This document shows positions 1 to 64,000 of a DNA stretch of 64,000 bases, one piece after another. Position numbers and translations under genes: made by a program. Origin of the DNA: Saccharothrix obliqua (GTDB lineage Bacteria; Actinomycetota; Actinomycetes; Mycobacteriales; Pseudonocardiaceae); NCBI RefSeq assembly GCF_019375475.1, contig NZ_JAHXGQ010000007.1, forward strand, positions 1 to 64,000, given 5' to 3'. Below the pieces are notes generated by a model. It did no database searches. It worked only from the letters and a program-made list of their open reading frames with translations, and was not told where the DNA came from. How positions within the stretch are numbered: position 1 is the stretch's first letter; each line of letters starts with the position of its first letter.

Positions 1-19
1 TTACTGGCTATTCGGCACG

Positions 20-40
20 CTGTTGAGTTCTCAAGGAACA
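20..40 (-). promoter_or_regulatory. rRNA leader boxA-like element
   Basis: Read on the minus strand this is TGTTCCTTGAGAACTCAACAG. The core TTGAGAACTCAACAG is the conserved antitermination/processing leader found just before 16S rRNA in actinobacteria. It implies that an rRNA operon starts to the left of the window and runs leftwards. No rRNA gene sequence itself is present. The assignment rests on recognising the element from memory of mycobacterial and streptomycete leaders. Confidence 0.75.
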
Positions 41-262
41 CGCGCTCATCATCACTCACCGCTCGCGCGGCTCGATCCGAGGCTTGTGCTTCAGAAAGTT
101 GTTGGTGAAACCAGACGCCCTGGCCGGAGCGGCCACTCGGTGGCCTCGGCTGGGTCTTCCCGTTTCGCGGTCACCCACTCTACCACACTGGGCGGGAGCT
201 TGGTTCGTGACCTGCCGCGCTCCGTTCCGGTTTTCCCGGCCCGTTCCGCGCTGGCAGAGAGA

Positions 263-291
263 AAGTTACACGCACCCGACGTGGAGGTCAA
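263..291 (-). promoter_or_regulatory. rRNA operon promoter (-35/-10)
   Basis: Minus strand shows TTGACC, a spacer of exactly 17 bases and TAACTT, a near-consensus vegetative sigma promoter. It lies about 220 bases before the boxA-like leader, a normal rRNA leader length for actinobacteria. Transcription would begin near position 256 and run out of the window. A second weak -10 (TAGAGT, 177-182) has no good -35. The stretch between this promoter and tyrS holds no gene. Confidence 0.7.
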
Positions 292-387
292 ATCGGGGGC
301 GCAGGGCGGCCGCACGGGCTGAAACCGCAGGTCAGCAGCCCGTGCAGCACTCGCCACCACGCTATCCGACCCACCCTGCGCACAACA

Positions 388-405
388 GTGTGACCGCGAT
401 CACAC
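388..405. promoter_or_regulatory. Perfect CRP-type palindrome overlapping tyrS stop
   Basis: GTGTGACCGCGATCACAC is a perfect inverted repeat and an exact TGTGA-N6-TCACA match, the binding consensus of enterobacterial CRP and mycobacterial Crp (Rv3676). It covers the tyrS stop codon and sits about 140 bases upstream of the predicted rRNA start site. It could be a Crp operator for the rRNA operon, or simply a hairpin at the end of tyrS. Function is inferred only. Confidence 0.45.
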
Positions 406-1671
406 CCGAACGCGCACGCCGGCCGTGTTCCGCTTGCCGCGACGCACCACGAGCCACGTCCCGTGCAGCAGGTCGGCGGGGGCGGGCCGCCACTCCTCGT
501 CGGTCACCTTCACGTTGTTCACGTACGCGCCGCCCTCCTTGACGGTGCGCCGCGCCGCGCCCTTGCTGTCCGCCAGCCCGGAGACCACCAGCAGGTCCAC
601 GACGGTCGGCCCGTCCGCCAGGACGACCTCGCCGGTCGGCGCCTCCGCCATGGCCGCCCGCAGCGTCGCCTCGTCCAGCTCCCGCAGCTCGCCCCGCCCG
701 AACAGGGCCTGGCTCGCCGCGATCACCTGCCGCGTCTCGTGCTCGCCGTGCACCAGGTTGGTGAACTCCTCGGCGAGCCGCTTCTGCGCGGCGCGCAGGT
801 GCGGCGCCTCGGCGGTCTGCCGCTCCAGCTCCGCGATCTCCTCGCGCGTCAGGAACGTGAACAGGCGCAGGTAGCGCACGACGTCCGCGTCGCCGACGTT
901 CACGAAGAACTGGTACCAGGCGTACGGCGAGGTCATCTCCGGGTCGAGCCACACGTTGCCGCCGCCGGTGGACTTGCCGAACTTGCGCCCCTCGGAGTCG
1001 GTGACCAGCGGCGCGGTCAACGCGTGCACCGACCGGCCGTCGACCTTCCGCACGAGGTCCACGCCGCCGACGATGTTGCCCCACTGGTCGGAGCCGCCCA
1101 CCTGGAGCCGCGTGCCGTACTCGCGGCTGAGCCGCAGGTAGTCGTGCGACTGGAGCAGCAGGTAGCTGAACTCGGTGTACGACATGCCGTCGCCGTCGAG
1201 GCGCCGCTTGACCGTGTCCCGGGCCAGCATCACGTTGACCGAGAAGTGCTTGCCGACGTCGCGGAGGAAGTCGAGCACGGACAGGCCCCTGGTCCACTCC
1301 AGGTTGTTGACCACGATCGCGCCGGTGTCACCGCCGAACTCCACGAACCGCTCCAGCTGGCCGCGGATGCGGTCCGCCCACTCGGCGACGGTGTCCAGCG
1401 GGTTGAGGGCGCGCTCGGCGCTGTCGCGGGGGTCGCCGATCGTGCCGGTCGCGCCGCCCGCCAGGACGATGGGCCGGTGCCCGGCCCGCTGGAAGCGCCG
1501 CAGCATGAGCAGCGGGACGAGGTTGCCGGCGTGCAGGCTGGGCGCGGTCGGGTCGAACCCGGCATAGAGGGTGAGCGGACCCGCGTCGAGATCCCCGCGG
1601 AGGGCGTCGAGGTCGGTGGACTGCGCGATCAGGCCGCGCCAGGACAGCTCGTCGAGGATGTGCTCACTCAC
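400..1671 (-). CDS. tyrS: Tyrosyl-tRNA synthetase
   Basis: Class I aminoacyl-tRNA synthetase that charges tRNA-Tyr in the cytoplasm. The 423-residue length is that of bacterial TyrRS type 1. The HIGH signature appears as HAGN (residues 47-50) and the KMSKS loop as KFGKS (230-234). The tyrosine-specific [12 protein letters not shown] stretch lies near the N-terminus and an S4-like RNA-binding domain ends the protein. GTG start chosen because the family N-terminus ([15 protein letters not shown]) begins right after it. It lies directly upstream of the leftward rRNA operon. It is a housekeeping gene; no T-box leader is visible, as expected for actinobacteria. Confidence 0.97.
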
Positions 1672-1835
1672 GGGGAGCCATTCTCCCCTACCTGGTCAAA
1701 GCGGTTTCCGGCGGTGCGGCGGCGGTGGGGCCCGGCACGGCCGGCGCTACCCAGGGTCACCGCAAGATTCACTCGGGTGAGGAAAAATCGCCCCGGTGGC
1801 CAATTGTCGTGGAGCGCCGAGGACGCCACGTTGGC

Positions 1836-2353
1836 GTGGTGGCGAGCGACTTGCAGAAGCGGAAGAGCGCCATCGTGTTCCGCGCGATGGACGCCAACGA
1901 CGACGGTTACCTGGAACGAGCGGACTTCGAGGCGCTCACCGAGCGGTGGGCGGGCATCCGCGACGGCGACGGCACGCGCCTGCGCGAGCTGGTGATGAAC
2001 TGGTGGGACACGCTGCGCTCGGCGTCGGACGAGAACCGGGACGACCGGGTCACGTTCGACGAGCTGCTGTCCGTGGTGGACAACCTGGGCACCATGCTGG
2101 ACCTGGTGGTGGCCACGGCGGAGTCCATGTTCGAGGCGGTGGACGAGGACGGCGACGGGGAGATCTCGGCCCCCGAGTACGGCCGGTTGATCCGGGCGTG
2201 GACGGGGGCGGACACGCCGACCGACGCCGTCTTCGCCCGGCTCGACCTGGACGGCGACGGGCACATCTCGAAGGGCGAGTTCGCCCGGCACTGGGTGGAG
2301 TTCTGGGCGGGTGACGACGAGGACGCGCCGGGCACCCACGTGTTCGGCGAGGT

Positions 2354-2357
<4 letters not shown>
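1836..2357 (+). CDS. Four-EF-hand calcium-binding protein (calerythrin-like)
   Basis: Small acidic cytoplasmic protein of 173 residues with four canonical EF-hand loops: DANDDGYLERAD (19-30), DENRDDRVTFDE (65-76), DEDGDGEISAPE (103-114) and DLDGDGHISKGE (137-148). Loops 1, 3 and 4 keep the D-x-D/N-x-D-G pattern; loop 2 has D in place of G at position 6 and is probably the weakest site. The pattern matches the calerythrin/sarcoplasmic calcium-buffer proteins of actinomycetes. GTG at 1836 is preferred because a GAGGA lies 12 bases before it and upstream codons look non-coding; GTG 1839 or 1809 are alternatives. Its stop overlaps the stop of the convergent mpg in the palindrome CTAG. Role (calcium buffer or sensor) is inferred. 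Confidence 0.85.
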
Positions 2358-5886
<3,529 letters not shown>

Positions 5887-7056
5887 TCAGGACTCCTCGG
5901 CCGGGGACAGGAACGACGGGAGGTCCGCCACCAGCCGGTGGGCGTCCTCTTCCGCCAGCACCAGCGGCGGCGCCAGCCGCAGCACGTCGGGTTGGATGGG
6001 GTTGACCAGGTAGCCGGCCCGCCGCGCGGCCGCCGCGGCCTTCGCCGAGACCGCCTCGCGCAGCGTGATGCCGAGCAGCAGGCCGGCTCCCCGCACACCG
6101 GTGACCAGCGGGTGCCCGAGGGCCTCCACCCCGGCGGCGATCTCCTTGCCGACGGCGGCGGCGTGCTCCAGCAGGCCGTCCGCCGCGATGGTGTCGAGCA
6201 CGGCGAGCGCGGCGGCGCAGCACACCGGGTTGCCGCCGAAGGTGGTGCCGTGGTGACCGGGTTCGAACAGGTCCTTGGCCGGGCCGAAGGCGAGGCACGC
6301 GCCCAGCGGCAGCCCGCCGCCGAGGCCCTTGGCCAGCGTCATCACGTCCGGCGTGATGCCGACCTGCTGGAAGGCGAACCAGCTGCCGAGCCGGCCGACG
6401 CCGGTCTGCACCTCGTCCAGCACGAGCAGCGCGCCGTGCCGGGCGGTGATCTCGCGGGCGGCCTGGAGGTAGCCCTCCGGTGGCACCACCACGCCCTGCT
6501 CGCCCTGCACGGGTTCCACGATGAACGCGGCGGTCTCGTCGTCCACGGCGGCGGCCAGCGCCGCCACGTCGCCGTACGGCACGTGCCGCACGCCCGGCAC
6601 CAGCGGTTCGAACGGGGTGCGCTTGCCGGGTTGGCCGGTGAGCGCGAGCGCGCCCATGGTGCGGCCGTGGAAACCGCCCTCGGTGGCGACGACCTTGGTG
6701 CGGCCGGTGCGCCGGGTGAGCTTGAACGCGGCCTCGTTGGCCTCCGCGCCGGAGTTGCAGAACACCACGCGGCCGTCGAGGCCCGCGAGGTCGAGCAGGC
6801 GTTCGGCGAGCTTGAGCGCGGGCTCGTTGATGTAGAGGTTGGAGGTGTGGCCGAGCTTGCCGATCTGCGTGGTGACGGCGGCGACGACGGCGGGGTGCGC
6901 GTGGCCGAGCGCGTTCACCGCGATGCCGGTCACCAGGTCCAGGTAGCGGTTGCCGTCGGTGTCCCAGACGTACGCGCCCTCGCCGCGGTCCAGGGTGAGG
7001 TCCGGGGTGCCGTAGTTGTTCATCATCGCGGCCTGCCACCGCTGCTGGTCGCTCAT
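5887..7056 (-). CDS. argD: Acetylornithine aminotransferase
   Basis: PLP-dependent class III aminotransferase converting N-acetylglutamate semialdehyde to N-acetylornithine. The 389 residues include the PLP-binding [12 protein letters not shown] segment, [13 protein letters not shown] with the cofactor-contacting Asp, and the Schiff-base lysine K243 in LAKGLGGG. The ATG is chosen because it overlaps the argB stop by one base (TGATG) and matches the family N-terminus. Part of the coupled argJBDFR block. Confidence 0.96.
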
Positions 7057-7939
7057 CAGCCATTCACCCCATCGGTCGCGTGCGGGGTCACCATGGTGCC
7101 GACCCCTTCGGACGTGAAAACCTCTAGCAGCACGGAGTGCGCCAGCCTGCCGTCGATGACGTGCGCCTCCGGCACGCCGCCGCGGACCGCGCGCAGGCAC
7201 GCCTCCATCTTCGGGACCATGCCGCTGTCCAGGCGCGGCAGCAGTTCCTCCAGGGCGTCCGCCCCGATCCGGTGCAGCAGCGAGCCGCGGTCGGGCCAGT
7301 CCGCGTAGAGGCCCTCGACGTCGGTGAGGACCACCAGCTTCCGGGCCCGCAGCGCGACCGCGACCGCGCCGGCGGCCGTGTCGGCGTTGACGTTGTGCAC
7401 CACGCCGTCCGCGTCGGGCGCGACGGTGGACACGACCGGGATGCGGCCCGCCGCGACGATGTCCAGCACGGCCTCCGGGTTGACGCCCACGATGTCGCCG
7501 ACCAGGCCGATGTCCACGGGTTCGCCGTCCACCAGCGCGGGGCGGCGGACGGCGGTCAGCAGGTGGGCGTCCTCGCCGGACAGGCCGACCGCGTACGGGC
7601 CGTGGCCGTTGATCAGGCCGACGAGTTCGCGCTGCACCTGGCCGACCAGCACCATGCGCACCACGTCCATCGCCTCGGGCGTGGTCACCCGCAGGCCGCC
7701 GCGGAACTCGCTCTCGATGCCGAGCCTGCCCAGCATGGCCGCGATCTGCGGTCCGCCGCCGTGCACCACGACCGGGTGCAGGCCGGCGAGCTTCAGGAAC
7801 ACCATGTCCTGCGTGAACGCCCGCTTGAGCCGGTCGTCCACCATGGCGTTGCCGCCGTACTTGATGACGACCGTCGCGCCCCGGAAGCGTTGCAGCCACG
7901 GCAGCGCCTCGATCAGCACCTCCGCTTTGGCCCGGGCGT

Positions 7940-7943
<4 letters not shown>
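7056..7943 (-). CDS. argB: Acetylglutamate kinase
   Basis: Phosphorylates N-acetylglutamate, usually the arginine-feedback-inhibited step. The 295-residue protein carries the phosphate-binding [10 protein letters not shown] and VVHGGGPQI glycine loops, the [12 protein letters not shown] nucleotide segment and [10 protein letters not shown]. An N-terminal helix ([12 protein letters not shown]) of the kind that forms arginine-sensitive hexamers is present. GTG start overlaps the argJ stop as GTGA. Feedback sensitivity is inferred from the helix, not shown. Confidence 0.95.
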
Positions 7944-11362
<3,419 letters not shown>

Positions 11363-11633
11363 GAGGCAACCTCGCTACGACTGCTGCATCAGGCGGTGGG
11401 TTCGCCGCTAGCTCCCCGCCGGACCGGCGACCAGACTCGCCCGGCGGTTCATCGCTTCGCCCCTCGGCCCCAACGGGCCGCGAAGCCAATCTTGGAGAAC
11501 GTTCAACCTCGGCGCAAGAACCAAGCAGACCCGGAAAGACAGGTACAAAGACCTCTTGACACATCACACCGGGCGACTTGAACAGCACGTTCCCATTAGG
11601 TCGGACACCGAGTGTTTCACTCGGCCGGACGAA
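11363..11633. other. Non-coding gap between the exported protein and pheT
   Basis: No convincing reading frame. It holds a small inverted repeat (CCGAGT-N5-ACTCGG around 11608-11625) next to the pheT terminator. The minus strand carries several T-rich blocks that could form a long leader for the exported-protein gene. A plus-strand TTGACA (near 11553) has no partner -10. Confidence 0.5.
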
Positions 11634-11663
11634 CCCCGGGCCCGCACCACTGCGGACCCGGGG
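11634..11663 (-). terminator. Hairpin terminator after pheT
   Basis: Two 13-base arms (CCCCGGGCCCGCA and TGCGGACCCGGGG) with one mismatch enclose a CCAC loop, eight bases after the pheT stop. A strong T tract is lacking, as is usual for high-GC actinobacterial terminators. Confidence 0.7.
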
Positions 11664-11670
11664 CCGCTCG

Positions 11671-14148
11671 TCAGCCCCTGAGCACCGCGCCGAACCGCTC
11701 CGCCGCCTCGGCGACGGCCGCGTCACGCGCCGCCGTGGCCTCCTCGACGGTCAGCGTGCGGTCCGGTGCGCGGAACCGCAGCGCGTAGGCCAGCGACCGC
11801 CTGCCCTCGCCGACCTGGTCGCCCGCGTACACGTCGAACAGCCGCAGGTCCTCCAGCAGCTCGCCGCCACCGGCGCGCAACGCACGCGCCACCTGCTCGG
11901 CGGGCACCGAGGCGGGCACCACGACGGCCACGTCCAGCAGCACCGGCGGGTACGGCGACACGACCGGCGCCGGCCGGTGGTCGTCCAGCGGCAACGCGTC
12001 GAGGTCCAGCTCGAACGCCACCGACCGCTTCGGCAGGCCCAGCGCCTCCACGACCTTCGGGTGCAGCTCGCCCGCGTGGCCGACCGGCCAGTCGCCCACC
12101 CGCAGCTCGGCGCACCGGCCCGGGTGCCACGGCGCGAGCGCCGACGCCACGGCGGTCAGCTCCACGCCGTACGCCCGGCCGACCAGCCGCGCGGCCTCCA
12201 CCGCGTCCGCCCAGTCCGCGGGCCGGCCCCTGCCCCACCAGCCCGCCTGCTCGCGCAGGCCGGTCAGCACACCCGCCACGTGCACGGGCTGCTGCGGCAG
12301 CGCGGCCACCAACGCGGCGACCTGCTCGTCCGACGGCCGCGCACCGGTGCCGACCTCGGGCACGGGCACCTGCTCGGCACGCGGCAGGGTCACCTGCGCC
12401 ACGGTGTACAACGCGACGTCCTTCGCCCCACGCGCCAGGTTGCGCTGCAAGGTCTCCAACAGCCCCGGCACGAGCGTGGTGGCCAACGCGTGCTTCTCCG
12501 CCTCCAACGGGTTGAGCACGCTCAGCACGCGTCGGCGCACGTCGTCCGCGGGCAGCCCGAACGCGTCGAACACCGCGGGCGAGACGAACGGGAACGGCTT
12601 GACCTCGACGAAACCGTGCTCGGCCAGCGCGCGCGACACGGTCCGCCGCCGCCGCTGCCGCTCGGTCAGGCCGCGACCGGCGGGCACGGGCGGCAGCGTG
12701 GACGGGATCGTGTCGTAGCCCTCCAGCCGCAGCACCTCCTCCACCAGGTCCGCGGGCTGGGTGAGGTCCGACCGCCAGGTCGGCGGCACGGCGGTGACCA
12801 TGGTCGAGCCGTCGTCGCCGGTGGTGACCTCCACCTGGCAGCCGATCTGGCCCAGCCGCCGCGCCGTGACGCCCCGCGCGTACCGCACGCCCGCCACCCG
12901 GTCGGGCAGGTCGATCGGCATCGTCACCGGCGACGGCAGGGTCGGCGCGCCCACGTCCGTGCGACCGGGCTTGATGCTGCCGTCGCCGAACATGTGCAGC
13001 AGCCGGGCCGCGCGCTCCAGCGCCACCGGCGCCAGCGCGGGGTCCACGGTGCGCTCGAACCGCTTGGCCGCCTCGGAGGGCAGCTTGTGCCGCCGCACGG
13101 TCCGCGCGATCGACGGCGGGTCCCAGTGCGCGGCCTCCAGCAGGATGTCCGTGCTGGTGTCGCGGACCTCGGTGGACGCGCCGCCCATCACGCCCGCCAG
13201 CGAGATCACGCCGCTGTCGTCGGCGATCACCACGTCGTCCGGGTCCAGCGCGCGCACCGCGTCGTCCAGCGTGGTCAGCTTCTCCCCCGCCGCCGCGCGC
13301 CGCACCACGAGCCCGCCGCGCACGGCGGAGGCGTCGAACGCGTGCAGCGGCTGGCCGAGTTCCAGCATCACGTAGTTGGTCACGTCCACCGGCAGCGAGA
13401 TGGCGCGGATGCCCGCGAGCATCAGCCGCCGCCGCATCCACCACGGGGTCGGCGCGGTCGGGTCGACGCCGGTCACGCGGCGGGCCACGAACCGGGAGCA
13501 GCCCGACGCCGCCTCCACGTGCACGGGCAGCACCTCGCCCTCGGCCTCGGGGATCTCGGCCAGGCCGGGGTCGCCGAACGGCACGTCGAACGCGCACGCC
13601 AGCTCACGGGCCAGGCCGCGCACCGAGAACGCGTAACCGCGGTCCGGGGTGGGCGCGACCTCGATGACCGTGTCGCCCAGGCCGAGCAGCTCCACGGCGT
13701 CGTCACCGGGCTGCGCGGTGCCGCTGGGCAGCACCAGGATGCCCAGGTGGTCGTCGCCCAGGCCCAGCTCGCGGGGCGAGCAGATCATGCCCTGGCTGAG
13801 CCGGCCGTAGGTCTTGCGCTCGGCGATCGCGAAGTCACCGGGCAGCACCGCGCCGGGCAGCGCCACGACCACCGTGTCGCCCTCGACGAAGTTCGTCGCA
13901 CCGCAGACGATGCCGTTGACCTGGTCCGGACCGACCTCGACGCGGCAGTGGCGGATCGGCTTCTTGAAGCCGGTCAGCTCCTCGATCTCCACCACGCGGC
14001 CCGCCACCAGCGGTCCGGTGACCGCGCCGAGCCGGTGGACGTCCTCCACCTCCAGGCCGATCCGCACGAACGCCTCGGCGATCTCGTCGGGCGTCGGGGG
14101 CTCGCGGAACTCCAGGTTCTCGACCAGCCAGGTAACCGGGATACGCAC
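11671..14148 (-). CDS. pheT: Phenylalanyl-tRNA synthetase beta subunit
   Basis: Beta chain of the alpha2-beta2 PheRS. The 825 residues show the standard order: N-terminal EMAP/tRNA-binding domain (about 40-160, VGPDQVNGIVCGA), B3/B4 editing domain (about 210-400, including GVMGG), B5 (about 410-480), the catalytic-like core and the C-terminal ferredoxin-like anticodon-binding FDX-ACB domain (about 730-825). GTG start three bases after the pheS stop. Normal length, no disruption. Confidence 0.96.
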   Translation of the reverse strand: MRIPVTWLVENLEFREPPTPDEIAEAFVRIGLEVEDVHRLGAVTGPLVAGRVVEIEELTGFKKPIRHCRVEVGPDQVNGIVCGATNFVEGDTVVVALPGAVLPGDFAIAERKTYGRLSQGMICSPRELGLGDDHLGILVLPSGTAQPGDDAVELLGLGDTVIEVAPTPDRGYAFSVRGLARELACAFDVPFGDPGLAEIPEAEGEVLPVHVEAASGCSRFVARRVTGVDPTAPTPWWMRRRLMLAGIRAISLPVDVTNYVMLELGQPLHAFDASAVRGGLVVRRAAAGEKLTTLDDAVRALDPDDVVIADDSGVISLAGVMGGASTEVRDTSTDILLEAAHWDPPSIARTVRRHKLPSEAAKRFERTVDPALAPVALERAARLLHMFGDGSIKPGRTDVGAPTLPSPVTMPIDLPDRVAGVRYARGVTARRLGQIGCQVEVTTGDDGSTMVTAVPPTWRSDLTQPADLVEEVLRLEGYDTIPSTLPPVPAGRGLTERQRRRRTVSRALAEHGFVEVKPFPFVSPAVFDAFGLPADDVRRRVLSVLNPLEAEKHALATTLVPGLLETLQRNLARGAKDVALYTVAQVTLPRAEQVPVPEVGTGARPSDEQVAALVAALPQQPVHVAGVLTGLREQAGWWGRGRPADWADAVEAARLVGRAYGVELTAVASALAPWHPGRCAELRVGDWPVGHAGELHPKVVEALGLPKRSVAFELDLDALPLDDHRPAPVVSPYPPVLLDVAVVVPASVPAEQVARALRAGGGELLEDLRLFDVYAGDQVGEGRRSLAYALRFRAPDRTLTVEEATAARDAAVAEAAERFGAVLRG

Positions 14149-14151
14149 CGG

Positions 14152-15533
<1,382 letters not shown>

Positions 15534-17291
15534 ATGGCACACACCTTCGGTGTCGACCTGCGCGGGATCATCGACCTGCTCAGCCACCACCTCTACAGCA
15601 GCCCGCGCGTGTACGCGCGGGAACTGCTCCAGAACGCGGTGGACGCGATCACCGCCCGCCGCGCGCTCCAACCGGACGCGCCCGGCGAGGTGGTGGTCGA
15701 GCCGGTCGACTCCGGCGGGGACGGCACCCTGCGCATTTCCGACACCGGCATCGGCCTGACCGAGCGCGAGGTGCACGACCTGCTGTCGACCCTCGGCCGC
15801 ACCTCCAAGCGGGACGACCTGGGTTTCGCCCGGCGCGGCTTCCTCGGCCAGTTCGGCGTCGGCCTGCTGTCGGCGTTCCTGGTGGCCGACCGCATCCGGC
15901 TGGTGTCCCGGTCGGCGCGGGGCGGTCCGGCCGTGCGCTGGACCGCGGACGCGGCGGGCAACTACGAGGTCGAGGTGGACGACTCGGCGCGGGCCGAGGT
16001 CGGCACCACCATCGAGCTGGTGCCCTCCCGCGACGCCGAGCACTGGCTGGAGCGCGACGTGGTGCGCGCCCTGGTCGCCGAGTACGGCGAGCTGCTGCCG
16101 GTGCGGGTGGTGGTCGCGGGCGAGGTGCTGACCGCCGAGGAGCCGCCGTGGACGGCGGACGCCCTGGCGTACGGGGAGCGCGTGCTCGGCGTGCGGCCGT
16201 TCGACGCGATCCCGGTCGAGGTGCCGACCGTGGGGCTGACCGGTGTGGCGTACGTGCTGCCCGGCGGCGTGCACCCCGGCGCGCGCCAGTCGCACCGCGT
16301 GTACCTGAAGCGGATGCTGGTCGGCGACGCCATCGAGGGCCTGCTGCCGGAGTGGGCGTACTTCGTGCGCTGCGTGGTCGACTCCTCGGCGCTGCGCCCC
16401 ACCGCCAGCCGCGAGGCGCTGTACCAGGACGAGACGCTGCTCGCGGTGCGCGAGGAGCTGGGCAGGCAGGTCCGGGACTGGCTGGTGCGGCTGGACGCGA
16501 CCGACCCGGAGCGCACGGCGGCCCTGCTGGACGCGCACCACCTGGGCATCAAGTCGCTGGCGCGGGTGGACGACGAGATGCTGCGGCTGGTCGAGCGGTG
16601 GCTGCCGTTCGAGACCACCGACGGCGCGCAGTCGCTGCGCCAGTTCCAGCGCAAGCACGGCGCGGTCGCGTACGTGCCGGACGTGGACGAGTTCCGCCAG
16701 CTCGCGCCGGTCGCGCACGCCCAGGGCATGGGCCTGCTCAACGCGGGTTACGCCTACGACGCGGAGATCATGGACCGCCTGGTCGCGCTGGACGGCCCGG
16801 CGGCGGCGCGGCGGGTCGCGCCGACCGAGGTGCTGGCCGCGCTCGGCGACCCGGAGCCGGACGTGGAGCGCGCGCTGCGCGACCGGCTGGCGCAGGCGAA
16901 GGACGTGCTGGAGCGGCACGACTGCGAGGCCGTGCCGCGTGATTTCGACCCGGGCTCGCTGCCCGCGCTGCTGGTCACCAACGTGGAGGGCGAGCGCAGG
17001 CGCGACGTGGAGGAGGTCGGCGAGCAGGCCGACCCGCTGTGGGCCGAATTGCTGGGCAGCCTGGCCGCGTCCGGCTCCGGCGCGGCGCGGCGGCTGGTGC
17101 TCAACTGCCGCAACCCGCTGGTGCGGCGGCTGGCCGGGCTCACCGACCCGGCGCTGGTGGAGCTGACGGTGGAATCGCTGTACGTGCACGCCCTGCTCCA
17201 GGCGCGGCGGCCGATGCGACCGAAGGACACGGCGGCGTTGAACCGCTCCTTCCTGGAACTGCTGGACCGAGCCGTCGGGGGGCACGCGTGA
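15534..17291 (+). CDS. HSP90-family (HtpG-like) ATPase
   Basis: GHKL-fold ATPase of 585 residues related to HtpG. The nucleotide site is complete: Glu30 and Asn34 in ELLQNAVDA, Asp70 in DTGIG, and the G-rich lid GFLGQFGVGLLSAF. The middle domain follows, with RVYLKRMLV and the SSALRPTASRE segment that HSP90 proteins use for client and ATP contacts. It is shorter than E. coli HtpG (624), mainly at the C-terminus. ATG at 15534 fits the family start MAHTFGVDLRG. Its stop overlaps the next gene in GTGA, so the two are translated together. It is probably a paralogue dedicated to the partner rather than the general HtpG. Confidence 0.85.
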   Translation: MAHTFGVDLRGIIDLLSHHLYSSPRVYARELLQNAVDAITARRALQPDAPGEVVVEPVDSGGDGTLRISDTGIGLTEREVHDLLSTLGRTSKRDDLGFARRGFLGQFGVGLLSAFLVADRIRLVSRSARGGPAVRWTADAAGNYEVEVDDSARAEVGTTIELVPSRDAEHWLERDVVRALVAEYGELLPVRVVVAGEVLTAEEPPWTADALAYGERVLGVRPFDAIPVEVPTVGLTGVAYVLPGGVHPGARQSHRVYLKRMLVGDAIEGLLPEWAYFVRCVVDSSALRPTASREALYQDETLLAVREELGRQVRDWLVRLDATDPERTAALLDAHHLGIKSLARVDDEMLRLVERWLPFETTDGAQSLRQFQRKHGAVAYVPDVDEFRQLAPVAHAQGMGLLNAGYAYDAEIMDRLVALDGPAAARRVAPTEVLAALGDPEPDVERALRDRLAQAKDVLERHDCEAVPRDFDPGSLPALLVTNVEGERRRDVEEVGEQADPLWAELLGSLAASGSGAARRLVLNCRNPLVRRLAGLTDPALVELTVESLYVHALLQARRPMRPKDTAALNRSFLELLDRAVGGHA

Positions 17292-20080
17292 GCGAGGAGA
17301 AGAGCGCCGCCGAGCAGCAGTTCGTGGAGGCGTACCACCTGCCGGAGGGCATGGCGCGGCACGAGGCGCTGGAACGCGCGGCCCGCGCCGCCGACGCGGC
17401 GGACCACCTGCCGCTGGCGGTGAGTTGCCGCATCGCCCTCATCCGCTCCGCCTACGACCTGGGCCGCTACGACCTGATGCTGGCGCCGTTCGCGTGGTGC
17501 GGCACGGCGGAGCGGCGTGACCCGACGGCGTTCGACGAGTGGGAGACGCACAGCTACGACTGGGCGCACAAGTGGATCGTCAGCGGCCTGATCGCCGACC
17601 CGCGGTTCTCGCTCGACCAGATCCGGTCGTTCGTGGACCAGCTCGCGGACCGCTACCAGCGGCACGGGTTCTCCATGCAGCCGGTGCACGGCGCGCGTGC
17701 CGACCTGGCCGAGCACGTCGGCGACGAGGCCGGCTACCGCGAGCACTTCGCCCGCTACCTGGCGACCGACCGCGGCCCGATGTCGGACTGCGCGGCGTGC
17801 GTGGTCGAGGAGCAGGCCGGTCACCTGATCCGGCAGGGCCGGTACGCCGAGGCCGTCGCGCACGCCGAGCACCAGCTCGACGAGGACACCGGCTGCGCCA
17901 CCCAGCCGCAGGGCATCCTGACCACGCTCACGCCCGCGTTCGTCGCGCTGGGCGACCTGGACCGGGCCCGGCACGCGCACACCGTGGCGCACCGGCTGGT
18001 CCGGGACGACCGGTACGGCGGCTACCTGGACGACCACCTGGTGTTCTGCGCGACGTCGGGCAACGTGCGGCGTGGCGTGGAGCTGCTCCAGCGGCAGCTG
18101 CACCGCGTGCACCACTCCCCCTCGCCCGCGCAGGCCATGCGCTTCGCGGCGGGCGGCGCGCTGCTGCTCGGCCGGGTCGACCAGCCGGTCGAGTTCGCCG
18201 TGCCGCACGACGGGCGCACCGAGGTGCTGACCGGGCCCGAGCTGCGCGAGCTGCTGACCGGCCGCGCGCTGGAGATCGCGGCCCGGTTCGACCAGCGCAA
18301 CGGGTCGGACGCGGTGAGCCGCCGCATCCGGGCGACGCTCGCGCTGCCCGACACCGCGCACGTGCCGCTGGCCGTGCCCGTCGCCGCGCCCGAGCCCGAG
18401 CCGGTGGCGGAGGAGGTCGTCGTGGGCGACCCGGTCGAGCTGGCGCGCGAGATGGGCGCGGCGTTCGACGCGGGCGACTTCATCACCGGCATCCGGCTGC
18501 TCGGGTCGCTGCCCGCGGACCTCGACCCGCTGCTGCCGGACGGCCTCGCGGCGGTCGTCGCGGCCCGGCGCGCGCTGGTCGGGCGGCAGGGGCGCCCGGT
18601 GGACGAGGTGCTGGCCGAGCTGGACGACGCCGTGGCGCGGCTGGTCGCGGCGGGCGAGGCCGACCTGGCCAACCGGTTCCGGTGCCGGGGCGCGGTGCTC
18701 CGCGCCGAGGCCACCGGGCCCGAGGTCGGGCTCGCGGTGGCGCGGGAGTGCCTGGCCGAGGCCGACCGGTCGGGCGGCGCGCACACGCGCGTGCTGACCC
18801 GGCTGCTGCTGGCCGACCTGCTGGCCGACGTCGACGAGTACGACGAGCAGGGCGAGCTGGTGCGCGCCGCCGTCGTGCTGGCCGACGCGGAGGCGCCCGA
18901 GCTGGCGTCGCGGGCGCGCAGCGACCTGGCACAGCACCTGGCCACCGTCGGCGCGCTGGACGAGGCCGCCGAACTGCTCGCCGAGGTGCTGGTGGACGCG
19001 CCGCCGTCGGTGCGGTTCGACGCGCTGCGGCTGCGGCTGAAGATCGAGACGGTGCAGGGCTCGCCGGCCGCGCCGGGCACGGCGGCCGAGTTCGTGACGG
19101 CGTTCGACGCGCCGCGCGGCCCGTGGACGGCGGAGGCGCACCGGCAGCGGGTGGCGTCCGTGGAGCGACTCGGGATCGAGGAGCACCACCTGGAGGAGCT
19201 GCGCGCGGCCATCGCGATCGGGCACGAGCTGGGCGTGCCGGAGGACGTGGCGAAGGCGTGCCACGCGCTGGCCGGCGGGTACCTGAAGGCGGGCCGGTTC
19301 GTGGAGGCCGCCGAGGCGCTGGAGGAGGCGGTCCGCGTCATCGAGGGGCACGACGTGCCCTACGAGGTCGTGGTGCCGGTGCGGTACCGGCTGGCGCAGG
19401 CGTGCTCGCGGCTGGACGAGAACGACGCGGCGCGGCGGCACCTGGAGGTCGCCCTGCCGCTGGTGCCGGACGACGAGCCGTGGCGGCGTGCCCTCGTGCT
19501 GGACGTGCTGGGCGGCGTGCTGCGGCGGCTGGACGAGCCCGCCGACGCGGCCCGGTCGTACGCCGACGCGGCCCGCGCGTGGCAGCTCGTGCCCGACGAG
19601 GCGGAAGCCGCCGGTTCGTGGGTCGAGTCGGCCGCGGCGTTGCCGAAGGAGGCGGGCGAGGAGTGCCGCGTGGCGCTGGCCGAGGCCGAGGCGTTGCTGC
19701 CGGCCGTGGCCGACGAGGACCACCGGACGCACCTGTCGGCGCGGATGGCCGCGATCCGGGCGTTCCAGCACTACCAGGCGGGTGAGTTCGCGGAGGCCGT
19801 CGAGCACAACGGCGTGGCCGAGGAGCTGGCCGCCCGGCTGGGCGACGTGGACTGGCAGGCGTTCCTCGCCCAACGGGGCGCGCGCTTCCTGCTGGAGTCC
19901 GGGGACGCCACGAACGCCGAGACCGAAGCCCGCCGAGCCGCCACCCTGCTCACCGACACCACGCCGCTCCAGATCGTCGGCGACACGGCCAACGTGCTGG
20001 AGGAGTCGTTGCGGGCGCAGGAGAAGCCCACGTCGGGCGACCCGCTGGTCCGCGCGTTGAACGCCCGGCTGGAGGACTGA
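17288..20080 (+). CDS. Large helical-repeat (TPR-like) protein
   Basis: A 930-residue, alanine- and leucine-rich protein made almost entirely of paired helices, with TPR-like segments such as QGRYAEAVAHAEHQL, GALDEAAELLAEVL and AGRFVEAAEALEEAV. A short Pro/Glu-rich hinge (about 365-375, APEPEPVAEE) divides it in two. There is no signal peptide, ATPase or DNA-binding motif. GTG start overlapping the HSP90-like gene shows strict coupling. In eukaryotes TPR proteins are HSP90 co-chaperones; a bacterial chaperone plus scaffold pair is the natural inference, but the client is unknown. Confidence 0.8.
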   Translation: MSEEKSAAEQQFVEAYHLPEGMARHEALERAARAADAADHLPLAVSCRIALIRSAYDLGRYDLMLAPFAWCGTAERRDPTAFDEWETHSYDWAHKWIVSGLIADPRFSLDQIRSFVDQLADRYQRHGFSMQPVHGARADLAEHVGDEAGYREHFARYLATDRGPMSDCAACVVEEQAGHLIRQGRYAEAVAHAEHQLDEDTGCATQPQGILTTLTPAFVALGDLDRARHAHTVAHRLVRDDRYGGYLDDHLVFCATSGNVRRGVELLQRQLHRVHHSPSPAQAMRFAAGGALLLGRVDQPVEFAVPHDGRTEVLTGPELRELLTGRALEIAARFDQRNGSDAVSRRIRATLALPDTAHVPLAVPVAAPEPEPVAEEVVVGDPVELAREMGAAFDAGDFITGIRLLGSLPADLDPLLPDGLAAVVAARRALVGRQGRPVDEVLAELDDAVARLVAAGEADLANRFRCRGAVLRAEATGPEVGLAVARECLAEADRSGGAHTRVLTRLLLADLLADVDEYDEQGELVRAAVVLADAEAPELASRARSDLAQHLATVGALDEAAELLAEVLVDAPPSVRFDALRLRLKIETVQGSPAAPGTAAEFVTAFDAPRGPWTAEAHRQRVASVERLGIEEHHLEELRAAIAIGHELGVPEDVAKACHALAGGYLKAGRFVEAAEALEEAVRVIEGHDVPYEVVVPVRYRLAQACSRLDENDAARRHLEVALPLVPDDEPWRRALVLDVLGGVLRRLDEPADAARSYADAARAWQLVPDEAEAAGSWVESAAALPKEAGEECRVALAEAEALLPAVADEDHRTHLSARMAAIRAFQHYQAGEFAEAVEHNGVAEELAARLGDVDWQAFLAQRGARFLLESGDATNAETEARRAATLLTDTTPLQIVGDTANVLEESLRAQEKPTSGDPLVRALNARLED

Positions 20081-20085
20081 GCACC

Positions 20086-20116
20086 CCGCGGGTGGCCCAC
20101 CCCGGGCCACCCGCGG
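20086..20116 (+). terminator. Hairpin terminator after the TPR gene
   Basis: A perfect 13-bp stem (CCGCGGGTGGCCC with GGGCCACCCGCGG) around an ACCCC loop begins six bases after the stop codon. No T tract follows. The remaining 200 bases to the convergent tsnR end hold nothing recognisable. Confidence 0.75.
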
Positions 20117-20312
20117 CGGACCTCCACGCGGTCGCGACCCCGGCGGGCATCGGCGACCACCGTCCGCCGGTGGCGACTTCGGGCACCGCTCCGCCGGGCT
20201 CGCACGGACGCCCCTGGCCGCGGCTTCCGCGCGCCCTGGCCGCGCCGTGCACCGGCGCGACTTCGACGCGGGACCACGACCCGCGCGCGAGCCGCGTGGC
20301 CCCGCCGCGACC

Positions 20313-21149
20313 TCAGCCCGGCGTGCGCTGGGCGCGAGCCGAGGTGTAGAGGCAGATGGCGGCCGCGGTGGCGAGGTTCAGGCTTTCCGCCGCGCCGTAG
20401 ATGGGGACCTTGAGGGCGGTGTCCAGGTCGGCCACCACCTCGTCCGGCAGGCCGTGGGCCTCGCTGCCGAACACCCACGCGGTCGGTCGGCCCAGGTCGC
20501 CTCGCAGGTCGGCGGCGACCAGGTCCTCCTCGGCGTAGCCGTCGGCGGCGACCAGGCGCAGGCCCGCGGCGCGGCAGGCGGCGAACACGTCGTCCGCCGA
20601 GCGGGACCGGGAGATCGGCAGGTGGAACACGCTGCCGGTGGAGGCGCGGACGCACTTGCCGTTGTGCGGGTCGACCGCGTCACCCGCGAACACCACGGCG
20701 TCGGCGCCGGCCGCGTCGGCGACGCGCACCACCGTGCCCGCGTTGCCGGGGTCCGACACGCCGTGCAGCACCGCCACCAGCCGGGCGCCCGCCAGGTCGA
20801 GCGGGACGTCCAGCAGGTCGCACACGGCGACGACGCCCTGCGGCGTGACGGTCTCGGACAACCCGGCCGCCGCCTTGTCCGTGACGGAGCTGACCGGGAC
20901 CCCCGCGGCTTCGGCGGAGCGGAGCAGTTCCGGGTTCCGGTCGGCCGCGACGGCGGTGGTGAACAGCTCGTGCACCCGTCCCCGACCGGCCGCCGCCCAG
21001 GCCAGCGCCTCGCGCACGGCCTGCGCGCCCTCGGCGAGGAAGCGCCCGGCGCGGTCCCGGCCGGACCGCCTGGTCAGGTGCCGAGCAGCAACGACCCGGG
21101 GGGTCCGTTCGGTGAACGGAGCCGCCCCGGGTCGTGGTGCGATGCTCAG
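20313..21149 (-). CDS. tsnR: TrmH/SpoU-family RNA methyltransferase
   Basis: SAM-dependent 2'-O-ribose methyltransferase of about 278 residues with the SPOUT trefoil knot: [19 protein letters not shown] (motif 1), FGSEAHGLP (motif 2) and [17 protein letters not shown] (motif 3). The N-terminal part [20 protein letters not shown] is the substrate-binding L30e-like domain. No ATG, GTG or TTG fits the expected N-terminus. CTG at 21149 overlaps the rplT stop as CTGA, the same geometry as the GTGA junctions elsewhere, and is the best candidate start. It follows rplT as in mycobacteria (Rv1644). Target RNA site is unknown. Confidence 0.85.
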
Positions 21150-21535
21150 GCCTTGTCCTCGACCGGCGCGTTGACGTCGGCGGGCAGCGCCGCCTTCGCC
21201 AGCTCGACCAGCGCAGTGAACGCGCCCGGGTCGCTGACGGCGAGTTCGGCCAGGATCTTGCGGTCCACCTCGATCTCGGCGAGGCGCAGGCCCTGGATGA
21301 ACCGGTTGTACGTCATCCCGTTCGCGCGGACACCGGCGTTGATGCGCTGGATCCACAGCTTGCGGAAGTCGCCCTTGCGCGCGCGGCGGTCGCGGTACGC
21401 GTAGTTGAGCGAGTGGAGCACCTGCTCCTTGGCCTTGCGGTACAGCCTCGAACGCTGGCCGCGGTAGCCGCTGGCGAGCTCAAGGGTGGTACGGCGCTTC
21501 TTCTGGGCGTTCACGGCCCTTTTGACGCGTGCCAC
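21146..21535 (-). CDS. rplT: 50S ribosomal protein L20
   Basis: Primary rRNA-binding protein of the large subunit. The 129-residue sequence has [15 protein letters not shown] at the start and the conserved [20 protein letters not shown] in its globular domain. It is a little longer at the acidic C-terminus than E. coli L20 (118). Third gene of infC-rpmI-rplT, and in enterobacteria and bacilli L20 represses this operon through the leader; whether that holds here is unknown. Confidence 0.98.
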
Positions 21536-21601
21536 GGGTCCATCCTGTCGATCTCGTGGGGCTGGTCCAGCCCCGGGTGTTCACGGGGGAGAAGGCGGGG
21601 A

Positions 21602-21796
21602 TCAGATGCCGAGCAGCTTCTTGATCCGCGGCACGTCGTTCTTGGCGACCTCGGTCGTGCCGCTGAGGCGACGGGTGAGCTTGCTGGACTTCTTCTCCAG
21701 CAGGTGGCGCTTGCCCGCCTTCTCGCGCACGATCTTGCCGCTGCCGGTGACCTTCACGCGCTTGGAGGTCCCGCTGTGGCTCTTGTTCTTCGGCAT
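21602..21796 (-). CDS. rpmI: 50S ribosomal protein L35
   Basis: Basic 64-residue protein of the large subunit with the typical start [21 protein letters not shown] and the end [13 protein letters not shown]. Lies between infC and rplT with gaps of 70 and 66 bases. Confidence 0.98.
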
Positions 21797-21866
21797 TTCC
21801 GTCCTCGTCTCGTGCAGCCACCGGGGATGGGGCGGCCGTGCTTGCTCCCGGCCCGGGGCCGGGAGG

Positions 21867-22469
21867 TCACTCTTCGACAGACTCCGCCGGTGCGTCGCCG
21901 CTCTCGTGCTTCACCGGGCGGGTCTTCGTGGTCTTGTGCGGCGCCAACACCATGATCATGTTGCGGCCGTCCTGCTTGGGGTTCGACTCGACGAAGCCCA
22001 GCTCCGCGACGTCCTCCGCCAACCTCTGGAGCAGCCGGTAACCCAGCTCCGGCCGGGACTGCTCGCGGCCCCGGAACATGATGGTCACCTTGACCTTGTT
22101 CCCGTGCGACAGGAAGCGGGCCACGTGGCCCTTCTTCGTCTGGTAGTCGTGCGGGTCGATCTTCGGCCGGAGCTTCTGCTCCTTGATGACCGTGAGCTGC
22201 TGGTTCCGGCGCGACTCGCGGGCCTTCTGCGCGCTCTCGTACTTGAACTTGCCGTAGTCCATGAGCTTGCAGACCGGCGGCCGAGCCTGCGCGGCGACCT
22301 CGACGAGGTCGAGATCCGCTTCCTGCGCGAGTCGGAGCGCGTCCTCGATGCGAACGATCCCGACCTGCTCGCCGTTCGGCCCGACCAGACGAACCTCGGG
22401 CACGCGGATGCGGTCGTTGATGCGCGGCTCGGTGCTGGCGGGGGCACCTCGGTTCGAGGGACTTGTCAT
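21867..22469 (-). CDS. infC: Translation initiation factor IF-3
   Basis: Binds the 30S subunit and checks the start codon. The 200 residues contain the N-domain ([21 protein letters not shown]), the lysine-rich linker ([19 protein letters not shown]) and the C-domain ([27 protein letters not shown]). An acidic tail ([12 protein letters not shown]) extends beyond the E. coli length. Unusually for this gene the start looks like a normal ATG rather than ATT/ATC. A hairpin followed by T-rich sequence lies about 35 bases upstream of the start, and a TTGACA (minus strand, 22693-22698) may be part of the promoter, though no -10 sits at the usual distance. Confidence 0.97.
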
Positions 22470-22495
22470 TCACGTCCTTTGTGACTCGTTGTGCG

Positions 22496-22535
22496 CCAAA
22501 GACAAGAGGCCCCACGCCTGCCCGGCGTGAGGCCC
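22496..22535 (-). terminator. Candidate attenuator in the infC leader
   Basis: On the minus strand two 12-base arms (GGGCCTCACGCC and GGCGTGGGGCCT, two G-U pairs) enclose a GGGCA loop and are followed at once by CTTGTCTTT. This is an intrinsic terminator lying inside the leader, upstream of infC, so it would act as an attenuator unless disrupted. It could also end a short transcript from further upstream. Confidence 0.55.
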
Positions 22536-22642
22536 GCTTCCGACCGATCGCACAACGAAAGGGCGCAGTCCACCCGTTCGAGGTGACCGGACCCGGCCAC
22601 CTGGGACGGTGGGACGCGGGTGGGAGCGGGGCTCCACTTGCC

Positions 22643-22662
22643 GTCCCCACAGGTGTGGGGAC
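22643..22662. promoter_or_regulatory. Perfect palindrome in the infC / DUF1844 intergenic region
   Basis: GTCCCCACAGGTGTGGGGAC has perfect 8-bp arms around AGGT. In an infC transcript started near 22670 it would be the first hairpin of the leader, about 110 bases before the attenuator stem. It may instead be a DNA operator. The sequence alone cannot decide. Confidence 0.5.
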
Positions 22663-22735
22663 TGGTCGCGGGGAGATACTAGCAGATGGCCTTGTCAACC
22701 CCCGAACCGGCGACCCGGCACGCGCGGTTGCGAGA

Positions 22736-23086
22736 ATGGCTCCCGTGACCGACCTGCCTTCGAACAACGTCCGCGAGCTGTCCGATGTTCCCAGCGTCGA
22801 GGTGATCAGCAAGGCCGCCGTCATGCTGCTCTCGGCGGCGGCCGAACGCCTCGGCCTGGCCGACGAGGACCCGGACAACAGCCCCCACCGCGACCTCGAC
22901 GAGGCCCGCCGCCTGATCACCGCCCTGGCCGGCCTGGTGACCGCCGCGGTCGAGTACCTGGGCCCCCACGCCGGCCCCCTGCGGGAGGGCCTCCAGTCCG
23001 TGCAGCGCGCCTTCCGCGAGGCGTCCGCCGTGCCGGACGAGCCCGGCCAGGGGCCGGGCGAGAAGTACACCGGCCCGGTCTACTGA
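22736..23086 (+). CDS. DUF1844 family protein
   Basis: Small acidic cytoplasmic protein of 116 residues. The core VEVISKAAVMLLSAAAERLGL, DLDEARRLITALAGLV and HAGPLREGLQSVQRAFRE is the all-helical DUF1844 pattern, found beside infC in many actinobacteria. No function is established for the family. ATG at 22736; the in-frame GTG four codons later is an alternative. It diverges from infC across the palindrome-containing region and ends with GEKYTGPVY, a conserved tail. Confidence 0.8.
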   Translation: MAPVTDLPSNNVRELSDVPSVEVISKAAVMLLSAAAERLGLADEDPDNSPHRDLDEARRLITALAGLVTAAVEYLGPHAGPLREGLQSVQRAFREASAVPDEPGQGPGEKYTGPVY

Positions 23087-23184
23087 CGCGCACCGAACCG
23101 CCCTATCCCGCCACACGCCCGCTATCTATCAGGAAGCCTGCCTGATGGATACGCCGGCAGCCCGTCCCCCGCGCCGCCCGGCCG

Positions 23185-23542
23185 CAACCGCCTCGCCCCG
23201 CGATCTCGCGGTGCGGACGGCGGGCGAGCGAGCGCGGCGCGGGCGGCGGCCGAACCGCCCCCGCGATCCGCGGTGCGCACGGGACAACCCGGGGCCGCGG
23301 GTTGGCCGCGCGAGCGACACGAGCCAGGTCCCGCCCACCGCAACCGCGCCCCGCGATCCGCGGCGCAGCGCGGCGCGGGGGCCAACCGCCCGACCCGCAG
23401 GCGGGTCTCCACCCGGCGCGAGCCACCGACCGCCGGACCTCCGCGCCCCGCGGTGCGGGCGCGACAACGCGGACCCGCGGGCCGATCGCGAGCAGCGTGA
23501 CGCGAGTGGCGACCGCCCCGGCCCGCGGGCGGGTCTTCCCCG
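23185..23542 (+). repeat. Diverged tandem repeats, about 90-120 bp units
   Basis: Four related blocks follow each other. Each opens with CCCCGCGATC(C/T)GCGG or a variant (near 23195, 23259, 23350 and 23444), often followed by GCG-ACGGGACAAC and CCGCGGG. The closing parts at about 23385-23416 and 23510-23542 (CCGCCC-ACCCGC-GGCGGGTCT) also match. No open frame looks protein-like in any direction. The copies are well diverged, so the array is old. The function is unknown; short internal palindromes (CCGCGATCCGCGG) could fold. Confidence 0.6.
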
Positions 23543-23607
23543 GCACTCGGCACTCGGCACTCGGCACTCGGCACTCGGCACTCGGCACTCGGCACTCGGC
23601 ACTCGGC
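23541..23607 (+). repeat. Heptanucleotide minisatellite (CGGCACT)n
   Basis: Nine perfect copies of CGGCACT plus four more bases, without a single mismatch. It starts directly at the end of the diverged tandem repeats. Perfect identity suggests recent slippage expansion. Heptanucleotide arrays of this kind are best known from heterocystous cyanobacteria. No gene reads through it convincingly. Confidence 0.95.
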
Positions 23608-23988
23608 GGAAGCGTGGATCAACCGCGCCCGGAGCGGAACATCGGGTGTGATCAGGTCTCGGGTGGAATTCGCCGGTAGCCGCCATCCTCCGACCACCCG
23701 CCCCTGCGCTCGTGATGCGCCCAGACGAGCACATCACGAGTGAGGACGACGAATGACACGATTATGCTTGCGTCGGTTCTCAACTCGGGGTACGCCACCA
23801 CACCGGTCGGCACCCGCGGGGCCCGAGCCTTGGCGGTGTACCAGGCATCCACCGGGTGGTGGACACGCCGACGACCACGTGGCCCCCCGGAGGCGGTGAC
23901 GGGTCGACCCAAGTCGCCCGACCATGAGAATTGCTCACTTTCAACGGATTACCGAATCGGCGGTCAGCCACTCACCCACCAAATTGAT
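23608..23988. other. Non-coding stretch, lower GC, upstream of the subtilase
   Basis: This part is less GC-rich than its surroundings and no frame looks coding. It contains a near-repeat of TCGTGATG and CATCACGAG (23710-23740), which forms an inverted repeat of about eight bases, and AT-rich blocks. It may be the far part of the protease control region. Confidence 0.4.
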
Positions 23989-24028
23989 CACAACGTGTGG
24001 ATCACCCACGCCCGATGGCCACGTTGTG
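23989..24028. promoter_or_regulatory. Inverted repeat, candidate operator of the subtilase
   Basis: CACAACGTG (23989-23997) and CACGTTGTG (24020-24028) are perfect reverse complements, 31 bases apart centre to centre, about three helical turns. They lie 57-120 bases upstream of the predicted promoter, a layout for an activator or a looping repressor. No regulator gene in the window is obviously matched to it. Confidence 0.5.
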
Positions 24029-24084
24029 TCAACAATTCGGCTGGAATTACCCTGATCAGGTCCTCTTGCGGGTATCAAATGTGT

Positions 24085-24114
24085 TTGTGGGAACGGGCGG
24101 CGGCTGCCTACGCT
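24085..24114 (+). promoter_or_regulatory. Candidate promoter of the subtilase
   Basis: TTGTGG, an 18-base spacer and TACGCT, about 53 bases before the start codon. A GAGGGAG ribosome binding site precedes the ATG at normal distance. Confidence 0.45.
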
Positions 24115-24167
24115 TCACCCAGTTCGCGCGAACCCACCATCAAACACCCGTGTGAGGGAGACCCGCC

Positions 24168-25670
24168 ATGGGAGAGTCAAGCGCGTCCTGGAGACGGTTG
24201 ACGGCGATCGGGGCCGGTGCGGTCCTGGTGGCCGCGGCAACGGTGGGTCCGGCCCACGCGCAACCCACCATCGCCGGCGCCGCGGACGCGATCGCGGACC
24301 GGTTCATCGTGGTGCTGAAGGACAACGGGCGGGCCGACGCGGTCGTGGACCGCGCGCCCGGCCGGGTCACGCACCGCTACCGGGCGGCGCTGAACGGGTT
24401 CGCCGCCACCATGGGCGAGGACGAGGCGAGGCGGCTCGCCGCCGACCCGGACGTCGCCCTGGTGGCGCGGGACCGGGTGTTCCGGGCGGCCGTCGACCAG
24501 TTCGACCCGCCGTGGGGGCTGGACCGCGTCGACCAGCGGGACCTGCCGCTGAACCAGCGGTTCACCGAGGCCGACTCCGGCTCGGGCGTGCACGTCTACG
24601 TCCTCGACAGCGGCATCCGCACGACGCACGCCGACTTCGGGGGTCGGGCGACCTTCGACTACAACGGCCTCGACAACGTGAACTCCGACTGCAACGGCCA
24701 CGGCACGCACGTGGCGGGCACGGTCGGCGGCACGACGCACGGCGTCGCCAAGCAGGTCCGGCTGCACGCCGTGAAGGTGCTCGACTGCGAGGGCACGGGC
24801 ACGCTCTCGTCCGTGATCGCCGGCGTGGACTGGGTGACCGCGAACCACGTGCGCCCGGCGGTGGCGAACATGAGCCTCAGCGGCGGCGGGGACGCGCTGG
24901 TCGACGCGGCCGTGCAGCGGTCCATCGACGCGGGCGTCACGTACGCGGTGGCGGCGGGCAACCACCGCTCCAACGCGTGCGAGCTGTCCCCCGCCCGGAT
25001 CCCCGACGCGCTCACGGTCGCCGCGTCGGACGCCGCGGACCGGCGTGCGGTGTTCTCCAACCGGGGCCCCTGCGTGGACCTCTTCGCGCCGGGCACGTCG
25101 GTGAAGTCCACCTGGAACACCGGCGACTACGCGACGGCTTACCTGGACGGCACGTCGATGGCCTCGCCGCACGTGGCGGGCGCGGCGGCGCTGCACCTGT
25201 CGGCGCACCCGGACGACTCGCCGGCGGCGGTGCGCGCGGCACTCGTCGGCAACGCCACGCCGGGCCGGGTCGCGGACGCGGCCGAAACGCCGAACCGGTT
25301 GCTGTTCACCGGTGTGCCGACGCCCGCGACGCCGGGCGAGGACCGGATCACGCGTGGCGAGCGGCTCACGCCGGGGCAGAGCAAGCGGTCCCCGAACGGC
25401 GCGTTCCGGCTGACCATGCAGACCGACGGGAACCTGGTGCAGTACACGGCGTACGGCGAAGCGCTGTGGTCGACGGGCACGTGGGGCACTGACGCCGCGT
25501 ACGCGATCCTCCAGCCGGACGGCAACTTCGTCCTCTACTCCGCGGCGGGCGTGCCGCGGTGGGACACCCGGACCTGGGGCACCGCCGCCGAGCGGTTCGA
25601 GGTGCAGGACGACTCGAACCTCGTGCTCTACGGCCCGTCCCGCCAGGTCTTCTGGGCCCGCTGGTCGTGA
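24168..25670 (+). CDS. Secreted subtilase (S8) with C-terminal bulb-lectin domain
   Basis: Extracellular serine protease of 500 residues. Sec signal peptide (1-31, ending GPAHA), inhibitor I9 propeptide (about 44-108, FIVVLKD to VARDRVF), proteinase-K/aqualysin-like catalytic domain with Asp147 (VLDSGI), His178 (NGHGTH) and Ser330 (GTSMASP), then a bulb-type mannose-binding-lectin-like domain (about 383-500) with repeated MQTDGNLVQY, LQPDGNFVLY and VQDDSNLVLY strands. Cysteines at DCNGHGT, LDCEGTG, NACELS and RGPCVD probably pair. The lectin tail suggests attachment to a polysaccharide. It overlaps the convergent next gene by 43 bases. Confidence 0.95.
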   Translation: MGESSASWRRLTAIGAGAVLVAAATVGPAHAQPTIAGAADAIADRFIVVLKDNGRADAVVDRAPGRVTHRYRAALNGFAATMGEDEARRLAADPDVALVARDRVFRAAVDQFDPPWGLDRVDQRDLPLNQRFTEADSGSGVHVYVLDSGIRTTHADFGGRATFDYNGLDNVNSDCNGHGTHVAGTVGGTTHGVAKQVRLHAVKVLDCEGTGTLSSVIAGVDWVTANHVRPAVANMSLSGGGDALVDAAVQRSIDAGVTYAVAAGNHRSNACELSPARIPDALTVAASDAADRRAVFSNRGPCVDLFAPGTSVKSTWNTGDYATAYLDGTSMASPHVAGAAALHLSAHPDDSPAAVRAALVGNATPGRVADAAETPNRLLFTGVPTPATPGEDRITRGERLTPGQSKRSPNGAFRLTMQTDGNLVQYTAYGEALWSTGTWGTDAAYAILQPDGNFVLYSAAGVPRWDTRTWGTAAERFEVQDDSNLVLYGPSRQVFWARWS

Positions 25671-26263
25671 CCTCGCAGTCCGCGCACGGCTAGTTCCCGC
25701 GCGGACAACGCGGCGATGACGAGCGGGTCGCGCCGCCGCCAGCCCTCGGCCGGGTCGCCGTCGAAGCGGGCGAGTTCCCGCAGCGGCAACGAGTTCAACG
25801 CGCGCAGCGCCAGCAGGTCGTGGCGGCCGGTGTCGCGCAGGACGCGGGCGGCGGTGGCGCCGCGGGCGTAACGCACCCGCAGCGGCAGCCAGGTGACGAG
25901 CAGGAACGCCACCGGCACGGCGATCAGCGCGACGGCCAGCCACCAGGCGGTGGTCTCGACGACCTCGGCCTGGTGGCGGCCCGCGTCGACCAGCGTCCCG
26001 CCCGCGTCGCGCCCCCGGTCCAGGGCCTCGGCGAGCCGCCCGCCGACCAGGGGCACGTCGCGGGCCTTCGCGGCGGCGTCGGAGAACGTGTCGCGCAGCC
26101 CGTCGCCCGCGCCGGCCAGCTTGTCGCCGGGCACGCGCAGCGCCCGCACGGTGTCCCGCGCGGTGAGCGCGACGACCACCCAGAACACCACCCACACCAC
26201 CGCCGCCAGGTCGGCGAGCACCTGCCGCCACAGCCTGCCGGGCCGGTCCGCGTACCACTTCAT
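25628..26263 (-). CDS. Two-segment membrane protein of unknown function
   Basis: A 211-residue protein with one hydrophobic segment near the N-terminus (about 16-38, LADLAAVVWVVFWVVVAL) and a second in the middle (about 112-134, WWLAVALIAVPVAFLLV), separated by a helical, Ala/Asp/Gly-rich loop. The C-terminal third is basic and cytoplasmic (RYARGATAARVLR). Similar small membrane proteins are common in actinomycetes and have no assigned role. The ATG at MKWYADRPG is preferred to an upstream in-frame start because the latter runs into the divergent regulator's promoter. Confidence 0.75.
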   Translation of the reverse strand: MKWYADRPGRLWRQVLADLAAVVWVVFWVVVALTARDTVRALRVPGDKLAGAGDGLRDTFSDAAAKARDVPLVGGRLAEALDRGRDAGGTLVDAGRHQAEVVETTAWWLAVALIAVPVAFLLVTWLPLRVRYARGATAARVLRDTGRHDLLALRALNSLPLRELARFDGDPAEGWRRRDPLVIAALSARELAVRGLRGHDQRAQKTWRDGP

Positions 26264-26319
26264 GTGGCAAGCAATACCAGGCACGCCGCGGATCGGGCGC
26301 GATCACTAGGGTCGGACCG

Positions 26320-28602
26320 GTGGGGACGACGTTCGGCGATCTGCTGCGCGCACACCGGCGGCGGGCGCGGTTGACCCAGGAGGAGCTGGCGGACGGCTCC
26401 GGGGTCAGCGTTCGCGCCATCAGCGACATGGAACGCGGTCGGGCCAGAGGGCCGCAGCGGCGCACGGTGGAGGCGCTGGCCGGGGTGCTCGCCCTGGCGC
26501 CGGCGGAACTGGACGCGCTGGCCGCCGCCGCCAAGCGGGGCCGGGCGCGGCGGCAACCGGAGGTCGCGCCGTGCGCGCTGCCGCCCGACGTGAGCGACCT
26601 GACCGGCCGGGACCACGCGCTGGCCGCGCTGGGCGAGGTGGTGGCCGGCCCGGGCGCGACGTCCGTGGTCGTGGTGCACGGCCCGCCGGGCGCGGGCAAG
26701 ACGTCGCTCGCGGTGCGTGCCGGCTACCGGTTCGGGCCGCGGTTCGCCGACGGCTGCTTCTTCTTCGACCTGCGCGGCATGGACACCCGGCCGGTGCACC
26801 CGGCGGAGGTGGTGCACCGGGTGCTGCTGGCGCTGGGCGTGCAGCGCCCGCCGGGCAGCGAGGCGGAGCGCTCCGACCTGTACCGGGAACTGCTGCGCAC
26901 CCGTTCCACCATGCTGGTGCTGGACAACGCGGCGGACGAGGCGCAGGTGCGCCCGCTGCTCGCGACGGGCCGGGGTTCGCTGGTGCTGGTGACCTCCCGG
27001 CAGGTGCTGGGCGGGCTGGCGGCGGTGGCGCGGCTGGGGCTGGACGTGCTGGACCGCGACGCGTCGGTGGCGTTGCTGGGCGCGATCGCCGGACCGGCGC
27101 GGGTGGCCGCCGAGCGGGGCGCGGCGCAGGAGGTGGCCCGGTTGTGCGGGCACCTGCCGCTGGCGCTGCGGATCGCGGGCAACCGGCTCGCGGGGCGTCC
27201 GAAGTGGACGGTCGGGCACCTGGCGGGCCAGCTCGCCGACGAGCGCCGCAGGCTCACCGCCCTCACCTCGGGCGACCTCCAGGTGCGCACCGCGTTCGAG
27301 ATGTCCTACCGGCAGCTCGCGGCCAAGGCGGCGTCGTTGTTCCGGCGGCTGTCGGTCGTGCCCGGCGCGACGTTCACGCCGGACCTCGCGGCCGTCGTGG
27401 CGGGCGTGGACCGGCACGAGGCCGAGGACACGCTGGAGGAGCTGGTCGACGCGAGCCTGCTGGACACCGCGGAAACCCCGGGCCGGTACGCGTTCCACGA
27501 CCTGATCCGGGTGTTCGCCGGTGAACGGCTCGTCGACGAGGAGCCCGACCACGACGACACGCGGCGGCGGCTGGTGTCCTGGCTGATCGGCACGGCGGTG
27601 GCGGCGGCGGGCTTCTTCGGCCCGGACGCGCGTGCCACGCCCACGGGTTCCTTGCGGGACAAGGACGACGCGGGCGCGTGGCTGGCCGCGGAGACGGGCA
27701 ACTGGCTCGGCGCGTTGCGGTGGGCGGGCGCGCACGGGATGCACCGCGCGGTGCTGGACCTGGCGACCGCCGTGCACTGGTACTCCGACCAGCGCGGGCG
27801 TGGCGAGACGTGGGCCGAGGTGTTCACCGCGGGTGTCGCGGCGGCCCGCGCCCTGGGCAGCGTGCGGGACGAGGCGGTGCAGCTCAACTTCCTCACCTGG
27901 ACGCGGTGCGTGCTGCTGCGCGATCCCGAGCGGGCGCTGGCGCTGCACGCCGACGCGTGGCGGGCCGCCGTGGCGGCGGGCGACGTGAAGGAGCAGGCGT
28001 GGGCGGTGCACTACCGGGCCGCGTCGGAGATGCGGGCGGGTGACCTGGACTCGGCGCGGGACAGCGCGATCCGCGCGCGGGAGCTGTTCCGCGCCGCGGA
28101 CTACCCGCTGGGCGAGCAGATCTCCTCGTCCTGCCTGGGTCTCGTGCTGCACGCGCTGCACCGGTACGAGGAGGCCGCGGCGGTGCACCGGGCCCTGCTG
28201 GAGACCGTGCGCGCGGGCCGGCTCGACCTGTCGCCGGTGATGGCCGACGAGATGCAGGCGAGCCTGCTGGTGCGCACCGCGGAGAGCCTGGCGGAACTCG
28301 GGCGGTGGGCGGAGGTGCGGGTGGCGGCGACCGAGGCCCTGCACCACGCGGTCGCCGCCACCGCACCCGGCAGCGCCTGCGACGCCCGGTACCTGCTCGG
28401 ACTCGCCCGGTACCGGCTCGGCGACGCGGTGGGGGCGCGTGCCGACCTGGTCGCGGCGGCTGCCTCGGTGGACGAGCGCCGCCCCCACCGCGCGTCCGCG
28501 GTGCTGGGCCTGCTCGCCGACGTGCTCGACGAACTCGGCGACCCGGCCGCGGCGGTGCGGTGCCGGGAGCGGGCCGCCGGATCGCGGTCAGCCGATCGGT
28601 GA
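26320..28602 (+). CDS. HTH-STAND-TPR transcriptional regulator
   Basis: 760-residue regulator with an XRE helix-turn-helix (about 8-65, TQEELADGSGVSVRAISDME), an NB-ARC-type ATPase with Walker A GPPGAGKTS (Lys127) and Walker B TMLVLDN, a GLPL-type motif (HLPLALRIAG), a winged-helix segment and about 300 residues of TPR-like helices. Such STAND proteins act as ATP- and ligand-gated switches. A TAGGGT -10 (26307-26312) is only seven bases from the GTG, so the transcript is likely leaderless. It diverges from the small membrane protein by 56 bases, its likeliest local target. The inducer is unknown. Confidence 0.85.
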   Translation: MGTTFGDLLRAHRRRARLTQEELADGSGVSVRAISDMERGRARGPQRRTVEALAGVLALAPAELDALAAAAKRGRARRQPEVAPCALPPDVSDLTGRDHALAALGEVVAGPGATSVVVVHGPPGAGKTSLAVRAGYRFGPRFADGCFFFDLRGMDTRPVHPAEVVHRVLLALGVQRPPGSEAERSDLYRELLRTRSTMLVLDNAADEAQVRPLLATGRGSLVLVTSRQVLGGLAAVARLGLDVLDRDASVALLGAIAGPARVAAERGAAQEVARLCGHLPLALRIAGNRLAGRPKWTVGHLAGQLADERRRLTALTSGDLQVRTAFEMSYRQLAAKAASLFRRLSVVPGATFTPDLAAVVAGVDRHEAEDTLEELVDASLLDTAETPGRYAFHDLIRVFAGERLVDEEPDHDDTRRRLVSWLIGTAVAAAGFFGPDARATPTGSLRDKDDAGAWLAAETGNWLGALRWAGAHGMHRAVLDLATAVHWYSDQRGRGETWAEVFTAGVAAARALGSVRDEAVQLNFLTWTRCVLLRDPERALALHADAWRAAVAAGDVKEQAWAVHYRAASEMRAGDLDSARDSAIRARELFRAADYPLGEQISSSCLGLVLHALHRYEEAAAVHRALLETVRAGRLDLSPVMADEMQASLLVRTAESLAELGRWAEVRVAATEALHHAVAATAPGSACDARYLLGLARYRLGDAVGARADLVAAAASVDERRPHRASAVLGLLADVLDELGDPAAAVRCRERAAGSRSADR

Positions 28603-28754
28603 CGCGTTCCTGGCCATCGCCGCCTGGTCCTTCCGTGCCGATCCGGTGGGGTTGCCACCAAGTCAACCGCCGGACGCCCCCGGGCACCACGCAGAACAAC
28701 CGGCAGAAGTACACCGGTCACCCGCGTGCGCCGGGGGCGGCCACGCCGACCGGG

Positions 28755-29141
28755 TCAGTCGCCCACCACGGCGAGGGCGTCGATCTCCACCAGCAGGCCC
28801 GCCGGCAGGCCCACGTACACCGTGGTGCGGGCCGGGTACGGGAGCTGGGTGACGACCTCGTTGTAGGCGTCGTTCATCTCGCCGAAGTGGGCGGCGTCGG
28901 TCAGGTAGACGCGCATCATCAGCACGTCGTCCAGCGACGCGCCGCCCGCTTCCAGCACGGCGACGATGTTCGCCAGCGCCTGCTTGGTCTGCTCCGCGAC
29001 GGTCTCGCCGACGATCTCGCCGGTCGCCGGGTCGAACCCGACCTGGCCCGCCACCTGGAGCACGTTGCCCTTGCGGACGCCCTGGGAGAACGACGCCACC
29101 GGGGTCGGGGCGTTCGCGGTGCGGATCTCGGTCTTGGCCAT
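28755..29141 (-). CDS. ridA: RidA-family enamine/imine deaminase
   Basis: 128-residue protein of the RidA/YjgF/UK114 family, which hydrolyses reactive enamines and imines released by PLP enzymes. Visible motifs: GNVLQVAGQVGFDPATGE, the C-terminal PYPARTTVYVGLP with the conserved Arg that binds the substrate carboxylate, and LLVEIDALAV. It is the last gene of the minus-strand iclR-kinase unit, opposite a PLP deaminase, so it probably clears that enzyme's aminoacrylate-type intermediate. Confidence 0.92.
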   Translation of the reverse strand: MAKTEIRTANAPTPVASFSQGVRKGNVLQVAGQVGFDPATGEIVGETVAEQTKQALANIVAVLEAGGASLDDVLMMRVYLTDAAHFGEMNDAYNEVVTQLPYPARTTVYVGLPAGLLVEIDALAVVGD

Positions 29142-29221
29142 GCGCACTCCTGTGTCGTGTCGCCCCGCCCTGGTTGGCGGGGACGCGTCGGGTTTCCTCT
29201 TCCGCGTGGCGCGGGAGGCCG

Positions 29222-29971
29222 TCAGTCCCGCGGGGTCCAGCCGCACTCGACGGAGGCCGCGCGGGCGGTGGCCCGGAGGTCGGGCAGGTGGCCCAGCAGG
29301 CCGTCGAAGTCGAGCAGCACCTTGGGCACCGACATGGACACCGCCGCCACGACCTCGCCGCGCGCGCCGCGGATGGGCGCGGCGATGCAGTGGATGAAGT
29401 CCTCGTGCTCGGCGTTGTCCACGGCGTAGCCGCGTTCGCGGACGCGGTCCAGCTCCGCCAGGTAGGCGGCGGGCGTGGTGATGGTGTTCGCGGTCAGCGG
29501 CGGGTAGTCGAGGGATTCGGCGATCTCGCGGCGGCGCGGCTCGGGCAGGTCGGACAGCAGGACCTTGGCGACGGCCGTGCAGTGCAGCGGCGCGCGCCTG
29601 CCGATGCGGGAGTACATCCGCATCGGGTGGGTGCTGTCGTACTTGTCGATGTAGATCACCTCGCCGCCCTCGTAGGAGGCCAGGTGCACGGTGTAACCCA
29701 AGCGGGCGTTGAGGTCGCGCAACGCGTTCTCGGCCGCGCGCCGCACGTCGCGCTCCTCCAGGGCCCGGTTGGCGAGGTCGAACAGGGCCGCGCCCAACCG
29801 GTAGTGGTGCACGCCGTCACGCCGCACGAAGTGGTGCGACTCCAGCGTGCGCAGCAGCCTGAGCGCGGTCGACTTGTGCACCCCGATCACGGCGGACAGC
29901 TCGTCCAGCGTGCGGGCGCCCTTGGCCAACTCGCCCATCAGGGTCAGCGCCCGGTCCAGGCTCTGGCTCAT
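29222..29971 (-). CDS. IclR-family transcriptional regulator
   Basis: 249-residue regulator with an N-terminal winged helix (1-65, LDELSAVIGVHKSTALRLLRTLE) and a C-terminal GAF-like effector domain (about 80-245, with IGRRAPLHCTAVAKVLL and IAAPIRGARGEVVAAVSMS). The family includes KdgR, which senses 2-keto-3-deoxygluconate, the predicted product of this locus. The kinase gene stop overlaps... more precisely, this gene's ATG overlaps the kinase reading frame end region in ATGA, so the two are coupled in the order kinase then ridA with iclR between; the 19-bp palindrome before the deaminase gene is its likely operator. Confidence 0.92.
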   Translation of the reverse strand: MSQSLDRALTLMGELAKGARTLDELSAVIGVHKSTALRLLRTLESHHFVRRDGVHHYRLGAALFDLANRALEERDVRRAAENALRDLNARLGYTVHLASYEGGEVIYIDKYDSTHPMRMYSRIGRRAPLHCTAVAKVLLSDLPEPRRREIAESLDYPPLTANTITTPAAYLAELDRVRERGYAVDNAEHEDFIHCIAAPIRGARGEVVAAVSMSVPKVLLDFDGLLGHLPDLRATARAASVECGWTPRD

Positions 29972-30936
29972 CCAGTTCTCCTCAGGTGCGCGGCGGCCCA
30001 CGTCGCCGGGTCCGCGTCCAGCAGCGGCCCGGTCACTTCGGCGGGCAGCGGTTCACCCACATCTTCGCTGGTGAGCAGGCAAGCGGCGGCCTGGAGGTGC
30101 CCGGCACGCAGTCGGCGCGTCGGCGGCAGGCCCGCGAGGTGGGCGGCGAGGTAGCCCGCGGCGAAGCCGTCACCCGCGCCGACCGGTTCCACGACGTCGA
30201 CGCGCAACGCCTCCTGGTAGGTGAAGACGCCGTCCTCGACGAGGGTCACGCCCCGCGCGCCCTCCTTGACGACGATGGTCCGCGGCGTGGGCAGCAGGGC
30301 ACGCAGCTTGGCCGGGTCGCCGGTGCCCCACACGGCCTCGGCCTCGTCCGCGCCGGCCAGCACGACGTCGGCCGCGTCGGCGAGTTCGAGCAGCACGGTC
30401 GGGTCCCGGTCGGCCCACAGCGCGGGCCGCCAGTTGAGGTCGAACGACACCAGGTGGTCGCGCGGCCGGGACAGGGCCGCGCGCAACAGGTCCAGGCAGC
30501 TCTCGGACAACGCGGCGGTGATGCCGCTGACGTGCAGCAGCGCCACGTCGGTGAAGTCGACCCGGCGCAACGCGTCGGGCCCGAGGGCGGACGCCGCGGA
30601 ACCACGCCGGTAGTAGCGGACGGGACTGCCCGCCGCGTCGGCTTCCTTCACGTAGAGACCGGTGGGCCGGGTCGGGTCCACCCGCACCCCGGACACGTCG
30701 ACGCCCGCGCCGCGCACGAAGTCCAGCACGGCGCCGCCGAACGCGTCGGCGCCCACCGCGCCCACCCACCGGCTGCGCAGCCCCAGCCGCGCCAGGTGGA
30801 TGGCCACGTTGGACTCGGCCCCGCCGACGGCGCGGGTCCAGGTGCGCACGTCGCGCACCGGTCCCGGTTCGGCGGGCACCAGCACCACCATGGTCTCGCC
30901 CAGGCACACCACGCCGCCCGTTAGGTCGAACCGCAT
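29968..30936 (-). CDS. PfkB-family sugar kinase, probable KDG kinase
   Basis: Ribokinase-fold kinase of 322 residues. The start VVCLGETMVVLVP and the sugar-binding GGAESNVAIHLARLG are typical of 2-keto-3-deoxygluconate kinases. The catalytic base lies in the anion-hole motif GAGDGFAAG near residue 255. FDLNWRPALW is also conserved in KdgK-like enzymes. Its 3' end and the GTG/ATG of the following regulator share four bases. An excellent GGAGGAG ribosome binding site precedes the ATG. KDG as substrate is inferred from sequence flavour and neighbours; 2-keto-3-deoxygalactonate or fructose are alternatives. Confidence 0.85.
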   Translation of the reverse strand: MRFDLTGGVVCLGETMVVLVPAEPGPVRDVRTWTRAVGGAESNVAIHLARLGLRSRWVGAVGADAFGGAVLDFVRGAGVDVSGVRVDPTRPTGLYVKEADAAGSPVRYYRRGSAASALGPDALRRVDFTDVALLHVSGITAALSESCLDLLRAALSRPRDHLVSFDLNWRPALWADRDPTVLLELADAADVVLAGADEAEAVWGTGDPAKLRALLPTPRTIVVKEGARGVTLVEDGVFTYQEALRVDVVEPVGAGDGFAAGYLAAHLAGLPPTRRLRAGHLQAAACLLTSEDVGEPLPAEVTGPLLDADPATWAAAHLRRTG

Positions 30937-30957
30937 CCGCTCCTCCGAGCCCTTTGA

Positions 30958-30986
30958 TTGACGAGGCGGCAGCCGAATGTTACACA
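30958..30986 (+). promoter_or_regulatory. Promoter of the deaminase-deacylase-permease operon
   Basis: TTGACG, a 17-base spacer and TACACA, placing the start site near 30993, about 50 bases before the GTG. The IclR-type palindrome lies just downstream, where a bound repressor would block elongation. Confidence 0.5.
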
Positions 30987-31011
30987 ACTCATCATCACAT
31001 CGCGCAATAGC

Positions 31012-31030
31012 CGTTGCGAACTACGCAACG
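31012..31030. promoter_or_regulatory. Palindromic operator, probably for the IclR regulator
   Basis: CGTTGCGAACTACGCAACG is a perfect inverted repeat with 7-bp arms around AACTA. It lies between the divergent kinase and deaminase genes and ends 14 bases before the GTG of the deaminase gene. A half-site-like CGCGCAAT is 10 bases upstream. IclR proteins bind short palindromes in such divergent promoters. Confidence 0.6.
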
Positions 31031-31044
31031 TGAGGAGCGAGACA

Positions 31045-32316
31045 GTGGACATCGACCGGGACGCCGTGGCCGCGATCCGCGCGGAGCGCGTGGACTGGCG
31101 CTTCAAGAGCCTGCCCGCGAACGCGTTCGGCGCGACCGTCGGCGAGGTCGCCGACCGCGGGCTGGACCTGTTCGCCGACGGGTTCGTCGGACCGCTGGTG
31201 GTGCTGGACGCCACCGCGCTGGAGCACAACATCGCCACCATGGCGGCGTGGTGCGCCGAGCGCGGCGTCCTGCTGGCGCCGCACGGCAAGACGACCATGG
31301 CTCCGCAGTTGTTCACCCGGCAGCTCGACCGCGGCGCGTGGGGCATCACCGCCGCCAACACCGGCCAACTGCGCGTGTACCGGGCGTTCGGGGTGGGCCG
31401 GGTGTTGTTCGCCAACCAGCTCGTCGACCCGGCCGGGCTCGCCTGGACCGCCGCCGAACTCGCCCGCGACCCGGAGTTCGAGTTCAGCTGCTGGGTCGAC
31501 TCGGTCGCCGGCGTGGCGCGGATGACCGAGCTGCTGGGCGAGGTCGAGCGGCCGGTGGACGTGCTGGTGGAACTCGGCGCGCCCGGCGGCCGGACCGGCG
31601 CGCGTGACCACGCCACCGCCATCGAGGTCGCGCGGGCCGCCGCCGCCAGCCCCGCGCTGCGGCTGGTCGGCGTCGCCGGGTACGAGGGCGCGCTCGCCCA
31701 CGACGCGTCCGAGGCGGCGTTGTCCGCCGTGGACGAGTACCTGGAGGACCTGCGCGAACTGGTCGTGGAGATCAAGGACCTGTACGAGGTGGACGTCCCG
31801 CTGGTCACCGGCGGCGGCAGCGCCTACTTCGACCAGGTGGCGACGGCGTTGCGCGGGCCGTGGCCGTTCACCGTGCGGCCGGTGCTGCGCAGCGGCGCCT
31901 ACATCACCCACGACGACGGCTTCTACCGCGGCATCTCGCCGTTCGGCCGGGTCGCGGGCGAGCAGCCGTTCCGGTCCGCGTTGCGGGCGTGGGCGCAGGT
32001 CACCTCCCGGCCGGAACCCGGTCTGGCGCTGCTCACCATGGGCAAGCGCGACGCGTCGTTCGACGAGGGCCTGCCGGTGCCCCGGGTGTGGCGCGGGCGT
32101 GACGGCGTGACGCGGCCCGTCGAGGCGACCGTGACCGCGCTCAACGACCAGCACACGTTCCTCTCGCTGCCCGCGGGCTCGCCGGTCGAGGTCGGCGACT
32201 GGATCGGCCTCGGCCTGTCCCACCCCTGCACGGTGTTCGACAAGTGGCAACTCATCCCGGTGGTCAACGGCGCCGACGGCACCACCGTGGTGGACCTGGT
32301 GCGCACGTACTTCTAG
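31045..32316 (+). CDS. PLP amino-acid deaminase/aldolase (D-threonine aldolase-D-serine dehydratase fold)
   Basis: Fold-type III PLP enzyme of 423 residues: alanine-racemase-like N-terminal barrel with the Schiff-base lysine K82 in APHGKTTMAP, and a C-terminal DSD1-like beta domain. VVLDATALEHNIATM, GGGSAYFD and the C-terminal GLGLSHPCTVFDKW, which supplies metal ligands His and Cys, are family hallmarks. It should deaminate a D-configured amino acid; in context D-glucosaminate to 2-keto-3-deoxygluconate is the attractive proposal. GTG chosen because GAGGAG lies eight bases upstream. First gene of a three-gene operon. Confidence 0.85.
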   Translation: MDIDRDAVAAIRAERVDWRFKSLPANAFGATVGEVADRGLDLFADGFVGPLVVLDATALEHNIATMAAWCAERGVLLAPHGKTTMAPQLFTRQLDRGAWGITAANTGQLRVYRAFGVGRVLFANQLVDPAGLAWTAAELARDPEFEFSCWVDSVAGVARMTELLGEVERPVDVLVELGAPGGRTGARDHATAIEVARAAAASPALRLVGVAGYEGALAHDASEAALSAVDEYLEDLRELVVEIKDLYEVDVPLVTGGGSAYFDQVATALRGPWPFTVRPVLRSGAYITHDDGFYRGISPFGRVAGEQPFRSALRAWAQVTSRPEPGLALLTMGKRDASFDEGLPVPRVWRGRDGVTRPVEATVTALNDQHTFLSLPAGSPVEVGDWIGLGLSHPCTVFDKWQLIPVVNGADGTTVVDLVRTYF

Positions 32317-32329
32317 AAAGGACGGCGGC

Positions 32330-33916
32330 GTGGACATCGTCTTCAAGGGCGCGCTCGTGGTGGACGGCACGGGTTCGCCCGGCTACCGGGCGGACGTGGG
32401 CGTGCGTGACGGCCGGATCGCCGGGATCGGGTCGGTGGGCGGGCGGCGGGAGGTCGACGCCGCCGGGCTCGTGCTCGCACCCGGTTTCATCGACATGCAC
32501 TCGCACTCCGACCTGCGACTGCTGGCCGAACCCGACCACCTGGCCAAGGTCTCGCAGGGCGTCACCACCGAGGTGCTCGGCCAGGACGGGCTGTCCTACG
32601 CGCCCGTCGACGACGAGGTGCTGGCCGCGCTGCGCGCCCAGCTCGCCGGCTGGAACGGCGACCCGGACGGGTTCGCCTGGGACTGGCGGTCCGTCGGCGA
32701 GTACCTGGACCGGCTCGACCGCGGCATCGCCGTGAACGCCGCCTACCTGGTGCCGCAGGGCACGCTGCGGATGCTGTGCGTCGGCTGGGACGACCGGCCC
32801 GCCACCCCCGCCGAGCTGGACCGGATGCGCGAGGTGCTGGCGCGGTCCCTGGCCGAGGGCGCGGTCGGCATGTCGTCCGGCCTCACCTACACGCCCGGCA
32901 TGTACGCGGGGTCGGCCGAGCTGACCGCGCTGTGCCGGGTGGTCGCCGAGCACGGCGGCTTCTACAGCCCCCACCACCGCAGCTACGGCGCGGGCGCGCT
33001 GGAGGCGTACGCGGAGATGGTGGAGGTGACGCGGGCGGCGGGCTGCCCCCTGCACCTCGCGCACGCCACGATGAACTTCGAGGTGAACCGGGGACGCGCG
33101 GGCGACCTGCTGGCGCTGCTGGACGACGCGATCGCGGCGGGCGCGGACATCACCCTGGACACCTACCCGTACCTGCCGGGCGCGACCTACCTGTCCGCGC
33201 TGCTGCCGAGCTGGGCGGGCGAGGGCGGACCGGACGCCACCCTCGCCCGGCTGACCGACCCGGACGACCGCGAGCGCATCCGCGTCGAGCTGGAGGAGAC
33301 CGGGTCCGACGGCTGCCACGGCGTGCCCGTCGACTGGACGACCATCGAGATCAACGGCGTGCGCCGCGCCGACCACGCCCACCTGGTGGGCCGCAGCGTG
33401 GCCGAGTCGGCACGCGTCGCGGGCAGACCGCCCGCCGAGCTGTACTTCGACGTCCTGGTCGCCGAGCGGCTGGGCACCTCGTGCCTGATGCACGTCGGCC
33501 ACGAGGAGAACGTGCAGGCGATCATGCGGCACCCGGCGCACACCGGCGGCAGCGACGGGCTGCTGGTCGGCGACCGGCCGCACCCGCGCGCGTGGGGCAC
33601 GTTCCCCCGCTACCTGGCCCGGTACGTGCGTGAACTGGGCGTGCTGAGCCTGGAGGACTGCGTCGCGCACCTGACCGGCCGCGCCGCCAAGCGCCTGCGG
33701 CTCGCCGACCGCGGCCTGGTCCGCGAGGGCTACGCGGCCGACCTCGTGCTGTTCGACCCGCACGAGGTGGCCGACACCGCGACGTTCGACCAGCCGCGCC
33801 AAGCCGCCAACGGCATCCCCTACGTGCTCGTCAACGGCGTGCCCGTGATCGACGACGGCAGGCGCACCGACGCCCTGCCCGGCCACTCCCTGCGCAACCA
33901 CCGGAGCCGACCTTGA
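32330..33916 (+). CDS. N-acyl-D-amino-acid deacylase family amidohydrolase
   Basis: Metal-dependent amidohydrolase of 528 residues. FIDMHSHSD with His57 and His59 binds zinc, and the C-terminal GSDGLLVGDRPHPRAWGTF region carries the catalytic Asp. In classical D-aminoacylases the next motif reads GNCG with a zinc-binding Cys; here it is GQDGLSYAP, so the metal site differs. That places it outside the well studied D-amino-acid acylases and leaves room for another N-acetyl substrate such as N-acetylglucosaminate. GTG start 13 bases after the deaminase stop with AAAGGA before it; its stop overlaps the permease start by one base (TGATG). Confidence 0.85.
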   Translation: MDIVFKGALVVDGTGSPGYRADVGVRDGRIAGIGSVGGRREVDAAGLVLAPGFIDMHSHSDLRLLAEPDHLAKVSQGVTTEVLGQDGLSYAPVDDEVLAALRAQLAGWNGDPDGFAWDWRSVGEYLDRLDRGIAVNAAYLVPQGTLRMLCVGWDDRPATPAELDRMREVLARSLAEGAVGMSSGLTYTPGMYAGSAELTALCRVVAEHGGFYSPHHRSYGAGALEAYAEMVEVTRAAGCPLHLAHATMNFEVNRGRAGDLLALLDDAIAAGADITLDTYPYLPGATYLSALLPSWAGEGGPDATLARLTDPDDRERIRVELEETGSDGCHGVPVDWTTIEINGVRRADHAHLVGRSVAESARVAGRPPAELYFDVLVAERLGTSCLMHVGHEENVQAIMRHPAHTGGSDGLLVGDRPHPRAWGTFPRYLARYVRELGVLSLEDCVAHLTGRAAKRLRLADRGLVREGYAADLVLFDPHEVADTATFDQPRQAANGIPYVLVNGVPVIDDGRRTDALPGHSLRNHRSRP

Positions 33917-35301
33917 TGGACTGGCTACAGCACTCCACCGGCGGACTGCTGACGCTGTCCGGCTTGAGCATCGCCCTGCTCCTGCTGCTGATCATCCGGC
34001 TGCGGGTCGAGCCCTTCATCGCGCTGCTGGTGGTCGGCCTGCTGCTCGCGCTGGCCGCGGGCCTGCCGGTCGAGCAGCTGGTGGGCTCGGCGCAGAAGGC
34101 GTCGGGATCGCTGCTGGAGACCGGGTTCGGCGGCATCCTCGGCCACGTCGCCGTGATCATCGGCCTCGGCACCCTGCTGGGCTCCGTCCTGGAGGCGTCC
34201 GGCGGCGCGGCCGTCCTGACCCGCACGTTGCTGCGCCTGGCGGGTGAGCGGCGCGCGCCGCTCGCCATGGGCCTGGCGGGGCTGATCTTCGGCGTGCCGG
34301 TGTTCTTCGACATCGGCATCTTCGTCCTCGCGCCGCTGGTCTACACGGCGGCCAAGGCGGGTGGGCGGTCCATCGTCCTCTACGCCCTGCCGCTGCTGGC
34401 GGGCCTGTCCGTGATGCACGCGTTCATGCCGCCCCACCCCGGGCCGGTGGCGGCGGCCGGGTTGCTCGGCGTGTCGCTGGGCTGGGTGATCGTGATGGCG
34501 TTGGCCGTCGGCATCCCGGCGTGGTTCGTCGGCGGCGTGCTGTTCTCGACGTGGATCGGCAAGCGGGTCGTGGTGCCGCCGCCGGAGGAGATGCTGGCCG
34601 CCGCCGAGAAGGCCCGCACCGACCGCGCCGAACCACCGCTGTCGCTGGTGCTGGGGATCATCGCCGTGCCGCTGGTGCTGATCCTCGCGGGCACGTTCGG
34701 CAGCATCCTGCTGCCCAAGGGCTCCACCGTGCTGTCGGTGTTCACGTTCTTCGGCACACCCGCCGTGGCGTTGACCATCGCGGTGCTGCTCGCCTTCTGG
34801 CTGCTGGGCTTCCGGCGCGGCATGAGCCGGGCGGCGGTCGCGGACCTCGCCGCGGGCGCGTTGCGGCCGGTGGCGATGATCCTGCTGGTGGTCGGCGCGG
34901 GCGGGTTCTTCGGCGCGGTGCTGTCGGCGACCGGCGTGGGCAAGGTGCTCGCGGGCGAACTGGCCGACCTCGGCCTGCCGGTGATCGCGTTGTCCTACGT
35001 GATCAGCTGCGCGCTGCGCATCGCGCAGGGCTCGGCGACCGTGGCGATCGTGACCACCACCGGCATCGTCGCACCCGTCATCGCGGGCCTGGGCTACTCG
35101 CAGCCGCAGCTCGCGCTGGTCGTGATGGCGATCTCGGCCGGCTCGATCATCGCCTCGCACGTCAACGACGGCGGCTTCTGGATCGTCTCCCGCTACTTCG
35201 GCCTGTCGGTCAAGGAGACGCTCAAGACGTGGACGGTGCTGGAGACCGTGCTGTCCGTGGTGGGCTTCGCGGTGGCGGCGCTGCTCAGCCTCGTGGTCTG
35301 A
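33916..35301 (+). CDS. GntP-family sugar-acid/H+ permease
   Basis: 461-residue integral membrane protein with about 12 hydrophobic helices. LIIRLRVEPFIALLVVGLLLAL (in parts: LRVEPFIALL), GGILGHVAVIIGLGTLLG, MPPHPGPVAAAGLLG and ASHVNDGGFWIV are the conserved GntP/Gnt-II signatures of proton-coupled gluconate and related aldonate uptake. The ATG directly overlaps the deacylase stop, which is clear operon coupling. In this context it probably imports an aldonic or aminoaldonic acid, rather than plain gluconate, because no gluconate kinase is present. Confidence 0.92.
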   Translation: MDWLQHSTGGLLTLSGLSIALLLLLIIRLRVEPFIALLVVGLLLALAAGLPVEQLVGSAQKASGSLLETGFGGILGHVAVIIGLGTLLGSVLEASGGAAVLTRTLLRLAGERRAPLAMGLAGLIFGVPVFFDIGIFVLAPLVYTAAKAGGRSIVLYALPLLAGLSVMHAFMPPHPGPVAAAGLLGVSLGWVIVMALAVGIPAWFVGGVLFSTWIGKRVVVPPPEEMLAAAEKARTDRAEPPLSLVLGIIAVPLVLILAGTFGSILLPKGSTVLSVFTFFGTPAVALTIAVLLAFWLLGFRRGMSRAAVADLAAGALRPVAMILLVVGAGGFFGAVLSATGVGKVLAGELADLGLPVIALSYVISCALRIAQGSATVAIVTTTGIVAPVIAGLGYSQPQLALVVMAISAGSIIASHVNDGGFWIVSRYFGLSVKETLKTWTVLETVLSVVGFAVAALLSLVV

Positions 35302-35304
35302 GCC

Positions 35305-35607
35305 TCAGGACCGCGGTGGCAGCGGGAAGCTCGCGAGGACGCGCTCGGCGGGGATCTCGCCGACGTACTGCCGGCACGCGCACGGGGCGGTGAACCCGCC
35401 CACGTACTTGTTCCTGGCCTTGGTCGTGGCGTGGCACCCGCCGTGCTCGTCGTGGAAGGACAGGGCGTGCCGGCAGCCCTCGCAGACCGCGGGCGGCGGG
35501 CCGAGCCGCGCGGACCGGCGGCGGCCGGTCAGGTGGCCGAGACCGAAGCCGACCAGGGCGATGACCGCCCCGGCGACCAGCGTGACGGGGTCCATCGCGG
35601 GTCCCAT
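35305..35607 (-). CDS. Small membrane-anchored zinc-ribbon-like protein
   Basis: 100 residues: an N-terminal hydrophobic segment (about 8-26, TLVAGAVIALVGFGLGHL), a basic stop-transfer (TGRRRSAR) and a cysteine/histidine-rich tail (CEGCRHALSFHDEHGGCH and CACRQY) that could bind a metal such as zinc. Start is uncertain: ATG 35607 or ATG 35595. It converges on the permease gene with only three bases between stops. Similar small proteins occur in many actinomycetes without known function. Confidence 0.7.
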   Translation of the reverse strand: MGPAMDPVTLVAGAVIALVGFGLGHLTGRRRSARLGPPPAVCEGCRHALSFHDEHGGCHATTKARNKYVGGFTAPCACRQYVGEIPAERVLASFPLPPRS

Positions 35608-35653
35608 TCCGTTGTCGTGGCGTGTCGGGCCAATCTACGCCGGACGCGGGCTG

Positions 35654-36115
35654 TCAGGCTTCCCGGGCGGCGCGGAACCCCGCCAGGTACGTGCGGAGCC
35701 CGCGCTGCCCGTGCCGCATCATCACACCGTGGTTGGCCTTCATGAACGGCCGGCCGACCAGCGCGAGCCTGCGCAGCAACGCCTTGCGCACCACGACCTG
35801 CTGCTCGTACACCAGCCGCGAACCCGCGCCGTCCCGCGACACCAGCCAGCTCGCCACGCCCTCCAGGTCGCCGACCAGGTCGGCGCGCAACAACCCCGCC
35901 GCGGGCTCCTTCGCGTTGTGCCACGTCTGGAACACCAGCTCGTACGGCAGCAGCGACCGGCACCGCAGCTCCGCGCCGTCCGCCGCGATCCGCCGCGCCG
36001 CGCGGACCTCCGGCCACCACAGCGGGTAGCTGCCGAGGTCCGCCAGCACGTGGAACGCCTCGTCCGGCGGGCAGTCGACCCGCCAGACGCTGCGGAAGCG
36101 GTAGGAGTTCAGCAT
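35654..36115 (-). CDS. SRPBCC/polyketide-cyclase-like protein
   Basis: 153-residue START/SRPBCC-fold protein, probably cytoplasmic. The pattern WRVDCPPDEAFHVLADLGSYPLWWPEV at the N-terminus (seen in parts: PDEAFHVL, YPLWWPEV) and the long C-terminal helix (FMKANHGVMMRHGQRGLRTYL) are characteristic of the helix-grip fold that binds lipids or other hydrophobic molecules. No catalytic residues can be assigned. It starts 55 bases after the uvrA stop on the same strand. Confidence 0.8.
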   Translation of the reverse strand: MLNSYRFRSVWRVDCPPDEAFHVLADLGSYPLWWPEVRAARRIAADGAELRCRSLLPYELVFQTWHNAKEPAAGLLRADLVGDLEGVASWLVSRDGAGSRLVYEQQVVVRKALLRRLALVGRPFMKANHGVMMRHGQRGLRTYLAGFRAAREA

Positions 36116-36170
36116 GGTCCGAATGCTCGCCCACACCGCCCGCCCGCACCAGGGCGCCGATCGGGCGACG

Positions 36171-39047
<2,877 letters not shown>

Positions 39048-39077
39048 AGCGGTTCCCTTCAAGTGTTTCGACCGGAC

Positions 39078-39093
39078 CCGAACAGGCGTTCGA
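39078..39093 (-). promoter_or_regulatory. LexA (SOS) box of uvrA
   Basis: Minus strand TCGAACGCCTGTTCGG matches the Gram-positive/actinobacterial SOS consensus TCGAAC-N4-GTTCGA in 11 of 12 defined bases. Its location directly upstream of uvrA, a known SOS gene in mycobacteria, supports LexA control. The rest of the 227-base gap to the next gene contains no gene. Confidence 0.8.
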
Positions 39094-39274
39094 AAAGCGT
39101 ACTCCGGCGGACGGGGCGGCCTGTGCCGGGTGGGCGCGTGCCGCGGCGGGACGGACGCCCGCGACCCGGGCGAGCGCGCCGGGATCGTGCGCCATCGGCT
39201 CTACCGGTCGGTAGTGAACGCCCCTACGCTGGCACGATAGGCCATTCGGCCGCAGACGTCGGGGATGAGGTGCC

Positions 39275-40063
39275 ATGAGCTTCGCTGATGCCGCACAGGT
39301 CCGGTCCGCCGGTACGAGCGTACCCGCGCCGCGCGAGCAGTCCGCCGCGGTGCAGGACGCCGTGACCGGTCTCGCCGAGGTGGAACGCGCCACACAGGCG
39401 CTGTACGAGGCGGTCGCGGAGCTGGACCAGGCCGCGCTGCGCGGGCCGAGCCTGCTGCCCGGCTGGAGCCGGGCCCACGTGGTGACCCACCTCGCCCGCA
39501 ACGCCGACGGCCTGGTCAACCTGCTGACCTGGGCGAAGACCGGCGTCGAGCACCCGATGTACCCGAGCGCCGCCGACCGGGAGGCCGACATCGAGGAGGG
39601 CGCGGGCCGGCTGCCCCAGCTGCTGCGCGCCGACCTGGACGCGGCGTGCCAGCGGTTCGCGACCGCCGCCCGCGAGCTGCCGCCCACCGCGTGGGAGGCG
39701 GAGGTCGCGCACCCGCGCAACGGGCCGTTCCTGGCGCACCGCGTCCCGTGGCTGCGGCTGTGCGAGGTGTGGTTCCACCTGGTCGACCTCGACCGCGGCA
39801 CCGGCTTCGACGACCTGCCCGAGCACCTGGTGGAGGGTTTCGTGGACACCGCGGTCGGGCAGTACGCCGACCGCGCGGACGTGCCCGACGCGCGGATCGA
39901 CGTCACCCTGCCGGACGGCCGTCAGCGGAGCTGGGCGTTGACCGCCGCGAGTGAATCACCCGTCGTGGGCGGTTCCGCGGCGGACGTGCTCGGGTGGTTG
40001 ACCGGTCGCCACAGCGGCGCGCGGCTCAGCGGCACCGCGCCGACGCTGCCCAGGTGGCTCTGA
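39275..40063 (+). CDS. Maleylpyruvate-isomerase-like (MDMPI/DinB-fold) mycothiol protein
   Basis: 262 residues. The N-terminal DinB-like four-helix bundle has the metal-binding pattern of mycothiol-dependent enzymes: LLPGWSRAHVVTHLARNADG and a later His in EVWFHLVDLDRG. The C-terminal small domain (about 190-262, with GSAADVLGWLTGR) is the MDMPI_C type. Enzymes of this family isomerise maleylpyruvate or transfer mycothiol; the substrate here is unknown. ATG with a moderate GGGGATGAGG site. Neighbour of uvrA and the MBL hydrolase, as in other actinomycetes. Its last 142 bases are antisense-coding for the acyltransferase. Confidence 0.85.
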   Translation: MSFADAAQVRSAGTSVPAPREQSAAVQDAVTGLAEVERATQALYEAVAELDQAALRGPSLLPGWSRAHVVTHLARNADGLVNLLTWAKTGVEHPMYPSAADREADIEEGAGRLPQLLRADLDAACQRFATAARELPPTAWEAEVAHPRNGPFLAHRVPWLRLCEVWFHLVDLDRGTGFDDLPEHLVEGFVDTAVGQYADRADVPDARIDVTLPDGRQRSWALTAASESPVVGGSAADVLGWLTGRHSGARLSGTAPTLPRWL

Positions 40064-41103
40064 GCCGAGCGCAGGCGGGCGGCGAGCAGCAGGCGCAGCA
40101 GCAGCGGCCGTGAACCGGTGGTGAGCGCGCGGTGCGCGGGGCGTTCCACGAACCGGGTGAGCAGCCAGCCGAGCAGCACCGCGACACCCAGGAACGCGGT
40201 GAGCTGCACCCACGGCCCGCCGCCCGCCACCGCGGCCATCACCACGTAGCCGATCTCCTGGTGCACCAGGTACACCCCGTAGGAGATGCCGGCGAGCCAC
40301 TTCACGGGCCGCCGGACGAGCCGCACGGGGCGGACGTCCCAGTCGGGGCCCTTGGCGCACGCGGCGACCAGCAGCAGCGTCACGCCCAGCGCCGCGGTCG
40401 ACACCGGGTCGTCGCTGTGCACGCCCTGCGCCACCAGGACCGCGGCGAGGAGAGCGGTGAGGTGCCCCGTGCCCAACCGGTTCTTCGACCACAGCCAGAT
40501 CCCGACGCCCGCCGAGAACAGTTGAGCGCGGTGCATCCCGAGGCCGTCGTAGACGGTGCGGACGAGACCGGGCTCCTCCGTCCAGATCCGCACGACCAGC
40601 GGTCCGAGCGCGATCGCCCACAGCAACGCCCGCAGCCGGGCGCCGCGCACCCGGGAGACCAGGAACGCGCCCGCCACGAAGCCGATCACCTGCACCGGCA
40701 GGGTCCAGTACGAGAAGTCGACCAGGCGCACCTCGGGGAACCAGTTCTGGAGCATGAGGACGTTGACCACGAGGTCGCGGGGTTCGAGTTCGCTCCACCC
40801 CTCGGGGGCCAGCCGGGTGAGCACCAGGTACGTCATCGTCGCCGCCGCGGCGTACGCGGGCAGGAGGCGGGCGAGGCGGTTGCGCAGGAAGCGCGCGGGC
40901 TCGCCCTTCGCCAGCGAGGCGCAGGCGAAGAAGGCCGAGATGACGACCAGCGTGCTGGCCCCCATCTCCAGGGAGACGGTGAACGCGGGGGCGCCGATTT
41001 CGCGGTGCACGGACGGCCCCGCGTGGGTCGCGTGCTGGAGCAGCACCACGGTCACCGCGAGGACGCGCAGGACGTCCCAGTTGATCCGGCGAGGAGTTGG
41101 CAC
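39922..41103 (-). CDS. Membrane acyltransferase (OafA/YrhL type)
   Basis: Acyltransferase-3-family integral membrane protein of 393 residues with about ten helices. The N-terminus INWDVLRVLAVTVVLLQHATHAG carries the active-site-type His of this family, followed by a basic RFLRNRLARLLPAY. It likely transfers acetyl or other acyl groups onto cell-surface polysaccharide or a lipid. GTG start with TATATC six bases upstream, so probably leaderless. The C-terminal 47 residues (a polar tail after the last helix) are encoded antisense to the end of the MDMPI gene, an unusually long overlap; the tail may be a chance extension. Confidence 0.82.
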   Translation of the reverse strand: MPTPRRINWDVLRVLAVTVVLLQHATHAGPSVHREIGAPAFTVSLEMGASTLVVISAFFACASLAKGEPARFLRNRLARLLPAYAAAATMTYLVLTRLAPEGWSELEPRDLVVNVLMLQNWFPEVRLVDFSYWTLPVQVIGFVAGAFLVSRVRGARLRALLWAIALGPLVVRIWTEEPGLVRTVYDGLGMHRAQLFSAGVGIWLWSKNRLGTGHLTALLAAVLVAQGVHSDDPVSTAALGVTLLLVAACAKGPDWDVRPVRLVRRPVKWLAGISYGVYLVHQEIGYVVMAAVAGGGPWVQLTAFLGVAVLLGWLLTRFVERPAHRALTTGSRPLLLRLLLAARLRSAQSHLGSVGAVPLSRAPLWRPVNHPSTSAAEPPTTGDSLAAVNAQLR

Positions 41104-41230
41104 GAGAGCGATATACCCAGTTCAGCGCGTATTCAAAGGAGGTCGTCGGACGGGCCTTGATCGTTACTAAGCCTATTGGACCAACCTGTAGGGATCCTGA
41201 AGGGTGCCTCGTCGACTAGCGTCAACGGCC

Positions 41231-41908
41231 GTGGACGTACTTGAGGACTACACGGGCCACGTCGAGCCCGACGGCCCGGCTACCCGCCGCACGCTGGACG
41301 AACTGACCATCACCAAGCTCTCCGTCGGCCCGATGGACAACAACGCCTACCTGTTGGTGTGCGGGAAGACGAACGAGGCCCTGTTGATCGACGCGGCGGC
41401 CGACCCGACGCGGATCTCGGACCTCATCGGCCACGACCGTGAGCGCCCACGCCTGAAGACGGTCGTCACCACCCACCGCCACCCGGACCACTGGGGCGCG
41501 CTGGGCGCCGTGGCGGGCGCCAACGGCTCGAACACCGTCGCCCACCCGTTGGACGCCGAGGTCCTCCCCGTCCCGCCGGACCAGCTGGTCGAGCACGGGG
41601 ACACCGTGGTGGTCGGCGAGGTCCCGCTGACCGTGATCCACCTGCGCGGCCACACGCCGGGCTCGATCGCCCTCCTGTACCGCGGACCGGGCGGCCGGGC
41701 GCACCTCTTCACCGGCGACTCCCTGTTCCCCGGTGGCGTGGGGAAGACCAACTCGCCGGAGGACTTCACGTCCTTGTTCGACGACGTGAAGTCGCGGATC
41801 TTCGACGAACTGCCCGACGACACGTGGTTCTACCCGGGCCACGGCGACGACTCGACCCTGGGCGCCGAACGCCCTCACCTGGACGAGTGGCGCTCGCGCG
41901 GTTGGTGA
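41231..41908 (+). CDS. Metallo-beta-lactamase-fold hydrolase (glyoxalase II-like)
   Basis: 225-residue cytoplasmic MBL-fold enzyme. The metal-binding THRHPDHWG (HxHxDH), the later HTPGS and GDSLFPGG, and the C-terminal YPGHGD complete the binuclear site. It corresponds in position and sequence to the conserved hydrolase next to uvrA in mycobacteria (Rv1637c). GTG at 41231 is chosen because the family begins near EDYTGHVEPDGP; GTG 41204 in the same frame is an alternative. Substrate is unknown; a thioester such as S-lactoyl-mycothiol is plausible. Confidence 0.87.
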   Translation: MDVLEDYTGHVEPDGPATRRTLDELTITKLSVGPMDNNAYLLVCGKTNEALLIDAAADPTRISDLIGHDRERPRLKTVVTTHRHPDHWGALGAVAGANGSNTVAHPLDAEVLPVPPDQLVEHGDTVVVGEVPLTVIHLRGHTPGSIALLYRGPGGRAHLFTGDSLFPGGVGKTNSPEDFTSLFDDVKSRIFDELPDDTWFYPGHGDDSTLGAERPHLDEWRSRGW

Positions 41909-41919
41909 ATTGAAGCTTC

Positions 41920-41950
41920 CGGGCCGTCTGAGACATCAGGCGGCCCGTTT
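41920..41950 (+). terminator. Terminator after the MBL gene
   Basis: 12-base arms CGGGCCGTCTGA and TCAGGCGGCCCG (one T-G pair) around a GACA loop, followed by TTT. It begins eleven bases after the stop codon. Confidence 0.85.
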
Positions 41951-42223
41951 CGCTGTCGTGGCAGCCGAACCTCGGCGAACGACTCCTGTTCCCCCCGGTC
42001 TTCGGCGTTGCTGGCACAGGGCGGCAGCCCGCGTGCGGACGCGCCACCGCGCGGCCCCAAACCCGGATGACATTCCCCGTGGGGTGGAACGCGGAGCTTG
42101 ATCGCCCGCGCAACACCCACTCGGCGAGGTTCGTCGATCGATCGAACCCGGATACCCTGGTCGCCCTTACCGGCGCACGCACCGACCCTCGGAGTGCTCG
42201 TGGTCGCCACCACATCGCCCCGC
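41951..42223. other. Non-coding gap of mixed composition
   Basis: No frame looks protein-coding. GC content is a little lower than in the neighbours and several short CGATCGATCG-like self-complementary bits occur near 42137. It precedes the frameshifted small gene and may contain its promoter; none could be assigned with confidence. Confidence 0.4.
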
Positions 42224-42593
42224 ATGACGGTCCAGTACCACACCGAGGCTTTTCAGCCAGGCGGACAAGATCACCGCCCAGAAACGCCCCGTATGCGCGA
42301 TCGATAATGCGCCGCTACGGGTGGCGCTCGGTTGCGTAGCCCACTTCCCCACTCGAACCGGGCACTTGCGGCTGAGCGCTTTCGCTCCCGCCGAGGACGA
42401 CCCCGACGCGATCTCACTGGACATGCGGGTGGACCAACTCGTCCTCGCCTACTACCTCACGGAGATACTCGACGGTTGGCGGGAAACCTCCGACGAAGGA
42501 TTCGCTGACGGCACGTTCGTGTCAACGTCGTGGAGCGAGGCGATGAGCCTTCGCGATTGGCAGGGAGCCTTCTCCGAAACAGAGAACCAGTAG
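42224..42593 (+). pseudogene. Small gene broken by one extra T (hypothetical protein)
   Basis: Translation from ATG 42224 starts MTVQYHTEAF and then runs into a stop at 42307. If one T of the TTTT run at 42250-42253 is dropped, the frame continues as EAFSQADKITAQKRPVC and further to ENQ at 42593, giving about 122 residues of balanced, protein-like sequence (for example MRVDQLVLAYYLTEILDGW). Either the gene is decayed, or the read has a homopolymer error, or the frame is shifted on purpose. An intact start inside (GTG 42321) would give only 90 residues. No family recognised. Confidence 0.6.
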
Positions 42594-42790
42594 CACCCAG
42601 CCGCTTTCGCACACCGTCCGGTAGCACCCCGCCGCGATTCGGTCGCCCTACGTGACACACCACCCCAGCCAGTCGCCCGGTTCGAGCGAATCCACTGGGC
42701 CAACCCGGTCCTCCCGGGCACGCAACACCCGAAGCGCCCGCCCAACGTGCAGTAGCTTGGCCCGCACCCCCGACACCGCGAGGAGCGCCG

Positions 42791-43096
42791 ATGACAGATC
42801 CGTTGGCCGAGGTGCAGCGCCTGGTGAACGACTGGGAACGTGACGAGAAGGCGGTCCGCTACCGGGCGATGCGCCAAGAGGTCGAGCGCATCGCACTCAC
42901 CGCGTCAGCCGCGAACGGCGCCGTGAGCGTGACCGTCGGGCACAACGGCATCCCCACCTGCGGAACCATGACCGACGCCGTCCACCACCTACCCCCACCC
43001 CAAATCGCCGCCGCCGTCACGGAGGCGATGGGCACGGCGCAAGCCGGCTACCCGGCCGAGCTGACCAGGATCGCCAGGCGGATGTCCGGCGGCTAA
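42791..43096 (+). CDS. YbaB/EbfC-like small protein (solitary)
   Basis: 101 residues with the YbaB layout: an N-terminal helix (DPLAEVQRLVNDWERDEKAVRYRAMRQ, seen in parts), a short beta region (VSVTVGHNGIPTCGTMTD) and a C-terminal helix (IAAAVTEAMGTAQAGYPAELTRIA). It resembles the YbaB-like proteins that precede type VII secretion substrates in actinomycetes, such as the one at 58683, but no WXG100-type partner follows. GAGGAG lies seven bases before the ATG. It may be the remnant of such a locus. Confidence 0.7.
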   Translation: MTDPLAEVQRLVNDWERDEKAVRYRAMRQEVERIALTASAANGAVSVTVGHNGIPTCGTMTDAVHHLPPPQIAAAVTEAMGTAQAGYPAELTRIARRMSGG

Positions 43097-43117
43097 ATGC
43101 ACGCGCATTCGGCGTAA

Positions 43118-43136
43118 CGGCTGTGTTAGACAGCCG
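43118..43136. promoter_or_regulatory. Palindrome over the methyltransferase promoter
   Basis: CGGCTGTGTTAGACAGCCG has 7-bp arms around GTTAG. The centre contains a -10-like TTAGAC, and the ATG follows four bases after the palindrome, so the transcript would be leaderless and a bound repressor would cover the -10. Confidence 0.45.
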
Positions 43137-43139
43137 ATC

Positions 43140-43892
43140 ATGGATCGACAGAAACTCAGCGCTCTGGCACACGCCGACCACCCGATCGCCGCGCCGCTAG
43201 CCGACCCCGCGGTGGACGACCTGATCGACCGCGCGGTCCGCCCCGGCGCGCACGTGCTCGACCTCGGGTGCGGCGAAGGGGCGTGGCTGTTGCGCGTGCT
43301 CAACCGGCGGCCGGGGGTCACGGCCGTCGGGGTTGACCTCTCCGGCGAGGGCTTCGACCGCACTCGCGCGGCGGCGGAGGCGGCCGGGGTCGCGGATCGG
43401 CTCGAACTCCTCCGGCAGGACGTCACCCGGTACGAGGCGGCACGGCCCGCCGATGTCGTGCTCAGCATCGGCGCGGCTTACGCGTTCGGCGGTCTGCTGC
43501 CCGCGTTGGCCGCCGCACGCGGGTACCTCGCCGATGACGGCGTCGTGCTGCTCGGCGACTGCTTCTGGGAACGCGAGCCGGACCCGGACCTGCGCGCGCA
43601 ACTGGAGGACGGCCCGCAGAAGTACGCCGACCTGCCCACCACGGTCTCCCAGGTGGTGGCCGACGGGTGGACGCCGGTGCACGGGCACGTCAGCACCCTG
43701 GCGGAGTGGGACGCCTACGAGTGGAGCTGGACGGGGTCGGTCGCGCGTTGGGCCCTCGACCACCGCGACGACCCGGACGTCGAATCCGCCCTCCGCACCG
43801 CGAACGCCCACCGCGACCTGTGGCTTGGCGGCTACCGGGGCGTGCTCGGCTTCGTCACGCTGGTGCTGCGCCCCACCGTCGCACCGCGGTAA
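43140..43892 (+). CDS. Class I SAM-dependent methyltransferase
   Basis: 250-residue Rossmann-fold methyltransferase. Motif I is HVLDLGCGEGAWLL, motif II VGVDLSGEGFDRTR, then the acidic LELLRQDVTRYE and the strand ADVVLSIGAAYAFG. The C-terminal part contains aromatic positions (EWDAYEWSWTG) similar to small-molecule methyltransferases of the UbiE type. Substrate cannot be read from sequence. It stands alone between two hairpins. Confidence 0.87.
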   Translation: MDRQKLSALAHADHPIAAPLADPAVDDLIDRAVRPGAHVLDLGCGEGAWLLRVLNRRPGVTAVGVDLSGEGFDRTRAAAEAAGVADRLELLRQDVTRYEAARPADVVLSIGAAYAFGGLLPALAAARGYLADDGVVLLGDCFWEREPDPDLRAQLEDGPQKYADLPTTVSQVVADGWTPVHGHVSTLAEWDAYEWSWTGSVARWALDHRDDPDVESALRTANAHRDLWLGGYRGVLGFVTLVLRPTVAPR

Positions 43893-43940
43893 CCGGTTGC
43901 CTTGGCGCGGTAAGGTTCTGCCGTGCCTGCTTCGGACTGG

Positions 43941-43966
43941 TCACGCCGCCACTAGCGGCGGCGTGA
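43941..43966 (+). terminator. Hairpin between methyltransferase and MFS genes
   Basis: Perfect 10-base arms TCACGCCGCC and GGCGGCGTGA around ACTAGC, 48 bases after the methyltransferase stop. There is no T tract, so it is a likely but unproven terminator. Confidence 0.55.
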
Positions 43967-44056
43967 GACACCTCTTCGCTCCGCCGCGTCAGCGAGTCCA
44001 TCGCCGGTGCGGCCCGATCAGGCTGCCCGGCTCCGTTTTCGCGGTTCGGAGCCTGT

Positions 44057-45379
44057 GTGCGTTTTCCCGTTGTGACAGCGGTTCTGCTGTCGTCGTTGTC
44101 GTTTCCGCTGACCATCACCGGGGCGTCGGTCGCGTTGCCGTCGCTCACCGCCGAACTGGGTGCTTCGCCCACGCAGGCGCAGTGGGTGGTGACCGGCTAC
44201 AACCTCTGCTTCGCCGCGTTCCTGGCGTTCGGCGGGTCGTTGGCGGATGTGCTGGGCCGGCGGCGGTGGTACGTCGCCGGAGTGGGTTTGTTCCTCGTCG
44301 GCAGCGTGTTCTGCCTGCTGGCCGGGGATGTCGCGTTGCTCGTCGTCGCACGGCTGGTCGCCGGCACGGGCGCGGCGATCGCCACCGCGACCGGGCAATC
44401 GTTGCTGGCGGCGGTGTTCGACGGGGATCGGCGGACGCGCGTGTTCGGCGCGTTGGGGACGGTCCTCGGGATCGGGTTGGCGTTCGGGCCGACCGCGTCC
44501 GGGTTGCTGGTCGATTCCCTCGGCTGGCGGGCGGTGTTCGGGGCGCCGGCCGTGCTCGCCGGGCTGGCGCTGCTGCTGTGCCCCGCGCTGCCCGCCGTCG
44601 CGGGCGTCGGACGTCGGGTCGACTGGGCCGGCGGCGCGTTGTTCACGGTCGGCCTGGGCGCGTTGATCTGGTTGTTCGTCGAGGGACCCGGCTTGCCGCC
44701 GGCGGTCGTGGTGGCGGTGGCCGTCGTGGTTTTGTTGTGCGGCGCGGTGTTCGTCCGGGTGGAACGGCGACCGGACCCGATGTTCGACCTGGAGCTGTTG
44801 CGGCACCGGGGTTTTCGCGGCTACTCACTGGTGGCGGCGGCGATGATGGGACTGCTCGTGCCGCTGCTGGTGCACCTGCCGTCGTACCTGATCGACGTGA
44901 TCGGCTTGGACGCCGCGGAAACCGGGCTGTGGATGCTGATGCTGACCGCGCCGTCGGTGCTGCTCCCCGGTCCGGGCGCGGCGATCGCACGCCGGTCGCC
45001 GCTCGTGCTCTCGGTGGGCGCGGTCGTGGTGAGTTCGACGGGCGTGGTGGCGTTGGTGGTGATCGGGCCGGACGTCGCGCCGTGGGCGTTGCTCGTGCCG
45101 TTGGTGCTGATCGGCACGGGGGTCGGCCTGACCACCGGCGTGGTCGACGGGTTGGCGATCTCCCGTGCGCCGCAAGGCAAAGCGGGCACGGCGGCCGGGT
45201 TGTTCAACACGGCGCGACTCGCCGCGGAAACGGTCGCGCTGGCCACGGCGGGTTCGGCTTTGGCTTACCTGACGGCGGAAAGCGGTTCCACGGTCGCGTT
45301 GCGCGTCGTGGTGGTGGCTTTGGGCTGCACCGGTTTCCTGGCCGCGCTCGCCGCCGCCCGGCTCTTGCGCCCGTCATGA
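44057..45379 (+). CDS. MFS drug-type exporter (DHA2-like)
   Basis: 440-residue major facilitator with 13-14 predicted helices. Motif A (GGSLADVLGRRRWY) lies between helices 2 and 3, and the helix-5 motif C-like GTVLGIGLAFGPTASGLLVD is typical of proton-driven drug exporters. TQAQWVVTGYNLCFAA in helix 1-2 is a DHA2 signature. GTG start. Convergent with the LysR gene, overlapping it by six bases. No cognate repressor sits next to it, so the exported compound is open. Confidence 0.87.
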   Translation: MRFPVVTAVLLSSLSFPLTITGASVALPSLTAELGASPTQAQWVVTGYNLCFAAFLAFGGSLADVLGRRRWYVAGVGLFLVGSVFCLLAGDVALLVVARLVAGTGAAIATATGQSLLAAVFDGDRRTRVFGALGTVLGIGLAFGPTASGLLVDSLGWRAVFGAPAVLAGLALLLCPALPAVAGVGRRVDWAGGALFTVGLGALIWLFVEGPGLPPAVVVAVAVVVLLCGAVFVRVERRPDPMFDLELLRHRGFRGYSLVAAAMMGLLVPLLVHLPSYLIDVIGLDAAETGLWMLMLTAPSVLLPGPGAAIARRSPLVLSVGAVVVSSTGVVALVVIGPDVAPWALLVPLVLIGTGVGLTTGVVDGLAISRAPQGKAGTAAGLFNTARLAAETVALATAGSALAYLTAESGSTVALRVVVVALGCTGFLAALAAARLLRPS

Positions 45380-46255
45380 AGCACCGTACGCCTCGGTCGC
45401 GGCACGCACCGCCGCCACGCACGCCGCGACCGCCGGGTGCCCCGACGCCGACCGCAGGTAGGCGATGCGGGTGCGGCGGCGGATCGGCAGCGGTGTCAGG
45501 TGGACGCCGCCCGGTGGGGCGTCCAGGGCCAGGCGCGGCACCAGGGACACGCCCTGCCCGGCGGCGACCAGTGCCAGCACGGTGGCGAAGTCGTCGGCGT
45601 GGTGGCGGGCGCGGGGCGTGAAACCCGTCGCGCGGCACACCCGTTCGGTGACCGCGTGGCACAGCGTGCCGGGGGTCGCGAGGACCCACGGCGCGGCGCG
45701 GACGTCGGCGAGCGAGGCGGCGGGCGTGGACGTGGCGAGGAAGACCTCTTCCTCCAGCAGCGGCACGCCCGCCAGCGCCGGGTCCGGGTCCACCGGTGCG
45801 ACGTCGTAGTCCTGGAGCAGGCCCACGTCGAGGCGCCGGTCGTGCAGCGCGGCCGGGACGTCCACCGGGTCCAGTTCGGTGACCATCAGCTCCAGGCCGG
45901 GGTGGCGGCGGCCCAGGTCGACCAGCGCGGACGGCAGCAACGCGCGCACGGCGGTCGGGAACGCGCCGATGCGCAGCGGCCCGGTCAGGCCGGTGGCGAG
46001 CGCGGCCAGTGCGGATGACGCGCGGTCCAGGGCGTCCAGCACTTCGTGCGCGTGCGCGACCAGGACGCGTCCCGCGGCGGTGAGCGACACGCGTCGTCCG
46101 GTGCGTTCCAGCAGCGGCACGCCTGCTTCGCGCTCCAAAGTGGACAGTTGTTGGGAGACGGCGGACGGTGTGTAGGCGTGTGTCTGCGCGACGGCGGCGA
46201 TGGTGCCGAGGCGGGACAGTTCGTGCAGCAGGCGCAGTCGGCGCACATCGAGCAT
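45374..46255 (-). CDS. LysR-family transcriptional regulator
   Basis: 293 residues: winged helix at 1-60 (LHELSRLGTIAAVAQTHAYTPSAVSQQLSTLE, seen in parts) and a periplasmic-binding-protein-like effector domain from about 90 on. Divergent to the DapA-like aldolase gene with 70 bases between starts, the classic layout for a LysR protein and its target. The intergenic region contains TTACGTTTCACGTCA, a T-N11-A type site. Confidence 0.92.
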   Translation of the reverse strand: MLDVRRLRLLHELSRLGTIAAVAQTHAYTPSAVSQQLSTLEREAGVPLLERTGRRVSLTAAGRVLVAHAHEVLDALDRASSALAALATGLTGPLRIGAFPTAVRALLPSALVDLGRRHPGLELMVTELDPVDVPAALHDRRLDVGLLQDYDVAPVDPDPALAGVPLLEEEVFLATSTPAASLADVRAAPWVLATPGTLCHAVTERVCRATGFTPRARHHADDFATVLALVAAGQGVSLVPRLALDAPPGGVHLTPLPIRRRTRIAYLRSASGHPAVAACVAAVRAATEAYGAS

Positions 46256-46325
46256 CAGGTGAGCTTACGTTTCACGTCAGGAACGTTCACTGGACCTGGT
46301 GGTCATGTCGGGTGAGGCTGGCGGT

Positions 46326-47168
46326 ATGACGCTTTCCGGAGTTTTCGTCCCGCTGGTCACCCCGTTCGATGAGGCGGGTGCCGTCGCCGTCGACGCGTTG
46401 GATCGGCTCGCGCGCGAGGTCTTGGACGACGGCGCGACCGGGCTGGTCGCGCTCGGCACCACCGGTGAACCGGCCGCGCTCACCGACGCCGAGCGGCGCA
46501 CTGTGCTTGACGTGGTGGGTCGGGTGTGCCGTGAGCGATCCGCGCCACTGCTGGTCGGCGCGAACACCCGGGCCGAGCTGGTGGCGCTCGCGGACTCCGG
46601 CGCCACTGCCGCGTTGTGCGCCGTGCCCGCGTTCCTCCGGCCCGGGGAGGACGGCGTGGTCGCGCACTTCGCCACGCTGACCGGCCCCGTGCCGCTGGTC
46701 GTCTACCACGTCCCGTACCGGACCGGTCAACCGTTGTCGGCCGGCGCGATCCGGCGGCTGGCGGCGCTGCCGGGGGTGGTCGGGATCAAGCACGCGGTCG
46801 GTTCGGTGGACGCGGACACCATGGACCTGCTGACCAACCCGCCCGCCGACTTCGCGGTACTCGGCGGCGACGACGTGTTCATCTCGCCGATGCTGGCGCT
46901 GGGCGCACACGGCGGCATCCTGGCGTCCGCTCACTTCGCCACCCGTCGGTTCGCCGATCTGGTCGACGCTTGGCACACCGACCCGCCGCGTGCCCGAGCC
47001 TTGAGCGCTCCCCTCACCGCCGGGGCCGCCGCCCTGTTCGCCGCGCCGAACCCGACCCTGGTGAAGGCAGTGCTCCACGCCCGGGGCCGCATCCCCACCC
47101 CTGCCGTCCGCCTGCCGCTGCTGGCACCGGACCCGACGCTGGTGGACGCCGCGGTTCGCGCTTGGTGA
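46326..47168 (+). CDS. DapA-family Schiff-base aldolase/lyase
   Basis: 280-residue TIM-barrel protein of the dihydrodipicolinate synthase/N-acetylneuraminate lyase family. GTTGEPAALT binds the carboxylate of pyruvate or its analogue, the catalytic tyrosine lies in VVYHVPYRTG, and the Schiff-base lysine is K155 in GIKHAVG. It could be a true DapA, but isolated position and LysR control suggest a catabolic aldolase for a keto-deoxy sugar acid or similar. ATG at 46326 is chosen since the upstream codons do not match the family and GAGG lies about ten bases before. Confidence 0.87.
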   Translation: MTLSGVFVPLVTPFDEAGAVAVDALDRLAREVLDDGATGLVALGTTGEPAALTDAERRTVLDVVGRVCRERSAPLLVGANTRAELVALADSGATAALCAVPAFLRPGEDGVVAHFATLTGPVPLVVYHVPYRTGQPLSAGAIRRLAALPGVVGIKHAVGSVDADTMDLLTNPPADFAVLGGDDVFISPMLALGAHGGILASAHFATRRFADLVDAWHTDPPRARALSAPLTAGAAALFAAPNPTLVKAVLHARGRIPTPAVRLPLLAPDPTLVDAAVRAW

Positions 47169-47433
47169 GGCCCCGCCACTCTCGTCACTCGGTCGCCATC
47201 GCACCCGATCTGACCAGTGGTTGCACGGTCCAAGGTGCGCAACCCTGACCAAGGCAGAGTGCGCCCCCTCACCACTCCCCTGTTCAGCTCGTTCGGGTGA
47301 AGCGTCATGTGCAGGACAACCTGGTGACGGGTTCAGAGCATGAGCCTAAATAAGGCGGAGGCGGCCAGGCGGACCCCCAGTGGCGAGCCACCCGGCGACC
47401 CGACGCACTCCCCCACCGACGAGAAGGGACCCG
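47169..47433. other. Gap after the aldolase gene
   Basis: No clear gene. A candidate reading frame starting at 47340 (72 residues, Pro/Ser/Gly-rich, ending SSPAVY) competes with the one at 47434 and neither is convincing. No terminator stem was found. Confidence 0.35.
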
Positions 47434-47652
47434 ATGATCACGACACGAACCAGGGAAGCCGCCTTGCGGAGTCACCCCCACCTACGCCCTCGCACCCGAC
47501 GAGCCACGGCCCGTCCGGTCCAGAAGCCGGCAGCGGCTCCAGCCCAGCTGTCTATTAACCGGTTCGGCACCCATCGGCCAAGCGGCCGTGCGTGCCCGTC
47601 GGCAGTGGACCGGACGCCGCGTCCAGCCGGGTATGTTGCCCGGCGTGGGTGA
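47434..47652 (+). CDS. Possible short arginine-rich protein before rnhA
   Basis: 72 codons starting [14 protein letters not shown] with a good AAGGGA five bases before the ATG. The product is very basic and has no recognisable domain. It overlaps the start of rnhA by eight bases. High GC makes chance frames of this size common, so only the ribosome binding site and overlap speak for it. Confidence 0.3.
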
Positions 47653-48094
47653 CGGCGTGGTGGAGATCTACACCGACGGGGCGTGCAGCGGAAATCCCGG
47701 CCCCGGCGGCTGGGGCGCGGTGTTGCGCTACGGGCGGCACGAGAAGGACCTGTACGGAGGGGACGCAGGCCCGACGACCAACAACCGGATGGAGCTGATG
47801 GCGCCGATCCAGGCGTTGGAGAGCCTCACCCGGCCGTCGGTGGTGCGGATCTACACGGACAGCACGTACGTCCGGAACGGGATCTTGTCGTGGATGGCGA
47901 AGTGGAAGGCCAACGGCTGGCTGACGAGCGCCAAGCAGCCGGTGAAGAACGCTGACCTGTGGCGGAGGTTGGATGACGCCGTCGCGCCGCATCAGGTGGA
48001 GTGGCATTGGGTGAAGGGGCACGCGGGCAACGTGGACAACGAGCGGGCCGACCAGTTGGCCGTCCGCGGGGTTCGGGAGGTCGCCGGACGGTGA
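47645..48094 (+). CDS. rnhA: Ribonuclease HI
   Basis: Cleaves RNA in RNA-DNA hybrids; about 149 residues as in E. coli. All four acidic residues are visible: Asp in [12 protein letters not shown], Glu in NNRMELMA, Asp in IYTDSTYV and Asp in NERADQLA; the basic handle [21 protein letters not shown] (seen in parts) and the catalytic His in KGHAGN are present. Start is uncertain: GTG 47645, ATG 47633 or GTG 47657 fit. Confidence 0.94.
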
Positions 48095-48100
48095 GTGGGT

Positions 48101-48706
48101 TCAGAGCCAACCGTTGTCGTGGGCGGTGGTGAAGGCGTCTCGGCGGTTGGTTGCGCCTAGCTTCACTACGGCGGCGGAGAGGTAGTTGCGCACGGTTCCG
48201 CTGGACAAGCCCAGGCGGTGGGCTATCTCGGTTACCGGGGTGTCGTACTCGGCCTGTCTCAGCACTTCCAGCTCCCGCGGCGTCAGGGGGCAGGGTGGTG
48301 GGAGTAGGGCATTCGCCGCGATCGCCGGGTCGACGTAGTGGCCGCCCGCGTGCACTCGGCGGATCACGTCGGCCAGGGCTCCTGCGGTCGTGCCCTTGGG
48401 CAGGAGGCCCTTGGCGCCGGTGGCCAGGGCTCGGTGCGGGTGGGGTGGTTTGCCCTGGCCGGTCAGGACTACGACGGCGCAGGTGGGCAAGGCTTGGGAC
48501 AGGGTGGCTGCTACCGCGAAGCCGTCGTGGTCCGGCATTGTGGCGTCTACTACCGCCACGTCTGGGCGGGTGGTCAGGGCCGCGGTGATCGTGGACTCGC
48601 CGTTGGCGGTCATTGCCACGACTTCCAGGTCGATTTCCAGGCGCAGCAGGGCGGCTAGCGCCACTCGGACCAGGTCCTCGTCGTCGGCTATCAGCACCCT
48701 GATCAC
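48101..48706 (-). CDS. NarL/LuxR-type response regulator (orphan)
   Basis: 201 residues with a receiver domain (MIRVLIADDEDLVR, phospho-acceptor Asp54 in VVDATMPDHDG, Lys in LLPKGT) and a C-terminal LuxR helix-turn-helix (about 137-197, LTPRELEVLRQAEYDTPVTEIAHRLGLSSGTVRNYL, in parts). The HTH reads AEYDTP instead of the usual ARGxSN, a small deviation. No histidine kinase gene is nearby, so the partner must be elsewhere. Convergent with rnhA, six bases between stops. Confidence 0.9.
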   Translation of the reverse strand: MIRVLIADDEDLVRVALAALLRLEIDLEVVAMTANGESTITAALTTRPDVAVVDATMPDHDGFAVAATLSQALPTCAVVVLTGQGKPPHPHRALATGAKGLLPKGTTAGALADVIRRVHAGGHYVDPAIAANALLPPPCPLTPRELEVLRQAEYDTPVTEIAHRLGLSSGTVRNYLSAAVVKLGATNRRDAFTTAHDNGWL

Positions 48707-48886
48707 GCCGACCTCCTCCGGGTGCCTGGCCGTGGAACCCGTTGGCTCGGCCCTGGTGGGTGGAGCCGACTGGATGGGGTGGTGGCCGGGGTCGGAGTTG
48801 ATGGTGCATCACGGGGGGCTTGAGCGGACCGTTCTGTTGCGCCTCTGGGAGCCGCATTGTGTGGATTGGCATCTGGGGTGGACGCG

Positions 48887-49029
48887 CGGGGGTGCAGGCA
48901 GAGCGGGGCGGGAGAAGGGCGGGGTGGGAACGGGCGCGAGGAGGCGGAGGAGGGACGGGCGGCGAGGGGCGAACTGTGAGGAGCGGGCTGTGAGGGACGG
49001 CGTGGGTGGGCGGAGGTGGAGGGGCGGAG
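48887..49029 (+). repeat. Purine-rich tract after the aminotransferase gene
   Basis: About 140 bases almost without C or T runs on the plus strand, full of GGAGG, GGGCGGGG and GAGGAGG. The aminotransferase stop is directly at its right end. Together with the preceding 180 bases (48707-48886), which hold nothing recognisable, it fills the gap to the response regulator. G-runs could form quadruplexes; the transcript of the minus strand would be pyrimidine-rich. Confidence 0.6.
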
Positions 49030-50169
49030 CTAGTGGAAGGCGGTGGCTAGGCGGCGCATTCCCTCCTCGATTTGGGGCACCGTGTTGGTGGTGAACGACA
49101 GGCGCATTGTGGAGGGGTTGGGGGTCGTGGCGTAGAAGGGTGCCCCTGGCACGAAGGCGACGTCTTGCGCCAGCGCCTTGGGCAGCAGTTCGCCCGTGTC
49201 CACGCCGTCGGGTAGTTCGACCCACACGAACATCCCGCCATCCGGGTCGCTCCAGCTCGCGCCGGGCGGCAGTGTGCTGGGCAACGCCCTGATCATCGCG
49301 TCCCGGCGTTCGCGGTACGCGGCGCGGAGGCCGGCGATGTGCCGGCCGATGTCGCCGGCACCCAGGTACACCGCCGCGGCGGCCTGGTCGATGGTGGAGG
49401 TGTGCAGGTCTGCCGCCTGTTTGACGATCACCAGGGAGCGCAGGAGTTCGGCCGGGCCGCGTAGCCAGCCCAGGCGTAGGCCGGGTGCGCCGATCTTCGA
49501 GAAGCTCCCCACGTGCAGCACGCGCTCGCTGTGCGCGGCCAGGGGTGGGAGGGGGTTGCCGCGGTAGCGCAATTCGCTGTACGGGTCGTCCTCCACCACC
49601 CACAGGCCGTGGCGGTCGGCTAGGGCGGCTACCCGGGCGCGGCGGTCGGCGGTCAGGGTTCGGCCGGTGGGGTTGGCGAAGGTGGGCACCAGGTACAGCA
49701 TCGTCGGCCGTTCTCGCTTGACCACCTCGGCCAGCGCATCGGGGTCGATGCCGTGGTTGTCGCCGGGCACCGGGACCACGCGGGCCCCGGCCAGGCGGAA
49801 CGCCTGGAGTGCCGCCAGGTAGGTGGGTTCCTCGACCGCCACCACCGAACCCGGCTCCAGGAGCGCGGTGACGGCCAGGGTGAGGGCCTGTTGCGAACCT
49901 GTGGTGACGACGAGGTCTTCGGCCCCGGTGGGCAGGCCGCGGTCGGTCAGCCGCTCGGCCACCCGGGCTCGCAGGTCGGGGTCGCCCTCGGTGGGCGCGT
50001 ACTGGAGGGTGCGACGACTGAGGGCCTGGTCGAACGCGGTGCGCAGGGCCTCGACGTCGAACAGCTCGGGCGCGGGCAGGCCGCCCGCGAAGGAGATGAC
50101 CTCGGGGCGAGCTGTGAGGGCGAGCAGGTCGCGGACCGGGGAGCTGCCGACGCGGTTGGTTTTGGACAT
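49030..50169 (-). CDS. PLP aminotransferase class I/II (2-aminoadipate type)
   Basis: 379-residue fold-type I aminotransferase resembling LysN/AroAT and the catalytic half of MocR proteins, without an HTH domain. VISFAGGLPAPELF is the N-terminal signature, TGSQQALTLAV binds PLP phosphate, FANPTGRTL and EDDPYSELRY hold the pyridine ring, and SFSKIGAPGLRLGW carries the Schiff-base lysine. Likely works on branched-chain, aromatic or aminoadipate substrates. It is alone, with purine-rich DNA on both sides. Confidence 0.88.
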   Translation of the reverse strand: MSKTNRVGSSPVRDLLALTARPEVISFAGGLPAPELFDVEALRTAFDQALSRRTLQYAPTEGDPDLRARVAERLTDRGLPTGAEDLVVTTGSQQALTLAVTALLEPGSVVAVEEPTYLAALQAFRLAGARVVPVPGDNHGIDPDALAEVVKRERPTMLYLVPTFANPTGRTLTADRRARVAALADRHGLWVVEDDPYSELRYRGNPLPPLAAHSERVLHVGSFSKIGAPGLRLGWLRGPAELLRSLVIVKQAADLHTSTIDQAAAAVYLGAGDIGRHIAGLRAAYRERRDAMIRALPSTLPPGASWSDPDGGMFVWVELPDGVDTGELLPKALAQDVAFVPGAPFYATTPNPSTMRLSFTTNTVPQIEEGMRRLATAFH

Positions 50170-50247
50170 GTCGGTTCCTTGGTGATGGATAACTGCGGAC
50201 CGGGACGACCCGGATGACTGGGACCACTGGGATACCGGGACGACTGT

Positions 50248-50466
50248 GCGGGGCAGAGGGGAGGACGGTGGGAATGAGGGGGGAAGAGGGAGGCGCGGGC
50301 AGGGGCGGTGGAGGCAGGGGCGCGGGAGCGGGCGGTGTGGGGAGGGGCGCGGGGCTGCGGGAGGTGGGACGCGGCAGGCGCCGGAAGCGGCGGGCCCGGG
50401 AACGGGGAGCGCCCGAGGGGGCGGGGAGCGCGGTCGTGGCGCGCGAGGCCCACCGGGAGGGTGACG
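50248..50466 (+). repeat. Purine-rich tract before the aminotransferase gene
   Basis: About 220 bases dominated by GGGAGG, GGGGCG and GAAGAGGGAGG on the plus strand, that is C/T-rich on the coding strand of the aminotransferase. It resembles the tract on the other side of the gene. No gene frame is convincing. Confidence 0.6.
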
Positions 50467-50514
50467 GTGGTCCGAACATCCTATGTCGGCCGTAGCGAAG
50501 GGCTAGTGGCGGCA

Positions 50515-50657
50515 GACGGTGGGCGGGTGGCGGCGGGTGGGTGGCGGCGGACGCCGGGTGGTGGCTGGTGACGGGTGGCGGGCGGCAGGCGGGTGGCAGG
50601 CGGCAGGCGGCAGGCGGCAAGTGACGGGTGGCGGGTGGCGGGTGGCGGGTGGCGGGA
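50515..50657 (+). repeat. Second heptanucleotide array (GGTGGCG and variants)
   Basis: Four perfect GGTGGCG copies (50627-50654) follow a degenerate part with the same seven-base rhythm (GGCAGGC, GGTGGCA, GGTGACG variants from 50515). This is the second seven-base array in the window, and like the first it lies in a large intergenic region upstream of a secreted protease gene. The following part (50658-50940) has no recognised gene. Confidence 0.8.
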
Positions 50658-50944
50658 CAGTAGGGGGGCGTTCCCGAGAGAGGTGGGTCGGGTATTCGGG
50701 GCCAGGGTCGCGACCGGGTGGGGACGATCTTGGTGGGGTCCGGCAATGCATTTCGGAAGGCACGTCGTTGATTCGGACGGCGGTGTCCGGGCGGCCGTCC
50801 GGCTCGCCGCCATTCACAGTTATTACCCCGTCGCCGCCTATGTCACCGCTGGTCATCGCACGCATACGGTCGGTCTAACATGACGCTATAACCGGTTCGG
50901 TATATCCCTTTTAACCCAATTGGGTGGTACGACTCTTCGTGACC

Positions 50945-50979
50945 AAAGACACCCTGTGCGCGAGTAATCGCGTGTCTTT
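50945..50979 (+). promoter_or_regulatory. Hairpin in the leader of the trypsin-like protease
   Basis: Outer arms AAAGACAC and GTGTCTTT and an inner stem CGCGA/TCGCG around GTAA form a strong two-part stem, ending 15 bases before the TTG start. A GAGGAA ribosome binding site follows outside the hairpin. It could stabilise the mRNA or be a control element. The AT-rich stretch at 50880-50925 upstream is the likely promoter. Confidence 0.5.
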
Positions 50980-50994
50980 CGGAAACGAGGAACC

Positions 50995-51705
50995 TTGCGA
51001 ATCAAGAGGTTGATCCCCGCGCTCGCAGCCGCCCTGCTGTCGCTGCTCGCGCTGGCCCCGTCCGGTCAGGCGGCGCCGGTCGCCGCGGACGGTGGCGTCA
51101 CGCCGTACATCATCGGCGGCGGCTACGCGTCGAACGCCCCCTGGGCGGCTCGGCTGTTCTCCAACGGTCGCCAGACCTGCTCCGCGACCATCATCGCCCC
51201 GACCTGGATCCTCACCGCCAAGCACTGCGTGAGCGGCGGCGGGTTGTCGTTCCGGATCGGCAGCCTGGACCAGACGTCCGGCGGCACGACGGCCAACGGC
51301 GCGCAGACCTACACGCACTCCTCCGACCTCGCGCTGGTCCGCCTGGACCGCTCGGTCTCGGGCACCTACGCCCGGCTCGCCGCGTCCTCGCCGGGCGCCG
51401 GCACGTCGGTGCAGGTCTACGGCTGGGGCGCGACGTCCCGCTGCGGTTCCGAGATCAACTGCCAGTCGCAGCTGCTGAAGGTCGCCAACGTCACCGTGTC
51501 CGGCTCGTGCACCGACGCCTACGGCGGCACCGCGGTGTGCGCCCGCCGCGGCAACGGCATCACCGCCGGTGGTGACTCGGGCGGCCCGATGATGTACAAC
51601 GGCCAGCAGATCGGTGTGGCCTCCACCAGCGACCGGCAGACCACCACGGCGTACACCAACGTCACCCGGTACCGCTCCTGGATCCAGTCCATCGCCGGGG
51701 TCTGA
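50995..51705 (+). CDS. Secreted trypsin-like serine protease (S1)
   Basis: 236 residues with a Sec signal peptide (1-27, RLIPALAAALLSLLALAPSGQA in parts) and a short propeptide ending before IIGGG. Catalytic triad His77 (TAKHC), Asp111 (SSDLAL) and Ser195 (GGDSGGP) are all present; cysteines around His, RCGSEINC and the active serine form the usual disulfides. Sequence resembles streptogrisin/trypsin-type exoenzymes, with basic or small P1 preference not decided. TTG start because GAGGAA lies five bases ahead and it gives the basic signal-peptide start. Confidence 0.95.
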   Translation: MRIKRLIPALAAALLSLLALAPSGQAAPVAADGGVTPYIIGGGYASNAPWAARLFSNGRQTCSATIIAPTWILTAKHCVSGGGLSFRIGSLDQTSGGTTANGAQTYTHSSDLALVRLDRSVSGTYARLAASSPGAGTSVQVYGWGATSRCGSEINCQSQLLKVANVTVSGSCTDAYGGTAVCARRGNGITAGGDSGGPMMYNGQQIGVASTSDRQTTTAYTNVTRYRSWIQSIAGV

Positions 51706-51763
51706 TCCCCGCGAACAGCCCGCCCGGCCCCTCCGCGGGTCCGGGCGGGTGCTCCCACCACGA

Positions 51764-51805
51764 ACGGCGCACGGCCCGGACTCCTCCGGGCCGTGCGCCG
51801 TTTTT
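51764..51805 (+). terminator. Strong terminator after the trypsin-like protease
   Basis: 17-base perfect arms starting ACGGCGCACGGCCCGGA around CTCC, then TTTTT. It lies 59 bases after the stop. The stem also ends five bases before the convergent surface-protein gene's stop codon, so it may serve both genes. Confidence 0.93.
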
Positions 51806-51809
51806 CGGG

Positions 51810-53462
51810 TCAGCCGCGTCGGCGGCGGGCGACCAGGGCCAGCAACGCGGTGCCGCCGATCAGCAGCAGCCAGCCGATCAGGACGGCCCAGCCGAGGTCC
51901 CCGCCGGTGCGGGCTAGGCCGTCGCCGTCGTCACGCGGGCCGGGGCGGGTGGTCACGCCGGAGTCGGTGGCCGAGCTGCCGTCCGCCGCACTGCTGGACG
52001 TCCTGCTCGTGGTCACGCCCGTCGTGGTGACGCCGGTGGTCGTCGTGCCGGTGGTGGTGACGCCGGTCGTGGTCGACGACGTCGTGCCGCTGGTGGCGGA
52101 ACCGGTCGTGGTCGGTTCCGTCGTGGTCGGCTCCGTCGTCGTCGGCTCGGTCGTGGTGGTCGTCGGCTCCGTGGTGGTGGTGGTCGGCTCGGTGGTCGTG
52201 GTCGGCTCCGTTGTCGTGGTGGGCACCGTCGTGGTGGGCACGGTCGTGGTCGTCGTGGTGGTGGTCGTGGTCGGCTCGGTGGTGGTGGTCGTCGGCTCCG
52301 TGGTCGTGGTGGGCTCGGTGGTCGTGGTCGGCTCCGTCGTCGTCGTCGTTGTCGTGGTGGTGGTGGTCGGCACGGTCGTTGTCGTGGTGGTGGTAGTAGT
52401 CGTGGTGGTAGTGGTCGTGGTCGTCGTGGTGGTGGGCGCCGCGCAGGTGGGCAGGTCGCCGTTGAACGGGTACGCGTGGAACTCCTGGCCGCCGTTGCTG
52501 GACGCGCCGTGGGTCAGGGAGCCGGCGGAGTAGAAGCGGCCGTTCACGCCGGGTGAGGCGACCGTCGTCATGCTCGCCCCGTTGCCGACCAGGACGCTGC
52601 CCTGGAACTGGCCGCTGCCGGCGATGCCGACCTGGGACGCGTCCGGGAAGTTCCACAGCAGCCGCTCGCGCAGCAGGTTGAACGGGTTGTCGTCGGTCAG
52701 CGTGCCGCTGTAGCTGTTGATGACCCGGACGTCGCCGATCATGTTGATCAGCACGGTCGCGCCGTCGGGGATGTTGGCGAACTCGATGCCCTGCTGGGCG
52801 AGGTTCGCGCCGGCGATGTCGAAGTCCACGTTGAACACCTGGATCGGGGACCGGCCGTCGCCGGTGAACAACGTCCGGTAGCCCTCGTTGACGGCGGTGC
52901 CGGTGGCGGGCGCGGTCTTGTAGCACTGGCTGGCGGTGGTGAGTTGCAGCTCCAGGTTCCGGTACGGGTCGAACGCGTTGGGGTCCGGGCGGTCGGTGCC
53001 GGTGATGGTCCCGGACAGCGGGCCCGCGTGGTGCACGACGCCGCCTTCGGCGAGGAGCTGCTGGCCCGGCGCGATGGTCACGCCGCCGTCGGTGACGAGG
53101 AAGTCGGACCCGTCCGGCGGCGGCACGCGGGAGCCGACGCCGACGATGCCGATGTTGTAGATCGGCGATCCGCCGGACGCCTTGTTCTGGTCGAAGTTGC
53201 CGCCGACCACCACGCGGCCCTCGGCCTCGGCCGCCGCGAAGCGGACCAGGTAGTCGCCGCCGACGAACACGTTGATGCCGTCGTCGCGCCCGGCGAAGTC
53301 GCCGTTGTTGATCGGCGGGAACTTGCCGGGGCACTGCGGCCCGACGCACGGCCCGAGGCCGCCCGGCAGCGGGGCGGCCGCGCCGATCCCGTGGCACACG
53401 AGAGCGGTGATTAGGGCCGCCGCGCCGAACAGGCCGAGCAGGTGGATGCGGGTGCGCGACAT
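51810..53462 (-). CDS. Sortase-anchored surface protein (choice-of-anchor A) with Thr stalk
   Basis: 550 residues: signal peptide (1-29), a choice-of-anchor-A-type beta domain (about 40-335, with [27 protein letters not shown] in parts and [13 protein letters not shown]), a low-complexity stalk of TTTT, TTTEP and TTTVP units (about 341-490), then a sorting signal LARTG (516-520), a hydrophobic helix and a basic RRRRG tail. LAxTG is recognised by class E sortases of high-GC actinobacteria. It should be linked to the cell wall with the head presented on a stalk that is probably O-glycosylated. ATG start. Confidence 0.9.
52010..52440 (-). repeat. Threonine-stalk coding repeats
   Basis: Imperfect short tandem units coding for [18 protein letters not shown] and poly-Thr. 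Codons for Thr alternate (ACC, ACG, ACA and ACT), so the repetition is stronger at protein than at DNA level, yet long ACC/ACG runs make it prone to slippage and length change. Assembly may also be unreliable here. Confidence 0.85.
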
Positions 53463-53557
53463 GCGGTCGATGCTGCGGGGAGCCGCTCCGCTCGCGCGCG
53501 CGCAAAACCCCGGAGGTAACCCTCCCGGGGAAGCAGAACCCCCTGTCCGGGTGGTTT

Positions 53558-54583
53558 TCAGCCGAACTCGGCGCGGACGCCGAGCAACCGCACGGCGCGG
53601 TCCAGGTCGAGCCCGGCCAGGGCGGTGAGCGCGCCGTCCTCGATCGCCGCCGCGTCGGTCGCGGGCGCGGGCAGCGGCACGCCTCGGGTGGTGGTGCGGA
53701 AGGGTGCGAACCGGACCTTGACGGCGACGCGCACCGCGGGCCGCCCTTCGGCGCGGACGTCCTCGGCGACGCGTCGCGCGAGCAGCCGCACCTGCGTGCG
53801 GATCTCGTCGGCGCTGGTCAGGTCCTGTTGGAAGGTGGTTTCGCGGGACCGGGAACGCGCGACGCGCGGTGTGCCGCGGACGGTCGGGTCGCCCGCGCCG
53901 AGCGCGAGGTCCCGCAGGTGCGGTCCGGTGGCGGGGCCGAACCGGGTGGCCAGTGCCGCCGGGTCGGCGCGGGCGAGGTCGGCGACGGTGCGGATGTCGA
54001 GTTCGGCGAGTTTCGCGGCGGTCCGGCCGCCGACGCCCCAGAGCGCGGTCACCGGCCGCTCCGCCATCACGGCCACCCAGTTGTCCCTGGTGAGGCGGTA
54101 GACGCCGGCGGGTTTGGCGAAACCGGTGGCGAGTTTCGCGCGCAGCTTGTTGTCGCCGACGCCGACGGAGCAGGACAGGCCGGTGCGCTCGGCGACGGCC
54201 GCCCGCACGCGTGCCGCGAACGCCTCGGGGTCGGTGGTGCGGACGCCGAGGAACGCCTCGTCCCACCCGATGACCTCCACTTCGGCGGGCAGTTCCCGCA
54301 ACGCGGCCATGACCCGCGCGGACACCGCCTCGTAGGCGGGCGGGTCGGTGGGCAGGAACACCGCGTCGGGGCACTTGCGGGCCGCGAGCTTCAACGGCAT
54401 CCCGGAGTGGACGCCGAACGCGCGGGCCTCGTAGGAGGCGGTGGCCACGACGGCGCGGCGGGTCGGGTCGCCGGCGCCGCCGACGACCACCGGCCTGCCG
54501 CGCAGCTCGGGTCGGCGCGCGACCTCGACCGCCGCGATGAACTGGTCGAGGTCCACGTGCAGGACCCAGTCCTGTTCGGACAC
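53558..54583 (-). CDS. dinB2: Y-family DNA polymerase IV, DinB2 type
   Basis: 341-residue translesion polymerase. Catalytic metal ligands lie in HVDLDQF (Asp11) and GWDEAFLG. The residue after F15 is Ile16, where most DinB proteins have the aromatic steric gate that excludes ribonucleotides. Mycobacterium smegmatis DinB2 has Leu at the same place (DLDQFL) and readily uses rNTPs, and this protein shares its WDEA motif, [13 protein letters not shown] and LWGVG segments. GTG start preceded by a -10-like CATACT only six bases away, so probably leaderless. No LexA box is seen. Confidence 0.88.
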
Positions 54584-54589
54584 CGGCCC

Positions 54590-54639
54590 AGTATGGGCGC
54601 GCGGGTGACGTCGACGGCGGGTGCGCGACGTGACACGAT
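54590..54639. promoter_or_regulatory. Back-to-back leaderless promoters dinB2 / DUF309
   Basis: For the minus strand CATACT (54590-54595) lies six bases before the dinB2 GTG. For the plus strand TCGACG, a 17-base spacer and CACGAT (54634-54639) end six bases before the DUF309 GTG. Both genes would therefore be transcribed from their start codons out of a 62-base gap. Confidence 0.45.
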
Positions 54640-54645
54640 CGGGGT

Positions 54646-55086
54646 GTGGAGGAGCGTGACCGCGACGAGACCGGCCGGGCCCGCAACGCACGTCCGCGGG
54701 ACGGGTTGGGCCGTCCCCTGCCGTACGGGGCGGCCGGGGTGGAGCGCCAGCCGGAGGGCGTGGTGCGCCCGCCCGAGGTGGCGTTGGCGGAGGCGCAGCG
54801 GTTGTTGGACGACGGCAAGCCGTTCCACGCGCACGAGGTGCTGGAGGACGCGTGGAAGTCCGCGCCGGTGGAGGAGCGGGAGCTGTGGCGCGGGTTGGCG
54901 CAGCTCGCGGTGGGCCTCACGCACCTGGCGCGGGGCAACGCGAAGGGCGGCCGGAGCCTGCTGGCGCGGGGCGCGGACAACATCGAGCCGTTCCGGGACG
55001 CCGCGCCGCACGGGGTGGACGTGGTGGGGCTGGTGGCGTGGGCGCGGACCGCGACGCCGTCGCCGCCGCGCCTGGTGGGTCCGTGA
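54646..55086 (+). CDS. DUF309 domain protein
   Basis: 146-residue, all-helical cytoplasmic protein. The conserved motif [40 protein letters not shown] (recognised in parts: [28 protein letters not shown]) defines DUF309, a family without known biochemical function whose His and Glu residues look metal- or active-site-like. Divergent to dinB2. The first 45 residues are polar and variable. Confidence 0.85.
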
Positions 55087-55152
55087 AGTTGCGCCGAACG
55101 CACCGCTTGGGGTGTGCCGGGGCCGGGTAGGGACAGGGGCACCTACTCATCG

Positions 55153-55182
55153 GCACCTGACCCATCCGCACCTGACCCATCC
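55153..55182 (+). repeat. 15-bp direct repeat before the small membrane protein
   Basis: GCACCTGACCCATCC occurs twice in direct succession, preceded by a diverged third copy (GCACCTACTCATCG, 55139-55152). It ends just before the GGGAGG ribosome binding site of the next gene. Could be a binding site array or simple duplication. Confidence 0.7.
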
Positions 55183-55193
55183 GGGAGGCACCA

Positions 55194-55379
55194 GTGTTCG
55201 CGATCATCGCCGCGGTCGTCTTCGGACTCGCCCTGCTGCTGGATCTCGCCAACGCGTCGTTGGGCTCCGTCCTGGACGGCGGCACGCTCGTCACGGCGGG
55301 GTTGTTGTGCGTGGCGCTGCACCTGGCCGGGGTGGGCGCGGGCACGCGCACGTTCTCGTTCCGCCGTCGCCGCCGTTGA
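55194..55379 (+). CDS. 61-residue two-helix membrane protein
   Basis: Starts FAIIAAVVFGLALLLDLA, a first hydrophobic helix, followed by a turn (NASLGSVLDGG) and a second helix (LVTAGLLCVALHLAGV), ending in a basic tail SFRRRRR. A good GGGAGG precedes the GTG. Small proteins of this type are frequent in actinomycetes; function unknown. Confidence 0.65.
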   Translation: MFAIIAAVVFGLALLLDLANASLGSVLDGGTLVTAGLLCVALHLAGVGAGTRTFSFRRRRR

Positions 55380-55428
55380 GACGCCCGAATCGTCCTGTCC
55401 GCGCCCGTGGGGCGGATATGCTCCGCCG

Positions 55429-56190
55429 GTGATCAGGGTGCTGCGCGATTTCTCCACCGGCGTCGGGTTGTTGGCCAAGGGCTTCGGGCTGGTGTTCCGG
55501 TCGCCGAAGCTGTTGCTGGTCGGCGCGATCCCGGCGGTGATCACCACGGTGCTGCTGATCGGCAGCCTGGTGGCGCTGGGCGTGTGGATCGACGACATCG
55601 CCGCGTGGGTCACGCCGTTCGCCGACGACTGGAACGACGCCGCGCGTTCCGCGACGCGCCTCGCGGCGGGTGTGTCGATCGTCGGCGGGTACGTCGCGGT
55701 GGGCCTGCTGTTGTTCTCCGCGATCACGCTGGTGATCGGCGGGCCGTTCTACGAGCACATCGCGGAAACGGTGGAGGACGAGCACCTGGGTGGTGTGCCC
55801 GAGGCGCAGCGGGTGACGTGGGGCCGGGCCGCCGTGATCGGCATCCGGGACGGCCTGCTGCTGGTCGGGTTGGCCGTGCTGTGCGCGGTGCCGCTGTTCG
55901 CCGCCGGGTTCATCCCGGTCGTCGGGCAGACGGTGGTGCCGGTGATCGCGGTGTGCGTCAACGCGACCCTGCTCGGCATCGAACTCACCGCCATCCCGTT
56001 CACCCGCCGGGGCCTGGACCTGAAGGTGCGTCGCCGGGTGCTGCGGAAGCGGCGCGCGGTGACGCTCGGTTTCGCCGTGCCCGCCTACCTGCTGTGCCTG
56101 ATCCCGTTGGCGGCGCTCGTCGTGTTCCCGGCGGCGATGGCGGGCGGCACGGTCCTCGCGCACCGCCTGCTGCACGACGACATCGCCTGA
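55429..56190 (+). CDS. EI24-family membrane protein (CysZ-like)
   Basis: 253 residues with four to six hydrophobic helices. VLRDFSTGVGLLAKGFGLVFRSPKLLLVGAIPAVI (in parts: GVGLLAKGF, SPKLLLVGAIPA), the central GGPFYEHIAETVED and the re-entrant helices match the EI24/CysZ fold, of which CysZ is a sulfate channel in proteobacteria. In actinomycetes the role is unassigned. GTG start in frame with the first conserved residues. Confidence 0.85.
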   Translation: MIRVLRDFSTGVGLLAKGFGLVFRSPKLLLVGAIPAVITTVLLIGSLVALGVWIDDIAAWVTPFADDWNDAARSATRLAAGVSIVGGYVAVGLLLFSAITLVIGGPFYEHIAETVEDEHLGGVPEAQRVTWGRAAVIGIRDGLLLVGLAVLCAVPLFAAGFIPVVGQTVVPVIAVCVNATLLGIELTAIPFTRRGLDLKVRRRVLRKRRAVTLGFAVPAYLLCLIPLAALVVFPAAMAGGTVLAHRLLHDDIA

Positions 56191-56197
56191 GCGGCGG

Positions 56198-58072
56198 TCA
56201 GCCGAACGACACCCACGCGCGTTCCGCGAGGTCGTCGGCCCGGTTCACCCGGACGCCCGCCGCGGACACCGTCCACAGGTCGTCGCCGACGAACAACGCC
56301 CGCCGCACGAGCGCGTCGTGTGGTCCGCCGGCCGTGTGGCGCACGGTGCCGATCTCGGTGAACGCGTTGTCCCGCAACCGGAGCAGCAGCACGCCGCTCG
56401 TCGTGCCGGTCGACACCGGCACCACCACGAGGTCGCGCCGGGCCCAGTGGAGGAACGCGTGCGGGTCGTACTCGACCTCGGAGGTCGCGCCCGGCAGGTG
56501 GTGCGCGGCGACGCGGCGCGGCGCGGTCGGGTCGGCCACGTCGAACAACGACACCTGCGTGCCCTGCGTCCGGCCCTGGTCGGTGGCCTCCTGGCCGACG
56601 CCGATCAGCTTCCCGTCGCCCACCGGGTGCAGGTACGCGGAGTAGCCGGTGATCTTCAGCTCGCCCGTCCGGCGTGGTCGTGCCGGGTCGGACAGGTCCA
56701 GCACGTAGAGGGGGTCGGTCCGGCGGAACGTCACCACGTAGCCCGTGTCGCCCGCGAACCGGACGCCGTGGATGCGCTCCCCCACGCCCAGCCCGTCCAC
56801 GCGGCCGACCTCCACCAGGCGCGTGCCGTCGCGCTTCAGCGCGGTCACCGCGCTCTGCGACGCGGGCGGCTGCTCGGGGACGCCCGGCGCGTCGAACGAC
56901 GTGGTCGCCACCCGCAGGTGGCCGTCGTGCTCGGACAGGGCGTACTGGTTCAGCGGCGCGCCGCGCACCGAGCCGGACGCGACGTGGCGGGGCCGGTCCG
57001 CGCCGGTGATGTCGAACTGGTAAATCACGGTGTTGTCGGGCGGCGCGGCCGTCCGGTTCGCGTTCGGCGCGAGGTGGTGGTCGTCCGCGACGTAGAGCGA
57101 AGTGCCGGTGCTGTAGACGGTGTCGCCGTCGGCGAGGACGGACACCGCGTCGCCGCTGCCGAGTTCGCCGGGGAAGTCGAACGTGAGCACGGTCAGCAGG
57201 GACGTGCCGGAGTGCTGCTCGGGGTGGCTGATCCGGTCGCACGGCACGAGTCGGCCGGTCGAGCGCGACCCGTCGGCGGCGGTCAGCTCGTACGACGGGA
57301 GCCACGCGTCGATCGGGGACGTGGCGACCACCTCCCGGTTGCGGGCCGCCGCCTGGTCCTCGGGCACGTCCACCGCCGGGTACACCCACGGCAGGTGTGG
57401 CGCGGACTGCACCACGACGCGCACCACGTCGCCGATCTGCCGGGCGTCGAGGTGGCGTCCGGCCACGCGCAGCGACCCGACGACCGCCGGCGGCCCGGCC
57501 AGGTCCACCAAAGTCAGCGTCGCGCCGTTCTCGGGCACGAACCCGTCGGACGTGAATCCACGCTCCAGCGCCATGTTCGAGTCGGAGACCACCAGCACGC
57601 GGTCGCCGTGCAGCAGCAGCTTCGACGCGTAGCCGCCGGGCAGTTCGAGGGAGCCGGTGAGCGCGCGGGACGCGACGTCCACGACCCGCAGCCTGCCGTC
57701 GGCGACCGTGACGACGCGTTTGCCGTCGGTTTTCACCAGGTCCGGTTCGTCGACACCGGCTTCCCGCACGTTGGTCGTCGAGTGCTCCGGCTTGGCCGCG
57801 TCCGGTTGGGCGGCGGCACGCCCTTCGACGCTCAGCGACTGCTGCACCGCCCCGCCTAAGCCGTACGGGCCGACGTGCGGTGCGATCGCCGCACGCAGCT
57901 CGGTGAGCGCCGTGTCGCACGTGTCGTAGGCCACGAGATCGACCGGCACGTCGCGGCCCGGCGGTCGGTCGTGTGCGACCGGGTCGTCCGGCATGGCGGC
58001 GACCACGCCCGCCGCGACCAGCGCCGCGCCGCCGAGCAGCGCCACCCGCCTACCCCACGTCCATCGCGTCAT
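56198..58072 (-). CDS. Secreted/anchored beta-propeller protein
   Basis: 624 residues with an N-terminal signal or anchor (about 8-27, VALLGGAALVAAGVVAAM) and a large domain of the C-terminal beta-propeller family, recognised by NVREAGVDEPDLVKTDGKRV (20 residues) and repeated KxxGVGxE and YxVTFRRTDPLYVLDLSDP strands. Such proteins are extracytoplasmic and their partner is unknown. It shares a terminus region with the convergent EI24 gene, seven bases between stops. No catalytic residues could be named. Confidence 0.85.
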   Translation of the reverse strand: MTRWTWGRRVALLGGAALVAAGVVAAMPDDPVAHDRPPGRDVPVDLVAYDTCDTALTELRAAIAPHVGPYGLGGAVQQSLSVEGRAAAQPDAAKPEHSTTNVREAGVDEPDLVKTDGKRVVTVADGRLRVVDVASRALTGSLELPGGYASKLLLHGDRVLVVSDSNMALERGFTSDGFVPENGATLTLVDLAGPPAVVGSLRVAGRHLDARQIGDVVRVVVQSAPHLPWVYPAVDVPEDQAAARNREVVATSPIDAWLPSYELTAADGSRSTGRLVPCDRISHPEQHSGTSLLTVLTFDFPGELGSGDAVSVLADGDTVYSTGTSLYVADDHHLAPNANRTAAPPDNTVIYQFDITGADRPRHVASGSVRGAPLNQYALSEHDGHLRVATTSFDAPGVPEQPPASQSAVTALKRDGTRLVEVGRVDGLGVGERIHGVRFAGDTGYVVTFRRTDPLYVLDLSDPARPRRTGELKITGYSAYLHPVGDGKLIGVGQEATDQGRTQGTQVSLFDVADPTAPRRVAAHHLPGATSEVEYDPHAFLHWARRDLVVVPVSTGTTSGVLLLRLRDNAFTEIGTVRHTAGGPHDALVRRALFVGDDLWTVSAAGVRVNRADDLAERAWVSFG

Positions 58073-58188
58073 GCCAACAGGACGGAGCACACCCGGCGAC
58101 GCGTTGCACCGCCCCGCCGGGCGGCTCGTCGAGTGGCGGCGTGGTTGACTCGGCGCGGACTGATCCCGATTGCACGAGGAGACCGCTC

Positions 58189-58557
58189 ATGACCAAGCCC
58201 GTGGTCGAACCGCACGACGGTCCGGCGCCCGCGGACCTGCTGGTCGAGGACATCACCGTGGGAGACGGCCCGGAAGCCGTTCCCGGCCAGCTGGTGCACG
58301 TGCACTACGTCGGCGTTTCGCACTCCACCGGCGAGCAGTTCGACGCCTCGTGGGACCGCGGCGAGGCGTTCTCGTTCCCGCTCGGCGGCGGCCGGGTCAT
58401 CGCCGGCTGGGACCGCGGCGTCGCGGGCATGAAGGTCGGTGGGCGGCGCAAGCTCGTCATCCCGCCGCACCTCGGCTACGGCGACCGCGGCGCGGGCGGC
58501 GTGATCAAGCCCGGTGAGACGCTGGTGTTCGTGGTGGACCTGCTGGGCGTGGGCTGA
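58189..58557 (+). CDS. FKBP-type peptidyl-prolyl isomerase
   Basis: 122-residue cytoplasmic single-domain FKBP. VHVHYVGVSHSTGEQFDASWDRGEAF, GGGRVIAGWDRGVAGMKVGGRRKLVIPPHLGYG (in parts) and VFVVDLLGV show the aromatic drug/proline pocket (Tyr, Phe, Asp, Trp, Tyr). It catalyses cis-trans isomerisation of prolyl bonds during folding. Excellent GAGGAG site nine bases before the ATG. It stands just upstream of the type VII effector genes, without overlap. Confidence 0.93.
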   Translation: MTKPVVEPHDGPAPADLLVEDITVGDGPEAVPGQLVHVHYVGVSHSTGEQFDASWDRGEAFSFPLGGGRVIAGWDRGVAGMKVGGRRKLVIPPHLGYGDRGAGGVIKPGETLVFVVDLLGVG

Positions 58558-58682
58558 GCCCGCGCGGGCCGGTTCCGGCGCTGCTCCGTTCGGAGCATTT
58601 GGCGTGGTGCCGGAACCGGCCCGTTCACTCCTGCGTCATCCTGGAGCGAAGCACCGGCAGCGTGATCGAGGGGGAAGCCACC

Positions 58683-59219
58683 GTGCCCGAGGACATCGGC
58701 GCGTCCGAGCGGATGCTCGACCAGTGGCAGGCGGGCATCGAGCGCAAGGCCGAGCGCTACCAGCGGATGGCGGAGCACGTCCAGGGCCTGTCCATCACCG
58801 AGACGTCCAAGGACGGCCTGGTGCGGCTCACCATCGGCTCCAACGGCATCCTCACGCGCCTGGAGATCGCCGAGCAGGCGGGCGGCAAGCGGATGGCCGA
58901 GGTCTCGGCCGAGGTGATGCGCACGTTGCAGCGCGCGCAGTCCCGCATCCCCGAACTGCTCCAGCAGGCCATGGCGGAGACCATCGGCACCGGCGACGAG
59001 ACCGCGAACGTGCTGTTGCACGAGGCGAAGAAGCACTTCCCCGCGCCGCCGCAGGACGACGTGCCGCCGCCGGTGAACCGCGAACTGGACTTCGGCCTCG
59101 ACGACGACGGCCACCGGGAGCAGACCCGCCGCCCGCAGGCGCCGCCGACCCGCCGCCCGCCCGCGTCGCGCGGGCCGGACGACGACGACGATTTCGGCGG
59201 CAGGTCGTTCCTGTCGTGA
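58683..59219 (+). CDS. YbaB/EbfC-like protein of the type VII locus
   Basis: 178 residues: YbaB-like core (about 1-110, LDQWQAGIERKAERYQRMAEHVQG, VRLTIGSNGILTRLEIAEQAGGKRM in parts) plus a disordered Pro/Asp/Arg-rich tail ending in DDDDDF. Proteins like this precede WXG100-type substrates in many actinomycete type VII loci and may act as chaperone-like or DNA-binding partners. GTG start after AGGGGGAAG. Followed by the EspC-like gene after 19 bases. A paralogue without partners lies at 42791. Confidence 0.82.
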   Translation: MPEDIGASERMLDQWQAGIERKAERYQRMAEHVQGLSITETSKDGLVRLTIGSNGILTRLEIAEQAGGKRMAEVSAEVMRTLQRAQSRIPELLQQAMAETIGTGDETANVLLHEAKKHFPAPPQDDVPPPVNRELDFGLDDDGHREQTRRPQAPPTRRPPASRGPDDDDDFGGRSFLS

Positions 59220-59238
59220 ACCGGGGGGAGAGCACGCC

Positions 59239-59541
59239 ATGACGGGGTTCGAGATCGTCGCGGGCACTTTGGACGGCCACGGCAAGCAGTTGAACGACCT
59301 GAGCACCCGCATCCAGGCCGCCGTCGACGCCGCGAAGACGGTGTCCATGCCGACCGATGCGTACGGGATCATCTGCCAGCCGTTCCGGATGATGCTCGAC
59401 CCCGTCGAGCAGTGGGGGTTGGACGCGTTGCAGGGCGCCGTCGAGGCGATGGAGTCCGCGGGCAAAGCCGTGAAGGACACCGTCACCCAGTACCAGGAGA
59501 TGGAAGACTCCATCCGCGACAGCTTCCGGTCGGGTGAGTGA
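59239..59541 (+). CDS. Type VII secretion target, EspC/WXG100-like
   Basis: 100-residue helical-hairpin protein. Two helices (about 5-37 and 55-95) are joined by a turn with PTDAYGIICQP, a WG at QWGLDAL, and a C-terminal YQEMED that fits the Y-x-x-x-D/E export signal. This matches the EspC (DUF2580) group of small type VII substrates. Its stop overlaps the toxin start (TGATG), so it likely forms the export complex with that toxin. ESX machine genes are not in the window. Confidence 0.85.
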   Translation: MTGFEIVAGTLDGHGKQLNDLSTRIQAAVDAAKTVSMPTDAYGIICQPFRMMLDPVEQWGLDALQGAVEAMESAGKAVKDTVTQYQEMEDSIRDSFRSGE

Positions 59542-62500
59542 TGGCGGGCGAGAACCCGTTGGTGGCCGCGCCGCCGGCCGAGCCGGGTGGTTTCTTCAAC
59601 GCCGGCACGGGTGACAACGGCTGGGCGACGGGCATTTCCATCGCCGAGTCCGCGATGGACACGTTCAACGGCATCAAGGACGGCAACTGGGTCGAGGCCG
59701 GACTGGGGATGGTCGGGCTGGCCGCGGACGCGGCGGCCATGGCGATCGACCCGTTCGGCACCCTGCTGTCCTCGGCGGCGTCGTTCCTCATGGAGCACAT
59801 GCAGCCGTTGAAGGACATGCTCGACTGGCTCGCCGGGAACCCGCCCGTGATCGAGTCGTACTCCACGACGTGGAACAACGTCGGCACCGAGCTGGGGAAG
59901 GTCGCGGAGGACTACCGGGCCGCGGTCGCGTCGGGCACCGCCGGGTGGGAGGGCGCGGCGGCGGCGCGGTACCTGACGAACTCCCAGGTGCACGGGGACG
60001 CGTTGACGGGCGCGGCGTCGGCGGCGTCGACCGTCGGCACCGTGGTGGGCCTGATGGGGATGGTCGTCGCGTTCGTCCGCGAGATGGTGCGCGACCTGAT
60101 CGCCGACCTCGTCGGCAAGCTCATCGCGTGGGTGCTGGAGGCGGCGTTCACCCTCGGGTTCGGCACGCCGGTGATCGTGGCGCAGGCGGTGACCGCGATC
60201 TCCAAGTGGGCCGCCAAGATCGCGAAGATCATCAAGGACCTGCTGAGCACCATCAAGAAGGTCTCGCCGATGCTGAAGCGTCTGGTCGAGGTCTTCGAGA
60301 AGATCGCGAAGGTGGTCGGGAAGCTCGCCGGCAAGGCCACCGGGCTGGACGTGCTGGACCCGAAGAACATCAAGAAGGGCGGGTTCCTCCAGACCGGGAA
60401 GGCCGACGTGGACGCCCCTTCGGGCTCGACGCGGGGTTCCTCGTCCTCGCCGGACGGCTCGTCGCCGGACGGATCTTCGCCGGACGGGTCTTCGCCGGAT
60501 CGGTCCTCCCCCAACGGTTCGTCGCCGACGGGGTCGTCGCCGACGGGGTCGTCTCCTGACGGGTCGCCGCCGCGTGGTCCCCGTCCCGGTGACGGGACGA
60601 CCACCACGGCGAGCACGCCGACCGACACGCGCCCCGGTGATCCGGGTGTGCCCGGCCCGGCGAGCACCCACCCGGGACGGCCGCACCCGGACGGCGACAT
60701 GCCGCGCGGGCTGGGCGAGACGCGTGGCGGACCGGGTGGCGCGCCCCGCACGCCGCGGCCCGGCAACCCCGACGTGGCGCCTCCGGGGACCTACCCGCCG
60801 CGGGGCAACCCGAACGTCGTTCCGCCCGGTGGGCACACGCCCGGCGGCAACCCGTCTGGTGGGCACATGCCCGCGGGCGAGACGCGTGGCGGGCCGGGCG
60901 GCAACACACCGGGCGGCAACACACCGGGTGGCAACACGCCGGTCGGCGAGACCCGCGGCGGGCCGGGCGGGAACACGCCTCCCGGCGGCTACTCGTCCCC
61001 GGGCGGTTCGCCGACGCCCCCGAACCGGGTCGACCACACCCAGACCTCCACGGCCGCCGCCCCGAACGCGCCCGCGCGTCCGGACACGCCGCACTCCGCC
61101 GGTCCCCCACCGGCCCCGGGCACTCCCGGCGCACACCAGGGAAACCCCGCCGCGAGCTACGGGAACAGCGGTCCCGGTGGGACTCCGGGTCAGCAGGGCG
61201 CGCCGGGCGGCAACCCCGGTGGCACGCGTCCCGGTGGTGGTTGGACCGGCACTCCCGGCAGCCGGGGCGACCTCGGTTCCGGCGTGCCCGCGCCACGCAC
61301 GCCGGGGACGCCGCACACCAGCACGTCCAACGCCGGTCCGAACACCCCGCCGCCGGGCCGGCCCCACAACGGGCCCGGCAGCGGACCGCACCCGTCCTAC
61401 GCCGGGCCGCCGCACCCCGGCCCCGGCCACGCCAACCCGGTGCACCCCGGCCCCGGCCACACCGCGCCGGGCCACACCGGGCCGGGACGCACACCGGGCC
61501 ACACCGGGCCGGGGCAGCAGCACGGTCCACAGGGGCCGGTCGGCTCGCGGCCGGACAACGCCCGCCCCCGCGGGGAAACGGGTCCCGCCGGGCACCCGTA
61601 CGACCCCGCGCCGAACGGCAGGCACCACAAGCCGGACGACCCGCACCACGGGCCGGACAACGGCGCCCCGCACCACAGGTCCGACACCGACCCCGCGCAC
61701 ACCGACCCCGCGCACACCGACCCCGCACACACCGACAAGGCCGACACCGACCGGCCCGACACCGACGCGCCGCACCACGGGCCGGACGGGGAACGGCCCG
61801 ACATCGACCAGGCGCACGCGCGGCACGGTGAGTCCACGCCCGCCGGGATCTCGCACCACCGCGGCGATCCCGACATGGGCGACCTGCCGCACCGCGTGCC
61901 CCACGACCCGCGCTACTTCACCGCCGACGTGCACATCACGCCGGACGGTCGCGCACGCATCGGCAACCACACCTACTCCCCCGAGGAGTACGGGGACCTG
62001 TTGCGCCGCAACGGTTGGGACGGCAAGACGCCCATCCGGCTCATCGGCTGCGACGCCGCGAGCAACGACTTCGCCGACCGCCTCTCCCGGCACACCGGCG
62101 CGGACGTCCTCGCACCCACCAAACCCGCGTGGACCGACAGCAACGGCCGCGTCTACACCAGCGACGCCGAGGTCGGCCCCGACGGCACGCGCCAACCCCG
62201 GATCCCGCCGAACGGCGAGTGGCAGACCCACCACCCCGACGGCACCCACACCAGGACCGGTGACGACGGGTTCGCGCCCGGCACCGAACCCGACGACAAG
62301 CACGACCTCGACCCCACCGACGCCCGCGACCGCGCGTCCGACGACCCCGCCGAGGAGCACAAGGCGCCCTCGGCGAGCGAGCGCGTGCCGGAGCAGCCGC
62401 ACTTCCCGGACCCGGTGGACCCCGGGCCCGCGCCGGACGTGCGCGACCCGGACTTCGAGCCGGACAAGGCACGCGGCTCGGTGGTGGAGGAGATCGACGA

Positions 62501-63275
62501 GAGCCGCGTGACGCGTCGGGACGGCCTCATCGAGACCGTGGACGGCAAGCCGGTCAAGGACTACGTGGACGAGCTGGCCCGGCAGCGGGCCCGGCACCAC
62601 GCGGACAACCTGGAACCGGACGACGGCCCGTGCGCGGCGGTGGCGATCGACCGGCGGACCGGGCTCGTCACGGAGGGCGTCAACGGCCAGCCGGACGACC
62701 TGATCCGGCCCGAGAACCTGCACCCGCTGCTGCGCGACAACTACCGCGGCATCGCGGACTGGCAGCACCCGGTGATGAAGGCCGAGGAGGTCCCGTTCAC
62801 CAAGCCGGTGCTGGGCCCGGACGGCAAGGCCATCAAGGTCACCGACGCCGACGGCAACGTCGTCCGCGACCACCGCAACCAGCCGGTGCTGGTGCAGGAA
62901 CCCGTGGTGTTCGAGGGACGCGCGCACTACGACGAGCCGCTGCGGCACGCGGAGGTCAAGGCCGTCAACGAACTGCTGTGGGAGCGCCAGCGCCGGCACG
63001 AGGAGGACTGGCGCGCGACGCACGGCCCGGACTCGACGCCGCCGCCGCTGGACCGGGAAGCGTTGCGGGACATGCGGTTCGACCCGCGCTGGACGGAGGA
63101 GACCCGCCGGCGCGACGGCACGGTGAACCACGAGGTCGGCGGGGAGGCCCCCGCGTGCGCCAACTGCAACACCGTGCTGAAGGACGTGCCCAGCTACACT
63201 GGGCGCGAGCACTTCATCCCCTACGACTACCGCAACCGGTCGGGGGACCACTTCACCCCACCAGCGACGGAATGA
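59541..63275 (+). CDS. Polymorphic toxin with C-terminal YwqJ-like deaminase
   Basis: 1244-residue type VII effector. Residues 1-270 are helical with the WxG at W136 (AGWEG) and two amphipathic stretches that may insert in membranes. About 290-785 is a Gly/Pro/Asn/His linker with PDGSS, GGNTP and DPAHT repeats. Residues 785-870 resemble a clan CD cysteine-peptidase core (His798; Cys837 in LIGCDAAS). The C-terminal 130 residues hold the deaminase motifs HAE (His1136, Glu1138) and CANC (Cys1206, Cys1209), zinc ligands and proton shuttle of the cytidine-deaminase superfamily, closest to YwqJ. The target nucleobase or nucleic acid cannot be read. Confidence 0.9.
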   Translation: MAGENPLVAAPPAEPGGFFNAGTGDNGWATGISIAESAMDTFNGIKDGNWVEAGLGMVGLAADAAAMAIDPFGTLLSSAASFLMEHMQPLKDMLDWLAGNPPVIESYSTTWNNVGTELGKVAEDYRAAVASGTAGWEGAAAARYLTNSQVHGDALTGAASAASTVGTVVGLMGMVVAFVREMVRDLIADLVGKLIAWVLEAAFTLGFGTPVIVAQAVTAISKWAAKIAKIIKDLLSTIKKVSPMLKRLVEVFEKIAKVVGKLAGKATGLDVLDPKNIKKGGFLQTGKADVDAPSGSTRGSSSSPDGSSPDGSSPDGSSPDRSSPNGSSPTGSSPTGSSPDGSPPRGPRPGDGTTTTASTPTDTRPGDPGVPGPASTHPGRPHPDGDMPRGLGETRGGPGGAPRTPRPGNPDVAPPGTYPPRGNPNVVPPGGHTPGGNPSGGHMPAGETRGGPGGNTPGGNTPGGNTPVGETRGGPGGNTPPGGYSSPGGSPTPPNRVDHTQTSTAAAPNAPARPDTPHSAGPPPAPGTPGAHQGNPAASYGNSGPGGTPGQQGAPGGNPGGTRPGGGWTGTPGSRGDLGSGVPAPRTPGTPHTSTSNAGPNTPPPGRPHNGPGSGPHPSYAGPPHPGPGHANPVHPGPGHTAPGHTGPGRTPGHTGPGQQHGPQGPVGSRPDNARPRGETGPAGHPYDPAPNGRHHKPDDPHHGPDNGAPHHRSDTDPAHTDPAHTDPAHTDKADTDRPDTDAPHHGPDGERPDIDQAHARHGESTPAGISHHRGDPDMGDLPHRVPHDPRYFTADVHITPDGRARIGNHTYSPEEYGDLLRRNGWDGKTPIRLIGCDAASNDFADRLSRHTGADVLAPTKPAWTDSNGRVYTSDAEVGPDGTRQPRIPPNGEWQTHHPDGTHTRTGDDGFAPGTEPDDKHDLDPTDARDRASDDPAEEHKAPSASERVPEQPHFPDPVDPGPAPDVRDPDFEPDKARGSVVEEIDESRVTRRDGLIETVDGKPVKDYVDELARQRARHHADNLEPDDGPCAAVAIDRRTGLVTEGVNGQPDDLIRPENLHPLLRDNYRGIADWQHPVMKAEEVPFTKPVLGPDGKAIKVTDADGNVVRDHRNQPVLVQEPVVFEGRAHYDEPLRHAEVKAVNELLWERQRRHEEDWRATHGPDSTPPPLDREALRDMRFDPRWTEETRRRDGTVNHEVGGEAPACANCNTVLKDVPSYTGREHFIPYDYRNRSGDHFTPPATE

Positions 63276-63278
63276 CGG

Positions 63279-63632
63279 ATGCGAATCGACCGCCGCGAGA
63301 CATACCGGGACGAGTCCATGCGCGTCGTCCACGACGGCGAGCTGTTCACCGGCGAGCTGGAGACCAAGGACGCCGACGGCAACCTGATCGCGCTCGGGAA
63401 CTACTACGAGGGCGTGCAGCACGGCCTCCAGGAGCAGTGGTTCCCCAACGGCCGGAAGAAGGCCGAGGGCGTGGTCGACTTCGGGGTGGCCGTCCACGAG
63501 TGGCGGCGCTGGTACCCCGACGGCACGCCGGCGCAGGTCCGCACGTTCGACGCGGCCGGCCGCCAGCTCCACATCACCCGCTGGGACAAGGACGGCACGC
63601 TCGTCGAGGACAAGGACCTCACCACGAGCTGA
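63279..63632 (+). CDS. YwqK-like (MORN-variant) immunity protein
   Basis: 117 residues built of repeated W-x-x-x-G units: GNYYEGVQHG, QWFPNGRKKAEG, RWYPDGTPAQV and RWDKDGTLVED. These are the MORN-variant repeats of the YwqK antitoxin family, the known partner of YwqJ deaminase toxins in Bacillus. It starts three bases after the toxin stop and is cytoplasmic, as expected for immunity against a nucleic-acid deaminase. ATG start. Confidence 0.88.
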   Translation: MRIDRRETYRDESMRVVHDGELFTGELETKDADGNLIALGNYYEGVQHGLQEQWFPNGRKKAEGVVDFGVAVHEWRRWYPDGTPAQVRTFDAAGRQLHITRWDKDGTLVEDKDLTTS

Positions 63633-63743
63633 CCCCGCCGGCGGCCGGTGCACGGCGGGGTCGGCGAACCGGCCGACGGCCCACCCGGGTGGCCGTTAAG
63701 ATCGGCTCACTCGCCAGGGGGGAGCCGAAGGGGTGTCACGCGC

Positions 63744-64000
63744 ATGAGCCAGCCAGCCACGCCGCTCACCGAGCAGGAGCAGCAGCAGCTCGTCCGGCGG
63801 ATCGGGCGGGCGATGCTGCCGGCGCTCCCCCCGGACTGGCAGCGGGTGCGGGCCGAGTACCGGGCGGCGGGCAGGCACATCGAGGTGGACCTCGCGTTCA
63901 CCGCGGCGGACGGCCAGTGGCGGCCGGTGCGACCGCCCATGGAGGTCGTCGCGCTGTTCGGGCAGTTGCGCGCGGGTATGCACACGGCGGACCGCGGCAC
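63744..64000 (+). CDS. Partial gene, probable immunity-like protein (YezG-like)
   Basis: Only 85 residues are in the window, open at the right end. It starts MSQPATPLTEQEQQQL and continues RRIGRAMLPALPPDWQRVRAEYRAAGRHIEVDL (in parts), RPPMEVVALFGQLRAGM. Similar proteins with P-x-x-W-x-x-V and PPMEVVxLFxxLR follow toxin genes in actinomycetes and resemble YezG-type immunity proteins. GTGTCACGCGC precedes without a strong ribosome binding site. Family assignment is tentative. Confidence 0.6.
   Translation, partial: MSQPATPLTEQEQQQLVRRIGRAMLPALPPDWQRVRAEYRAAGRHIEVDLAFTAADGQWRPVRPPMEVVALFGQLRAGMHTADRG

Follow-up and report, generated by a model that had tools for sequence, protein, structure and literature searches.

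An actinomycete gene cluster as the likely catabolic core of an IclR regulon for oxidised chito-oligosaccharides

What becomes of the oxidised chain ends that lytic polysaccharide monooxygenases (LPMOs) leave on chitin in actinomycetes? These bacteria count as especially able decomposers of chitin and have several LPMO genes (PMC6097792), and the fate of the oxidised ends in actinomycetes is not stated in the papers found; the literature searched also yielded nothing on an actinomycete route for N-acetyl-D-glucosaminate (GlcNAc1A). The accessible portion of the main text of an S. venezuelae RNA-seq study on chitin (PMC12370203) makes no mention of IclR, aminoacylase, deacylase, lactonase or gluconate, and nothing on product catabolism was found in the accessible portion of an S. 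coelicolor LPMO paper (PMC10067821). The locus considered here belongs to the soil actinomycete Saccharothrix obliqua and lies within the 64,000-nucleotide stretch of DNA analysed (the window); for it the original prediction had proposed a chain from N-acetylglucosaminate through glucosaminate and 2-keto-3-deoxygluconate (KDG) to KDPG.

The locus (28755-35301) comprises six genes arranged in two divergent halves, with RidA-IclR-PfkB transcribed one way and PLP deaminase-deacylase-GntP the other (Table 1). All the genes originally named were found where they had been placed, with Pfam and NCBIfam concurring on every family; the clustering stood, and the names given for "seven functions" amount to six genes. 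The same grouping was seen in named loci of Streptomyces, Amycolatopsis, Lentzea, Kribbella, Actinomadura, Tsukamurella and Arthrobacter, and is therefore no chance run.

Table 1. Features of the Saccharothrix obliqua locus, in window coordinates.
Feature	Position	Strand	Basis or remark
RidA (enamine/imine deaminase), OngD counterpart	28755..29141	-	TIGR00004, 113 bits (cut-off 106)
IclR-family regulator	29222..29971	-	Top NCBIfam match KdgR, under cut-off
PfkB sugar kinase	29968..30936	-	Top matches KDG kinases, under NCBIfam cut-off
Palindrome GTTGCGAACTACGCAAC, putative IclR operator	31013..31029		Divergent promoter
PLP deaminase, OngC family	31045..32316	+	D-ser_dehydrat and Ala_racemase_N
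D-aminoacylase-like N-deacylase, separate group	32330..33916	+	Asp, Tyr and Thr at PpOngB positions 97, 226 and 254
GntP-family sugar-acid permease	33916..35301	+	TIGR00791, 385 bits (cut-off 293)

Judging from sequence comparisons, we consider it likely that the locus constitutes the catabolic core of an IclR regulon by which oxidised chito-oligosaccharides are degraded via N-acetylglucosaminate, glucosaminate and KDG to KDPG. In this route, all of whose substrates are predicted, LPMOs or another form of C1 oxidation would generate oligosaccharides ending in N-acetylglucosaminic lactone or acid; a lactonase would open the lactone ring, a lipoprotein-fed ABC transporter would take up the oligomer, and a GH20 enzyme would cut off GlcNAc, the cell locations of lactonase and GH20 being presumed from signals assessed by eye. 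Free GlcNAc1A would be imported by GntP and converted by the intracellular deacylase to D-glucosaminate and acetate; the PLP enzyme would then eliminate the C3 hydroxyl of D-glucosaminate, RidA would aid hydrolysis of the enamine, giving KDG with release of ammonia, the PfkB kinase would phosphorylate KDG to KDPG, and KDPG aldolase would yield pyruvate and glyceraldehyde 3-phosphate. The chain originally proposed is thereby the best-supported reading, given the AA10 and aldolase genes, the ties to GH20, ABC transporter and lactonase genes, and the shared palindrome described below.

The palindrome of the divergent promoter, GTTGC-N7-GCAAC, also precedes an unlinked SBP-permease-GH20 operon in the same genome, beginning 40 bp ahead of the putative SBP start. 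In 8/8 relatives with the SBP and deacylase genes apart, it was found before the SBP gene, at sites outside the set from which the motif was built; two of these, G486 and G576, keep the SBP beside the deaminase, IclR and RidA genes, so that six of the eight are unlinked to the whole core. The relocated deacylase gene bears its own palindrome in G576 and is without one in G486. Among the named loci, 77 of 94 palindromes lie at the deaminase/kinase promoter by construction, the motif having been derived from sites of this kind; ahead of SBP or GH20, the palindrome occurs in 10 of the 31 linked named loci and is absent from the remainder. The genome of the window holds four exact copies, two of them inside called ORFs, and when one mismatch is allowed a reversed control pattern is commoner than the palindrome (122 vs 88). 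The IclR protein is the candidate regulator for this predicted operator and would act both at the divergent promoter and upstream of the unlinked SBP-ABC-GH20 operon; its ligand is probably KDG or another intermediate, which we infer, together with the direction of regulation.

Elsewhere in the family, 36 further genomes have the deacylase, and in 24 of them the locus extends into genes for a lactonase, an SBP, a permease and a GH20 hexosaminidase (24/58 other loci, 10 genera, all in this family), with three of these loci (G512, G542, G572) ordered lactonase-GH20-SBP and lacking GntP, and a fourth (G599) lacking a nearby deaminase. GH20 is likewise present in 30/80 named loci from 8 genera, in two gene orders; the 58 unnamed-set and 80 named loci overlap in organisms, making their counts dependent. 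In the genome of the window the SBP-permease-GH20 module sits on another contig, unlinked to the core. The SBP was found in 8/12 deacylase genomes without a linked module and, with linked cases added, in 33/37 deacylase genomes, vs 0/17 genomes without deacylase; this zero comes from a search with the type of SBP that the genome of the window carries (E 1e-60), whereas G512, G542 and G572 have a different type. GH20 is visible in 32 of the 33, the stretch taken from G530 not reaching far enough, and absences in G417, G443, G540 and some named loci are weak because contig ends are near. None of the curated chitobiose models was reached by the SBP (NgcE, 29 of 400 bits). The cluster of Actinokineospora locus L229 has as neighbours genes for a sugar SBP, permeases and a regulator of the GntR-UTRA type; the lactonase of Actinokineospora showed no signal on inspection by eye. 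In its gene types this setting resembles the DasABC-type chitobiose import of Streptomyces; no curated model confirms the names DasA and DasR for these neighbours.

The final step and the supposed source of the substrate were sought elsewhere in the genome. No KDPG aldolase lies within the window, as originally noted, and the genome search that had been called for recovered both enzymes, with two KDPG aldolase matches (PF01081, contigs C5 and C3) and five AA10 matches. Across the order, KDPG aldolase is present in 59/59 deacylase genomes vs 111/239 without deacylase, and is the gene adjoining the deacylase in 11 of the 59; it also adjoins it in Tsukamurella and Arthrobacter, and in 9/80 named loci. 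One AA10 match is strong (204 bits): its nearest PDB entries are 6if7, which is named a chitin-binding protein, and CbpD, and one of the top four entries is named cellulose-binding. The other four AA10 matches are weak (74-87 bits), and for one protein of this weak type no solved relative was found. An AA10 match occurs in 51/59 deacylase genomes of the order vs 54/239 others and, within the family, in 36/37 vs 6/17 (p 1.4e-6; p 6.6e-5 with genome size included). Strong matches only, at a cut (E < 1e-40) picked after the list had been viewed, gave 40/59 vs 45/239 in the order and 26/37 vs 3/17 in the family (p 4e-4), all these p values ignoring shared ancestry. The weak type stands alone in 10 of the 36 AA10-positive deacylase genomes of the family and likewise in G594, and in genus g4 only 1 of 43 AA10-bearing genomes has the deacylase. 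Since 8/59 deacylase genomes have no AA10 match, a strict LPMO requirement is rejected, and LPMO products are the likeliest source of the substrate, others being possible.

The deacylase is where the locus departs from the enzymes to which it had been likened. Its best PDB sequence matches are AfDam (1M7J, 282 bits) and BbDam (3GIP, 266 bits). In PpOngB, Cys97 is a Zn ligand and Glu226, Lys254 and Ser292 are substrate residues (9KB1/9KB3; PMC12017989), Cys97 (metal ligand) and Lys254 being described as conserved in D-aminoacylases as well (PMC12017989). In the alignment these four are replaced by Asp, Tyr, Thr and Thr, respectively, while His68, His70, Tyr194, His222, His252, Tyr285, Asp368 and Arg379 are kept; the counterpart of Gln298 is Leu by ungapped counting and Arg by MAFFT, and an additional stretch precedes the catalytic Asp. 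Asp97 and Tyr226 appear in 64/64 rows (56 distinct sequences, at least 55% identity), Thr254 in 62 and Thr292 in 63, some genomes being present twice in this and in the promoter alignment owing to overlapping fetches. AfDam has Cys, Glu and Lys at positions 97, 226 and 254, and the Cys ligand and the Lys for the alpha-carboxylate that mark AfDam-type D-aminoacylases are missing from the window deacylase. In a midpoint-rooted tree, AfDam and a fragment of BbDam form a group with OngB (100/98), and the window's group is separate (100/94). Because of these residues and this placement, membership of the OngB family was rejected, and the OngB-type deacylase of the original prediction did not hold. 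As the protein lacks residues with which PpOngB binds GlcNAc1A, its substrate may differ, and the predicted deacylase substrate is the weakest step of the proposed route.

The deaminase belongs to the OngC family: it shares 36-37% identity with the proteins that occupy the OngC position in Vibrio and Klebsiella, and an alignment of six sequences has 65 invariant positions, with motifs HGKTxM and SHPC unchanged throughout. In a tree from which duplicate (identical) rows were removed and which warns of long branches, it falls in a different group from those two proteins. For the kinase and the regulator, the KDG/KDGal kinase and KdgR models of NCBIfam are indeed the best-matching ones, and among solved structures the closest relative of the kinase is the KDG kinase 1v19; at 176 bits (curated cut-off 400) and 170 bits (275) neither cut-off is reached, and "KDG-type" and "KdgR" are for this reason inferred names.

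The same chain could serve another 2-acetamido-2-deoxy-aldonic acid, such as N-acetylgalactosaminate, or GlcNAc1A could arise from sugar oxidases instead of LPMOs. This alternative, which we regard as unlikely, would accommodate the AA10-free deacylase genomes and the deacylase pocket residues unlike those of OngB, as well as a top kinase model that is a dual KDG/KDGal kinase and a Klebsiella ong-type set with annotated KDGal kinase and KDPGal aldolase; GH20 enzymes may also cleave GalNAc. It is opposed by the AA10 association within the family, strong-only matches included, and by the in-operon aldolase of Tsukamurella, which is annotated as KHG/KDPG aldolase.

A D-amino-acid operon, in which N-acyl-D-amino acids are deacylated, D-serine or D-threonine is deaminated and RidA removes the enamine, is suggested by the family names D-aminoacylase and D-ser_dehydrat, by DsdX among the GntP relatives, and by a related deaminase that in Pantoea and Klebsiella variicola sits with RidA and an ABC transporter for amino acids. 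It was rejected as the main reading, and seems very unlikely, because it gives no role to the sugar kinase, to the KDPG aldolase even where this adjoins the deacylase, or to the GH20, lactonase and sugar ABC transporter genes sharing neighbourhood or palindrome. Recycling of muropeptide amino sugars or D-amino acids from peptidoglycan finds a hint in Natrialba, where a deacylase homolog adjoins NlpC/P60 and dipeptide-epimerase genes; among the called cluster neighbours of the inspected loci no such genes were noticed, and the lactonase, sugar kinase, KDPG aldolase and AA10 coupling would be left unexplained, making this origin extremely improbable.

Degradation of oxidised chito-oligosaccharides to KDPG accounts, in turn, for genes that carry the annotations D-aminoacylase and alanine racemase, and is a testable route for oxidised chitin ends with a predicted operator and regulon. 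Independent assembly in actinomycetes is in our judgement fairly probable, with a GlcNAc1A deacetylase separate from OngB that has Asp for the Cys ligand, and an IclR regulon controlling the unlinked ABC-GH20 operon and perhaps the lactonase. If so, the known pathway would have come together on at least two occasions around a single family of deaminases, and an important group of chitin degraders in soil would have a defined use for LPMO products. If the deacylase has the activity of OngB, GlcNAc1A deacetylation arose twice, a possible second origin that could be compared with OngB.

The closest known system is the ong pathway of Pseudoalteromonas prydzensis and other Gammaproteobacteria (PMC9537276), which likewise combines a deacylase, an OngC-family deaminase, RidA, a kinase, an importer, a regulator, GH20 and AA10, with the same predicted chain to KDPG. 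Here, too, one cluster unites the deacylase and PLP deaminase with RidA and the sugar kinase, AA10 LPMO and KDPG aldolase genes are both in the genome, and GH20 belongs to the system, being unlinked with the palindrome upstream in this genome and linked in the 24/58 other loci. The gene set matches the ong sets of Vibrio (L014) and Klebsiella (L015) except for regulator and importer: the MurR/RpiR regulator OngR and the SSS importer OngIT are absent from the window locus, which has IclR and GntP instead. PpOngB (9KB1/9KB3; PMC12017989) belongs to the same amidohydrolase family as the window deacylase, yet is nearer to AfDam and BbDam than to the window's group, from which the deacylase of the present system comes; in contrast to AfDam (1M7J) and BbDam (3GIP), the window gene has neighbours that point to sugar acids. 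Finally, unlike ong, the window-type system is tied to a sugar ABC transporter and a lactonase, and its ABC-GH20 module is unlinked in some genomes, yet carries the same palindrome.

The pathway of the original prediction, by which N-acetyl-D-glucosaminate (GlcNAc1A) from oxidised chitin would be converted to 2-keto-3-deoxygluconate (KDG) and its phosphate, is in outline very likely correct, and the gene set is larger than was proposed. All six core genes were found where they had been placed: RidA, an IclR regulator and a PfkB kinase are encoded leftwards; 108 bases separate their divergent start from that of the rightward genes, which encode a PLP deaminase, a D-aminoacylase-like deacylase and a GntP permease. 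The protein families agree with Pfam and NCBIfam; KDG kinase and KdgR, the more specific names for the PfkB and IclR proteins, are their best matches but score below the curated cut-offs. Among named genomes, the closest deacylases are those of Saccharothrix (85-88% identity). No link to the core is evident for its left neighbours.

Coordinates of the core and of the gene sets observed beside it
Feature	Sequence	Position	Content
Left neighbours	window	24168-28602	subtilisin-like secreted protease with possible lectin-like tail, helix-turn-helix regulator with NTPase-like domain (by eye, ORF list)
Six-gene core	window	28755-35301	
Second, paralogous set (L022)	window's genome, contig C3	256000-275500	RidA-like, KDPG aldolase, IclR, PfkB kinase, SBP, PTE-family protein, ABC permeases, Gfo/Idh oxidoreductase; SDR (by eye)
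ong-type set (L015)	Klebsiella pneumoniae plasmid	1897-9161	kinase and aldolase annotated as KDGal kinase and KDPGal aldolase

Using reference proteins as queries, we scanned stretches of up to 20 kb round the deacylase in 57 other genomes of the order and an 11-kb contig of genome G417, and a lactonase, a sugar ABC substrate-binding protein (SBP), a permease and a GH20 protein were found at the deacylase locus in 24 of these 58, exclusively in the window's family (10 genera). Within the extended loci, Pfam confirmed one GH20, one lactonase and two SBPs. The commonest gene order is deaminase-deacylase-(aldolase)-(GntP)-lactonase-SBP-permease-GH20; an alternative, lactonase-GH20-SBP-permease without GntP, occurs in three genomes and four named Actinokineospora loci, which argues for a functionally linked extension rather than a single frozen arrangement. 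A linked GH20 occurs in 30 of 80 named loci, representing 8 genera. Judged by eye, four lactonases begin with twin-arginine-like signals and the SBP of the window's genome with a lipoprotein signal; none was seen in the Actinokineospora lactonase or in two GH20 proteins. Separately, deacylase homologs at loci L118 and L122 lie near sugar ABC genes and a D-threonine-aldolase-like enzyme that replaces the OngC-family deaminase, and deacylase genes are split or carry an in-frame stop in genomes G466 (L119/L180), G418 and G671.

In the window's genome, the extension genes do not adjoin the cluster. An SBP-permease-GH20 module lies on contig C44 (identity with the references 60% for SBP and 55% for GH20), and C12 carries a lactonase relative (44%), so this genome has a full set in dispersed form. 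The window promoter contains the palindrome TTGCG-N5-CGCAA. With up to two mismatches allowed, it occurs upstream of the deaminase in 137 of 143 regions (counting duplicates) against 370 of 2860 shuffled ones. Refinement over 90 distinct sites gave GTTGC(A/G)N5(C/T)GCAAC. Four exact copies occur in the genome: that of the window promoter (score 24.4), a higher-scoring one (27.1) starting 40 bp ahead of the putative start of the unlinked module's SBP, and two, scoring lower at 18.0 and 16.5, that fall within called ORFs. A one-mismatch copy about 80 bp ahead of the lactonase (19.4) is only suggestive as a regulatory site, since such copies are no commoner than those of a reversed control (88 vs 122).

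Named loci (1.65 Mb) hold 94 sites scoring at least 19: 77 in deaminase/kinase promoters, which served as motif training sites, 6 before SBP, 4 before GH20 (Actinokineospora) and 7 elsewhere. The expected number ahead of SBP or GH20 is about 0.05; against this, 21 of 31 linked SBP loci have no palindrome there at this score. A search of 29 genomes of the family for the SBP of the window's genome found it in 8 of the 12 that have the deacylase but no linked module, and in none of the 17 that lack the deacylase. In all eight the palindrome, at sites outside the motif training, stands just upstream of the SBP. The module is away from the entire core in six of them; in the other two, G486 and G576, the module has kept deaminase, IclR and RidA beside it and the deacylase gene is elsewhere, with its own palindrome in G576 and none scoring at least 17 in G486. 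The system is very likely a dispersed regulon, apparently controlled by IclR.

The paralogous set L022 also has a palindrome similar to the window's, ahead of its SBP. Its deacylase homolog carries the same Asp and Tyr as the window deacylase, a threonine-synthase-like PLP enzyme (by eye) stands where the deaminase would be, and the set resembles an oxidative pathway acting on a different N-acetylated sugar.

KDPG aldolase and AA10 enzymes (LPMOs), for which a genome search had been suggested, both have matches in the window's genome (8.04 Mb, 49 contigs, 96.8% complete): there are two for the aldolase, one directly 3' of an edd-like gene, and five for AA10, of which one reaches 204 bits and the others 74-87 bits. 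Of 298 order genomes, 59 have the deacylase (threshold E 1e-110) and 105 have AA10, with 51 having both, 8 the deacylase only, 54 AA10 only and 185 neither. In the window's own family, AA10 occurs in 36 of 37 deacylase genomes vs 6 of 17 others (p 1.4e-6; p 6.6e-5 with genome size as covariate; both ignore shared ancestry). The association is weaker when strong matches alone are counted, namely 26/37 vs 3/17 in the family (p 4e-4, again ignoring shared ancestry) and 40/59 vs 45/239 in the order. Counter-examples are the 8 of 59 deacylase genomes without AA10, and genus g4 (family f3), where 42 of 43 AA10-bearing genomes lack the deacylase at E 1e-110, G565 being the exception. KDPG aldolase, read from the list, is present in 59/59 deacylase genomes vs 111/239 others of the order; it directly adjoins the deacylase as the next gene in 11 of the 59, likewise in Tsukamurella and Arthrobacter, and lies next to it in 9 of 80 named loci (five Kribbella).

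The deaminase belongs to the OngC family: it is 36-37% identical to the proteins of our reference ong-type sets, present in a Vibrio and on a Klebsiella plasmid, and six aligned sequences share 65 invariant positions, including HGKTxM and SHPC. A tree with long branches places it in another group, and a Burkholderia relative, 3gwq, is a D-serine deaminase by its PDB name. The 9g5m chain, matched by eye, is the Klebsiella reference protein.

The deacylase had been expected to be of OngB type, which its residues and phylogeny contradict. Its best PDB matches are the D-aminoacylases AfDam and BbDam. The Cys, Glu and Lys that AfDam shares with three OngB sequences at positions 97, 226 and 254 (Pseudoalteromonas prydzensis OngB numbering) are Asp, Tyr and Thr in the window deacylase. 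In the tree, OngB clusters with AfDam and a BbDam fragment, and the group of the window deacylase stands apart from them. Asp97 and Tyr226 are found in all 64 rows with at least 55% identity (56 distinct sequences), with Thr254 in 62 and His in two; Asp97 is also invariant across 29 aligned orthologs. The retention of His68, His70, His222, His252 and Asp368 would allow the site to bind either one metal or two. The strongest reason for doubt over the substrate is the missing Lys254, because Cys97 and Lys254 are described in PMC12017989 as conserved across both known groups; the same paper relates OngB to D-aminoacylases and presents its structure in complex with GlcNAc1A.

On plasmids of Pantoea and Klebsiella variicola (L013, L016), a related deaminase is accompanied by RidA, IclR and an amino-acid ABC transporter; a deacylase and a sugar kinase are absent from the annotation of these stretches. 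Our literature search found nothing on such a route in actinomycetes, and words beginning lactone, aldonic or gluconic are absent from the accessible text of a 2018 review of actinobacterial chitinolysis (PMC6097792). An Aeromonas study sought ong genes and, as far as its available part tells, could not confirm the route (PMC11653859). In Pseudoalteromonas, according to PMC9537276, OngB deacetylates GlcNAc1A, OngC deaminates the product to KDG, KdgK phosphorylates it, OngD (RidA) is required, and OngR, a MurR/RpiR-family protein, acts as repressor. Compared with this marine pathway, the system described here differs in its regulator, its importers and the origin of its deacylase.
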